Shown piece after piece: positions 1 to 64,000 of a stretch of 64,000 nt of DNA. The notes beneath the pieces are model-generated. The model was given only the letters and a program-made list of their open reading frames with translations, did no database searches and was not told the origin of the DNA. The number at the start of each line of letters is the position of its first letter. Positions within the stretch are counted from its first letter, which is position 1. Source of the stretch: Capitulum mitella (Eukaryota > Arthropoda > Thecostraca > Pollicipedomorpha > Pollicipedidae); NCBI GenBank assembly GCA_030062745.1, contig CP099841.1, positions 21,889,398 to 21,953,397 on the forward strand, in the 5' to 3' direction. The position numbers were made by a program, and so were the translations under genes.

Positions 1-486
1 GGCGGTGCTGTCGCGGTGGGTGACCTGGTCTGTTCAATGGCATTCCAACCCAAAGCCCGCAGGACCGGAAAGATATGATCTCGACCGCGACCGAGAGAAA
101 TATGACCCCGACCCCGGGACGAACCGAGCACTAAAGTTCACCGCCCTCTGCATTCTTCCCATGTAACACATGGTGGTCCGACCCAGATTGGAGACAGCAG
201 TAGAGGAATGGGGGAAAACATGTGCCTGGATGAGTTTACGGGCCTGACGTGTACAATGGTAATGGTATGGTACAATGTAGCAATGGTAACAGTGGTACAG
301 TGTAAATAGTGACATATTTCATATACAGAGAAGGCTGGAGTCGCACTTTTTGGTAACTTTGACTTTACGCTTTTCGCAGGATATGACTAGTTCAATGGTA
401 TTGCAAACAACTTCACGGACAGAGCAGGGGTTAGTATGTGTTCGGCGATGTCAAGATGACAGCATGATATTTTCTCTACGGACTGG
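1..486. other. No gene seen
   Basis: No coding exon or RNA gene is recognisable. The part next to the RT fragment (about 350-486) could be decayed downstream retrotransposon sequence, but its minus-strand translation shows stops and only weak likeness to an RT C-terminal region. Confidence 0.4.
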
Positions 487-950
487 TTATGCCGACAAAG
501 AGGATTCATGTCTTGGTGGGATCATCTTTAGAGAGTTGGACGTGAAATAGGATTGGACGGCAAGGTTGCTCCCCTTTTCATGCGTTTTCAGAGAGGACGG
601 TTGGTCAAGGTGTTCGGAGTCTAGCAGCTGCATATTGTTGGCGCAAGACACCAGATGTCCGTGTGGTACGTGGGATGGGAGATCGTTCGTGAAAAAGCTG
701 AAGAGGATCGGACCGACAAAGGATGTGTGGGAAACACGATAAGAGAAAAGAAATGGCGGGAACCGGCCTTCACCAGCTGCCGTCGATCGGTCAGGTCTCA
801 AACCGTATCGGGTCAACTTGGTACCACCGGGGCTTGGTCAGGAGGACGCCACGGCCAACGCTATCGAAAGCACGACTAAGGCCGATGAAAATTACCGCTA
901 CTACGTGGCCTCCGTCGACGCCCCGTTGAGGGGTTGGCAGATTAGAGCAC
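487..950 (-). pseudogene. Broken non-LTR retrotransposon reverse transcriptase (CR1/Jockey-like)
   Basis: Read on the minus strand, this resembles the palm of a non-LTR retrotransposon reverse transcriptase. From about 930 down to 830 one frame gives VVAVIFIGLSRAFDSV followed by GVLLTKP, which matches RT motif A (catalytic Asp in AFDSV). A second frame from about 740 to 490 gives GPILFSFFTNDLPSHVPHG, then SCANNMQLLDS, then QSYFTSNSLKM, matching the motif B to C stretch of CR1/Jockey-type RTs. The catalytic YADD box is replaced by CANN, the upstream GVPQG-like motif is corrupted to RVSHT, and the two halves lie in different frames. It is therefore inactive. Neither the endonuclease, the rest of ORF2 nor a 3' tail is visible, so the copy is truncated on both sides. 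Family assignment is from motifs only; the exact clade is uncertain. Confidence 0.78.
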
Positions 951-3837
951 ACTGGTCTTTTGTAATGCCTTTTGATGAACTTTCCATGCTACGCCCTTAA
1001 TCACGAAAATTCGAGGACGCTTTCACCATGCCTCTCTGGCGAAGCCACGTTCAGCAGGAAAAAACCACGCTCATCGGTCGGCATACGTCGGAGGCGGTCC
1101 CAGTCATCAGGAGACAATCTACGCTTGCCAGCCACGAACGCCCACCGCTGACCCGCTCGGTCTGCCCTGGGGCGGGGCACGGCCAGGACCTGTCGCCGGG
1201 GTACGGCCACGCCCGCCGGCACGGGGTCCGGCCGGAGGCACGGTGTGTAAGAGGAACTCTCCCCCAGAGGAGGGTTCCTTCCCACCACTGCGGGGTCCCG
1301 CCTGGGTTGTTCGCAGTGTGCCGGGGACGGGCATGTCCCTATGCCATACCGTACTCAGATAGGTCATTATCTGCGATAAACCTGGCGGAGCTGCTTCGTG
1401 ATTTGTGCATTTACAGAACACCTGCGAAACAAATTATCCACCATACCGAGCGTGGCGGAAGATCAGTCGCTGGATGTCACGGGAGAAAAACGCCGCCATA
1501 TGGCTGATTCAGTTGGTACGATTTTCCACTGCGAGTTCCCGCAGTGGAATTTCGTAGCCGCCATTTTTACGGGTATGGTCGATTTCCATTTCATAAATTT
1601 TTGCTAGCCCTCGGAAATTCTTGCACATACTTCTGAAGGAAACCGAAATTAAGTAGTAAAAGCCTTCATCCAAAACACATTTCAGGCACTGCAAATGAGC
1701 AAACTATTTTAATGAAAAGTATATGGCCATTGCATACCACAACATTTACATAAGTGTGGTTGTTTTAGTTATGACCGATTAATTACGGCGTTTTCGAGCG
1801 ATACCCTTGGTCAACAACCCTTTCGATATCCTTGGTCGACAACTGCATTTCGAGCCTAGGGTGACGTACGACAAGCAGAGAAGTTTTCAGTTACAACAGC
1901 CGCAATCAGTTGAGGCCGTATAACAACAAAAACCATCTGATAATTTCATGCAGCTACAATGAACGTCTTCCTGCGCCACCTGGTCCGGCTTATAAGGAGA
2001 AATTGCTACACATTTGGAAAAAGTTCAGTAGCAAGGCCAGTGTGCGCGCAACGGGTTTGGCTACACATGCATCGTGGTTCTAACACCACAAGCTTAAATG
2101 CGTTTGGCCAGATTTATAAATTGGATTTAAATAGTTAGACGTTCACACATTCAATGGCATCGGTTGCCGCATGTTTTCTTGCAGTCCTGCAGCATCTAGT
2201 GACACTAACAACTGACAAATCAAAGGTTTTTCTCGTCGATCGGTTTGTATCGCAGCTACCAGTTGAACGTGCATCCAGGTTACACATTTTCTGCGAATGA
2301 ACACATCTTCTGGAGGTCGTGGTGCACGACGTCCCCAGGGACGCCAAGGCACATTTAGTGTCTCCGGAGTGCGGTTGTGCACTTGTCACCTTAAATGCGG
2401 CAGTTTACGTTTTGTCAGCAATTAACTCCGTGAACAGCGATGCAGTCCCCAAAGTACATTTGGAACCGGTGCCCACCGGGCAAAAAGTTGGTAAACGCAA
2501 GCTGTAAATGAGTCTCTCGAGCCACAAATAAAGACCTCTGACATTTTTTGCCGCCCTGGGCGACTTGCTTACGTTTATAAGTGTCATCGAATACGGCAGA
2601 AAACAGCAGTGCGGGCGGCAGGTGCACCTGCTCACCAGCCCCCTGGTAATCGTTAATTTATGCAACATGCCATCAAGTCGTACGACAGTAGTGTGTTACC
2701 TCGGTGGCCAGAAAACTCTGAACGGTCGATGAGGCTCTGTTCAGAAATGACGGATCTTTGCGTTCGTGTGCTGCATCATTAACCGCTTCTTTTCCTCCGA
2801 CGTCCACCAGGTCCATGGACACTTAGTTCGGCACAAGTATCGGCGTCCTACGTATGTCCGAGGTGACCAAGACTGCAATATGCATAGCAGGAAAATAATG
2901 GAGGAAGAGTTATGGTAAAACAGGAGAGGGCGCGACTAGATGCCGGCTTAACGGCAGCTTTAAGTAGCCGACCTCTGTTTATCGCCCAAAACTGGCTTAT
3001 CTTTCCGCAATGTCTCAGTTACGTCATCATTTTTCATTCAGAATGTGTATTGGACAAACCTGATTTAAAAATCAATTGTGACCTCTTTCAACATGAAGAT
3101 GGTACCAGCCTGTACCATTCTTGAAACAAATGCCATGTGACGATTCCTGTCACCAGCAGATTGTCAGCTGGTCGTGATGCATCGTATTTTTAAAGCGTAA
3201 TCTGTAAACGTTTTAGGCATGGCTAAGTTCTCCTCAGCACTGAAAAATGCTCTCGAAATCCGTTAAAACATCGGAAGGTGAAGCCGGACCATAAATCTCC
3301 AGGATCGGCGCATGGCACGAAAATAGATTGTCATGCAGCGGTCAATCAACTTTCAAATGGGCGGAAAAAGCAAGAAGCTGGTCAGAGAGACGAAATACTA
3401 TGCTACAGAATGTTGTGGTGATGCGATGTTTTTCCCGTGTTTGCGGGTTCAGCCTCTTTCATTCGTCATGAATTTACTAAATTTGACGTTTCGTCAGCTA
3501 CAGTACCTGCAGGCATTTCCAGGAGATGGCTTAAACTGCTATGGAGATCATCAGGCGCCCACGTAACGCCATTATCAAAGGACATGCCGGTAATAGCGCA
3601 CACAAAAATAGCCCGCTTGAACGTAATGCGTTTATTCTACAACGAAGCCATCTTGTTGTCTGGCAGCATAAGGAAAATGTGACCGCTTTTCTCCATCATT
3701 TCAACAGCCCTTGTCATCAACCCAGTCCGTAAGAAACTTAAAAATAGCAACTAGGTGCTTTTTCAACGTTCAAACGGAAGAACCTCTGGCGTATTGACAT
3801 ATGAGCATTAGAAGCCGGAAACTACTTCTTCTCTACT
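951..3837. other. Intergenic, no gene seen
   Basis: A short GC-rich patch lies at about 1,130-1,320. Elsewhere the stretch is of ordinary composition, with only short open frames lacking a family signature. Confidence 0.4.
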
Positions 3838-3993
3838 TCACGTCTAGTCGTTCCCATACCGCAGAGAAAATAATCCTCACGTCTAGTCGTTCCCATACCG
3901 CAGAGAAAATAATCCTCACGTCTAGTCGTTCCCATACCGCAGAGAAAATAATCCTCACGTCTAGTCGTTCCCATACCGCAGAGAAAATAATCC
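3838..3993. repeat. Four tandem copies of a 39-bp unit
   Basis: Four essentially identical head-to-tail copies start at 3841, 3880, 3919 and 3958, each beginning CGTCTAGTCG and ending near AAAATAATCC. Because 39 is divisible by three, both strands stay open through the array and give artefactual 13-residue repeats. Near-identity of the copies implies recent expansion. No flanking gene explains it as coding sequence. Confidence 0.95.
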
Positions 3994-5541
3994 CATGGGC
4001 GATCGCTTTTAAACATGGCAGACGATGAAACAGCTCGCCAACGAGGACCAAAGAACCTCGCGGTGGTCCACGATGTAACGATTGCTTCCCAAAAATCCTA
4101 TCAACCTGACAGACTCTCTCGGAGTCTGTCAGGAAACTGACTGTCTCGGAAACTGACATAACCCCAACAGAGTCCAGCAGCCACAGACAGGAACTATGAT
4201 CTAAAGCAATGGTCACCCGGTATTTTATCCCATAAGTGTCACGGGAGCTGTCAGTAGTGGAGCCCCTGGACCATCTTTACAAGCAACACAACAATGACGG
4301 GAATTAAACCACCAACTCTATCACAACCGAACTGAACAGACCAGACAACGGCAAAAAGGAGCAGAAGCTCACAAGCTGTCTTAGCCGCCTTCTTCCTCGT
4401 AAACCGTAAGTTCAAGCTCGAGACAGCCTGAAAAAAGAAAACCGTACAGACTTGCGTTCAGACCCCATCAAGATAATACGGGCCGTACTCTCTCCGTCCG
4501 TCTCACCGAGCGCAATGACGCCTACATGCCGGCGGAGTGCGGCATCTTGTGCATGGTGGAGCGAGCCTGGTCAGAAGGCGAACATCGATGCGAGACTCAC
4601 ATTGATTGTCGACCACAAGGCTACGTGGAAAATGCGACAAACAAAAGATATTGCAAAAGTGATATTGACCGAAAATCCTATTGGAACTCAGCCGGCCCAA
4701 AGGTGATTTACATCCAGCCCTGCCCAGTTTAAGCCCAATCGCCTCCTGAAGATGACTGGATGCTCTGCGTCAACTGAAATATCAACTGAAATTCGTCATG
4801 ACGAGTGAGCTTCCAAGTTTACGAAAATTCACAGAGTATACTGCAAAAACGGTTTAATGCCGTGCAGGTTTGCTTTAGCAGCGCACAGAAAATCTCATCC
4901 AAAATTGAATTCTGATCGTCAGTACAAACCGGCCAGAAGATCACAGTTAATGAAATTTGAATGCCACTGATCGATGGAAATCTCTCATTACGAACGTTTA
5001 GAGGGAATATAGATGGTGGGCAGACCTAAAATGGATCACGCAATAATTTCTAGAGGTCTATCGATGTGGCTGGTTCGTGAAAACCTTCCAGCGCATACCG
5101 TCGTAAGGAACCCGCCACTGGAACTGATCTTTGATTACTGCTGCCGACGGTGGCTGGCAGCCAACCAGTGCGGCAGTACGGCATTGGAGGGACAAAAGCG
5201 CTCAACCGCGGCGTTGTATGTTCTGGAGTGGTCCTGAGGGGATAAAAGCATTTTACCGCGGCACTTCATTGACGGGCCGGTCCGGGAGGGGGGGGGGGAC
5301 AATGCGAAACGAGGGGAATAGGACAGGTCTGGTGGAACAAAGGCCACTCCCGCACCACTGCGGGGACGGAGTGGTGTAGGGGACGGAGGCACTCCACGGC
5401 GGTACTGCGGGAACGGCCGATTGAGTTATCGGTGGACCTTTGACCTTTGCGCTGCGGCCGCCGGTCGGCTAAATCCGAGCTGTCCGAGAATTCGACCAGC
5501 CGTGAGTCAGAAATCTTGGGCTGGGGACGCAACGGCTGACT
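3994..5541. other. Intergenic, no gene seen
   Basis: No conserved protein or RNA is recognisable. At 4,115-4,160 a short local repetition of ACTGACAGACTCTC-like text and a G-run at 5,287-5,297 are the only structures noted. Confidence 0.4.
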
Positions 5542-5685
5542 AATCCGCCAGGTCCACTCGACTGGTCCGGTCTCAGACGGCCATACGTACACCGGCTGGT
5601 CCATCCGGCCGGTCTTCTCAACTGGTCCGGTCTCAGACGGCCATACGCACACCGGCTGGTCCATCCGCTAGGTCCACTCAACTGG
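5542..5685. repeat. 60-bp tandem repeat, about 2.4 copies
   Basis: The motif ACTGGTCCGGTCTCAGACGG recurs exactly 60 bp apart (5561 and 5621), and the block CACCGGCTGGTCCATCC recurs with the same period. The last unit is partial and ends at about 5685. The period is a multiple of three, which explains the open minus-strand frames here. Confidence 0.92.
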
Positions 5686-6839
5686 CGCCGCTTCGCCGTT
5701 GTTAGTTTTTGTGGAGGGGAGGGAGCTTCGTAGTTGGGATACTTGGACGCAATATCTGGCTTTTACGCGTCGAGGTTACCGCTAATTGACGGAAATTTCA
5801 AAAGCTTCCGCAAATGTAAACAGGAAGAGCTGTAATGGAATGCACTCCACTATTCCCACACAGTCATCATCATGATCTACAAGGACAGCTGCGTGAGGAG
5901 ACAGATTTGTTTACATAAAGGCATTAAGCTTTTTGCTGGGGATCTACCAATTCGTAACTTTGTTACCTTTACTGATGAAATGACCCGTGTACTGACTATG
6001 TCAGCCCACGGTACAACATGTGCCGGAACGGAATAGGGCGGGGCTACTCTAGGCCACTTCCTTATCATAGATACAAAGACAATGGAGCCACACATAGATC
6101 CATTTTCTGACATAAGGGTATGCTTAATCTAGATAGTATATACGGAACGCAGTTTGGACGCGTGCGAACGTGTGCAGCGTACCGCTGGCGTTTTTTTCTG
6201 GCAGCGATCTCGTTTGACAGCAAATTGCTGGTGCCTGACCGTATCAGCCAAATGGGCCGCATTACGGGCCTGTGTGTGGCGGCCAGCTAGTGGCCCGTCT
6301 GGCGCTGTTGAGAGCCTGGGCGGCTGGGCCGGCCTGGCGGGCCTGCTGTTTTCTAGAGATGGGCTGCGACCAGTGAACGTCACCGGACCCTCGCAACGAT
6401 TCAACAGAGCCCAGTCGTCATGACATAGACACGGCGGTATGAAATGCAAATGAATATGCAGAGTAAGTGATTTTTGGGCCGGATGAATTATGGTAGCCTC
6501 TTACTTCCATCCGCTTCCGCTAGTCTTGCATTCTTGCGCGCTGCCAGGCACGAGTACGCAAGAGTTAGCATTGCATCCCAACATTCTCTCAATGACTTTC
6601 CAATAGATTTAGCATGGGCCGTTGGTTACACTAAAGAAAAGGTCTTGGACTGGCACCTTGGACTGGCACATGCTAACGTAATGGCTCTCTGTTTCACGTA
6701 CTGTGGACGAACTTTTGCCATTCCTTTTCACAAATACTTATACTTTGCGGCAGATATGTGCGAGGATCTGGAAAGCATGGATCCAGGATCCATACCTAAG
6801 ATCTAGAATCTGGGATTCTCCAATAACTTGGATCCTATG
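5686..6839. other. Intergenic, no gene seen
   Basis: A GC-rich stretch at about 6,240-6,400 is open in several frames but shows no domain. Confidence 0.35.
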
Positions 6840-7050
6840 CGCTATTTTTGTCGAAAGGTCCCTTTAGATCCCAGATCCTATGTCAACACTTGGTCGAAAG
6901 ATCCTTTCAGACCCCAGATCCTAAATCTACGCCTTCTTGAAAAATCCCCGTAGACCCAACATCTCTGACACTTTGTCAAGCAATTCAGAGAACAGGAATC
7001 CGGATGTCATGCCAGTTTTGTCAAAATAACACTTCAGACTTGGGACCCAG
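6840..7050. repeat. Degenerate tandem repeat, about 43-bp unit
   Basis: Units starting with TTTGTCGAAAG-like text and containing TTTCAGATCCCAGATCC recur at about 6850, 6893 and 6936, with more decayed relatives near 6973 and 7017. A single dispersed unit with the same core (TTTGTCGAAGAATCCCTTCAG) is at about 8448-8480. The copies differ by many substitutions, so the array is old. Confidence 0.65.
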
Positions 7051-9629
7051 GTACCGGCATGCTCTGAAGAGAGGTTATCATGAGTATGGTACCCGCAGTC
7101 CTGCCATCACATTGCAGGCAGATGTGACACACATGGGCGAAAGTCATCTCCACGAACATGAAAAATGAGGTTTGGAGCACTTCTCTGATCATGGACAGGA
7201 CGAAATATCCCATCTCTCACCTCCATCAATGGTGACCGACATGATCCCGTGTCCAAGTGTATGAATCCGACCACAGCACGACTCAGTGTTCCATTCAGGA
7301 GAATACTGTGCAAACCAATCCAAAGCAATAACATATTGTAATAGGTATTTGCACCTCACACATTACAATTCATTGCTGGCTATTTAAGTCCACGCAGAAG
7401 GCTATTCCACCAGTTCCACACAAACACGATGGCGTCGCATGCACTCAATGACAATACAAAACGAACTGAACCAAAAAACATTCAGTTGCCCGGCGAGCAA
7501 TTCCACAGCACACTTATCAATTCGTAGCAGTAGTAAACATATGTGTTTAGAAGAAACTTACCTTTTATCCCAGATCCTTGTTTTTGCAATTCATCAATCG
7601 ATTCACCGACCCTAGCGGTAGACGTGTGAAACTAGACAACAGTCTATGGGTATTTACACACAAACGTCTTTGTAAAGCCCAAGACAAAATTTTACCCATT
7701 AAAAAGGGAATATTACGCTAAATGTCCTGCATGCATTGGTCCATTTTCCAATAGCCGAAACATAACTTGTAAACAAGAGATCGGCTGCCACTAAAAGCCG
7801 GTATAGGCGCCACCATCTCTGAACACGTGGCTTTGTTTGCCATTCAAGGCCAAGAAATTATGTTTTTCACGGGCTGACATCCCAGCTATTGCGCGGAGAA
7901 TTTGTAGGTGTGGGCTACCAAGTCCATTTAAACTCCTTTTGCAAGTAATCTGACTGGCTCATTTGGATCCCATCCAAAAGGAAAACAATAGCCTATGGTA
8001 AGTGAAATAGTAAGGTCAACACAGGCAATGGCCATGTCCACAACCGACACCTTAAATGCAGCATTACGCAGTGAACAATGGCCTTACGAAGACGGGTCGG
8101 CCTCGCCATTATTCGCCCAGCTCATGACGTGTATATCTTATTATTGAAAGAAAAAGACGTCGTCGAAAAAGCCCTCGTACTTTACTAGTTATCCTTATCT
8201 TTATTTATGTTTACTAAGGTATCGTGGTAAATGCTGTTGATGCGAAAAATTTTAAATTAGGTTTTACTCTCAAGCATAAATGCTGAATAACACTACGGCA
8301 CACACCTTATCCATGACAAAGAACTGAGCTTCCCAGGTACAAGGAAATGTGTTCTTATGCATTCATTGGTCCAATGCACCATTCCACATATTATTTGCCT
8401 GCACATGATGTGAAACTGCGGTCCTCATCGTCATCGCCTTCCGTAAATTTTGTCGAAGAATCCCTTCAGATCCTAAATCCCATGGTGGCATTTTGCCAAC
8501 GGATCCCTCGGGATACCAGGTTCTCTGATGAGATCCAGGGTCACCGGTGCATATCGCACCGGATGCGTGTAGATTGCGATATTGAAGAAAAACATACTTA
8601 CATCGCAGAATATATAATCTTGTTACGTAATGTCATTCCTGACATGTAAATATTCTAATTTCATTGGAAACAACATTTCAGTAATGCGCCGCTCACCCCT
8701 TACTGCCGTCTGAGACGCCATTTGTGTTGTTGTATCATCGAAAGTACAGATGGGTTGCAATCTCACGCCTGTTTACTGGGGGATATCGCTATATAAGACG
8801 GGAACATGTTCCCTTATGACACTGAATAAATAATTAGCAAGGTAGGGGAACAGAATGCAGTAGATACATTACGGTAGTGGAAATTTAATAAAGAAAAAGG
8901 ATGAAATGGCAATCCACTGTAACAGTGAAATGATTCAAAAGTATAAATATAGAATGAACCGAAAGTATAAGTGAAATAATGAAACAACATGTAATTTTAA
9001 TAAAAATTGACACGGAAGGATAAAAAAGAAATAAACATGCTAAATTAGTAATCAGAAAATAGAATAAAAACAAATACCTCAAAGAAGTCACATACAGGAA
9101 GCCATATTTTCCCTGGCAAACGTCGTTGTCTACTCGTTACTGCGGTCTCGCGAGAAGTCATTAACTTATCTGACTGTATTCCGGTACCATTTGACATTTC
9201 GTGCATTATCTTGACAAAAAATGGACATCGAGAGAGTGGCAAGTTTCGAGACACTTGTAAAATTACACCAGGAACTCGAAGACCAGGACGGTATAATCCA
9301 GTACCTTTGACAGAACAACTTGGTTCGAGCAGCTGGGCCTAATTGTTGCGGCGGCAGCATGGTCGAGTCTACAGACACCCATGACAAGGTGTACGGTAAA
9401 AGGTGAATGTGCAAGAAATGTAGGAAAGTACAACATCTCTTTCACGGAAGTTTTTTCCAGACGTCAAAAGTGAGTCCCTTCATGGTACTTCAAATGACAT
9501 TTTTATACATTCAACAAGTAAACCAAACCCTGATGAAAACCATTATTGAGGACTCTCCGCACAACCTTGCAGCCTCCGACTGGCTTCAATTTGTCCGTGA
9601 TGTGATGTCGAAGAACATAATTGTCAGCC
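7051..9629. other. Intergenic, no gene seen
   Basis: Mostly AT-rich. The 8,880-9,080 stretch is especially A/T-rich and supports only hydrophobic artefactual frames. No coding exon was recognised. Confidence 0.35.
8790..8813 (+). promoter_or_regulatory. TATA-like box followed by a 14-bp palindrome
   Basis: TATATAAG at 8790-8797 is followed 2 bp later by the perfect palindrome GGGAACATGTTCCC (8800-8813). The core GAACATGTTC fits the p53-family half-site pattern RRRCWWGYYY. No exon is recognisable downstream, so a promoter role is only a possibility. Confidence 0.25.
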
Positions 9630-9796
9630 CCCTAACCTAACCTAACCTAGCATAACCTAACCTAGCCTAACCTAACCTAACTTCGCCTCACCTCACCTCA
9701 CCAACCTAACTTAACCTAGCCTACCCTAACCTAACCTAACCTAACCTAACCTAACCTAACCTAACCTTACCAACCTAACCTAACCTACCCTAACTG
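9630..9796. repeat. Interstitial telomere-like (CCTAA)n tract
   Basis: About 165 bp of CCTAA repeats on the plus strand (TTAGG on the minus strand). The longest uninterrupted run is at about 9724-9766, mixed with variants such as CCTAG, CCTCA and CCTTA. TTAGG is the ancestral arthropod telomere repeat. The decay and internal position indicate an interstitial tract, not an active chromosome end. Confidence 0.9.
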
Positions 9797-9842
9797 TTGG
9801 ACAGAGCCAAGACCGATTGCTTTATCGGCCTGCGGCCTCTAG

Positions 9843-9878
9843 TATCTTATACTGCGCCTTCGGCCGCGGTATAAGATA
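9843..9878. repeat. Inverted repeat with UUCG-type loop
   Basis: TATCTTATAC (9843-9852) pairs perfectly with GTATAAGATA (9869-9878). The pairing continues inward for four more positions with one wobble. The loop contains CTTCGG, a C(UUCG)G-like tetraloop sequence. It sits between the telomere-like tract and the 160-173 bp tandem repeat. No function is known to me. Confidence 0.75.
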
Positions 9879-9991
9879 ACCTTACGCCCCATAAACGTCC
9901 CCCCAGTTAATGAAAGGTGGCGGAATGTCCCAGTCCACCCATCCTGCTGGGTTATTGTGGAAAACCAGTCTACAGTTCCAATAGTTTCACA

Positions 9992-10490
9992 GCCACCGCC
10001 AGGCCACCGACAGCACCGGTAGCAACTGCCGGTCCGGTAAAGAAAAGCCCCCTGAAGCTCCCTGTTCCGATGTAAAAAAATTTACCCCATCCAGACCCCC
10101 TGTCGAGAGTTTATCCCCTATTGAGCATACCATTATTGCGGAACACAGCGTTCACATATAGCACGACCACCGCCTGGCCTCTGATAACACCGGTAGCAAT
10201 CACCGGTCCGGAAAAGCCCCTGTTCCGATATAGAAAATTAACCTCACCCAAACCCCCCGTCCCCAACGTTTATCCCGTATTGGACATAGCATTATCGCCG
10301 AACACAACATTCACGTACAGCACGGCCACCGCCTGGCCACCGATAGCACTGTTAGCAGTCACCGGTCCAACATGAAAAGTTCCCTAAAGCCCCTTGTTCT
10401 AATATGGAACATTAACCACCCAAAACCCGCTGTTCCCAACGTTTTCCCGTACTGGACATACCATTATCGCGGAGAACAGTATTCACGTAG
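9992..10490. repeat. Three diverged tandem units of 159-173 bp
   Basis: Units begin with CCACCGCC(A/T)GGCC at about 9992, 10165 and 10324, and share CACCGGTAGCA-like text, a CCTGTTCCGATAT-like block and a CATTATCGCGGA-like block. Periods are 173 and 159 bp. Substitutions and indels separate the copies, so the array is a small old satellite-like repeat. Confidence 0.85.
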
Positions 10491-10579
10491 CAAACAACAT
10501 TCACTTTGCCAATTGTAATACACCACGTCTATATCTAATTACCGACAATGACACAACAGATTGGCTGATTAATGTCTGC

Positions 10580-10640
10580 TGACGTCACAGGCAATCGTCC
10601 AATAATGATGGGCGGTACGCGGAGTCTTCGTCTTATAGGA
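10580..10640 (+). promoter_or_regulatory. Candidate promoter: CRE, CCAAT, GC box, TATA-like
   Basis: Within 60 bp the plus strand shows a perfect CRE (TGACGTCA, 10580-10587), a CCAAT box (10599-10603), a GC box (GGGCGG, 10610-10615) and a TATA-like CTTATAGG near 10632-10639. The order and spacing resemble a compact RNA polymerase II promoter. No recognised exon follows, although a GC-rich patch lies at about 10,980-11,060. Confidence 0.35.
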
Positions 10641-11059
10641 GCAACATTTGTCGCGAAAGCGGTGCTGTTATGTAAAATAACTGAGATCCAGGCACATGTC
10701 TGTTTCGCAGCGCCTTGCTAGCATTTCTTACACCTCGGCATCCACGTCAGATCCAGTGCCTCGCTGTGGTCTCTGGGCGCGGAACACTTCCTGACGTGAG
10801 GGTAGGATCACCTAATCATCAGTGCCGAACTCTAAAAACGTGCTCCGGATACTATGAGATATGGAGATGGCGCGAAAGCTCATTTACTCCAGAGATCCTC
10901 CCACAGTTGGTTTTGGCACTGAGAGTCCCACTCCGCTATGTCCGCCAGACGGGATCGCATTATTTCGTTTGTTTCTGCGCGGCGCTGCGCCTCCCGCGTC
11001 AGAGCCGGCTGCGGCCAGCCTCCCGATGTCGTAGCTGTGCCGCCGCCGCGGTCTGCCAG

Positions 11060-11080
11060 CCAATGATAAAGCGCTTATCA
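11060..11080. promoter_or_regulatory. CCAAT next to inverted GATA pair
   Basis: CCAAT is followed directly by TGATAAAGCGCTTATCA (11064-11080), a near-palindrome with two opposed GATA-factor motifs. It lies about 450 bp downstream of the CRE/CCAAT cluster. Regulatory use is inferred from motif form alone. Confidence 0.25.
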
Positions 11081-14000
11081 GCAGTTGCCAGGGGAGGCGG
11101 CCTGCAGTTTGGGACAGCTGGTATCCAAAGCCTTAAAGGGTGGCACGCTGGCCGAATAATAAACATTGCCGAGTGACGTTATCTCCAGATCGCTGAGCCG
11201 AATTGCCTCCGGTTTATTTCGGCGTGCTGAATAAGACCCGTCACTGGCCAGATGAGTTTGGCTGTAGGGTGACTGAGATTGTTAAAAAGTGACATTGACC
11301 ACAACTGCTAACCGAAGTTGACGTGTAGTGCTGGGGAAGCCAAGAAGGGTAGGAAAAGGGGGGGGGAAAGAGAGAGAGGGGGGAGGGGGAAGATGAAGCT
11401 AATGGCGCCGTGGGACCGCCCGGTGGGCGGTGGACGCGGCAGACCCGCACAATCAGCACGAGTAAGTCGGCACCGCGTGGCGGTCGCTGTTCCGCTCCAT
11501 TAGAGCTGCGTCGGCACGCGTCTCGACTCCGTCCACCCTCGGCCAGCTCGGCTGACCAGAGCCCGAGTCGATCGCTCCGGACCGTGGCAGTGTGTCGTCC
11601 AGCCGCGGCTGAGGGAGACGGCGCTCAGCTTTCGACTGACAGAAACAGCATCACAGTGTACGCGCAAATACATAATATTATTTCTGTTGTCTGGTGAGCT
11701 GTCTGGCGTGTTTGGGGGTTTTGTTTGCATTTCTTTTTTGGCTTGTCAGTAAAACAAATCATGAATACAGAATCATCAATCGTCTAGTTCAAATGAAAAC
11801 AAACGATGACATTTCATTATCTGTACACCACTCTCTCAGAACAAACATTCCTCAATGACTCTGTATTCGGCTGTCTGCTCAGTCACCGACCATTGTCACC
11901 TGTCCGCAGCCCGGCTCCTAATCCCCCGCGACCCCGTGACCCGACCGCTCGCCGCCTCCACCCAGCCGTGCCCTCCGGCGGCGGTTGGGCGCCCCTGAAA
12001 GTCAGACGCTCCCGCAATACGCCGGGCGACCGCCGCACCGATGACCTCGAACTCAGAGCCTGCTACAGCATCCAACGACGCCTCACGCAGAATGCTCTTG
12101 TGACTTGCATCATGTTTGACCCTATATGCCAGGCACGATGCGCTGTCGGCGTGGTGTGCCAGACATGCGAATACGCATTATTCTCTACGTCTCCTCCGTC
12201 ATGTTTTTTGATCATTCCTCAAACACTCTCCGTCATTACTGCCTTTCATTATTTTCCATTGATCGCACTGCATCGTCGCAAGGTTGTAAATTCTGCGAAA
12301 ACGAAATTTCGAGGCTTCATCCGCTCTCATCTCCAGAAGGCAACGGGTTTCCAGGAAGAGCTCGATGGCGCTGGGACCGGCTGGACACGAGATCAACCGT
12401 CTGTAACTGGCCACCAGAAAGTTCCGGGTGCAAATTGTGAGCCAGACGAGGTGTTACCCACAACGGGTTTGCGGGTACGGAAAATTCTCTCATTTTGTCG
12501 AGAGTATGCGCGCGTTAAGCGAATTAATTTCCAAAAATCCCACGTCCTAATTCTACCATAAAATTTATGTATTGCTGTATATTTATGAACCTCTCATCCG
12601 GAAAGCTCACTGGTCGCAATGCATCGTGGCTTACGTCTGTTGTGGTGAGCTCGTCATCGTCAACAGCTGCTACGATCTCGTTTTTCCGTGCGGAGTCTAA
12701 CGCTGTTCCGCCTTTGAGTGGGATCCAATTTCCTTCTCGGTGTGCGCTGGCAGCAACGATAGCCATTGAATCCATCGGCTCAAGGGTTTGTGATGTCGGC
12801 CGAAATTTAACGAGCCTTCGGCGAGGGTGGATCTTGAAGTGTACGATAGAGACAGCGGATTGTGCTGGCAGCTTGAGAAAGTCGTCTACATTTTGGAGTG
12901 GAACCGACATCTTTAATACGAGCAAAAGTCTAAAATCAGAATCAGGTACGTCCTGCAGAGAAGTAAGTGTAACCGTTATCTGCGCTTGTTCATCACCACT
13001 GCATAGACAAAGAGAATATTACAGAACGGGACATGAAGTGCGCAGTGACTTCAAATATTTTACACGTAATGGTGAAGAGAAAATGTCCGGATGACGGTAA
13101 CACAGTTTTAGAAAGAAAGAAAAGAGAGCGAAATGAAGAGAGGGAAGAAATAAAGATAAGGAACTTAGAAAACAGGTAAGGAATGGAGAAAAGGAAAAAA
13201 TGGGAAAGTGATCAGAGAGGGAAAAAAGAAGAGAGAGCGAGATGTTAAAAATCCATGTTTATTAAACAAGGATGACCTGTTTTGCATTTTCTCTCCCCCT
13301 AATCCGTTTTTACACCTCAAGATAGCCGCAGAAACTTTTGTCACTTTTATGGTTCCTTTATGTTTTCAGTCTGCCTCGCCAAATGAATTCCTGTTTGTCA
13401 CATCAATGACTCAAGTTGATTCGTTTCGTCATACTTTTCCTAGGGCTTACTTACCAAGGGCTTGGCTAGCAAATTTGAGCTTTCCCACTTGCCATGTCCA
13501 AACGATTCAAAATAGAATCGTTAAACCTAGCTTTCGTGTTTTTACACAGTAAAAAATATGAGGAACATTTTATGATACAATGAGTTTATATTATATATTA
13601 TATATATTTCATATTATATATTTTTAGCATAAAATATATTTTATGCACGGTAAAAAAACCGAGTTTTTAGTTATGTCATGGACAATTTAGGAGGGGTGGT
13701 GGGAGTCATGTCAGGTCACTTTAGTATCTTTGGATGACGCGTTTTCAACGCGTCTAGAATGTATGACCAATAATCATTCCGCACCTGTTATTGAGATACC
13801 TTATAACTTGATTGTAACTTTTATGATTACACTAGCGAATTCAAAGGTATTTCTTTAGGAAATATAGTCAATAAAAGTGGTATTAGACTGGCTGCTGCGC
13901 TGGGGCTCAGTGCTATTAATGCTTAAACGAAAAGGTAGCATAACAACTGCAGAGGCGAATAAAAAAAGCAAGAATGGGCAATCAGTAGACCTTCTGATGA

Positions 14001-14239
14001 GACTATCTAAACAACAATGATATTGCAAGGACGACTAGGTATTGTTCTGTGTTTACCACTCGCACGATAGCATAAGATCACAGGGTAAATAGTATGCGTT
14101 TTTTTACGTAAGCCAGGGTGTATCCGGAAGCGAATCCAAGAGATCTTTAGTTTGCGATCATAAATCGCGCTGATCATAGTACAGTTCAGATTTACACCAG
14201 GAAGTGTGCCTCCAGAAGCCTTGTTTTACATCCATTTCT
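11081..14239. other. Intergenic, no recognised gene; purine-rich tract
   Basis: Long open frames at 11,806-12,561 (plus, 251 codons) and 12,524-12,925 (minus, 133 codons) show no recognisable domain and overlap each other. About 13,095-13,250 is a GA-rich purine tract. 13,590-13,640 is AT-rich. A short perfect inverted repeat with arms GACGCGTT/AACGCGTC lies at 13,736-13,754. Confidence 0.35.
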
Positions 14240-14499
14240 AGACTTTCGGAACTAGGGGTGCGGCCAAGATGTTCTTAATGGGGGGAGGGGGCGGAGCTCA
14301 GCGTGAACTGACATCATACGGAAACCGCTGCTGGGAAGATGTGCAATGTCTTTTTTTTTACAAATAACGCGGACCTAAGGGGATGGGCATAGGTCCCCTG
14401 GCCCCTCCTTTGGATGCTCGGGTGTTTGGAACCGTTATTATTAAATGCCATTTTGACATGAATTTGATTCACCACCACTAATTTGAGCTTTGTCAAAAC

Positions 14500-16199
14500 C
14501 TAGCTGTAAAAGAGCACATTTACGGTGGTTCAAATCACCTGCCTAAGTTCGATTTAGAAACTGACCATGCTACACAAATTATCCAGAAGCAAAACCCTAT
14601 TACTCTTTAATCTTCACTCACCCGGAGAAGATCTCGAGACCGCCCTCAAATCTTCTAAACATGACGGAAAAAACCTTTCTCCTGGCCGGAAATGGGTGGT
14701 GGATGAGCACCCCTCAGGCTGTTTGAGGACAACTAAAAACGGAAATGCGCAGAGATACAAAACTTAGAGTGCCTCTTAATACATCCCTTTTACACCTTGT
14801 GTAAAGTTTTAAACTCAGGATCACTTCAGGTAACTGACCTGGGACAGGTCAAATCAAACCATGCCCCCAAAAATGAAACTGACATAACATTTTGCGAAAT
14901 GCGCCGATTGACATCGAAGTGGGCACATTGATATGACATGACAAAGGGGACAATTCTGCTATCACGAATTTTCCGGAAATTTCCGGATCATTGCCCTGAG
15001 GTCATCTAAACTTGCGGCCTTTCCGCGTTTGCTATTGAGATTGCGGGACTGATTTGGTGGTTCTAAAGCTTGGGTATACACCATGTTGCCTCTAAAGTTA
15101 TTTTTGCATGCGTGATTGGTCCTCTTGACCGGTGACCTGGGGTCAGGTCGCGTTTCGTGCCGAATTTTCAGAGCCGCGACCGTGCGCAATTCCTTGGTTT
15201 ACAGTCGGGAAATGTTTGTAGGTAGTTATATGTGATTTGGAAGTCCTAATGCACTGGCAAAAACTTATTTGCCAAGGGCGATCCAATGCAGTTTGACCCA
15301 AGTTGACCTGATTTAACCTTAAAAATATCATGTCTATTTTCCATGCAAACACACTTCGTATGGCCAAATATGATAAGAACTATCGTCATGGCTTACTTCT
15401 GCACAGTGTGTGTTGTCACAAGCCTCCTATTGTTGGTCGCCAAAATGAAAACCCTTCCCGTTGCGGAAATAGCTTCTCACTATTAGGCCTTTTGCATTGC
15501 GGTCGTGCCCGCAGTCCGGTATCTGAGAAACTTACGTTAAAAATGCTTTTCGGCACGGGTTTCATGATGTACAAGGGTTACTATATGACCCGATGTTATA
15601 AAATTTCATACTGTATCGTGTCAGAACAGTGACAATGTGGCAGACGATGCGACAAAATGAGGAACTACCGTCGTATCGGCGTCAATGCCTTGCCTTAGTT
15701 TGGCCCTATTTGACTTTAATATGATAGTTGCAGTCTTCATATGCATGTCAAACACATCTGCGGCACATTTCAAGGCACATGCTAAAGCATTCAGAAAAAT
15801 CAAGGCTCCTGCCCCCACCCCCAAAAACGATTTTTTGCACTCATCTTCCGCTTTCATTCAGATGATCAAATTCGGTCTCAATCGCCATTTTTCCCCCTCG
15901 TTTGTAAATCAGATCTTCATTAAATTTATAAAATCTTTTTGGAGTCACGGAGAAGCCTGGTTATTGAAGTTTTCTGCCAAAAATTAAACACGGTTAGTTG
16001 ACCTGTGATGGCCTTTGGTGACATCAGTATTGACCGTATTTGAAAAATAGGTGTTTTTTTCTAATTTCGCGAAGTGCTTTCCAATGGCGCGTTTTTCTTC
16101 CAATGGGAGGCTTATAGTTCTCGAGATCTTGGGGGTGCTCATCCACCCCCGGCCTGGCGAATGTTTCAGCCAGCGGTGGTGCGGAGGCCGGCCCGGCGA
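14500..16199. repeat. Mosaic of decayed TGACCT-rich elements
   Basis: This block carries text shared with the other half-site-rich elements of the window. For example, CTGCTATCACGAATTTTCCGG near 14,957 parallels 32,615 inside the TTAA element at 32.3-33.6 kb. Near 16,115-16,165, TAGTTCTCGAGATC followed by a G-run/C-run hairpin matches, on the opposite strand, the subterminal region of the elements at 45.0 and 52.9 kb. Boundaries are not recoverable by eye and several fragments are probably joined. Confidence 0.5.
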
Positions 16200-17560
16200 G
16201 GGTTCAACAAGGTACGCCACAAAGGATGTAATCGCATGCCAGCGATTGTCAGCAAGAGATATTGACAAACGAAACACGTTGCTCTTATTCCAAACTAATT
16301 TAATACAAAATGTATACCGTTAACGTTTGGGGAATTTCTCTGACCTGACTTCAAGTCAGCCATATTGGGATGCAGTTTTTGGCCTTTCTGCCAGAAACTG
16401 TCCTGCGCAAAAACGGTTTTGAGTAATAAAAAAGACAAAAATGTCCTGATACGCTTTTGAATGGTGCAAGATACCGTTTGTAAAGGGCCAGTGATTAGAT
16501 CTGAGATCAGGTCATTTGGTTACAAAATCGAATGTACGAGAAAATGGGCATGAAATGCATTTGCTATTCACTTCTGATAAGGCAGAAAGGCATTTTAATT
16601 TATGCTCGTAAAGCCTTTGAAATACCACGACATTATGAGACCTCACACGACCTGATATCATTTCAAAGATCATTTGTTGCTTGGGACGCCGTAGAATTTC
16701 ATGGAACGTTTCAAGGCGACGCATAGATTTGGTCTGACGTGTTTTATTATGTTTTTTAGATATAAACAATTATCTGTCTGACATGAGTTGGCCTCGCATG
16801 ACTGTATTGGCCGAAGAAGCTCATGTTTAATAACTCGAACCGTTTTTATGATCTCAGACGTGTTTTCATACCGTGCTGTGTTCTGTGACACCGTGATATT
16901 TTGAATGAGACAGACACGTTTTTCCTCATATTGTTCTTGGGCCGATCTGAAGTGACCTGTCCATGACTTCTGCGTCATTCAGAGACATATAAGCATGATG
17001 ATAGCGATCAAATAACATTTGTTTGACATTCGTACCCTTACCCAATCACGAAACACGAATGTTGCAAGATATGACCTTAGATGACCTGATATGACGTTCA
17101 ACGACCTGCATCAGTCTTTTCTGATCAAAAGTTGTCATATGTAACCAAACATTAGCAATAATGTAACCAAACATTAGCAATAGTGATTTAATTCAACATA
17201 AATCCCTATTGTATTCCCGTGGCTCTTAACCTGATCTGACATGATCTGGTAATTCTTTTTGCCTCAAATTATTATTTTTAATGAAGAAGCATTTCTGCCC
17301 CTTCTTAGGCTATCCGATACTCAAGATCGTTTTACAGGACTGTCATATTTGCTTTATTGCCCACAGATTTTTGGAATCAAGACATGACCTTACTTGGCCT
17401 TTTGACCCTACAATGCTACTTCAAAGTAAAAAATGTGGGCTTTCTTCATAGAATGTAACGAGCTTTCGATTGGTGTCCCCTTCATCTTCGTGGTTCTCTT
17501 ATTTTTCGAGATCACGGAGGAGGGATTCTCAAGAACCCCGCCCGCTCCCCGCCCTCCCGC
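16200..17560. repeat. Dispersed element copy 1 (pair with 34.15-35.48 kb)
   Basis: It aligns almost end to end with 34,150-35,480. Shared landmarks are GCCAG..ATTGTCA near 16,239 and 34,200; GATACGCTTTTGAATG versus GATACGTCCTTTGAACG; GCATTTGCTATTCAC versus GCATTTGCCATTCGC; and TTATGCTCGTAAAGCC versus TTATGCTCGTGAAGAC. Many TGACCT hexamers are present. A 22-bp direct duplication of GTAACCAAACATTAGCAATA at about 17,141-17,183 occurs only in this copy. There is no open frame of note, so it is non-autonomous. Confidence 0.8.
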
Positions 17561-19029
17561 ATGCGAAGGTCGTTGCGGACACCCGGGAGTGCGCGAGATA
17601 ATCTGATATCAGCATTGAAGGAAGCCTTGTATTTTCCTGCGTATGCAGAATGTGGAGAATGCCGCAATAACTCTTTCAGTTCTCTTGAGACGGTAAATGT
17701 TCACGAAATTGCAAAGAGATTCGTAAATAGATAAATATCAAAAGCAAATATATACTTTTGCATTCCTAATCTCATTCGCTTTGTTTTCTGACAACCCTCA
17801 CCGACAATATCTGACCCAAATACAACCAACACATATTAGGTGGGCCCTTTTTGGATACTCACGCTGCCATCCATAATTCCTTGGATTCTTAACATTTCCA
17901 TTTACAGATTATGTCTCAAGGCAGTGTCTGAGCTGTTTTGCGAAAAAATCGGACGCCTTAAAGTTAGAAGGCAGAATAAGCCCCCCCCATACAGACACAA
18001 ACGAGACTGAGCTCTAAAATGGGCTCTGGAATAGGGTTGACAAGTCAGCAACAACAGATAATGCGCCTGCCAATTCTTTCAGATATATGATTGGGAATTG
18101 TTCAGCTCAAATATGAAACAAACTAACTAAATGTACATAGTAAAACTGTAATGAGAAGTATTATTATTATTATGCCTTTTTAATGTCATTGCTTACATTT
18201 CTTCCACATCCGCAAACAAAATGCAATGCATTTAGGAGTAAACATTGCGCTCGAAAGAATATCTCTGTCTTCATCCAGTTACGTAATGAGCCCTGCCTTT
18301 CCTCAGCGATTTCCGGCGCCGCATTCTGCGGTGATGTATCTTCAGGTTTCGTGCGAAATCGGGCTGCTCAAGATTATTTTCAAGATAGCACTCACCTATT
18401 TTTGGGCACCTCATTTCCGTGAAAGACCTGAATAGATGCCGTCAAATTACTGTGTCACTTTGCATCTTAAATTATAAGGCTGGGCGAAAGTTCTACGATC
18501 TTGGTCCTGGTCTGTTTCCGGTCAGGACTAGTGGAGAAAGCTACTGAGTTAGATCACGATTGCAATCTTCGCCGACGTTAATTGCCAGTGAGTCACTGGT
18601 AACGTCAAATCAGTTTTGTTTTAATCAGTTTTGGGCAAAACGCATGGTGTCTGTAAAGGCGAGCACCAGACCACTAACGGGCACGACAATTCCGATCAGC
18701 TCGCAGATGACCCAATGCTGAAGCTCCGTGAGCGAATCTTCCCTGGGTGCGTACAAGGTTTACTGTGCTTTAAAATAGCGAGACCTGTGTCTGACAAAAG
18801 AAGATAATGAGTCCGAGGCAACGGCATTTCGTATCGTCATGCTGTACATCTTCGCACTACGTTCCCGTCCTTGCACGCGACACAGGAACTCTATAACTCG
18901 TTCGATGACGGTGGCTAAGCTGTGCCGTGGTGAGTTGAACGTTTACGACACATGGAGGGTCGTCAGCGCTGAGCGTACGGACTGGCAACTAGCTGTTGAC
19001 ACTTTTAGAATCCACATATCCCACTACTT
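17561..19029. other. Intergenic, no gene seen
   Basis: No exon or RNA gene is recognised. The composition becomes steadily less AT-rich toward the CpG island that follows. Confidence 0.35.
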
Positions 19030-19465
19030 GGGGGGGAGGGGGCAGACTAGCGTCCGACGAACGCCTACTGCTGGCATCCAGCGGCAGACCGACCTTCGCG
19101 GCCGAGCCGGCCCTGCGCCCGCCCGCGCCGCTCGTGCCGCCACGTGCGCGGCGCCGCGGCCCGTGGCGGCACGAGCGGCGCCGGGCGGTCTCAATCGGGC
19201 CGCGTGTCGGCCGGGAAATGGAGCACTTTGTCGGGCGCGGCGCCGCGGCGTCATTACGGCGAGCGGCCATTTCTCGGCGGCCGGACGGACGCGGCGCGGC
19301 GCGCCGTGCCTCACCCCGGCCAGCACCCGGCCGCCGCCGTAATGGCCCGCCGGCCAAATGACGCCGGCGGCGGCGGCGGCCGCGGCCGCGGTGCGCCCCT
19401 CCGGCCCGTGCGTCACCGACGCCGCGCCGCGCCCGCCCGCCGCGGCCGGCTAAGCCGTTTATAAA
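19030..19465. other. CpG island ending in a TATA-like box
   Basis: About 420 bp are extremely rich in G, C and CpG, with a GGC-triplet run at about 19,363-19,380. All six frames are partly open, which is expected for such composition, and none shows a domain. TTTATAAA (19458-19465) lies at the downstream edge, so an island-type promoter firing to the right is conceivable. No downstream exon was recognised. Confidence 0.5.
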
Positions 19466-22159
19466 CGCAGGGTGTTAGCTTTAATTGGGGGCTGCGCGCC
19501 GACAGGAGGTCCGGCGGCTGGCGTGGCTCGTTGGGGTCTGGTCGTGCTGGGCGCCCGGGGTTTGGAGGCGTCCAGTACCTGATCCGGCCACTGGTATCTG
19601 AGCACGCGCGGAAATCAGAACACGCTACCTCTGACTTTAAACGCTAGATGGGCATCTGTGTTCCGATTCTTTGTGTGGCAGAGACGTATTCATGACAGAA
19701 CAGGACTTGTTCAGAACGGAGGTGAACAGGTGCCCCTGATGATCGCACTTAGACCAGCACCCTGATCCGACGAGTTACTGGGAAACGTTTGCTCCCGGCC
19801 TCTGGTTTTAGGCTCTGGACTCTTGAAAGGCTACCGCGGCACCGAAGTCTATATGCCTGAAGCACGTTGGCATTTTTTGGAAAAAAATACCCGGCCAGTT
19901 CATCCTAGATCATGTCATATGACGACACAACCTGAATCATATAACCTGTCTACAGACAAACATCACGAAAGCCAAGCATACTGATGTGCACTTTGCCCGT
20001 CACATGAACTGAGTTCAACAATGGCTGTCTGATAGCTTCGCTCAGTGCTGATTTAATTTTTTTTCTGAGGCGACTGTTGCCCTGACGATAATCCCACTGT
20101 AGACACAGACAAACAAATAACATTTCGAAACTTTTCGCACAATTGTACGCTGAACTGTTTGCCCCTTCCCTTTTATTAAGCAAACAACCGCGCCCTTCAG
20201 ACTCCGTAGCGGTACAACCATAAACACATTAGGCAAAATGCCAGGCCAAGACCTTGTTTGACCTCATGGCTTAGGTCTGCCCCGTGCCACTCTGCGAAAA
20301 TAAGAAATTTTTCTTGGCAGAATAGGACTTTTTGACAGTGCACATTGCCAGTTCTGACCACTATTGCACTGCTAGAATGTATCTAAACCAGTAAGCATAT
20401 TACCGCCAGTTTTTGGGCTTGAACTATGCCCATCGCAGCATTCCATGCACTGGACAAATCCACGGATTGCGGATTTGTCTGCATGTTGGATTGGGCCGGA
20501 CCAGAAAATTGAAGCAAGAAATGGATTATAGCTGGACAACATTTTACAATTTGCCAGGCCACGCTGATTGGACGGATTGAAAATAAGTTAAATTTGAGAA
20601 GATGCTAAATGGGCGTGATTTCTGCGACCAGTCAGAATACATACTGAATTTGTTGAAAATAAACAGTAAACATGCTTAGATATGCAACATTTACCTTACG
20701 ACGATTCAAAACTTAAATACGGATTGGTGCGGTTTTTATAAGCATATTTTCGCTATGACGGATTGGACCTGACCGCAATCAGGAATTATGGAAAAGTCGG
20801 ATTGCGGATGGATGGGATCTTAGACTTCGTGGACTGGACCAGATTGGACAGGATCCTAAAAATTCAGTCCGTGAGGGGTTCTAACACCCATAACCTCATC
20901 TTTAACCTTGAGTTAGATAAATGGTTCTCACATGGAACTTCAGAATGACAGCTATCGATTACTGTTTGAATCGCTGAAATCCTTTTATTGGATCTCGAGG
21001 CAGCGGGAAAATGTCTCCTCCCCAACTGGTCTTTTGTGCCATCTTCATGATGTGCCCTGACACCTATTAATCCCCATTCATGGCATCCTCAGTAGGTCTG
21101 TATCAAGAGCTGTCATAACGACAATCAGAGAGCAAATGTGTTGGCTATTGCATGTACTGCCCAGATGTACATGTTAAAACGCGATGCCAGCCTATAAAGG
21201 TCTGTAATTTTCATGGCTTTAGACAGAATGTGTCCGTGATATTTACCTTTTATTGACTACTGTGAACTTGGGACGGACTGGCCGTAATGTGTGAAAGGAA
21301 ATGGCTACGGAATTTTCGGACTGTTTGATTTAAGAGACATTTGGGAACCGTGGCAACCAGAAAGAGGGACAATTCCTAGGCAGACAGATGCAAAAAGGTT
21401 ATTGGGCAAAAGGACGCACCGTCTTTTTAGCGTTGGTCACAAATCGACCCAATGTCTCACCTGAGCCAATCAAAAGCACGAATCATCATTTTAAACCGTT
21501 TTGAACGTCCCATCCAGGCCCGTCATGTCGCATAACCGTTGGCGCCAATGGCGGACTGTCCCCAGCTGATGAGCCAAATTAGCATTTCGTATACCCAGAA
21601 ACGGGTGATTACGACCCAAAAATAACATAAGCAATTGTCAAGCGGATAGTCTGAAGCTTCCCAGAGCGAGCTGATTCTTAATTACAGTGCTGTGAACTGA
21701 CTGATTGAATTTGTAATCAAATCAAATGAAGGGCTCACGCGAAGCTGGTGATAGCGGCAGCGCTCTCAGCGTTAAAACAGGTTTCGCTACAATTTAAACG
21801 CCAAGACGAGCGTTAGAAACTACCGGTTGTCACGAGAAACACAGCTGCTAGGACTTCTCAAGATCAATGCGTTATGCCAATGACATTAAAGTGATTAATG
21901 AACATTGAGAAACAAGAGGATATAACGCTTAAATAATTTGTAGATCGCATGTCTTTGGCAGCAGTAACAATGATTCAGTGGTTCTTGAGTAACTATATGT
22001 AATTTTAGCGCAGTCTGAAAGGGTTGCGCTATTTCTTTTTTTAGGAGATGTGTAAAATTTATTTTCTACTTTTTCGATACGAGAAAACTTTTTCGTTTTC
22101 ACGTTACAAATGGAGCATTTCTTGTACTGGTGGGTGCTAGAACCACCATTGCATTGACA
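19466..22159. other. Intergenic, no gene seen
   Basis: Ordinary composition with short open frames only. Confidence 0.35.
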
Positions 22160-22246
22160 TGGGTTCCGAGGAACCCACTAATGTCTACATAGTGTCTACA
22201 TAGACATGTCTATGTCTATGTCTATGTAGTGTCTATGTCTATGTCT

Positions 22247-22292
<46 letters not shown>

Positions 22293-22302
22293 ATAGACAT
22301 GT
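22160..22302. repeat. Palindromic TGTCTA/(TA)n microsatellite
   Basis: A small hairpin (TGGGTTC CGAG GAACCCA, 22160-22177) precedes a run of TGTCTA hexamers, a long (AT)n run at about 22,247-22,286, and then TGTGTGTATAGACATGTCTACT. The hexamers on the left are complementary to the sequence on the right, so the whole tract can fold into one large hairpin around the AT core. Confidence 0.85.
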
Positions 22303-22479
22303 CTACTCTCCGCCTCCCTCCCTCTCCCCCTCTCCCCTGCGTTTCAACGACCCTCCGTCACAGAGCAAGGCAATGCCGTCGAGATGACCCATTTCCGAAT
22401 CGACCTCTAAATGATAGTGTGTGCCGACCTCGCCAGTAATGACGTTGCGCACATCGTGGCGCGGTGACCTTTAACTGCA

Positions 22480-24035
22480 GCGGTTCAGTTCCCGTTACCG
22501 TATAATGAGCGGGCGAGCGCCGTCACTGCAAACTTGGCCGGCTGCAAGCTTTGCAAGTTACGACTGATCAAATGGCCGGGAGACGTTCCACGTGGCCTGG
22601 CAGTCAACCCCCCGCGGCGGCCGCATAGTTTGCCCAACAGTCCGACCGGGCCCGGCGCTGGCCGCGCTGTCAAGACGGCGGCGGACAGGCGACTGCCAAT
22701 CGGCACGCGGCGGCGCGCCCGTATTACGCCGAGCCGAGCCCACTCGTGAGCAGGCACACGCAGCGCCACTTACAGCCATGGCCCGGCGCCAAAGTTGGCT
22801 GCAATCAGGCAGGCCGGCCGTCAGAACAATCTTCGCACGCTGCGGCTTCGCTCGGAGCCCGCCTGTCCGCCGGCGCAGCGTCTCGCCCCGAGCGAGCTTT
22901 GACTACGGGCCGGGTCGATAGAGCAGCGTCAATGCCGAGACCTCACAGCGGCATGTGCAATTAGGGTGCCGTCCTTACACGGGCGGCGTGAAGCGGCGGC
23001 GTGACTGACAGGCGGGGCGTGATGTCGCGGCGTGACTGACAGGCGGGACATGACGCCGCGGCGCTCCGCACGACAGGAGCGGAGGGCCCTCCTGCACGGC
23101 GTCAGCACCGGCGAAAATCGGCGCGACATCGCCGGCACCGAAGCGGCGACCGGCGATCGGCGACCGCACATCGGCGACCAGCCACTGGCGACTGGCGACC
23201 CGTGACCGGCGACCGGCGACCAACGACCGGCCACCGGCGACCGGCGGCCAGCGACCGTCCCCGCGTGCCTCGCGACTCGGCGGTGCCGAGAACCGGCTCC
23301 AGTCGTAGTCACCGCGGCTTTGGCGAGCGTGGCGCCGGACCGGGCCAGGCCGCCTGATGAATGCCGTCTGCGGCCTGAGAGGCAGCGGGCCGGCACCGCC
23401 CTCCGACGGGCCGGCCCCGTCCACGGCCGGCGAACACGACCCCGGACCGTCGCCGACAGACGAATTGCCGGGAGACGGGACCGACGCTTTGTCCGACCGA
23501 CCTCGGCCTCGTCCGCCGGCGAGGCTCAAAGACGAAGCGCTTGGCTGTGGCCTTTAGCAGGTCGCCGCTTGTCTGTAACGAACTAGCTCGTCCGTCTCCG
23601 GGGTAACGCAACACCCGTGATTAAATACATTATTTCTGTAAATCGATAAAATCATTAGTTGCTATAAAAATCGGAGCCGGGTTCTATCTTCTCACACTCC
23701 GCGCTGGACACCGGCAGTCGACATAAAGCCTCGCATCGCTCGCCGCCGCGGCGTCTCGGTCCCGTCGTAAACCCGGCGAGAGCAGCCAGCGGCGGCCGCC
23801 GTCCCGCCGGACCGAGCACGGCCCGCGGTCCGGCGGACGTCCGGCCGACCGCCGCCGACGCCGCCTCGTCGGGGCCGACGCGGGCGGCCGGAGCCGACGG
23901 GCGGCAGACGGTGGCGGCGCGCGGCGCGGTGACGACCCCTGGTGACGAGCGGCGGTCGACGGCCGGACGCGGTGTCGCGCGCGGACCGGCGACTCCGGCC
24001 TCAGGCCGACCGGAGCGGACCCTCGCACGGTACGT
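22480..24035. other. Cluster of CpG-rich islands with short GC repeats
   Basis: Three GC/CpG-dense blocks (about 22,500-22,920, 22,980-23,580 and 23,690-24,030) are separated by short AT-richer gaps. At 23,140-23,260 a heptamer-like unit (CGACCGG/CGACTGG) is repeated irregularly. At 22,982-23,052 a longer unit containing GGCGTGACTGACAGGCGGG is duplicated. Frames are open on both strands, with low-complexity Arg/Ala/Pro/Gly translations and no domain, so I do not call a gene. Confidence 0.5.
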
Positions 24036-24939
24036 TTCAACCACTTGTTTTGAGTGTTGTGAAGCTGCAAGCGTATTTAACAGGATTTGGCGGGCGATAA
24101 TTTATTTGTCTTGCTTTGCCAGCAGAAGAAAGCAGGAGATATCAAGCCTCAGGTTCAAAGGATGAGTAATTAAGTATAGCAGAACACACACATAAATCAT
24201 ACGGTGTTGCTTTCTTCACAAACTCTGCAACTATGATGGCCAGAGCCGTGAAGTCCATACGTCACAAGAGACATGATTTAGGTTTTAACAAACTGAAGCA
24301 ACAGTGAAAAGACCAACTGCATTTTCGCCCAACAGGTACCAAATAATGATAGGAATGCTAATTGTTCTGTTAGCGCACAGCGGTGTTTGATTTAGGCGGC
24401 GCAATCATTTATGATTTTTCACCATGTCGCTCTTGAGGTCCGAAGCCATGCGGCCTGTATGCAACCATCGTGAATCAGATATGCTTGTTTTTTATGAAAC
24501 CATAAGCCATGAAAAAAATAGGGTAAACCGAAACAAGAAGTGAATTTTGTTTTAATATTAATGTGTTAAATGTGCTAAATTACAGAAACGTTACATATTT
24601 TTTTAGTACGACCGAGCAAAGGAGAATGGCCTACTTGAATCAATATCGTCGTTCAGTATGAACAACGTACTACCAGTGTTTTTCACATAAAAATAATTTT
24701 CCCTGATAACAGCAAGCTGACATTTTGATATTCTGCAAATCCGTTCGTAAGGACAAGTTGGCGAGTCGGAAGCATCTGTTATTTAAAAGTCTCCCTTGAA
24801 AATGTAATTTTTAATCACTTTATCTGGTGCACCAAAAGAGATGACGAAATTCCTACATCAACTCTGAGGGCCTCCCTTTGCACGACAACCGGCTTTTCGT
24901 GAGCCCCATATTTACCTCCGACTGTGGAGGTACCGCCCA
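24036..24939. other. AT-rich intergenic, no gene seen
   Basis: An AT-rich gap between two CpG islands with no supported feature. Confidence 0.35.
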
Positions 24940-25265
24940 ACGAATCCAGCAGTGTCGCCCAGCCAGACAACTTCCGCGCCGGGCGCGAAGCTGTCGTCGC
25001 CGCGTTTAGGCGGAGGAGTGACGACGCCGGCCGTCACATTCATCAGTCCACTGGCTTGGTGGACAGTCGCTAAATCCGCCGCCGGAGGAGGCGCGTGCCG
25101 GCGGCCGGCCGCCGCTATCGACCCCGCGCCCGGCGCCGGGTTCCGTGTACCCGGCCGTGTCGCCGAATGTGATAGCTGCACGCCGCTGAATGTCCTGCGG
25201 CAGCTGGGTGTTTTGGTCCGCCGGCGGGTCGCGCCCAGCCGCGGCGTCACCCAATCGGCTTCCCT
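24940..25265. other. CpG-rich island
   Basis: About 320 bp of CpG-dense sequence, open in several frames on both strands, with no recognisable domain or splice structure. It could be a promoter island or a repeat. Confidence 0.4.
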
Positions 25266-26779
25266 TTCTTAGGTCTATCGGAGGAGACGCCCGTCTACTT
25301 CTGATGTCCGTAAATCAGGTTTATTTCTCCAAATACCGTGGCAGCCCAGCTTTCTCAGTGTGACAAGTCGTGTTTGCGGCTCGTATTGTGCAAAAGATGG
25401 CAGAAAACGTGTTGTAAAAAAAGAACGAGTGGCCATTACCCTGGCTCTAGTTCGAGTTTCCCAGCTACGTCGCTTGTCAGGAAGACATAGGGAAGCTGAC
25501 AGTTACAGACAGCTGTGAAATGCATCATACAATTCTCTGACTTTGAAGCCCGTCGACACATTCTGGTTACATCAGTCCTCTGTCTGGTACAATAAATTTT
25601 AGAGTGTCTTGGAAGAATGAGCAATGCAGTAGCAATACGGTACAACAAAGGATCGGCCAGATGAAACTTTAGAAGGATTTATCAGGCCACACCGGTCATA
25701 ACTTAAAGCGAGCTGATCAGTAACACAAACACAGCCATAAAACATTCAAATGCAAGATTTGGATGAATCGTGCAAAAACCTTATTGGTGCTTTAACATCA
25801 GTAGGACGGGGAATTAAGAAGCATTACATTCTGCAGTCAAGTTATTTCCGCAAGGAAAATGACTCCCTCTGGTACAGTTGTCTAATTGTTTTCAGCAAAG
25901 ACGATGGAGAACATTGCTTATTATTTCCGTGTTCACAACAACAGCGGTGTCCAGGTCTACGTCAGTGCAAAACGTCACCTTAAACTTAAATCCAAGCAAG
26001 AAAAATAATGTTTTGCCGTAGTTCTATCCTAAAATGAAGGTCAATGGGTAGCATTATAAACTTCTAACCTTTCATCTGATAGTTTCGCATGAACAAAAGT
26101 GCTACCTAAACGCGTTTATCGCGCAATTTTCTCATACCGAATAATTATGGGATTCCTCAATACAAGAACAAAACCTTGGCTTGTTACCGTCGCTATGTAC
26201 AAAATGAGTAAGTATGCTCAAGACATCCCCGAGCGTGGATCCAGGTAGAAAGCACGATACTCCCGTAAACTGGTTGCTCATGGTTAAAGGTAATGCTCCA
26301 TCTTTAACGGGTGTTCTAAGCTGAGATAGCCGAGTTGCATATTGTTTTTTAGGCCATTCCCTAATACGCTCTGTTTTTTATCACGGAGCTTCTTTTTTCT
26401 TCAAAAAAGCAGTTTTTCGCGAATTTTCGCTGTGCCCTATCCAGCAGCGTCCTACTTTTAGCTGTTGCGTGGCGTCATGGGCGGACACAGACCAAAAAGC
26501 GATTGCGAAGACCCATATTGTTCCCTTTCAGCGGAAAGCTGAAAAATATAGTTTTTAGCTAAGTGCATGTTTTATGTTTCTAGGCATGAGTGATGAAAAT
26601 GTACTCACTATTTTATCTGAGATCAACCAAATCCATTTACGGAACGACAGCCAAGTTGGAATATTTCCTTTGAAGCATTTAAATTCGTGCATGAAACCAA
26701 ATGCTACTCTTCCTCAAAAACAAGCAGAAGATGTCAGTAGTTTATTCCGTATTCTTGACAACTCGCACGTAAACAACAT
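25266..26779. other. Intergenic, no gene seen
   Basis: A plus-strand open frame from 26,574 runs into the next GC island but has no recognised family. Confidence 0.35.
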
Positions 26780-27085
26780 CTGCGCCCTGTGTTCCGGCGC
26801 GCGCCAGCCAGCTGCTCTGCTGGGGTGTCTCCGCGGCGCGGCGGCCGGTGACACCGGCGCCGACCACAGACCCGGATGCTCGTCTCCTGCCGCCGACCCC
26901 CGGGGACCTGTGATGCGCTTAGACTCCCTCTGCCCGTCTGTTTTCCGCGAATGGAATGCTGGCGCGTGACCCGAATCGGGAAAAGCCGAATGGAAGGACG
27001 CGAAGGAAGTTATAGTCGGCACCGGCCGCGGGACTCCGGTTATGGCGACCACGCCCCGGCGGACGCCGACCTGTCACGCGAGGTC
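26780..27085. other. CpG-rich island
   Basis: About 300 bp of CpG-dense sequence flanked by AT-rich DNA. Translations are low-complexity and overlapping on both strands, so coding use is not supported. Confidence 0.4.
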
Positions 27086-30000
27086 AAATGCGATGCTGCA
27101 CAAACCACGAGTGCATGGACTGTTTAATAACCCCCTATGCAATTATGCACAATTATTTACTGATTTAAGTTGATTGCATCGCTATGATCTCAAACATGTC
27201 GGAATAGCTGAAGTTGCTAATGATAGCCATACGTGTGTTATAGTAATGAATTATTCAATAGAAACAAATAACAAAAGTCAGACGCCTCCAAATTTCGTAT
27301 GGGACTGCTTTGTTACGAACCAGGCGCCAAACACGAACAGGTCGTCCATCGTCCAGCTTTGTTTGCACGAATGGTTTCGTGATCGTGTTCATGGACCATA
27401 TACATCCGCGTTCGCTCCATGGCGAGACCTTTCGTTTTTTTATTAAAAGTCCGTTGGCCATAAAGAGAGTTAAGCCTGTGTGATCAATGTTCATTGTGTA
27501 TCCAAATGCCGTGTACACTAGGGTGGTGGATCTTTGATGAGTTAGTTTGCTAAGTCCGATGACAGGACATTGACATCTACTTCGCTTTAGGCCCCATTTT
27601 TTAGTTTTTTCCCGTTGATGTGAAGTTATGTCCCCCTGTTTTCCACATGACGAAACATATGAAATCGCAATCTTGCCATCGACGCATTGCAGCAAACCAT
27701 TGTGAATAACGCATGTTTTATCTGGAAATGGCGCCAAAAGGCATTCTACTCAGAACACATATCGCAAATATTTCTCAAGCTGAGACTTTTACGATAAAAA
27801 AGAGGAACGTTGCAACATTGTCTTTCCAAATGAACGTTCCAGAAACGTTGGCGTCTGATTTCCGCCTTTGTACATAACTCAGAACGTTTAAAGTGATCGG
27901 GTGGGTTGACATGTTTTTCTATCCGAAATGATCTCAAAAGCTCAGGGTGCCGGTACTCACCTGCTCCCTGGTTTCTCCTCCTCGCTTGAATCTGCTGTTG
28001 ACGTTAGAACCACGAGCTAAAGCAGGACAGCTGGAGTTGGGTTAAAATAGGAAATCAATTCCGCATTCGATCCCATTTCGATCGCGGTTTAATTGGCATT
28101 GATGCGTTCATTTAACTCTCACAAACCTTTTACAAGCTCCTCTATACGCCAGAAAACCAATGCCTGTTTCCGGACTCCAGAAGAGAAGGTGGAATGCGCA
28201 TTGTACCAGGTCTGGTAAAATGCAGCCGTGATGACTAAAATTAAAACTAAAGCTGGCCTTCCTGATTCGGTACGGTGATGTATCCTATCCACTGTCATTT
28301 TTTATTCGGTTCGTATTTTTGCTACTTTGATTATTATTGTTATTCTAAAATTGGATTTAGAATCCATGGACCTATTACGGTCATTATCTTGGCTTGATGT
28401 AAACAAAGTCGCAAGTAGCAATAGCTGCTAAAGTTTGTTTCGCTGTTACAGAGGGATGACATACCTCTGTAGTCCCGTCGTTTTCTGACATACACTCCAG
28501 CCTCGTCGTATGTTACCTGCGAATGAGGAACCTTGGTGCATGGAATACCCGACAGAAGGTACAACGACACATGATACGTTTTCGAAAGCCAGTTACTGTA
28601 AGTGAGTATGGAAACTAAAGATTTGTGCAATGCTACGAAGCTCGACCAACAACGTTTAATGCAGCTGGCCCAGAACTTGGTTCAGAATATTTTAGCAGCA
28701 TTTCTGACCAATGCAGTGAAAAAACATGAAAGGACCTTCGTGTTGCGTGTTGCTGATGACATAGAAGTTCCTAAATGAAGTTTTGACCTGAGTGTTTTGT
28801 CAAATTTGCCATCTGAATGTTTCGCCCACGGATATTAAGTGCTAGTTTATTTTGTACAACACGGTAAGACTTTCCAACATAACTTTGGTTTTCTTGGGAG
28901 CTCTTATAAGCGAAACTTGCGATAGTCCTCATACATTACACAAGAGGGAATCCTGCTACAGGCATTTGCTGCCTCTGAGCATGCTCACTTTACAAATCAC
29001 ATCTTTGATCCTAAGAGACAAAGACACGGCGCGAAAAAGTCTGAACGTTTTGTTTTATTTTGTGACTATTTTGAAAGCAAATGACGTTTTTGGGCCTATA
29101 CACACGGCACGGAACAGTTGTCAAATTTGAAGGTAAATACGACATTGGCAATGCCTTGTTCATGCACATTTCCAGTCGATCCCTCCACTTCCTGAGTTCC
29201 CCCTGTGAACTGCAATGTAAAGTTCATTTACCCGTTGCCGAGTTGAGCCGGCTGTGGATGATGCTGTTACACAAGTAAATACACGGAGTGAATTTTGCTG
29301 ACCGATCCCCATGGCCGTGTGTGCAGATTGCAAGCGTTGAAAGCATCCTTTGTTTGGTGGCCTTTTCCCTCATTGTGCATAAATTAAGACGTACTTCAGC
29401 CTCAAAAGTTATGATTTCGATGCAAAACTAGCAGTGAGTTTACTATTTGTATTGGAGGACATTGCTGTACATCACGATTTCACCCGGAGGGTGCTGGAAT
29501 ATTTCGCCATCTTGTACTTGCTGGAGTGCAGTGCATCACGTCGCTCTCCATAATTCATCAAGCTTTGAACTGATTTTGGTTGTTTGAGCACAACGATTGG
29601 TTACTCTCAGCAATGCAATCCCGGGCATGCCATTTTTTGAACCTCAGGTGTATGCCTCAGTTCACAGTCACGTCAAAGGTCAATATTTGACCAATTTGGG
29701 GCGCACTGTTTTTGTATAAAAATCAAAAATTATAGATATTCTAGGCCCAACATGCATAAGCATGTATGAAGATTATGTAAATATATTTCTATACGAGAAA
29801 GGTGTTGGCACAGATCAAATTAGGTCCTACCTTCCTTAGAGCTCAATTGCACGCTAGTTTTACGTGTGCCTGATGTGGTGCACTGAAGTCCATAAACATC
29901 TTAACACCCCGCGACATGTCTCTAATTACTCGTATATTCCCCACTGTCTTCAAATAGCCTTCCACCAACAAATTCGCGACACAAATTGACAATATATTTG

Positions 30001-32327
30001 GAAAATTCCAGTTCTAAAACGTTCAGCCATGAAGACCTCGTTTAAGGCCATGGGTGGTATGCATTGACTTCTCACAATACTAACCACACATGCTGCAAGC
30101 TACCGGCCATTTTTCACGACTTGTACACCAATGAGGATCAAGCAAACTCGAAAAATTGTAAAACGCCATCAGTTTCTTGACATGGTTTTGATATGGTCTT
30201 GGATGATTTGACAACAAAGCCATAAAAATGCGCAAAATTAATGCACCATTGGTGCTAAGAATTTGACGACATTGCCTCCTTCGGCTTTGGAATTAAACAA
30301 CAGGGAGAGAACATGGGGACACTGGACACCCCAAGTCGCGTATTAACAAATTATGTTTGTCCTGCAAACGCCGCAGTCATTTACTTCTTAATTTTTCGGT
30401 GCAGCTGGGAAAGAATTATGCGAATAAAGCATCCAAGGATGGGTGTATCGATTGCGAATACGCTTGAACATAAATAAAAGCTCTACTACCCGGTGTGCAA
30501 GATGTGCAATTTATGTACATGCAATTAACACAAATAACAGTATAAACCGACATGCGGCTGACTGTTCATAGCATATTTTCCGAACACAAAGGCACTTAAA
30601 CACAATGCGCTCCAAAGGGCACGTAAAAGCACAAGCCTCAGGACCAGGGGAGTTTGCCTAAGACATTACAGCCCTAATTAGGTGGAAACAGGCATTGATT
30701 TTGTACAATGAATTGTTATTTCTTCAGCCTGCAGGACTGTTTATGTACATTGCCAATTTTACAGAAACAGTTTGGACCATTCTTGCCACAATGACCAAGT
30801 TGAACATTGCTGGCAAAATACTATGTGTGTGAAGCCGCATACAAAGACATTGCAGTCTGATGCAAGAATATGCCTTTTTCATTAACTCACGCTAGTATTC
30901 ATCTGGCCACCTTCGGCAACAGATGGAGCTCACATGACCCTCGGTCATTTCCAAACCTGGCAAGTGAAACAAAAATAAGCGTGTAGCTTGTCCTTTTGGC
31001 TACATTATCATATCTCGTTTAACGATTTCAACCAACACACTGACCTTACAAATACCTTCAGAGGAGGTCATATCATTGGGTCCTTTGGCAAGTGACCTAT
31101 GGAGCACTTTTGAGAGGACAAAAACCGTTTCTGGCGATGGAATGGGGCTCAGAATGTTAGTTTCCGATTATCTGATGACTATTAGAAGTTCAATGGAAGG
31201 TCAAAAGATCGGTGATCTCAGTTCATGATTTTGACCTAAAATGACCTTGGCCCAATGACATCTTAGCTAGATTAACAGTTGTGACAATGTCCCTCTGGAT
31301 TAACGACTAAGGGTATAAATGCACTCATGAGGCGATTTTTTGCAGGTCTGCTTTTGGTTTTACTGTAGCAATTAGTATTTTGATAGAGGGTTTGACGTCC
31401 AAAACTTTTCAGGCTAATAAACGCAAATGATGCATTGGTTCGCGGACATTCATTCGCCATGCGGCAGTTAGACGGATTTTGCATATTTGTGTCAAGCCGG
31501 ATGCACTGAGTGCACTTTAAGCTGATGAGCTTGTCATTCTTAATAACGTTTGCGTCCCCGACAGACTGTGGAGGGCAGTGCAGAAAACAACATATTCAAC
31601 AGTTATATCTATGGCCCTGATATATGGCACTGCTTCACGCGACCATGTGCAGGAAAGCCCTATAATTTCCGTTTGGCTTTGTTCCATCGTTTTTAAAAGT
31701 ATTTGTCTCTGGTCTTAATCACGCCATAGGTATTTTGATCCAGGTTAAGTGTTATAATTCATGTATATCGATATCGGGATCAGTTAGCGGAGCCATCGCT
31801 CAGTTTTATGTGAAATTTCGCACCAAGCCTATTGTTAAACGATGATTCAGGAAGCATCGGCTCTTTTTTGTTCCCTAACTTTTCGAAAGTTTGTTAAGTC
31901 GTGTTGGAAACTGTGAAAAAGGTCCCGCTTATCCTGCCGGCGTCGGGCTTCGTCTATTGAATGCGCCGCAGGGCATACCACGACGCATGCAAAAGACGAT
32001 GAGCTCGTGCTGACTTAATGAGTTGCAGTGAGCCGCACTTGACCAAGCTGACGGCCCAGTCCAGTATCGAGCTGAGAAAGCCGTCTCAGCCCTGTGGGGA
32101 TCCCAGCACAACAATCCATCTAAGGCGAGCGGATTTATTTTGCTTTTATGCGCCAGCTTTCAAATGCAATGGGTGTTTAGAAACAGCCTCGGACGGCCTT
32201 AGGTAGCTGTTTATCGGCTACAGTAATGTTTACAACTTGCCGAGATGTATTTCAGTCGCTAAATGCCATGAACCGGGCGAAATGGCACTTTCTGCGTTGG
32301 CTGGAGTGTCCTGATGCACAAAACGAC
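27086..32327. other. Long gene-free stretch
   Basis: About 5.2 kb of mostly unique-looking, AT-leaning sequence. The longest frame (minus, 27,255-27,737, 160 codons) has no family signature. No repeats, hairpins or exons could be supported. Confidence 0.35.
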
Positions 32328-33553
32328 TTAACCCGTCCCCGACTGGGGGGGGGTTGACTGCCCCCCCCTGAGGTTTTTCTGGGAGTGCGAGAGAACTAAC
32401 AAACACCGATTCACGAAACTTTGTGTACCTTTTGCTCCATCAATTTTACATCTTGTATCAAAATTTTGACCTCAGGTCACGTCAGGTGCCTAACCTAGGT
32501 CAGGTCAAACAGACCTATGTCAAAAAAAGTTTAGCGACCTCTAACTTTTTCGCAAAACAAGATATCTCAATAATACTTTCAGGGATTAGTGATCGTGATA
32601 GATGCAACAAATCTGCTATCTCAGATTTTTCGGAATTTTTGGGCCATTGACCTAAGGTCAAGCCCATTTTTAAGACATATCGCCATTTTTTCCGGAAATT
32701 GACGGAACATTCCATAACATTTTTACTGTGGAATGAAGCAGACATCTGGTCACCGTCATTGGGCAAAGTATCAGTGACTTCCAGCCATTGACCTGAGGTC
32801 AGGTCACGAATAACTGTAGTGGGCCAAAATGCACCACCGTCAAAATCGACGATGAATTACTCAGAATGGGTAGAAAATGGCAGAACTAGCGTGCGCAGAC
32901 GTAATTAATACCAGGAACCTCAAAAAGTTTGAAAAAGTAGCATATTTTGGAAATAAACAGGCTCTCGCGAATAAAGCTCCGCCAACTTTGTACATTGGCA
33001 ACTAATAAATTTTTCCAAAATTTAAGCACGAGAAACCATCACAAGAACCACAAAGATCAATAAAATTGACATAGATTGTCTTTTTTCGCGAAAATAAAGG
33101 AACGCTAAAATTAGTTCCCGTCAATTTGGTACCGCATACGGCCGCGGCGCACACTTCACCGCTGACGGGAGAATTACGGTGTCTTTAACTCAACGTTTCG
33201 TCGTATACATTGAACAAATCTGGGGGAATTAGACGTGTATCGGCATCCGCGGACATTTACTTGTGCGCTGGTGCCTTTACCTATGCGTTATTAGTCACAG
33301 TCCTTGAGATTCAGGCCATTTCTCGGTCTCATGCAGTCGGCTATGAGAAAACATATATAGGGCGTAAATTGGCTTAAATATTATCTAAAACTAAAAATGA
33401 GACCAGTTTCGAGCTCTACTCGTCACAGGCTTTCCAACGGTATGCTTATTTTTATCGTGCGACCAACCGTTCGCGAGTTAGAGGGGGGGGCAGTCAACTG
33501 CCCCCCCCCAGTCGCCGGTGTTCGGGACGGACCGACGGTCGTGCGCGGGTTAA
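32328..33553. mobile_element. TTAA-flanked MITE-like element, family B
   Basis: The element starts TTAACCCGTCCCCGACTGGG (TTAA at 32328-32331) and ends GCGCGGGTTAA (TTAA at 33550-33553), 1,226 bp in all. TTAA target duplication plus ends beginning CCC is the piggyBac-type signature. Just inside each end is a G-run/C-run palindrome around TTGACTG or CAGTCAACTG. The right end carries about 30 extra bases (33,515-33,545) between the tip and this palindrome. The interior is rich in TGACCT/AGGTCA (nine by my count in 32,461-32,820). There is no transposase frame, so it is non-autonomous. Confidence 0.78.
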
Positions 33554-34149
33554 ATTTCAGGTCGAATTAACCATATTTTTTCTCTCCCAAGAAGACGGTA
33601 GACAGTTTCAACGGCTATGTTGTCAGCTGGTCTTTTGGAATCTGTAAATTACCCGACCGTTTTGCCATCGGATTTGCAAGATGAAGGCCACCGTTTCATA
33701 CCACCCTAATTCGGTGCTTCATACTGGTGTTTTAACTATCTAAAAAATCCCTATTTTGTCCCTTGATTACGTTTGCACGAATGATGAAAGGAGTTTGTCA
33801 TTAGACAGGAACGAATCCATGAAGACTGCACTCATGAAATGGATACCACTGTGACATAGGCCACCCGAGTACCGTGCTTCATTCTCATGTTGCACTGTCT
33901 GAAAACCATTCCTTTCTCCCTCAACCTTCGCTCACCAGGGCGGCGAGGGGTGGGGGTGGGGTCTCGAGAACCCTCCCTCATGTTTTCTGAACATGGCACA
34001 AAAACGAGGAGAGCTAGACACTTAAAATCTCCAGTAGCTGTCAGTACGTCATTTTTACATCTTGGGACAAAATTAAAAAGTAATGTTGTGTCTGGCTGTT
34101 AATGTTGTACAAATAAAAAAAAAACAAAAACAAAACAATATAATGTTGT

Positions 34150-35480
34150 CACTGGCGCATTTGATATTTGAGCAGTGCATCTCGGGAGTTTAAGCGTGTG
34201 CCAGTCATTGTCAAAAGATACATTGACAAACGTTCTAATCCTGTTGTGCTGTTCTCTGCTGTTCTCACCTCTAAAATAATGTTCTAATCTCCAGTCCATT
34301 GTCTACAAAATGTATGTTCTCAGTTCTTCGGAAAATTGTCTGACCTGACCTCAGATCAACCGTTCTAAAATGCTGTTTTTGGTCTTTGCCAAAAATCACC
34401 CAGTACAGGAGACTTTTTGGATAAGAAAGGGGATACAGATCGTCTGATACGTCCTTTGAACGATGCAACATACCGTTTGTGACGTTGGTGACCTGAGGTC
34501 ACGTTAGTTGGTTCCAAATTCGAATGCAGGACAAAATGCGTATGAATTGCATTTGCCATTCGCATCCGATGATGCATGAAACGTGTACATTTGTTTATGC
34601 TCGTGAAGACTTTGAGATGCCATGACCTTATGTGACCTGAAATGACCTAATATCACTTCAAAGGTCACTTGTCACTTGGGACGCTGTATTATTCCATGAA
34701 ATGTTTCAAGGCAGCTTAAAGAGCTGGTTTCACGCGCTTACTTTAATCTGCCTTCGAAATGCCAACAATTAGTCATTTGATCTACGTTGACCTTGCATGA
34801 CTGCATAGACCGCAAGAGCTTTTGTTGTATTGATTCCAAACTGTTTTTATGGTCGCAAATGCGTTTCAATGCTTCGTTTTGTTCTGTGGCACCATGATTT
34901 TTCAAAAGAGACAAGCACATTTTACCTCCTATCGCCCTTGACTTGACCTGATCTGACCTGTTCTTGACTTCTATGCCATTCAGGGACACATTAGCATGAT
35001 TATGGTGGTCAAATGTGGTTTGTTGACATTCGTATCTTTGCCCAACCACGAAATACGAATATTGTAAGATCTGGCCTTAGATGACCTGATATGACTTTAA
35101 ATGACCTATATTCATTTATATATACATTCATATTCATTCAAAAGTTGCCATATCTGACCAAGCATCGCCATGGTGATTCCGAAACGTATGCTGGAAGCAA
35201 CGTTACTTGAGTGCCAGTTTCTACATAAATCAGTGATGTATTCCCATGGCTTTTAACCTGACCTGACGTGAACTGAGGAGTGACAAATTGTTTTTTGACA
35301 ATGCAAAAGGCGTTTCTGGCCCGTTTCAAACTATTCGGCTGCCACAACTTTTGACCGTCATGACGTGACCTTGTTTGGCCTCCTGCCATACTTGATAAAA
35401 TTTGACGAGCTTTTGACTGGTGCCACTTTCATCTCCGTAGCTCTCTTAGTTCTTCACATCATCGGGTTCCGTAAATCACC
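34150..35480. repeat. Dispersed element copy 2 (pair with 16.2-17.56 kb)
   Basis: A collinear diverged copy of the element at 16,200-17,560. It contains the 15-bp near-palindrome GTGACCTGAGGTCAC (34488-34502) and many further TGACCT hexamers, for example at 34,620-34,670 and 34,930-34,970. It follows the family B element after about 600 bp. Whether the two were once a single larger unit cannot be settled by eye. Confidence 0.8.
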
Positions 35481-36719
35481 CCGGGAAGCGAAAGGCGATT
35501 CGGACACCTTAGAGAGCGCAGGTGAAAATTTAGATCGGGAACATGCCTTACGCTTTTCGCGATTTTTAATGCAGCCAGCAGTCAAAGGAGCGGTATTCGA
35601 AGATCTGGTTACCACAGATATCCTTCCCACATCGTGTCTGTTTTGTATCAAGTCCCGGATTTCGTCAAAATCGAAATTGAGATCGGCGTCCATTGCCCCA
35701 GAGTAATAAGGCAACTGAATGCACCGGAAAACGGTGAGCAAGTCTGATGCGTACATGGTTTGATAACGCATCAAAATACAAAGCTGTACATCTTACACTA
35801 GGTGTTGTGTTTGTCGTCGCTTGGTACCACTGATTTAAAATTCTCTTGTCAACACACAGTGTAACAGATGGGCATCGAGACGTTCGGTCTGTATGGATCG
35901 CGAACAAAGGCTGTAGGTCCTGTAGCATGATACTTCCTACAAGTGGCAGCATTAGCATAAGCATCGCATCAGATCAGAGCTGTAAGGCGGCACAGCCAGA
36001 GACAGTATTTCCTCATAGCAACATGTCGCCAGCCAAATCGTAGCGTATTATCTCGAAAAGGTCTGACAGACTTAAGTGCCCGCTTGCCCGCATTGATCCA
36101 ACTCTGAAACTTTGACTTAAGATGCTTCCTAATGCTTCGTGGAAAACTCCACAGCCGGCATATTGGAATTTCGTGCCGTATATACCATATCGTTATTTTC
36201 AATATATATCGTTATATGCTGTATTTTGTAGATTGTCGTTTATGTATTATATATTTCCGACGATATTGTTATATGCACTTACTTGTCTTGAATGTACGGG
36301 TATTGTTAAATATGGTAGAGTCGAATTTTGTTTGACAATGTATTTTCGGGCTCCACCACAAAACTGGAGCTAAAATTATCCAAATTTAGTAGGACCACTA
36401 CCCAAGCTGTCCCATCGGCTGCCAAACCTTTGCCAGTTATGTAGCAAGTATGCAGCTGTACGTAGTTGTATTCATATTGTTTCTGTATATGAGTATACTT
36501 TTATTCTACTCTTGTGTAACCAGTCAGTGATTTTGCTTGATGCTGAAAGCTGTCCTATCGCCAGGCCATCAGCAAACCCGTCATTTGATCTTATTGTTAT
36601 TCTGAAATCCATTCGGGCGCTATTATTCTTCCTTCAAGAACAGCAGCAAGCATTCTACGCTACTACTGGAACTCACTACTCTTCCTGTTGGCTTGCAAGC
36701 GTCTCGGCTAAAGAATGCA
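35481..36719. other. Intergenic upstream of the candidate signal-peptide exon
   Basis: Overlapping open frames on both strands at 35,450-36,200 have protein-like composition but match no family I know. They may be decayed coding sequence of a mobile element. AT-rich DNA follows up to the CpG island. Confidence 0.3.
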
Positions 36720-37067
36720 GAAGTCATCCAGGAGTCTCCGTCCGGCTTCGGCGCCCCGCGGCGGGGCCTGCGACAGCGGCTGTGAACTTAAATAGGGCAT
36801 CTCCGGCGCGGCCGCCCGGGCCCGCGTCTGATCTACCCGGACTTTTGCAGGCGGCGTGACGGTGGCTGGCAGCCGGACAGACCCGCGCCGATCCGCGCTG
36901 TCCGCCTGGCCCGTGGCAGGCGCCAGCCTGAGTGCCGTCCGTCTGACTCGCGGCAGGCGCCAGCCTGAGCGGCAGCCGCCTGGGCCGTCCGACGTGCGCG
37001 CCAGACCCACCATGACGGTGGGCGGTGGCTAAACGGCCTACAGGTCCGCGAATCCGACGTGCCCGCC
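36720..37067 (+). promoter_or_regulatory. CpG island / putative 5' UTR of the Dpr-like gene
   Basis: CpG-dense sequence sits immediately upstream of the candidate first coding exon. GGCAGGCGCCAGCCTGAG occurs twice, 37 bp apart (36915 and 36952). A possible 3' splice site (ACTTTTGCAG, ending about 36,850) could define a 5' UTR exon. A six-codon upstream ORF starts at ATG 37012 and stops at TAA 37030-37032, which could modulate translation. The role is inferred from position and composition. Confidence 0.4.
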
Positions 37068-37146
37068 ATGGATGGCCTCTCGGAAAGCTGGCGGTGCTGC
37101 CTGTTTGGCTGGCTCTTCATCAACTACGTTATGGCATTCTCCAGCG
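37068..37146 (+). CDS. Candidate first coding exon: signal peptide
   Basis: An ATG in a strong Kozak context (CCGCCATGG) opens a frame that translates as MDGLSESWRCCLFGWLFINY followed by VMAFSS: a short polar start, a hydrophobic core of about 15 residues and a small-residue end. This is a typical signal peptide. The frame runs straight into a consensus 5' splice site, G/GTGAGT, at 37146/37147, leaving phase 1. Phase-1 introns after signal peptides are common in Ig-superfamily genes. The next plus-strand exons in the window (55,030 onward) have phase-1-compatible acceptors, so I infer this is exon 1 of the Dpr-like gene, with an intron of about 17.9 kb. It could instead start another secreted protein, or unseen small exons could lie between. 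Confidence 0.55.
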
Positions 37147-37616
37147 GTGAGTGTTCTCTTGTTCCTCTGCGTGATAGAATAACGAGGGACTTGCGTGGTG
37201 AGAAGCCATAGCAACCATTTTATGTTTGCTATCTTATCTTTAAATTTCCTACATTGCATGGCAATTGAAATTCTTGAAGATTCGATTTAAGGTGCTCTTT
37301 TTGCGCTTTTTAAGTATGAAATCCATGCCGCATGCACTACAGAGTTCTTTCGACGTCTTGCTTGTGTTTCCTTGCTTTCGCAAACAAGCAATATGTTTTG
37401 TTATATAGGAATTCACCGTGACCATTAACATCAGGTTTCTGGAGCAACCAGAAAATGTGTAAATACGAAGTACAATTGTGTTAAAAATTTGGAAACAAAA
37501 GAAAATGCTAGCGCAGGATTTAGTAAGCAATTGCATTCAACTTTCGTTGTGCTGCTTCTGTCTCCTGTTGCATACACTGTGCTAGCGCAATATTGCCCGA
37601 AACCACAGAAATCATG

Positions 37617-37668
37617 CAATAATAATAATAATAATAATGATAATAACAACAACAACAACAACAACAAC

Positions 37669-37704
<36 letters not shown>
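37617..37704. repeat. (AAT)n/(AAC)n microsatellite
   Basis: Trinucleotide run of AAT with an internal AAC block, inside the presumed long intron. The poly-Asn or poly-Leu frames through it are artefacts. Confidence 0.95.
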
Positions 37705-37705
<1 letters not shown>

Positions 37706-37790
37706 GCAGTAATGATAAGAACGAAAAAAACGTTTTGGTACATCCTCAAAATGTTTTTGCTAATCAGATAAGTACGACAACATCACACAT

Positions 37791-37976
37791 ACGAGTATGC
37801 ACTGGCGCAGCCAAAGGAGGGGACGGGGCGAGGAGCCAGGCCCCCCTGGGCCCGCATCTGTTGTGAGAACCATTGCGCATCGTCTTCCCAGCAGGCGGTT
37901 CTCGTATGATCTCAGTTCACACTGAGCTCCGGCCTCCCCCCTATAAGAAAATCCTGACTGCGTCCCTACGAGTATG
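37791..37976. mobile_element. Small insertion flanked by 9-bp direct repeats
   Basis: ACGAGTATG occurs at 37791-37799 and again at 37968-37976. The 168 bp between them begin CACTGGCGCAGCC and end GACTGCGTCCCT. The ends are imperfectly inverted (CGCAG core), like the GGCGCAGCC tips of many hAT- or Mutator-like MITEs. Inside, GTGAGAACCATTGCG and its surroundings are partly palindromic. Reading the 9-bp repeat as a target-site duplication is inference; it would fit Mutator-like elements best. Confidence 0.55.
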
Positions 37977-38224
37977 TTGTAGGTTATGTCGCTTTGGTTC
38001 ATGTGCTATGTCGTAAGCTAGAGCCGTTTTTCCTCGCTATGCGTCGTCGAGCGTGGCAGGCGACATATGATGTGGCGAAACGGGAGCTTCCGAAAAGGCT
38101 GTGGAAGCTTTGTCATGACTCGGATGCCAAGAGACGGGAAACATTTTTTCTTCTTTCTCAGGTCCATCTCGGTCAGTATTCCTGTTTGGATGTTCGGGTT
38201 TATTTTGCTACAGAATCACGAGTA

Positions 38225-38400
38225 TTCTCTCTTGGTACCGTTTATGCTTCCTTTACATCTCTCTTTCTCTTTCTCTCTCCTCCCTCTCTTTCTTTCTCCC
38301 TCTTTTGTTCTATTTCTTCTTTTTTTGCCTCGGAATCCCTTCATCTTTCTGTTTTTGTCTATGCTTTCCTCTTTTTCGATGTTTTTCTCTTCCATGTAAA
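38225..38400. repeat. Pyrimidine-rich low-complexity tract
   Basis: Dominated by CTCTTTCT-like text on the plus strand. The 168-codon hydrophobic frame through it is a composition artefact. Confidence 0.75.
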
Positions 38401-38786
38401 TAACGTTCAAAACTTAACCGTAGCTTCTGCTCTGTCTTTTCTCTCCTTCTCACATCACGTCACTGTTTTTATAACATTTCTTCTTACATTGATTTTATGA
38501 CTATTTTCCGGTATGTTATGATTTGTTAATTATGTTTTCCCATTCAAATATTCCCCTCGTTCTCTTTTCCTCTTCCAAGATAAATGTTGTTCCTAATGGA
38601 AACTGTGCGTTCATTAAGTCGTCGTTAGTACCACAATCACGTAGATAACTGCTTCGCACAGGTTCGTCGCCTCCTCCAGCGCCACCTGCTTGCAAAACCA
38701 CCTGATCATCCTGATCATTATTCTAAGGTCACCGATGGCCGAGCGAGCGTCAGGCTCTGCTGGTGGCTCCGGCGCAACCAAGAAGC

Positions 38787-38829
38787 CTCTACAAACGCCC
38801 GCCTCATTCATGGGCGGGCGTTTGTAGAG
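38787..38829. repeat. Perfect 17-bp stem hairpin
   Basis: CTCTACAAACGCCCGCC (38787-38803) is followed by a 9-nt loop and its exact reverse complement (38813-38829). It lies just upstream of a CpG-rich block, inside the presumed Dpr intron. It is too short for a typical pre-miRNA but far longer than expected by chance. Confidence 0.9.
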
Positions 38830-38849
38830 TCATAGAGCCACACGCATAA

Positions 38850-39315
38850 AGCAAGTGGCGAGCGCACGAAAAAGCCGTGATGAGGCGCCAAGTTCTGCGA
38901 CCTTGGCGGAGGTCGGCCGACGGCCGACCGGCAGGAGGGGACCGGCCGCGTCCGTGCGTGCCGATCGATCCTCTTTACCGGGGCGACCGTTTGGCGGCGG
39001 CCGACCCCGCTCGGATCGAATGGCCCTGGCTGCTGATTGGGGCTCTGCGCGGCTTATCCACGCCGTGTCCTGCACGAAACACCGGGGCGGCTCATGGCGC
39101 GGCTGCCTGGCGGCCGTCGTGGTCTTTCATCCGCGAACCGGCGCCACTGGGTTCGGCCGCGGGGGGTGTCGGCCGCGCTCAAACGAACCCGGCAGATCGG
39201 AGGCGTCGACGCTGATAGCGGCGTTGTCTGGTCCCCGGCCGCCGCGGTCCGTCAGAGAGCAGAGAGCTCCGCAAATAGAACGGTCGCCACGTCTGGGACC
39301 GGCGTCACCTGACTC
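38850..39315. other. CpG-rich island
   Basis: About 460 bp of CpG-dense sequence with overlapping open frames on both strands (188 codons on the plus strand) that lack any domain. It may be a regulatory island within the large intron. A GC-driven open frame is the simplest explanation. Confidence 0.45.
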
Positions 39316-39960
39316 TGACTTTAATGAAGTTGATGACCCGTTTCCGAGGAAAATGCAGTCGAGAATAAATCGTCCCCATCAGGTCCTGTTGCCTCCAAAC
39401 TATGGCTCAGATTCCATCTAATGGCGCGCGATCAGTGGTAAGCGGGTACCGGAGAATCTTCTCCGCAGGCAGCGGTATAGCAAAAGATGTGCGTCCGCCC
39501 ACCGCGGTCGCGTCTTCAGCCTGAGTGCCGTGCGAAGTAGCAGCCATCACTTGTCTCCTGTGACCTGGCGATGAACGCTGCTTTAGAGTAAGAATGGTCT
39601 TTGTCAATTGCGACGACCCGCTGTAAACCGGGTTAGTGCCTGAGAATGCAGCCGTAGATATTTACATGTTTCATCAGTATTTTCTTTGCTCAGTGTACCG
39701 TGACATGCTTGGGGTATGAGTATAAAACTGAAACGCTTGCTGTTGCATTGCATCTTTTCTTGTGCAAAAAGAGAGGTTTCGTCAAATACCTTGATGTTCC
39801 ACTCAAACAATAACCACCATTTCAATTAAACTTAAACCGGCCACATTAGGCCGGTTGTTAACTGCACAAACTTGACGACGGACAGTATTTTGCGAACCGT
39901 TCTGATAACTGCCATGTTTAATACCGGCTGCAAGAAGACTTCTGAGCAGGCAGCAAACGA
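39316..39960. other. Intergenic or intronic, no feature supported
   Basis: Nothing recognisable between two CpG islands. Confidence 0.35.
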
Positions 39961-40315
39961 CCGCAGACCCTTCTGTGCCGGCGTGTTCCGTGTTCCGTGG
40001 CGCGTGCTCCGCGCGGGGGCGGGACGTTTCTCCGCCGGCCTGACGCCCGGCACCCTCAGGCCGCGCCTGGCCGCCGGGCGTCGCAGGGGGCGCGCTGACG
40101 ATGCCGGTGATGAACGGCCGGGCGACGGTGCCCGCCGTGTCCGGGCAGCGGCCGTCAGCCGCCGCGCAATTACCGCCCATCAGTCAGCGGCACATGCCGC
40201 GCGCGCTGACGTGACGTCACCGACCTGTGACGCTGCGCCGGCGACTCCGGCCGGGCAGCGTCGCCAGCCGCCGCGACGCCATCCGACCCGGCGGCCGGAG
40301 AACCAAAACGAAAGG
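39961..40315. other. CpG-rich island with a perfect CRE palindrome
   Basis: CpG-dense block containing GTGACGTCAC (40211-40220), a perfect 10-bp palindrome with the CREB/ATF site TGACGTCA. No coding domain is visible. Confidence 0.45.
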
Positions 40316-42689
40316 CGTTATGAAACTTAAAGTTGTTTGCAAAAACCTGATCATGGTAGGCATCCCTATGATTTCAGCGAATCAATTGCCGGCTCACATG
40401 AAACCGTGACCGGAGACTGCTTTTCTAACGCAGCACGGTGTTGAATTATAAAGCATCGCCACGCATAAGCCGTGTTTGCAGAAGTGGTACATGTTAAGCA
40501 CATGTGCACACGAAGTGGCACATGTTAGAACGCGCAAAAACCTTCAACTAACGGATACATACGAAATCAGCCCGCAAAAAGCACTCAAGCTATGCCCGAT
40601 TGTTGGCCAATTGCAGTCTCTGCCACCACTGAAACTTGAAGAAATCCATTATAGCCTGTCTGGACTCAAAACATAAAACGTTTGAAAGCAGCAATACTTT
40701 CGTATTTCGCTTTGATGTATGCCCATGCTTCACTGCCCGTATGATTTAGTGAATGGATCATATCGCCTCGTGTTTACTGTCATTGATTTTGTATTCGTGC
40801 TTCCATTTATCGGTCATTGTGGTATTTAAAAGCAGAGTTAATCATTTCTCCAGTCTTTAAACGTCTAATGTACTATTAAACCCATAATTCAGTCTGCATG
40901 CTTGAGCATACATCATCTGCCTGATAGAACATTCCAGACGCGTGAAACGTGTGAGCTTCAGGTTTATGTGTCGTGTAATTCATTGTCAGTGGCATACCAT
41001 AATGAGTGTGGAACGGAGTACTATTGTTAGAAAATGAGTACAACTGGTTTATGCCTTGATCTAGTTAAACAAAGCTTGGCCAGGTTGTGTCACTTACAGT
41101 GCGCTGCATGAACATGAGGTTCAACAAAGCGACAAAAATAAATAGCTCGAACTACCTATATTTACGGAAGATTTACCTGGCCGCGACTGAAACCAGTTGA
41201 CGAAATGAAGGCTGGGCATTTAGCAACTTAATTCAAATCTTAGTTACCTAAATGGAGACCTTGGTTCCGATATTCCCTTTTTATTGACTGCCATGCGCTA
41301 TAAATTACACTGGATATTTTCTAATAGCATTAACAAATTCACATAGTTGTGTTATTCAGGAATCACCATTGCGTGGTTCCAGCGACATCTGTAATAACGA
41401 TTCTTTTTAATAAAACAGAGACATATGTCCAACTAGTTTTAACAGCTTTTGTATCTGTTCCAAGTTCTAATCAAATTTGACTGTTGCCGAAGAGAAGTCT
41501 GTCTCGTTGAAACGAGATATTTTTTATACAAGTCATAACAATTTGAACGATTTGCACCAAACACGATTGTGCACTATCTGTTGCAACCTGCAACATTTGC
41601 AGCAATTCGGTGCTGAACAATCTCATATTATGTTTGTTACTGGAGTTCCAGAAGACTTTTAGCTGGTGAAAGGAGTTTAAACCAGAAGAAGTTCTTTTGT
41701 CCCCGGTACTAAACGCGGCCAGTGGTACGATGTGAGTTCCTGCTACTCTTATTCGATGATTTTAAAACACAGTGTAAGCATTTATTAATCGACCAACACT
41801 TGATTTTTTCCATTTCTTAAAGGCAGGGGCGGCTTTCAAAGATAGTCAATGTAAACGTTGTTTACCCGTTGAATCATGATGTTTTTAGCGGGCTTTTTCA
41901 ATAAGTATGTAGCACTGGTGGAGAAAAAAATGGTATAAAACTCCGGAACAAATTTCATGGAGTTTTTCTTCATCTACTTATTTTTCAGTATAGAGACCGA
42001 GGTGGAAATCACTGTAGATTCGTGAGACTCGGGGATTGCAGGAGTTTTTGTCAATGCAGCCCTGAAACAAAGTATGCAGGTGAGTTCTTGAATGGGATAA
42101 GTCAGTCAATGTCGCTGTACACGGCGGTAACAGTATCACTTTTTCCATGGACGCGCGCCGTAAGTAACTTGACTGGTGGATTAGAGGGCTGCCGCAGTCC
42201 GCGCTGGCGGATATGCCAAATGAATGGGTTTTTCAATAAAGTCAGCTTGTTGGACGGCTTTCCATTGTGCTTTATTTGGTGAATTGTGGATAAACGACAC
42301 ATTAACGCCACCTATCCGTTGCGAATGTTTACCGGTATCCGTAAAAATGCTGTTTGGAGAAAGCCACAGATGTTAAAGATTTGAAGTACTGGCCGCGGCA
42401 TAACATTTACGATGTTGAGAAAGTTTATTGGGTCAATAAGATGTCGTTTAAGAGGATGAGTAGAGGCCCAGAATTACCTTTGACTTGCTTACTCATTTCG
42501 AAGGCCCCAGCGCCGCCCTTGCTTAAACGGCGGGCGTCCAGACAACTCTGGAGAGACTCAATGACAAATGCGCTCAAAGTCATGTCTTCAGCGCGATCCC
42601 CCCCCCCCTCCGCCTCCTCGACCACGGCTGGGCTGGCTGGCGGGGTCGGAACAATACCTAGGCTATAGCCTGGCCAGTTCCGCTGCCTG
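40316..42689. other. Intergenic or intronic, no gene seen
   Basis: Mostly AT-rich. The frames at about 42,022-42,311 on both strands have no recognised family. Confidence 0.35.
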
Positions 42690-43000
42690 ACCGGTGGCCG
42701 GCGCTCCGATCAATGGGTCGGCCCACGCACCGGACAAATTCATTAATAGCACAACAGGTGACATGCGGCGCGCCTATGTGTCGCACCGTGCCCCCCCCCT
42801 TCCCGCCTCGTTGGCTGCCCGTAAACAGAGAGAGAGCCGCGGCCGCGGTCAGAATGGGCGGCACGCGTGCCACACGCACTCCGACCACTCGTTCGCCGAC
42901 GGTCACAGCTGACCACCGACAATCAGTACCAGGCGCCGCCCGGCACGGGACGGCCTGGCCCTCCGGCGGTCCGGCATCGTGGACACTGCGCTGGTAGGCT
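42690..43000. other. GC-rich island with C-runs
   Basis: CpG-rich block interrupted by homopolymeric C runs (42,598-42,610 just upstream and 42,790-42,798). No domain in any frame. Confidence 0.4.
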
Positions 43001-43164
43001 GACCCGGTGAACATCCGTTGCTCGCGGTGGTAGACTGTTCCGGAGTACACCCAGGCAATGCGGCACGGCAGTTGCGGAGATAGGTTGACCCGGTGAGCTT
43101 CCATGCTACGCGAGTCGGCAAAAACTTAACTTAATACTACAAGTACACCTACCTTAAATGATGC

Positions 43165-43260
43165 TATACAGCATAGGCGCGGGAGCCATGGGATCGGGGG
43201 CTTCAGCCCCTCCCCAACTTTCAGACTAGGGAGGCTCAGCCCCCTCTACTTTCCATTACC
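43165..43260. mobile_element. Possible transposon end
   Basis: TAGGCGCGGGAGCCATGGGA followed by GGGGGCTTCAGCCCC, and then a second AGGGAGGCTCAGCCCCCT hairpin, resembles tips of short invertebrate DNA transposons. No partner end was found, so this is tentative. Confidence 0.3.
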
Positions 43261-43507
43261 GATGATATGAGATGTGTTGGTTTGCCACTTGGCCGTTTTT
43301 ACGGAACAGTAGGCACATCTAAGTACCAAAAAATGGTTGAAACTTTACCTTTAAATGGAACATGAATAGCAACATAATTGGGATAAAGCAGTGCTGAAGG
43401 GCAGGAAATGAGGGTGAGTGGGCGAAGGAAGTAGAATATTTGGTAGTTTAAATTCGTACGCATAAATTGCAGGGAAAAACGCCCTACCTAGCTGCGATAG
43501 TATTCAA

Positions 43508-44990
43508 GCGCGGATCCAGGGGATGGGGGCGATGGGGCAATGCCCCCCACCCCTGGGGCCCGAGAAGGGGCCCCACGAGAGGGACCAGAAAGGGTCCTGT
43601 ACAAGCTTCACAGTATCTCTGTGAAAACGTGACGGGTTCTTGATGCAGTCAGGGGGTCTCTGGGAGGGTTAGATGACCCCTGATACGCAAAGAAGGGTCA
43701 ACGAAGCTCCCTGAGACCACAACAGGGCCCTACACGGCAGAGCACCCCTGAGAAAAGGGTCAAAAGGGTAAAGGCTAAAGGGTAAAAGGGTCACAGGACC
43801 CTGAGGCCAAGATGAGGGCTGAATCCCGAGGACAGTATAGGAACTCCCGGAATGTCATAAGGTTCCCGAACAGTCATGACGGGCCTGTATGAAAAGCTAA
43901 AGGTCCCTGATGCAGTCAGAGGGTCTCCGGGAGGACTAGGAGGCCCTGAGATGACAGGATGACCCCTAAGATGAATAGGAAGGCCCCTGAAACTCTCTAA
44001 AGGTCCCTGGAGCTGCGTGAAGGATCCCAGCAAGACAAAATTTATTTCTTATATATAGTGGTCCATGAAACCACCAAAAGTGTCAGAGAGGGCCATGAGA
44101 GGGCGACGACTTTAGAGGGCGTCTAGCACGGCATAAGGAGACCAGGCCAACCAGAGGTGCCCCTTGAACAGTGATTCATTAGTGACCTTCTCAACCTCGA
44201 GAGGGGCCCCAAATCGGCTACATTGCTCTTTTTGAAAACCTGAGGGGTTCTTGATGCAACGAGGTGGCCTCGGGGAGGTAAGGTGGGTCCTGAGGCATCA
44301 AAATGGGCCCCTGCACGGCAGATGGACCCTGAGACCGCCAGAAAGATCGGATGGCGCCTGCGAGACAAGGCGATAAGAGACCTACAAGACGGTATGGGGA
44401 CCCTGGACGACCAGAGGGTCCCCGAGTGTGTTAGGCGGTCTCCTGGCACGGAAAAGGTCTCCTGAGACTGCCAGTGAGACTCCTAAAGCGTTAACAAAGG
44501 CCCCTGATACTGCTAAAGGGGCCCTAAGACTTCCAGGTATACCCCATGTAACAGAGGAAGACCCCTGATTTCATGATGGAGACTACCGGAGACCTTCATA
44601 TCGCCCACCACACTGCACAGGGGTCCTGAAATCGCCAAAAGGTCTTTTGTAGCTACCAGATGGCCCCTGAGACAGCAAAAATGTTCCCCAGAAACAACAA
44701 GAAAGGCACTTAAGACAACAAGGAATCCGTTGAGACTGCTAGGGAGGGACCTTTGAGACTGTTCACTAGCAGTCCCTAGCAATAGGAGGCCCTGGGATCA
44801 TCAGAGGGTCCCTGAAACTACTGAAACTGAGACATCCAGTCAGCTCTCGAAACGGCCAAATACCTATGCATTGACAGAGGTGCCTCTGTCACGGTCGCAG
44901 CAGAGATTAAAGAGGGTCCTTGTTACTGCCTGAGGGGCTCCATAGACGGCAGAAATTCCCCAGGGACGACAGGAGAGAACCCACAATGGA
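43508..44990. repeat. Diverged minisatellite array, left part
   Basis: After a GCGCGGATCCAGGGG motif and a G-run/C-run hairpin (43,508-43,575), the sequence consists of degenerate units of about 30 bp around GGCCCCTGAGACTGCCA. Units are best seen at 44,455-44,700. Copies vary greatly, so the array is old. GGATCCAAG in reverse orientation at 46,755-46,766 could be the matching end of the element carrying the array. Confidence 0.7.
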
Positions 44991-46204
44991 TTAACCCTAT
45001 TCCCGGAGGGTTAGACGGTATGGTCGATTCCCGGCAGAGGGGGGGGGGGCGGATTCGGCCCCCCTGAGATCTCGAGAACTACTTGTCCGATTTCATTGCA
45101 ACAAACGGCAATGGGTTTGCCGTGAACTACACTTTTATAAAAAGAAATTTTCAAAATTTCGAAATTCGTGGATGCAGGAGGCAAAAATGTCACAATGGGG
45201 GTACTTTTGACTTCATATAACTCTGTTGTTTATCGACCGATTTCAATGAAACTGGCATGAATCGAGAGATTATGGATAGGGCTTTTACCATGGGTCCGCA
45301 AATCTGAAATTCTGAGAAAATTCATGGGCGTTCACAGGGTTTCAAAAATAGAAGGATTAGTTTTCTAACAACTGAATGAACAAAAAAAGTAAAAACACTT
45401 TTTTGGCTTCTGCTAGTCATGCTATGCTAAAGAAGTAAAAATCGCATTACAATGTTTGTATAATGTTAGCAAAGGCGGTGCCAGGGACATGAAAAGGGGG
45501 AACTGCCATGGTCACACGTTTCTCAGATCAGCTTGTGACCTTTGACCTTAAATGACCTCCAGTGACCTTGGGATCACCTGGAATGATCTCGTGTGCATTC
45601 AATATTATCTGTAAGCGTTTTCAATCATTTGAATTCACTCTATTCCAAAAATTTCATTTCATGGTTATTGCGATATAGGGTACGCGTACTGACATTTTAG
45701 GTCATAGCTCCGTGACCTGACCTGATATCAAGCTGAAACTTGGTACACAAGTAGAAGGCACCCTTCTACGTCATATATATTCCGGGTTTGGCATTTGAAA
45801 AAAGCGCCGAAATTATTGCGAAAAAACAAATTTTGGCTTTTGACCTTGACCTGACCTTATAAAGTGATCTCAGACAAACAAGATTTTGTGTGCACATTGC
45901 CCAACTATTAAGCTATACATCCATATAAAGTTTTAAGTTCTATCTTAAAAACTCTGTTTTTAGCAGACATTTTTCTTTTACCCTCAACATGGCCAAAAAT
46001 GGCATGAGGTGCCTCCCAAAAACGTTGCCTGGCTCCGCCCCTGAGCAATGTCCAATTGTGAAATTTTGTCACGCCGCGTAGAAAGAATAGCTAGGAAAAG
46101 TCACCAGGTTTCGTGATGCTGCGTTAAAAAGTATGGAATTGGCAAGCAAAAAACCCGAGAGGGGGCGGATTCAGCCCCCCCCCCCCTGCCGGGAATAGGG
46201 TTAA
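44991..46204. mobile_element. TTAA-flanked piggyBac-type MITE, family A copy 1
   Basis: The element is 1,214 bp, with TTAA at 44991-44994 and 46201-46204 and inverted tips CCCTATTCCCGG / CCGGGAATAGGG. Just inside each end is a G-run/C-run palindrome around GGATTC. The left tip carries an additional stretch (TAGACGGTATGG) so that ATTCCCGG occurs twice; copy 2 shares this change. The interior holds ordered TGACCT hexamers at 45536, 45543, 45553 and 45563, with spacers of 1, 4 and 4 bases, and more at 45,690-45,870. There is no transposase frame. It sits inside the minisatellite array and splits it. Confidence 0.88.
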
Positions 46205-46400
46205 GTGCTCCTGATACTGCAAGATGGGGCTATGAAACTGCCCAAGGTGTCCCTGAAACCTCCAAAGGAACGCCTGAGATGACCCGAGGGACACAAAAAA
46301 CTGTAAAAGGAACCTGAGACCACTAGAGGACTCTGACATAACAAACGGCCTGAGACCACTTAAAGTGCCCCTGTAAGTGCAAGAGGTAACCTATCCTAGC
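46205..46400. repeat. Diverged minisatellite array, right part
   Basis: The ~30-bp units (CCTGAGACCACTAGAGGA-like) resume directly after the TTAA element and fade out by about 46,400. This continuity shows the element inserted into an existing array. Confidence 0.65.
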
Positions 46401-47319
46401 CCAACAAAAAAAATCGCAGAAGCTACGAGGGGACAGCGGGGTCGCTGGACCAGATATAGAGACGACATTTCAAATAGAGGGAGGGACGCAGCCGCCTAAA
46501 ATCCCACCGTTGTTGTCACATTGCAGTCACTTTGAAGGGGAGCAAAATGCCAAATTTTCTCAAAGATGGCGATTCGTTCGAATTTCTTCGGTTACTTTAT
46601 ACGGAAAAAGCGCAAAACCGCATGTAACATTTCCTTCTGAGTCCCAGCGGACCAAAGCTTTTTATGTCTCAAGAGCAAAAAAAAAAGTGGGAGGGGAGGC
46701 CAGCCGGTAGGGTGCCCCGTACTGACCACTCGCCCCGCCCCACCCCCACGCGAAATCTTGGATCCGCCCTTGGTGGTCCTCTGCATTGCCTTGGTTGCAG
46801 CTGTTACTTTTGGGTGTGGCGACGGAAGGTCGTACACCGGCGCTGGCGACAAAAAAAAATGATCGACATCAGTCAAACCTGTCGGCTTTTATGGGAAGAA
46901 GGCCTCTATAAGACTGATTTTTTTTTTTTAGTCTGGGACCACCAAGAAGTCCGGCCTGTAGCTGAAAGTGATCTACTTGAGGGAAGGCTGAGGAAAGAGG
47001 TTCAAACTGGTCACTGAGTTTAATGCAATCCATCCGTGCATTTGGAGGGATTTTGTTGCGTAATATTGCTTATATATACATAAATATACAGTTTCATTTT
47101 TTTGTGACATTTATAGACAATTCCCCTGGCTGTGAAGATTTGGATTAAAAGGATCACATATGGAAGCTTGATCGGATCTAAAGGTCATACTGGAGTTGTC
47201 AGAGGCCAGGAGGCTTTTGTTTCAGTGGTGACCAATGTAATTTTTTATAGACCTGGTAGGACCTGAACCCTGCCAGTGTTAATTTTTATACAACAATAGG
47301 CAGATGAAGAATGTGTCAA
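46401..47319. other. No gene seen; possible transposon end
   Basis: 46,680-46,775 contains C-rich text ending CTTGGATCCGCC, resembling an inverted counterpart of the end at 43,508. The remainder has no supported feature. Confidence 0.35.

Positions 47320-47388
<69 letters not shown>
47320..47388. repeat. (CA)n(TA)n compound microsatellite
   Basis: (CA)n at 47,320-47,352 is followed by (TA)n at about 47,355-47,388. Confidence 0.97.
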
Positions 47389-47391
<3 letters not shown>

Positions 47392-48386
47392 ACGCATACA
47401 AATGAGTGCATAGTTTGGTATTCGATGATTTTTAAAGATTACAAGATATTAAAATTGTCCTTGTTCAAAACAGTGCAGGCTAAAACCATTAAAAAAATTA
47501 CGTTTATGAGGGAGGAATGTCCAGCCTTCTCCTTGGCCCTATAAATCATTCATATGAAACAGTACCCCAGTCAGTGGTGTTGGTATTCTGGTTTTGCAGT
47601 TAGTTTTCTGCCCTGCCAAAATCACTGCCTTTGGACACCTGGAAAGAAAGCAGTCATGTTTGTTTGACTGTGTCATTATGTCAGTGATTGGTGATCACAG
47701 TCTCATATCCAGTTAGTGGGATAATAAGGGCAAATTTCTCCCTCCTGGGAGGGTGAGAGACCTCCAAAATGGGGACCTCTGAGGCAGAAAAGTGGTCTAA
47801 ATCTGGTGAGAAATTTGAAAATGATGACCTGCCAGAGGTCTAAGTTAAAGAAAGTGGCATGTATTCTGTAAGAGAAATAAATTTGTGGGTAGATTGTGGG
47901 GGTTTCAAAGACAGGTGAATGCATTCTGGGAGTATTTTGCCGCTCCTTAGGCAAACCCTGGTTATGTGCCTGGATGAGTGTGTGCGTTTGGGGGGGGGGG
48001 GGGTGAAGATTGAGCCAAGAGCTCAGTTTTCAGGCCATCCACTTTTGGCCTCTGCTGAAGTAAGTACTACTGAATTAAAGTCGAGTCCACGCACCATGTT
48101 TTGTGAGGGACTTGCTTCGGTTCAACCCTGTTACGTTTTCCCCGTGAATTTCCAGCCTTAAATGGAATATTCCAGTCTGACTGCGTTGTCTGTCGGGTGA
48201 TCTACCTGAGAAAACTACTGAAGTTTCTAGCATGATTTTCAATTAGAACACTGCGAACACCAACCACGACCGAAAACTTCACGTGAGGACTTTCAGGCCA
48301 GTAATGTCAAACATTATCGCGCACGTCCAGAAACATTTTGCATAACCATCTGCATTTGCTGGCTCGGCATTGGTAAGAGTTCCTCA
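47389..48386. other. No gene seen
   Basis: Only a G-run at about 47,990-48,003 stands out. Confidence 0.35.
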
Positions 48387-48640
48387 GGAAGAGAGAGAGA
48401 GAAAGAGAAAGAGGAAGAGAAAGGGAGGGGGAAGCAGAAGGAGAAGCGACCCTGAGACAGCATCTGGATGAATCCTTGATTGTTTCACTGATGTTCGACA
48501 CCACCCTCCTCAACTATGAAATCGTTTCCACGCCCCTGGTATACAGTGCCAGATAAACGAAAAATGCGTTTCGCGTCCCCCTCTCTCTTTCTTTCTCTTT
48601 CTCTCTCTCTCTCTTTTCCTCTCTCTCTCTCTTTCTCTTC
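48387..48640. repeat. Opposed GA-rich and CT-rich microsatellites
   Basis: A (GA)n-rich tract at 48,387-48,447 and a (CT)n-rich tract at 48,577-48,640 are complementary and about 130 bp apart, so the strand can fold back on itself. Confidence 0.9.
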
Positions 48641-48809
48641 AAGAAAGATAGTGAGAAAAGCACTATGAACTCCACGCACAATCACGTGACCCATAAATAA
48701 CGTATTATTAAACAACAGTGGTTTACACTCCAGAAAAACCATACACGACCCCTTGCATGTACAACGTTAACCGTCTCTTTCTCCACCCATAGTGCTAGGG
48801 TGTATTTCT

Positions 48810-50010
48810 GTACAAGGGGGAGGGGGGGTTACTGGGTCCCCTGGAATTATTACGTCTCCAGAAATACCCGTCTGATTTTATCATAACAAACGACAATCGA
48901 TTTGCCAAAAAGTAAAAAAAAAAACTTGTAACCATAAGCGCACAAAATCTTGAAAGGGGAGGATACAGTGGAAAAAGTCAATAGGAGGGTATTTTTTGCT
49001 TGTTATAACACCGATATTTACGAGCCGATTTTGATGCAATGGCATAAATCGAGAGCTAATCGATGGGACTTTTCCTTTTGACCCATGCGTTCGGAATGTT
49101 GGGAAAATTCATGGACGTTCACAAGGTTTGGGAAATGGGAGAAGTATCATTTTAAAAGCAGAATTTAAATAAAGGGTTAGGACGTAAAACGTTTTTTAAG
49201 CTTTACTGGTCATTCTATACTTCAGAAGTACAAATCGAAATACATGTTTTACGTAATATTGCCATAGGCGTCAGGTACATGAAAAGGTATGTGATGTTTG
49301 TGAAAAGGTATGTATGTTAAAGAGCCATGAAAGGACTGTAATGGTCATATTTTCAACAGGTCAGCTCACCACCTTTGACCCTAAATAGATGCAAATTACC
49401 TCAGGTTTAATGGCATTGCCTTCATTTCATGGTGTTTAAAAATCTTCAGTCATTTGAGTTGACTACCTAAATGTCCTATTCACAGCTGTCGTGATATAAA
49501 ATATGCGCACGCACATTATTAAGTCATAGCTAGGTGACCTGAACTGATATCGACGTGAAACTTGAATGATAACTAGAGACCATTTTTTAAGCCATACGTG
49601 CTCCGGTAAGCAGAGGATACTTTTAAATCATATATGTTCCGGATTTTACATTTCGGTAACTAGCCTAAAAAATACTTGGACTTTTGACCCTGACCTTACC
49701 CTGTAAAGTGATTTCAAATGAACAAAAAAGCTTTTGTATATTTGCTCAGCTGTTAAGCTATACACTGATATCGCGTTTTAAGTTCTGTTTTAAGAGCTGT
49801 ATTTTTGGCAACCATTTTTCGTTTGCTTTGAACAGTGCCAAAAACATGCTGAGATGCATCCCAAAAAAGTGACCTGGCTTCGGCCCTGAGCCAAATAAAA
49901 CTATGAAAATTTAGCATCACACGTAGAAAAAACAGAGAGGAAAACGACACACTTTCGTGAAGGTCTTTAAGAACAATGCAAATGGCGAGCAAAAACAATC
50001 GGGCAGAACT
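48810..50010. mobile_element. Diverged relative of family A (copy 3)
   Basis: Collinear with the family A elements but much more diverged. Shared landmarks are CGTCTGATTTTATCATAACA near 48,870, the block around ATCGAGAG..TTATGGATAGG (here 49,048), GACCTGAACTGATATC near 49,538, and the closing text around CTGAGCCAAATAAAACTATG. The TTAA tips are not recognisable and the DR1/DR4 array is decayed, which indicates an older insertion. Confidence 0.7.
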
Positions 50011-50324
50011 TCTCATCTTCTTCTTATCTTATTCTGCTTCCTGTTCACCATACAGAAATAGGCTTAACTTGCACCATTCACAAAAGGATACCTGAAACTT
50101 GTGGTCTTTTAAGGTCAATTGCTTGGGATTTGTGGCCATCTTTTGGTTCTGAATATGCGTTTTTTAGACCAAGCTGTTCCCACCAAACCAACCAATTTTA
50201 TTTGCCAATTTTAGTTACTTTAATCCCAGTGCACCCACAGAAGAACAAGACGCAGGTGCCACCACCAGCCTCAGCTGGGCCTTTTTCGCAGAGCTTTCCC
50301 TCTGGCAAAGCCATGGCGCTGACG
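50011..50324. other. No gene seen
   Basis: No recognisable feature. Confidence 0.3.
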
Positions 50325-50530
50325 TCCAGACCACCACCTTCCCGCCATCAGAGCCCCGACGCTGCCGGCCGGACCGCCTCCTTCCCGCCATCAGAGCCCG
50401 ACGCTGCCGGCCGGACCGCCTCCTTCCCGCCAACAGAGCCTTGATCCCGCCGGTTAGTCGGCTGCCTTCTCGCCGCCAGGGCCTTGATCCTGCCGGTTAG
50501 TCGGCCGCCTTCCCGTTACCAGATCCCGGT
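50325..50530. repeat. 42-43 bp GC-rich minisatellite, about 4-5 units
   Basis: CCGCCATCAGAGCC recurs at 50342 and 50385, and a variant at 50427. TTGATCC(C/T)GCCGGTTAG recurs 43 bp apart further right. Units diverge progressively to the right. It leads into a CpG-dense block that ends at about 50,820. Confidence 0.85.
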
Positions 50531-50825
50531 CGCTGCCGGCCCGACGGCCGTCGCCGCGGCGTGAGCGGCCGTGTTCCGGCGCAGACCGATGCGTCACGGC
50601 GGGGCCTGGGTCGAGCCGGACGCGGCGGCTCCGGCCCGGCCGGGACGCGACTGGCCGCTGTTACGGATAATCCCCGGCATTCTGGGGCCGGGCTGGACGG
50701 AATACGGGAGCAGCTGAACCGCGCGGCCGGCTGCTGACCCGACAGCGCTCGCATGCTGATTAGTCGGTCGATGGGCCGAGGTGGCCGCCGAACGCACCGC
50801 CGCTGGGGTGTTGATGGCGCTTTGT
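50531..50825. other. CpG-rich island
   Basis: CpG-dense block continuing from the minisatellite. Open frames on the minus strand have no domain. Confidence 0.4.
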
Positions 50826-52399
50826 TTTGAGTGAGAAAATGGAAGAATAAATTAGGCGGAAGCAGGGGAATTTTGTTCCTCAGCAGCGCTTCTCCGTTCC
50901 CCGAAACGCCCACTTGAAATGCATGACAACGTGATCTGACTTCATGACATGCAAAGGCCATGTTTATTGAGCATGACCATGCAGCAGAAGCCTCCAAATT
51001 TGTAGAAACACATACGCTTGCTACACTGGCTTGACCTGAAAGATCCTGAACTCGTCGAGATGGTCCAAGGCCTCTTTTACTGAGAAGATAGTATTCGCCC
51101 CAGCCAGGCAGTTTCTAATGAAGAAGAGTTTGATGACTTCACACTTTCTTTGTACTTAACTCGAGCCTTGATCCTTTTTCTTGTTTCATCTTGTCTCGGC
51201 ATGTTTTGACGCTGACAATCCTAGCAGTTGGGTGCTTCATTGAAATCCGCGGCAACCATGCTTCCCCTGAGGCCTTCTCCTAGGCTCTTGTCAAAGACAG
51301 AATAATCTTTTAAATTGCTTCCCTGCCACCACAAAAGCGCCCTACTGACCTGTGTATTAATCGAGCGGCTGGGATCCAAATCTTGTCTCCTGTGCCGAGG
51401 ATATGTAGTGCTTAGCGTCGCCGGGAAATACTGAGTTCTCGCAGTGGGCATCGCTGGGCCTCATTTCCAGGTTCGAGCTGCACATAGTGTAGCATGCAGA
51501 CATGCCACATAATATGGTTGTTTTACCACACATGAAAAGTTGGCAGCTTGGTTACAAGTTTCCGCGACGTACTTTGTTTTCACGGCAGTATGTAGTGGCA
51601 AAGTTTCTCCCTTTTCGTCCAAGATATCATTGTTACAAGTATGTTTAACATAATAGCTTTGAAGTGCATCATATCACACTGATTTTTAACTGAAGGGCCA
51701 TTTCTGTAGCAGTTATCTCTAATTTTGCGATATCTGAGGACATACTTTGCTTTCTGGAGCAGGGTTGTTCAACGTGAATGTAAAACATATTGCATCGGTA
51801 ACGTTCGGATAAGAAATACCGAAATGAAAGAATTATTCATTATAGAAGGCAGGAAACCTTAGCATGTTGTGAGGAACAGTAAACAATTACTTATTGAACG
51901 TGGAATCACTTGTGATTTGGGAGAAAAGGATGAAACTGACCTGCGCACATGAGAATGACAAAGAATGTGGTATCATTGCATGACAACACGCGGTAACCGA
52001 CTGTTAAAATTTTCTTCCAGGAAGCAGCAAATTGCACTGCAGGTTGGAAAAAGTAAACGTTTATTTCATTTATTAAATACATATATATGAGTCAAGGTCA
52101 AAAATCCCGATGGTTAAGGAGAAGGGATTTCGGACCTCCGTCAGTTTGTGAAATCATTGGGCCCACGCATGTCGTCTTAATCGAAACAGCCTAAAACGCT
52201 GTCAGACCTTATTCTTTTCAGGAGTACCCCTCCATAGTTCTGGCGTATTTAACAGCATCCCGTCCAAATGAAAGTAGACCCTACTGGGGAATTCAGCACT
52301 TCTGCAGTACGTAACACACAGCTGTCACAGTCGAGAGATTCCCAAAGTAGTGCGTGCAGCCACACGCAACGTAGATATTAACGTGCTGAATTCTGCTGA
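50826..52399. other. No gene seen
   Basis: Ordinary composition. A minus-strand frame at 51,221-51,451 has no recognised family. Confidence 0.35.
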
Positions 52400-52705
52400 T
52401 CTTCTATCCCCGCCCTCGGCCCCTTCGGCCGATCCCTGCCTGGCGCTGCGCCCCCTGCTTCCCCGTTATCGACGTGCCCCGCCGAGTTTCCCGCCGGCGG
52501 ACAGTGTCGGCGCCCGCCTCTCCGACGACTAATGAGCCCGAAATGAATCGACGCCGTCGTCACGTCGGCGCGATACCGAGCTGCGTGTGCGTGACCCGCG
52601 CTGCGATCGACCGCCGCCGGCGGTGCGGCCCGGCCCATCACCCTGGACTCGCCCGAGGCGCCGGCGGACACGGCTCCGGCCAGCACGGGGTGATGGCTGG
52701 ATTTT
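52400..52705. other. CpG-rich island
   Basis: About 300 bp, CpG-dense, open on both strands without a domain. Confidence 0.4.
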
Positions 52706-52880
52706 AGGGAGGTCCGACTTGGGGGGGGCTGTACAGCAGGTTGTCTGCGGAAACAACACGATATGCACGATCAGCTGAGAGATGCAGAAACTGTTTAAAT
52801 CCGACGACCGTTCAAAGTAGGGAATACCCTGAAGATCTCCTTCTCAGATGTCTCCGAGAAGTAATGCTATTTTGTTTGGC

Positions 52881-54099
52881 TTAACCCTATTCCCGGAGGG
52901 CTAGACGGTATGGCCGATTCCCGGCAGGGGGGGCGGATTCGGCCCCCCCCCCTGAGATCTCGAGAACTACTTATCCGATTTCATCGCAACAAACGGCAAT
53001 CGATTTGCCGTGACGTGAACTACATTTTTATAAAAGAAATTTTCAAAATTTTGAAATTTGTGGATACAGGGGGGCAAAAATGTCAAAATGGGGGGTACTT
53101 TTTGACTTCTTATAACTCCGTTGTTTATGGACCGATTTCGATGAAACTGGCATCAATCGAGAGATTATGGATAAAGCTTTTACCATGGGTCCGCAAATTT
53201 GAAATTTTGAGAAAATTCATGGGCGTTCACAGAGTTTCAAAAATAGGGGGATTAGTTTTCCAATAACGGAATGAACAAAAGAGGCCAAAACACTTTTTTA
53301 GCTTCTGCTAGTCATGTTATGCTAAAGAAGTACAAATCGCATTACAATGTTTGTATAATGTTAGCATAGGCGGTGCCAGGGACATAAAAAAGAGGGAACT
53401 GTCATGGTCACACGTTTCTCAGATCAACTTGTGACCTTTGACCTTAAATGACCTCCAGTGACCTTGGGGTCACCTGGAATGATGTCGTGTGCATTCAATA
53501 TTATCTGTAAACGTTTTTAATCGATTAAATTCACTCTATTCCAAAAAATTCATTTTTTGGCTTTTGCGATATAGGGTACGTGCACTGACATTTTAGGTCA
53601 TAGCTCCGTGACCTGACCTGATATCAAGCTGAAACTTGGTACACAAGTAGAGGGCATCTTTCTACGTAATATATATTCCGGGTTTGGCATTTAAAAAAAC
53701 GGCGCCGAAATTATTGCGAAAAAACAAATTTTGACTTTTGACCTTGACCAGACCTTGTAAAGTGACCTCAGATAAACAAAATTACATATGCACATTGCCC
53801 AACTATTTAGCTATATATTCATATGAAGTTTTAAGTTCTATCTTAAAAACTCTGTTTTTGGCAGACATTTTCCTTTTACCCTCAACATGGCCAAAAATGA
53901 CCTGAGGTGCCTCCCGAAAAACGTTGCCTGGCTCCGCCCCTGAGCAAAATAGAATTTTGAAATTTTGTCACGGCGCGTAGAAGGAATAGCTAGGAAAAGT
54001 CACCAAGTTTCGTGAAGCTGCGTCAAAAAGCCTGGAATTGGCAAGCAAAAAACCCGAGGGGGGGCGGATTCCGCCCCCCCCTGCCGGGAATAGGGTTAA
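52881..54099. mobile_element. TTAA-flanked piggyBac-type MITE, family A copy 2
   Basis: The element is 1,219 bp, with TTAA at 52881-52884 and 54096-54099 and the same tips, subterminal G/C palindromes and modified left end as copy 1. The two copies can be followed base by base with few differences. The TGACCT array is conserved at 53432, 53439, 53449 and 53459 (spacers 1, 4, 4). No coding frame for a transposase exists, so mobility would depend on an enzyme encoded elsewhere. Confidence 0.9.
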
Positions 54100-55029
54100 G
54101 TTGCTCCGGGTTGCATCGTATGAAGGAAGTAAACCGACGTCAGTAATGATGAGTAGTGTGACTGGTAAATCTGTGTGACAGCGTGCAGGACCCCAAAAGC
54201 CAGTTTCCGTATCAAAAACTAGTGAAGACACCATTGGTCACAGCTTGTGGCTGCATTATGGAGTAGTGGTCTCAGTTTAGTTAACCAGAAGTCTGTGGTA
54301 AGATGTTTTTTTTTGTGTAATGTTGCTAACGACGTTATGAAACACTTACCAACCGTACTTGGTCCTGACTACCAAACTGAAACAACTTTTCTGGTCAGGT
54401 ATTATACGAACATCTTTCATCTTCTGATTGGATAACTTTCTTTGCTTATGATCCTACAAGAAAAAAGTAATGGAACCCTTGCGTGTTCGGAACATAATAA
54501 CGAAGTTTCCCGTCGATTGAATTACGCACGAGACGATGTAAAGGAAGGTTGATATGGACGACGGCTCTTTGAACGTGGAACCAGGAATGATGAGAAAATA
54601 GTCAATGCTCCAGTATCCCCAGCGTTGTAACCCATCCGTAATCCGACCCCTGAAGCTGTAAAAATGAATATGAGAATTATGCCAACACGAGATCGTAATA
54701 CCTCTCATTTTATGGCGTTCCTTTCCAGTTTTCTCTGGGGCAAACTCAGTGCCTTGCTTGCGTCCAGTCATTTTCGTTCTGTCCTTGAACAAAGCGAATA
54801 AATGAATCATTAAATATCAAATATGGTGGATATCCCATCAGTGCGACCATGACTTGGAGCAATGATTTTCATCCACTGATGTCCAGTAAACTGTGCTTGA
54901 TTATTCTCGTCAAGAAACATTATATCTATGTTTTGTCTAAGAACCATACAATATTTAGGCAGCAGGATGTATCACGCACTGGACAACTGCACTGTTATTG
55001 TGTTCTCTTCATTAGGGTCCTGTCAACAG
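54100..55029. other. Intron or intergenic, no exon seen
   Basis: The minus-strand 118-codon frame at 54,454-54,810 matches no known family. Directly before 55,030 there is a pyrimidine-rich stretch, TGTTCTCTTCATTAG, suitable for splicing. Confidence 0.35.
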
Positions 55030-55322
55030 GTGCCGTCACCCTGACATTCCTAAAAACGTCCCACGATGTGGCGTCTTTGCCCCCCGAATGGAAACAGCGC
55101 CATCCATACTCACTGCCGGCGGCGTTGGCGCGTCTGCCCCCGCCGCTGACGCACGTCTGGCTGTCGGCAGGGTTCGTGCCGTCGCAGTCCGAGGAGGAGC
55201 AGGCGTCCGCCCAGCTGCCCGACGGCCCGGAGTTCGTGCGGGACCACTCGAACAACAAGACGGCCACCGTCGGCGGCGCGGTCATCCTCAACTGTCGAAT
55301 CAAGCACGTCGGCAAGCGCCAG
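55030..55322 (+). CDS. dpr: Dpr-like Ig-domain protein, exon with N-terminal half of Ig1
   Basis: Dpr proteins are neuronal cell-surface Ig proteins that bind DIP partners during synaptic matching. The exon ends ...TATVGGAVILNCRIKHVGKRQ, giving the B-strand cysteine and, once spliced, VSW twelve residues later, exactly the Dpr spacing. The donor CAG/GTCAGC (55322/55323) is phase 0. The 5' border is less certain: CAACAG/GTG (exon start 55030) and GGCAG/GGTTC (55171) both accept phase 1 and fit the signal-peptide exon, whereas TTCATTAG/GGT (55016) has the best pyrimidine tract but the wrong phase. The part before the Ig fold (HPYSLPAALARLPPPLTHVW and then an acidic SEEEQASAQ stretch) is poorly conserved linker. 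Codon use is strongly G/C-ending, unlike the surroundings. The family is well supported; which Dpr paralogue is unknown. Confidence 0.8.
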
Positions 55323-56135
55323 GTCAGCCGCCCACGTCGGCTGGGGCGTGTTCTCATGCATTCCAACGATCATTTGCTGGTGTCGTGGCGGGGTCTTTGC
55401 ATAAAGATGTGCAGTCTTCAGTACAAAGAGACGGAAAGAGAGGGAGAGAGAGGGGAGAGTGGGTGGGAGATAGATAGAAAGATGGATAGGTAGATAGGTA
55501 GACAGAGAGAGGAGTGGTGAGAGAGAAATGCGGGAGAGAGGGACAGGGAGAAAAGAGAGAGTGAAGAGACCCATGCATATGTTATGCTAACGCCTGCCAA
55601 CGAACACGTTTCTATTGGACTTAATGAAGTGGGAATTAAGCCATTTGGGCCCTTTGAATCGCAGGGCTTCCATCCGCCTCATTTCGGCAGACATCATTTG
55701 GCAGCTCTTCGATCGACACTGTCGTGATCCACACGGGTCACCGAGCACGGGGTCGCCCCGAGTGTTGCTCAAGCCGACCCGGTGGCCGGGGCCTGTTCGG
55801 GGAATAGACCGTGTCCAGTGCTGACCGTTCTTTGACACGTTGTTGTCCGGCAATCGACAAAGGTTACACAGAGATACAGCAGCCAGTCAAAAGTAATGAA
55901 AAAACCTCTGGAGATTATTCGTATTATCCTCAGTGATATTTACGTGCATATCACCTGCTCCTTTTCTTTTCCTGTACACTCCTTCTCTCCGACTCTCTCA
56001 TCTCCCCCTCTCTCTTTTTCCTGTAGGTCCCTTCTCTGTTTTCCTCTTTGTCTGCTCAGATGTCGACTCTAACAATGCCCATTTTATCGAAGTAGCTACT
56101 CGACAACTGCATTGTCGCCACTGCCGTGCCTCCAG
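55323..56135 (+). other. Phase-0 intron within Dpr Ig1
   Basis: 813 bp, GT...AG. It contains a GA/GATA-rich low-complexity tract at about 55,430-55,565 and a pyrimidine-rich zone at 55,945-56,045. It interrupts the Ig fold between the B-strand Cys and the C-strand Trp. Confidence 0.75.
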
Positions 56136-56340
56136 GTGTCGTGGGGCCGCGACGTGCAGGTGCTCACCAGCGGCGATTTGGTGTTCGCCGACGACCTCCG
56201 GCTGCAGCCGCTGCACCAGGACTACACCGACGACTGGAGCCTGCGCATCCAGTCCGTGCGCCTCTCCGACGCTGGCTGGTATTTCTGCCAGGTCAGCATC
56301 ACGCCGCCCGTCTCGCACTACCTCTACCTGGACGTGGTCG
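56136..56340 (+). CDS. dpr: Dpr-like Ig-domain protein, exon with C-terminal half of Ig1
   Basis: Bounded by CCTCCAG/GTGTCG (acceptor, phase 0) and GTGGTCG/GTGAGT (donor, phase 1); 68 codons. It opens with VSWGRDVQVLTSGD, then DDWSLRIQSVRLSDAG, the D-x-G-x-Y-x-C signature as DAGWYFC, and QVSITPP..YLYLDVV. This matches the Dpr pattern VSW..RDLHILT..G...DW.L.I...D.G.YECQ. Compared with fly Dprs as I recall them, two residues are missing between VSW and RD. Glu before the Cys is Phe (YFC rather than YEC). The phase-1 donor is the usual junction before the second Ig domain, whose exons are not in the window. The exon is intact and looks functional. Confidence 0.87.
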
Positions 56341-58794
56341 GTGAGTATCTTCGCGCGGCACCAAGCCCGCGTCATTCATGGATGCTCCTTGGGGGGGGGG
56401 GGAGAGGTGCTGACCGCTGATGCGAAGATTGGTCACGAGTTTGGGACCTTTTGTATGCGTTTTCCGTGACCTCTTTCTTTCTCCATGCAATTTTCAGACG
56501 GAGCAACATAAAACAGTATGACCATGGATCCGCATAATAGCTTCAGCGACGGAACATACCACTTTTGGCGAACGGCCGCAGAAACGGCCTACCGTACCAG
56601 GCATAATGACTCAGAGTCCATCCACAGTGACGGATGGATCCTTGCACGCGCTGCCAGGGGTTCGGAAGCTATGTTTCACCGGAATTGGTTTGACAAATCT
56701 GCAAACAGCACCTCATGCACGCTTTCATGCTCCATGTACGAGCAGCCGATTACGCATACCAGCCATTGTGCCTGTCACCAGACTGGCCGCTACGAGCATA
56801 AACAGAGGTCCACGTAGCAGCCACGCCCTGAAAACGTATGGCAATGTAGGCGGATATCTCTTCAAGGTCAGAATCCCATATGCCCTGGATTTCCGTCGTT
56901 TCCATTTCCATGTTTTACTTCCTTTCTGGCTAATCTCGCAGAAGGCATTGACGCTGAATGAAAGAGCGATTTTCTAGCAGCTGTTTTAACCTCAGTTCAA
57001 CCGACATGCCGTTGGCCGTTCAGCGGTTGTTGAAGTCAGCGGACGAAAGGCCGTTCTGACCTGCTGGATACCCGTAGTACTGGACATCTGTACCATACAA
57101 CGAACTTTTCCACGACTGGGCTCGGATGTTGTCGGCACACCGAGTCAACGTCACGTTGTACAACGCGACGCCGTGCGTCGTTTCGAAATTTCCTGTGCGC
57201 TCTAAGCCTCATGTACGGTACAACGGGTCGAAAGCTGCGTGGGAAATGGAAAATCGTTAAGATGACTGATATTGACCTCAAAGGCTTTTTCAGTATTGAA
57301 CGCGGTCCAACGGCTTCGCAACGCCCAAAAGGAGTTTTTCCACTCCACGCCCAAGGACATGATGCTAATGTCAGCAAACTAATGGTCACGCATTATGACG
57401 ACAATATGACGACAGTGTGAGAATGGGGACGTATGACAATCGTTCGGCTGCCTCCTCTCGCTGAACCGACTCGTTGCCTCCCGCGGTCGACGCACTCGCG
57501 TCTGCGGCCGCTTGATGCAAACGCCGCCGGTACGCCTCCGAGTCTGACGGGATTTCTGCCGCCACCGAAAATTCTTCGGATCGATAGTCATCTGAAACCC
57601 GAAGAAGGCGCGTGTTCATATCGGTGATAAGTCTATCGCCTGTCATATATGTGCTGGAAATTATCTGTGTTTACATCAACGTAGTGCGCCATTGAATTCA
57701 GATCGATCACAGTTCCGTGAGGCTTAATGAGCGCAAGAAATTGCAACGCAAATCAGCTTTCTGGCAAAAGGAAATGAAAACGCACTCGGAAATGCAGCGG
57801 AAATATATGGCCCGCGGACCTGTAGACTTGATCATGAAGCCCATCCAAAGAAGACGGTTTAATTATTTCCGTCTCTTCACGTTACATATCACCAGTGCAT
57901 TCCAGGACGTGCGCCATGACGTGCGCCAGCCTCACAACCTCAAGCGTTGTCGAGGTAAAAGGTCTGTCACTGTTATCCTGTGTCGGAGGTTGTGAGAGGT
58001 CATCAGTTTAGAGCCTATATAGACGACACCGCGGTCCCATTTCCGCTGACATGAGATCCCCTGTAGTCCAACTGTCACCGTCCGAGAAGCAGGTGAGCCG
58101 AACGTCCCGGCACCGTGGGACAGAGGCCTTCAACGGGCGGGTTATCCGTTGCCCACTCATTACCCATGGATGAACCCGCGGGTACGTGTACAGTCAAGCA
58201 AAATAGCACGGGTTACGGGTTGGTAACGGGTAAGCGGCAGCTTTTCACCGGTAAACCTACGGGAAAAATAGAAATTGTGCTTAATAAAGAACCACTCACT
58301 GTCATAAATTTACTTGCATCCACTTGATGTATAATATAGTAGATTTAATATTAACTGCAGTGATATTCTGTACCACGTCTGTTTTATCAAAAAGACTAGA
58401 GCTTCCCCTTTTGAATCCACAGCCTGCAGGTCCCAACCTTTGTCATCATGTGACCATTTGACTTTTGACGGCACATGTGCTGGAGAAGTTCGTATTTTTC
58501 TAGGTACGCAGAGAAAAATGATGGCAACACCTACAGGAAATAACGTCTTGCCAAAATGATTCCGTCAATAATATCGTTATGGTATACAACACGTCAAGCG
58601 ATGTGCTTTTATGCCTCCTAAGGAAAAATGCACCCTTTCTAAATAGCAGCACAGCTTCTGCATGAATGTTCTTTGCCTATATGGGATAAATGCATCATTG
58701 TATGGTATATCTATCACAAAGTCAAAACAAGTGTTAATTTAACGACAGTGCTTTGAAGAGAACACAAAAGCAAAATTTTAATGCCTAGTAAACC
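56341..58794. other. Presumed downstream intron, no exon seen
   Basis: I searched for a second Ig-domain exon (Cys..Trp..DxGxYxC on the plus strand) and found none. There is a G-run at about 56,391-56,402, and the rest shows only short frames. Confidence 0.4.
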
Positions 58795-58833
58795 TCTCTC
58801 TTTCTTTCTCCCTCTCTCTCTCTCTCTCTCTCT
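58795..58833. repeat. (CT)n microsatellite
   Basis: CT dinucleotide run with a few T insertions. Confidence 0.95.
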
Positions 58834-58929
58834 AAAAGACGCTCTAGCAGATGTGGTAGGAGTCAGTTATGTTCCTCCCGAAATATATGTGACATTTAGC
58901 AAACATTTTTCATAAACTTTGTTTTTTAG

Positions 58930-59465
58930 CAGAGCGTAACTGTGTGCACCTTTGGTATGGAACTTTCCATACCAAAAGGAATCATTTGTATGAAATTCCA
59001 TACCACCATTTTGACCCGTTCATATTTTTTCTTGCTTCACAAAGGTAAGTACTGTAAAAACATTAGCAATGTCACATTTTGGAGTTTAATATGATTTCTT
59101 CCGCACCAAAAATTATCCCAATTTTACATCCATCATTTTTAGCAATATTGGCCTTCTGGGAAATGGATGGAACTTGTTTGGCGCAGAGGTCCTTAGGGCG
59201 CAGACGATTTAGTGTGCAATCATTCACTCAATTTCCATGAGATGAAAGCAGATAGGATTGTGTGCACGAGCGTAGAATGAGGACAAATTTTGGTATGGAA
59301 AAAATAAATTCATCGGGCCCTAAAATGTGACATTGATACTTCATTTACGGAAATTTATTTTATATAATGATGAAACACATGCACGAACCAAATGTATATG
59401 TCCATACCCATAATTTCCTTCGGTAGGGAAAGCTTCATACCAAAGGTACACAAGTTACGCCCCTG
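58930..59465. mobile_element. hAT-like MITE with inverted ends
   Basis: The left tip CAGAGCGTAACTGTGTGCAC and the right tip (read on the minus strand) CAGGGGCGTAACTTGTGTAC are inverted copies, and both continue into CTTTGGTATG. CAGGGGCGTAAC-type tips are common in hAT-superfamily MITEs. Length is 536 bp, with no transposase. Near the left tip, TTTGGTATGGAA and TTCCATACCAAA form a perfect 12-bp stem with a 2-nt spacer (58951-58976). An 8-bp target duplication is not evident, probably through decay. Confidence 0.72.
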
Positions 59466-60399
59466 ACTGCGTGGTACGTTTGTTAGAACTCAGTGTGTGA
59501 ATTTGCAGTGGTAGTGGATACTGACGCCTCATTCACGTATCTGGCGCCTGTTCGAGGCTATCGTGGGTGGCATTGATGTGGCGAGTGATACCTTTGCAGA
59601 TGACTGCAACATGGACAAAGTTGGTTTCTCGATTTTTTTGCTTGTTTGTGTTTTCACTGGATTGCTATGTAATATTGAATTGAGTTCGGTATAGTATGCA
59701 TTGAAGCTGTTGTGCAAAGCGTGTCATTTTCGGAAAATTACTCCTTCAAGGTAATCCAAACCTGATGTGTTTTGCTAAGGTAGGATTAGAGACATCACAT
59801 CCAAATAAAGGAGCGTATTATTTTACTGTTATTGCTTGCAATCTAAGGTGTGATATACAGCATTATGTATCTTTATTTCGGAAAAAATGGTCTTGTAACC
59901 CAAATGCAGTACGAACATCTTTTTGTGCAATAAGGATCAGGTTATCGATAAAAAGGATGTCTTATGTACGTAGTTCAGTTTTGGGTCAATTTGGCATACA
60001 GATTTGAACATGCTTTCAGGGTGGCAAACTTTGTGCAGGGCAGGTGCAGAATTTGCCTGCCTTGCAGGACAGGTTATGTTTTCAGATTTCCAAAAAGGCA
60101 GTTGTAAAAGAGAAATAAGTGGTGATTGCAAAGGTTTTAGTGCTTAGCTAGCTAGCTCTTTTTCCACTGAATCATGCCCTGCAGCTATGTGGACTGCGAC
60201 AATGCCAGGTGATGTTAAGAGCGCCTTTCGAACAACGGGCGAAACATGTGTACACTTTTTGTGATTTTGATCATTGACGGGTATAGGTAGGCACGGACAA
60301 AAACAAAACAAAAATCTGGAATCCATGGGTAATGGTTGGGTAATTTTTTTAAATGACGAGTACCGGCTGCCTACGGGTGAAAAAGATCCTGCCGTGAAG
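59466..60399. other. No gene seen
   Basis: No recognisable feature. TAGCTAGCTAGCT at about 60,145-60,155 is a short simple repeat. Confidence 0.35.
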
Positions 60400-60920
60400 G
60401 CCTCTGCCGTGAGAGGTCCGACTTCGACCGATGCCATCGCAGGACAGAGACCAGACGGACCGCTCCGCCGCCGGCCGGCGGCCGATAGCCGAAGGGTACA
60501 GCTCGTGACCTCCGGCCGCAAATCGCAGGTCATGAAGCCCGGCCGAAGGCGTCGTGACCCCCCGCGGAAGGTCGCAGATCGTGGCCCCAGGCCGAGGGTT
60601 GCAGGTCGTGACTCGCGGTCGAAGGTCGCAGGTCATGACCTCCGGCCAAAGATCGTAGGTCGTGACCCCCGGCCGACGCCGGCGGCGGTCCGCCGCGCTC
60701 CGACCACAGACGGCGCCGGCGGACGGGCGCGACAAACTTGGCGCCGTGATTGCTGCGACGTCGATCGTGCGCGGTAACTCCGACGGCAGCAATCACTCGG
60801 GCCGCCGGCGGCGTGGGCCGCGCCCGGCGCGCCGCACTCGGCGCCGGCCTGGTCTGCCGCAGTCGGCCCATGACCGAGGGCAGACGCGGCCAGGAGCCGC
60901 GAGAGCAGCAGAAATCTGAC
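60400..60920. other. CpG-rich island containing a minisatellite
   Basis: CpG-dense block of about 520 bp. Several frames on both strands are open throughout, including one through the 27-bp repeat, but no domain appears. Composition suffices to explain the frames. Confidence 0.45.
60505..60680. repeat. 27-bp minisatellite, about 6-7 units
   Basis: GTGACC/ATGACC-type starts recur at 60505, 60532, 60554, 60581, 60608, 60635 and 60662. All intervals are 27 bp except one of 22 bp. The core is GGCCGAAGGTCGCAGGTCGT. Because 27 is a multiple of three, translations give nine-residue repeats like VAGRDSRSK. Confidence 0.88.
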
Positions 60921-61639
60921 TGTCTGTGGAGTCGGCCTTGCGGATCGAGGTGGCCTTTTATGGAGTACGGCGGTTGTTACGGGTACCTCCATCGAAGTCC
61001 GACCGCAATAATGCCAAAGAGACTTCTTAACCGTTGAATCCGCTTGACGTTGGCGCAACCTGCTCAGGCTATTTGCGATGAATTTCCCCACCTGCGGAAT
61101 CCCACCTTCCTCAATTTCCCCACCTTCCCCACATGCGGAAGTGTTGCTGAACATCATGATGGTGGTTAAGACAGGCCTCATTTCTAAATATTCGACGCAC
61201 TTCTGACGCCGTTTCAAGCCTGTTGGGCCCATCTGGCAAAAGCAAATGACGTACGTTGTTTGGGCACTCCTGTGACTTGCTCGTTGATTGCATCAAGCAA
61301 CGTCTTAACATGCGCACGGGAAAAGGAGTCTTTTTGTGCCCCCGCCTGTTTTTCTTGAATATCTCAAGAACAGGTCGGAGCTGGTTGCTGCTACTTTGTG
61401 ACATTTATAGCAACTGAATAAGTCGTCGATTGACGCAAAAAAATCGAAAATCGGTCGGGAATGTTGAAGCTTCAAGCATTTAAAGTCAGACAAACATAAC
61501 GAAAACGACTGTTGTCGCTAACGAATGGGAACTTTTTGAAAGGACTAGCGTTCTACCTAAGCTTACCGTTCGAACACAGTCACGCGACGTCATTCGGGCA
61601 TAAGTGATGGATGTACCAAGACCAAAGTCAGGGTCAGTA
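60921..61639. other. No gene seen
   Basis: No supported feature. A short repetition of TTCCCCACCT lies at 61,082-61,130. Confidence 0.3.
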
Positions 61640-61923
61640 CGGGTCAAGATCACCAAAGGTGAAGGCCAACCAGCTTGTGACCTGATCCAGATTCGCTTTG
61701 CAACATGTCGGTTTGTATGAAATATGCATTCAAAGATCCTAATAAAAACACGTGTGCGCACACTGATACGCTTACATATACGACGGGCAGTGAAGGGCAA
61801 GGTCATCAAAGGTCAAGGTCAAATATCTTGTGACCTGGCCCGGATTTGCTTTGCAATATGTTAATTTGTATCAAATATGCTTTCCAAGACCCTAATAAAA
61901 CACGTTTTGCACATCGATACTCA
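61640..61923. repeat. Two tandem copies of a 153-bp AGGTCA-rich unit
   Basis: CTTGTGACCTG at 61674 recurs at 61827. The copies share GATCACCAAAGGTGAAGG versus GGTCATCAAAGGTCAAGG, TTCGCTTTGCAACATGT versus TTTGCTTTGCAATATGT, and CCTAATAAAA(A)CACGT. The right copy contains AAGGTCAAGGTCAA (direct half-sites). A CATA-type simple repeat follows at 61,919-61,962. Confidence 0.82.
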
Positions 61924-62299
61924 TATGTATGTACATACATACATATACATTCATACATAAATATGAACACTGGAAGTGATCAGATGTACATATGTTGGCT
62001 ACCTTAACCGAAAATACTCCAAAAGATGCGTGTAGCGCCCTCATTTACACTCAAGCTATCCGTGTTGCTCGAAATCTGATCTGTAGAAGATGAAAAAAAT
62101 GTCTCCAAAGGTCAATGATCTGACATGGCGTCGACCCGAAATCCTCACTCAAGACGCCAGATGAATGGAAATTGTCTTATTCCACGTTTTAACCCCCAAA
62201 CAAATACCGTTTCTCCTTCCGTTGGAAAAGTCGTACGGAATGTCCTGTGCGGGCCGAGAAAGTGTCCAAAGTTGACCTTCTTGGCCCTATTTGACCCCG

Positions 62300-62475
62300 A
62301 ATATATTGCCCTAGGGTCATGAAAATTCTACACAACATAAATTGTTATAGTCCCACCCTTTCAATAAAATTTCGTGTTTCTAGCTCTTTCCGTTGCCGAG
62401 ATCGGAGGGGGCACTTTTGCGCCCCCTTTCCAGTGCTCGTTAGCACGAAATCCCCTTCCACTGCGCGGGTTAAAA
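62300..62475. mobile_element. Probable right end of a family B TTAA element
   Basis: The sequence ends TGCGCGGGTTAA (TTAA at about 62,470-62,473), like the right tip at 33,543-33,553. A GGGGGC..TTTTGCGCCCCC palindrome and GCTCGTTAGCACG lie just inside it. Together with the AGGTCA-rich repeats at 61.64-61.92 kb this could be one element, but I could not identify its left end. Confidence 0.5.
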
Positions 62476-62919
62476 TGCTACATTTGCCGGAAAATGCACT
62501 TTGTTATTCTGTTAGCCTTTTCTATATTTTTCATTACTTAATGCACACACACTGCCGTGTACAAAGGGGTTGTTCGTTCCAAGAAGAAGCGCGGCCTAGG
62601 CTCTTTACAGGAAATTTATATTGTTTTATATTATATTATATTACAGGGATGTCATCCTGAGATTAATTAAGATGTCGGTGAGCGAAGCTGGCCCTCGTTC
62701 GTTTGGTTTCCTCTTCTCATGGGCGTGGTGTTTGGTATTCCCGTGGAACATCTCACACGGGTTGGTCCAATAGAGAATTTAACTGGCAGATGCAACTGAA
62801 CATATATGCTATAATGAATTCGTTAAGCACAGGCAGAAACTGGGACGAAATGGAGTATGTTGTCTGTTTGCCGTCCTGTTTCATCTATGTGGCTTTTCAA
62901 TCGTCCCTCTAGTCTGCTG
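62476..62919. other. No gene seen
   Basis: No recognisable feature; a short TATATTATATTATATT run is at 62,625-62,643. Confidence 0.3.
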
Positions 62920-63030
62920 GCTGTCCTGTCTTGTCTGTCTGGTCTGTTAACTATTCTGTCTGGTCTGCTTGCTGTCCTGTCTGGTCTGCTCGCTGTTATG
63001 TCTGGTCTGTCGGTTGTCCTGATTGGTCCA
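62920..63030. repeat. 21-bp tandem repeat, about 4-5 units
   Basis: GGTCTG starts recur at 62941, 62962, 62983 and 63004, and a GGTCCA variant at 63025. The unit is roughly GGTCTGCTNGCTGTCCTGTCT. Being in multiples of three it yields hydrophobic seven-residue repeats in one frame, which are artefacts. Confidence 0.9.
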
Positions 63031-63447
63031 TTGACCATTGTCTGTCTTGCGAAGCTTATTTGCTGCTTTGCACTGTTTTGGTGCCTTGTTGCCAAAACAT
63101 CTGCCTTGGCAGCTGCCTTCTGATGCCAGCTGAGATCTCTGCGAAACTATGTCGACTGAAGAACGCCTGAACTATTTCTCTGATGCCAGAAACTGTTAGG
63201 AAACAAGTGTCGTGTTGGGATTTTAGATCCCGTCGCAAAGCATATATATATGCATATATTGAAGACTAGGGCGTACTTTGCTTTTGTTAGCTTTTTATTT
63301 GTTTTTTCGATGTCTCGAACTATATGTTTTGCTTCATCATTCAGTTGGTGTAAAACTGAGCCGAATGAGCACATTTAGTATCACATTACTTTTGGTCGGT
63401 TTTATTTAACGTTTCGGATATAGCACTATCCATTTTCAAATTACAAA
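63031..63447. other. No gene seen
   Basis: ATATATATGCATATAT near 63,241-63,256 is the only structure noted. Confidence 0.3.
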
Positions 63448-64000
63448 GCGACACTGCATTTTGATTACACTTAGGTTTCGAAATAAATCACATTACACGT
63501 TCGCTCCTCGGTTGCCACACTTTCGATATACACGCCACATCAACACAGTTCTGAACGGCCAAAAAACCCCATACCTGCTTTTGCCCGCATTTTCTGCAAA
63601 ATTATCCGAAGAGTTTCAGGGATACTCCGGCGTTTATTTGTTTGTTTAGTGCTGGGCTGAATTGTTTGATGTATAATGCTTCAAGGATATGGAGTTTGCG
63701 TCGGTCAGTTGTGGATGTGATGATTTCTGTGTTGTCTGTGAGCTGCTGTCTGGTGATGATGCTGCCGTGGGTAACCTGCATGTGTGTCTTTGGGGCTCCG
63801 TCTTGCAAGTGCATGGTGAGACGTCTCGAGAGTGTTGTTGTAGTCACACCAACGTAGTCTGAGTTGTTATGAAGTATAGGGTTTTTTGGCCGTTCAGAAC
63901 TGTGTTGATGTGGCGTGTATATCGAAAGTGTGGCTACCGAGGAGCGAACGTGTAATGTGATTTATTTCGAAACCTAAGTGTAATCAAAATGCAGTGTCGC
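63448..64000. repeat. 122-bp inverted repeat around a GIY-YIG fragment
   Basis: 63448-63569 is the reverse complement of 63879-64000 with a single mismatch (GTTGCC versus GTAGCC). The arms are separated by 309 bp. The right arm touches the window edge and may continue. The coding frame of the GIY-YIG fragment runs through the right arm, so the left arm looks like an inverted duplicate of it. Confidence 0.93.
63602..63900 (-). pseudogene. GIY-YIG endonuclease fragment of a Penelope-like element
   Basis: On the minus strand the frame reads SERPKNPILHNNSDYVGVT, then TLSRRLTMHLQDGAPKTHM, and ends HILEALYIKQFSPALNKQ before a stop near 63,602. This is the layout of a GIY-YIG nuclease: the YVG motif, Arg in LSRR, His in MHL, and the catalytic Glu in ILEALYIK followed by P.LN. 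In Penelope-like retroelements this domain follows the reverse transcriptase at the C-terminus and nicks target DNA. The first GIY-type strand is not recognisable, and an in-frame stop lies upstream at about 63,960. No RT is present before the window edge, so this copy is fragmentary. Confidence 0.78.

Follow-up and report, generated by a model that had tools for sequence, protein, structure and literature searches.

Thousands of DR1-DR4-DR4 half-site arrays, probably carried as passengers by a TTAA-targeted DNA transposon, in the genome of Capitulum mitella

Within a 64,000-nucleotide stretch of the Capitulum mitella genome (hereafter, the window), we found two copies of a repeat, family A, that share an identical compound array of nuclear receptor-type half-sites (DR1-DR4-DR4), and exact matches to this array number in the thousands genome-wide. 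We put a probability of roughly two-thirds on family A being a non-autonomous DNA transposon targeted to TTAA, with an array inherited from its founder as a passenger and decaying at a near-neutral rate in the copies. The founder would already have borne a TGACCT-rich interior that included the array; mass amplification of this MITE-like element (about 1.2 kb, thousands of copies) would have copied the array with its spacing unchanged; and single copies would then have decayed at close to the neutral rate, leaving the array a passenger in most copies, the majority of which probably have no function. The ends, the TTAA target and the element-free counterparts of one insertion (see below) suggest a cut-and-paste element that was probably moved in trans by a separate transposase.

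Both window copies lie on the forward strand. Copy 1 (44991-46204; 1,214 bp) has inverted ends consisting of TTAA and CCCTATTCCCGG, copy 2 (52881-54099; 1,219 bp) has exact inverted ends, and the two are 92.5% identical at ungapped positions; a scan of both revealed no overlapping open reading frame of at least 150 amino acids. The 16-bp end TTAACCCTATTCCCGG was recovered exactly, in inverted orientation, at 44991 and 46189 and at 52881 and 54084, and five matches with up to three mismatches occur in the window (0.43 expected). The array of copy 1 (TGACCTTTGACCTTAAATGACCTCCAGTGACCT; 45536-45568, forward strand) has TGACCT at 45536, 45543, 45553 and 45563, and that of copy 2 (53432-53464, forward strand), the same in every letter, has it at 53432, 53439, 53449 and 53459, exactly the positions and spacers (1, 4 and 4 bases) that an earlier note on this DNA had reported. 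A second half-site group follows on the forward strand in each copy, at 45699-45857 in copy 1 (AGGTCA at 45699; TGACCT at 45713, 45718, 45841, 45847 and 45852) and at 53595-53903 in copy 2 (AGGTCA at 53595; TGACCT at 53609, 53614, 53739, 53763 and 53898). Each copy thus holds ten exact half-sites (nine TGACCT and one AGGTCA, read on the forward strand), spanning 45536-45857 (322 bp) in copy 1 and 53432-53903 (472 bp) in copy 2; for copy 1, the count of ten in the earlier note stands and its extent of roughly 340 bp is corrected to the measured 322 bp.

These half-sites exceed chance by a wide margin: the window contains two instances of the compound pattern, against an average of 0.00 in 100 shuffles even when three mismatches are allowed, and the family A consensus contains nine half-sites, compared with a mean of 0.46 (maximum 4) in 5,000 Markov resamples. 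Direct repeats of AGGTCA spaced by 1 or 4 bases are consensus sites of nuclear receptors, and in both window copies the array half-sites match the DR1 and DR4 consensus at receptor spacing, such that the array is a textbook match by its letters and binding in vivo is possible. Elsewhere in the family A consensus, three stretches (approximately 85-105, 235-265 and 718-760) are alike by eye, being of the type CTCCGT...CCGATTT..ATGAAACTTGG, and may be akin to a motif present in other repeats of invertebrates.

Across the 477 Mb genome (16 contigs), the 16-base end occurs exactly 13,225 times (6,640 + 6,585) and the exact compound array 4,427 times (2,238 + 2,189), with zero matches to the reversed-pattern control in both searches. 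Hand grouping of the 100 ends that head the listing, every one of them on contig 1, gave 63 elements, and extrapolation from these 5.2 Mb gives an estimate of roughly 8,000 elements, or about 2% of the genome. For alignment, we used 57 copies, comprising 55 near-full-length copies among 60 of these 63 elements (five cut-short ones were excluded) and the two window copies; TTAA was present at both ends of 49 of the 57. Joined flank pairs yielded element-free counterparts in 1 case out of 38, an insertion at contig 1:267465 (L045). All 124 bases of its joined flanks align without gaps to window positions 61497-61620 on the reverse strand (85% identity) and, with one 1-base gap, to a second locus, L026 (124 bases, 84%), and a single 4-base site (CTAA in the window, CAAA in L026) stands in place of the duplicated TTAA. 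These counterparts support mobility of family A with a 4-base duplication, as judged from the alignments, although the fact that neither counterpart reads TTAA counts against the founder account. Nearest neighbours among the sampled copies differ by at least 1.6% (median 6.3%), so the sample gives no sign of very recent bursts. Together, the exact ends, the TTAA at both ends and the element-free counterparts bear out the TTAA transposon family proposed in the earlier note, and the thousands of exact arrays bear out that the family has scattered the array, which may or may not act as the hormone-response module that the note envisaged.

A TTAA target and ends starting with CCC are typical of piggyBac elements, and Kolobok elements also target TTAA. 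Family A has both the target and the CCC-starting ends, as in the piggyBac superfamily, and it resembles MITEs in its inverted ends, its 4-base target duplication with an unfilled site and, in the window copies, the lack of a transposase reading frame. Like piggyBac-type MITEs more generally, it combines the TTAA target and terminal CCC with short inverted ends, non-coding sequence and many copies. It differs from the best-matching piggyBac elements of the same genome, in that TTAACCCTATTCCCGG was absent within about 1.5 kb of the transposase match at all of the best 30 of 118 matching loci, none of which was accordingly retained as an autonomous partner. Of these 30 loci (L009-L038), 27 had different TTAACCC words, for the most part TTAACCCATTAACGCCCA, TTAACCCTTTAGTGCCCA and TTAACCCATTAGTGCCCA; two or more piggyBac families are represented, in which the open frames are long and the ends are, for example, TTAACCCATTAACGCCCA or TTAACCCTTTAGTGCCCA. 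A second candidate, a P-like transposase (PF21789, E = 9.5e-13) behind the left family A end of L042, was rejected because 30 other matches start at the same base, beyond the family A sequence, and none extends into it, indicating a separate repeat inserted in a family A copy. This P-like element begins at about position 1660 of L042, with a reverse-transcriptase-like frame (by eye) further in. Reading frames of four cut-short copies (L041, L067, L091 and L102), read by eye, included no recognised transposase, and a search of plasmid records with copy 2 returned no match.

The earlier note had described the array as conserved; in the sense of being kept by selection in the copies, this was not supported when copies were compared. 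Changes were placed by FastTree and parsimony on a tree of 55 copies chosen by their ends (terminal branches, 91% of tree length), with expectations from base-matched random columns and P values uncorrected over ten comparisons. On terminal branches, array half-sites changed 42 times (53.1 expected, P = 0.11) and array spacers 12 times (18.6 expected, P = 0.12), so the half-sites are not set apart from their own spacers, which are at least as well conserved; other half-sites changed 62 times (65.2 expected, P = 0.41). The slower change of half-sites than of spacers that would be expected of a receptor element was therefore absent from the family A array. Raw substitution across the 57 copies was 0.041 at half-sites, 0.065 at other non-CpG columns and about 0.027-0.028 at array spacers, and array half-sites changed nearly as often as other non-CpG bases of the element. 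Spacing was retained, as anticipated, with a gap inside the array in only 3 of the 57 aligned copies; the exact array was kept in 27 of 57 and in none of the 12 most diverged.

Several observations count against the passenger view: the array as a whole changed less often than expected on terminal branches (54 versus 71.9, P = 0.037, uncorrected), and all 24 of its half-site bases were intact in 25 of 55 copies, compared with a mean of 14.1 over 855 placements along the element, a value equalled or beaten by 11% of those placements and by 7% of the 358 that were CpG-free. On the same side, the 33-bp array fell at the 6.6th percentile of windows by summed substitution, the lowest of which lay not at the array but within consensus positions 92-127 and 460-504. 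Private changes in the array, which favour the passenger view, numbered 28 (mean of 22.6 over 855 placements; 87th percentile); shared variants, which count against it, numbered 42 (versus 101; 4.4th percentile). The array thus sits in a moderately quiet part of family A, and its decay after insertion is near neutral. On internal branches, changes numbered 8 at array half-sites (11.4 expected, P = 0.27), 1 at array spacers (3.8 expected, P = 0.18) and 3 at the half-sites of the second group (13.9 expected, P = 0.003, uncorrected), with 11 over all 53 half-site positions (25.3 expected, P = 0.009, uncorrected); this shortfall, which also tells against the passenger view, hints weakly at constraint on active lineages, more for the second group than for the array.

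Older sequence related to family A was also recovered. A relative in the window (48767-50067, forward strand; outer ends by eye and tentative) is 70% identical to family A over the aligned part, 48855-49995 (1,055 aligned bases), and has short insertions of its own. TGACCT is absent from all four of its array positions, and its match to the family A consensus is 0.717 at half-site columns and 0.70 elsewhere; at the relative's own four half-sites, columns match the consensus at 0.833, and one of the four is kept whole. Among the other old relatives, 0 of 4 array sites were intact in the neighbour of L055, 0 of 4 in L071 and 2 of 4 in L081. Since the first site does not read TGACCT in any of the four relatives, its T may be a later gain, with the proviso that ancestral and lost sites are indistinguishable in single decayed copies. 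A genome query with window positions 49180-49720 gave 953 candidates, 40 of which were scored, for 43 matches, the non-self ones being 67-78% identical.

The motif is also abundant beyond family A. With words of one or two letters excluded, AGGTCA led the hexamers of the window in over-representation (108 versus 27.7 expected), remained first without the two family A copies (88 versus 26.8) and was fourth when the B and C stretches were removed as well (46 versus 23.3). It ranked first in the pooled 88 kb of flanks of other loci (132 versus 39.6) and second, after TACATA, when the 25 kb of piggyBac flanks were taken by themselves (34 versus 10.9). Counted as presence per 300-bp bin, over 149 kb from which family A and the old relative had been removed, it occurred in 114 of 503 bins (56.7 expected; z = 8.1, where the standard deviation of z over all words is 1.9), ranking first of 1,884. 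The motif excess is therefore common to other sequence of the genome and not special to family A.

Its spacing is similarly skewed. Genome-wide, exact direct repeats numbered 32,896 at spacing 4 (reversed-pattern control, 499), 8,878 at spacing 1 (control, 208) and 949 at spacing 3 (control, 153), the control itself rising threefold from spacing 3 to spacing 4; TGACCTNAGGTCA occurred at 14,445 sites (control, 41) and AGGTCANTGACCT at 3,219 (control, 46). Much of the DR4 excess reflects copy number, since 46 of 100 listed DR4 rows were family A-like and 12 had the GACC spacer of a (TGACC)n satellite; the remaining 42, with 30 different spacers, were neither. These rows come from the start of contig 1, from the forward strand alone past about 0.73 Mb, and no fewer than 3 of the 42 lie next to rows with the GACC spacer; scaling from them gives approximately 13,800 DR4 sites outside family A and the GACC satellite, or about 15 times the spacing-3 total. 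In 148 kb of sampled sequence, with family A and the old relative removed and satellites masked, two AGGTCA at 10 bp formed the commonest hexamer pair at distances of 6-25 bp (12 versus 0.14 expected), and the next ten rows of the ranking were all words of a telomere-like (CCTAA)n repeat. Exact pairs after masking numbered 12 at 10 bp, 3 at 15 bp and 3 at 20 bp, and 3 of the 12 lie in pentamer-repeat remnants.

Other repeats of the window contribute to this excess. Stretches 14600-17560 and 30900-35480 hold repeats rich in AGGTCA, in some of which TGACCT recurs at a 10-bp period. Family B (32328-33553, forward strand) carries three TGACCTNAGGTCA palindromes, and its ends, as judged by eye, are TTAACCCG. 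Family C2 is represented by two forward-strand copies of approximate limits: one at 33930-35480, with 15 half-sites and with TGACCT three times at a 10-bp period (34623-34648), and one at 16200-17560, with 6 half-sites, of which 16304-17248 aligns to 34304-35275 at about 70%. Between these two copies, half-site agreement was 0.84-0.90 versus 0.72 overall, and 3 of 5 hexamers were kept in one direction (P = 0.017) and 3 of 14 in the other (P = 0.26).

Given such repeats, the genome-wide excess might be a matter of history rather than of binding: the AGGTCA-rich repeats would share one ancestor, or their arrays would have grown from short tandem units (a 10-bp TGACCTNNNN unit or the 5-bp TGACC satellite), and the shared spacing would follow from either. 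We consider this possible, though tentative; it concerns the genome-wide excess and is compatible with the passenger explanation. Consistent with tandem growth, there is a (GGTCA)n satellite at one sampled locus (L040), 12 of the 100 listed DR4 rows have a GACC spacer, and AGGTCA spacing in the sampled flanks peaks at -1, 4, 9 and 14; against it, DR4 remained prominent with satellites masked (even if 3 of the 12 pairs lie in pentamer remnants), and 42 listed DR4 sites included 30 different spacers. For common descent, kinship was assessed with ends trimmed and with the hexamer and homopolymers masked. Families B and C1 proved homologous (z = 16.9), and a weak opposite-strand similarity between A and B survived (z = 7.2), which speaks against the G/C-rich ends as its source and suggests a possible distant relationship between the two families. 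By eye, there is also a likeness among the cores TGACCTTAAATGACCT, TGACCTTAGATGACCT and TGACCTAAAATGACCT. On the other side, C2 aligned to none of A, B and C1 (z = -0.8 to 1.8): masked similarities of B and C1 to C2b (z = 5.4 and 6.0) vanished after trimming (-0.8 and 1.8), and that of A to C2b fell from z = 4.5 to -0.6 on masking of the hexamer (0.5 when also trimmed). By these z values, the window holds at least two non-aligning groups (A, B and C1 at most, and C2) rather than four independent ones. The AGGTCA and DR4 excess is shared by one or more repeat groups that fail to align to family A, which a single family A founder does not explain; the common DR4 register might stem from shared ancestry long ago, from tandem growth or from the use of a host factor.

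Use of a host factor would mean that the half-sites serve the element, by recruiting a nuclear receptor of the host (RXR/USP with a partner, HNF4, FTZ-F1, ERR or a DR4 binder) or some other protein that binds AGGTCA, either of which would aid mobility, for example by opening germ-line chromatin; active master copies would keep the half-sites, which several repeat groups would have evolved or retained. This seems unlikely to us. It would accord with the internal-branch deficit over all half-sites, with the top rank of AGGTCA outside family A by count and by bin, with the preponderance of spacing 4 over spacing 3 and the 42 listed DR4 sites of neither class, and with the disappearance of the A-C2b similarity once the hexamer is masked. 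However, the array alone has no significant deficit at the master level; several geometries are in excess (TGACCTNAGGTCA, AGGTCANTGACCT and DR1) rather than that of one receptor; the counts are inflated by copy number, and the control is also higher at spacing 4; A and B may be kin; and conservation along lineages concerns family A and one C2 pair only. We give slightly less credence to the further proposal that two or more repeat groups without common origin each retained or acquired AGGTCA in DR4 register because a host receptor or other AGGTCA-binder aids their spread, a by-product of which would be AGGTCA as the top hexamer and a genome seeded with tens of thousands of DR4 sites. That family A copies act for the host, as working hormone-response modules of which selection keeps some, is very improbable, despite the textbook DR1 and DR4 match and the mammalian precedents Alu-DR2 (PMC1785376) and RSINE1 (PMC8240256), given that half-sites have no excess conservation over spacers after insertion and that fewer than half of the copies, and none of the most diverged, keep the exact array.

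Family A would be a new case of a motif-spreading repeat, here in a DNA transposon. Ecdysteroid receptors govern arthropod moulting and metamorphosis. Mammals are known to have transposons that disperse preformed hormone-response elements, and family A would be a dense arthropod case; among the open-licence titles surveyed, we found no description of family A or of a comparable motif excess in an invertebrate. Even as passengers, the approximately 33,000 exact DR4 and 9,000 exact DR1 repeats constitute a large reservoir of potential binding sites, and the excess of spacing 4 over 3 (35-fold overall and, by extrapolation, about 15-fold outside family A and the GACC satellite) is a sharp and checkable oddity. 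The closest parallel is Alu-DR2 of primates (Laperriere et al. 2007, PMC1785376), which is likewise an element that spreads very many AGGTCA-type direct repeats: RGKTCA repeats spaced by 1 to 5 are given as receptor sites, and Alu elements carry 90% of the human genome's 108,582 consensus DR2 motifs, several of which recruit RARs, so that, in a further likeness to family A, the element accounts for the majority of genomic sites with one spacing. The differences are that Alu is a SINE, with DR2 arising largely by CpG deamination within the element and with RAR ChIP data (PMC1785376), whereas family A appears to be a TTAA DNA element with the compound DR1-DR4-DR4 already in its consensus. In mouse, RSINE1 circadian enhancers similarly scatter E-box and receptor motifs in a star-like family, a minority of whose copies are active, and, unlike family A, their motifs were imperfect and matured after insertion, with activity established by ChIP-seq and reporters (PMC8240256).

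Two minor observations concern short tandem repeats. The (GGTCA)n satellite at L040 occupies positions 2913-2942 and 2958-2992 of that locus (contig 1, near 111.6 kb) and differs from the telomere-like (GGTTA)n by a single base in each unit. A (CCTAA)8 run, made of the arthropod telomere unit, lies at window positions 9725-9764, in the interior of the chromosome.
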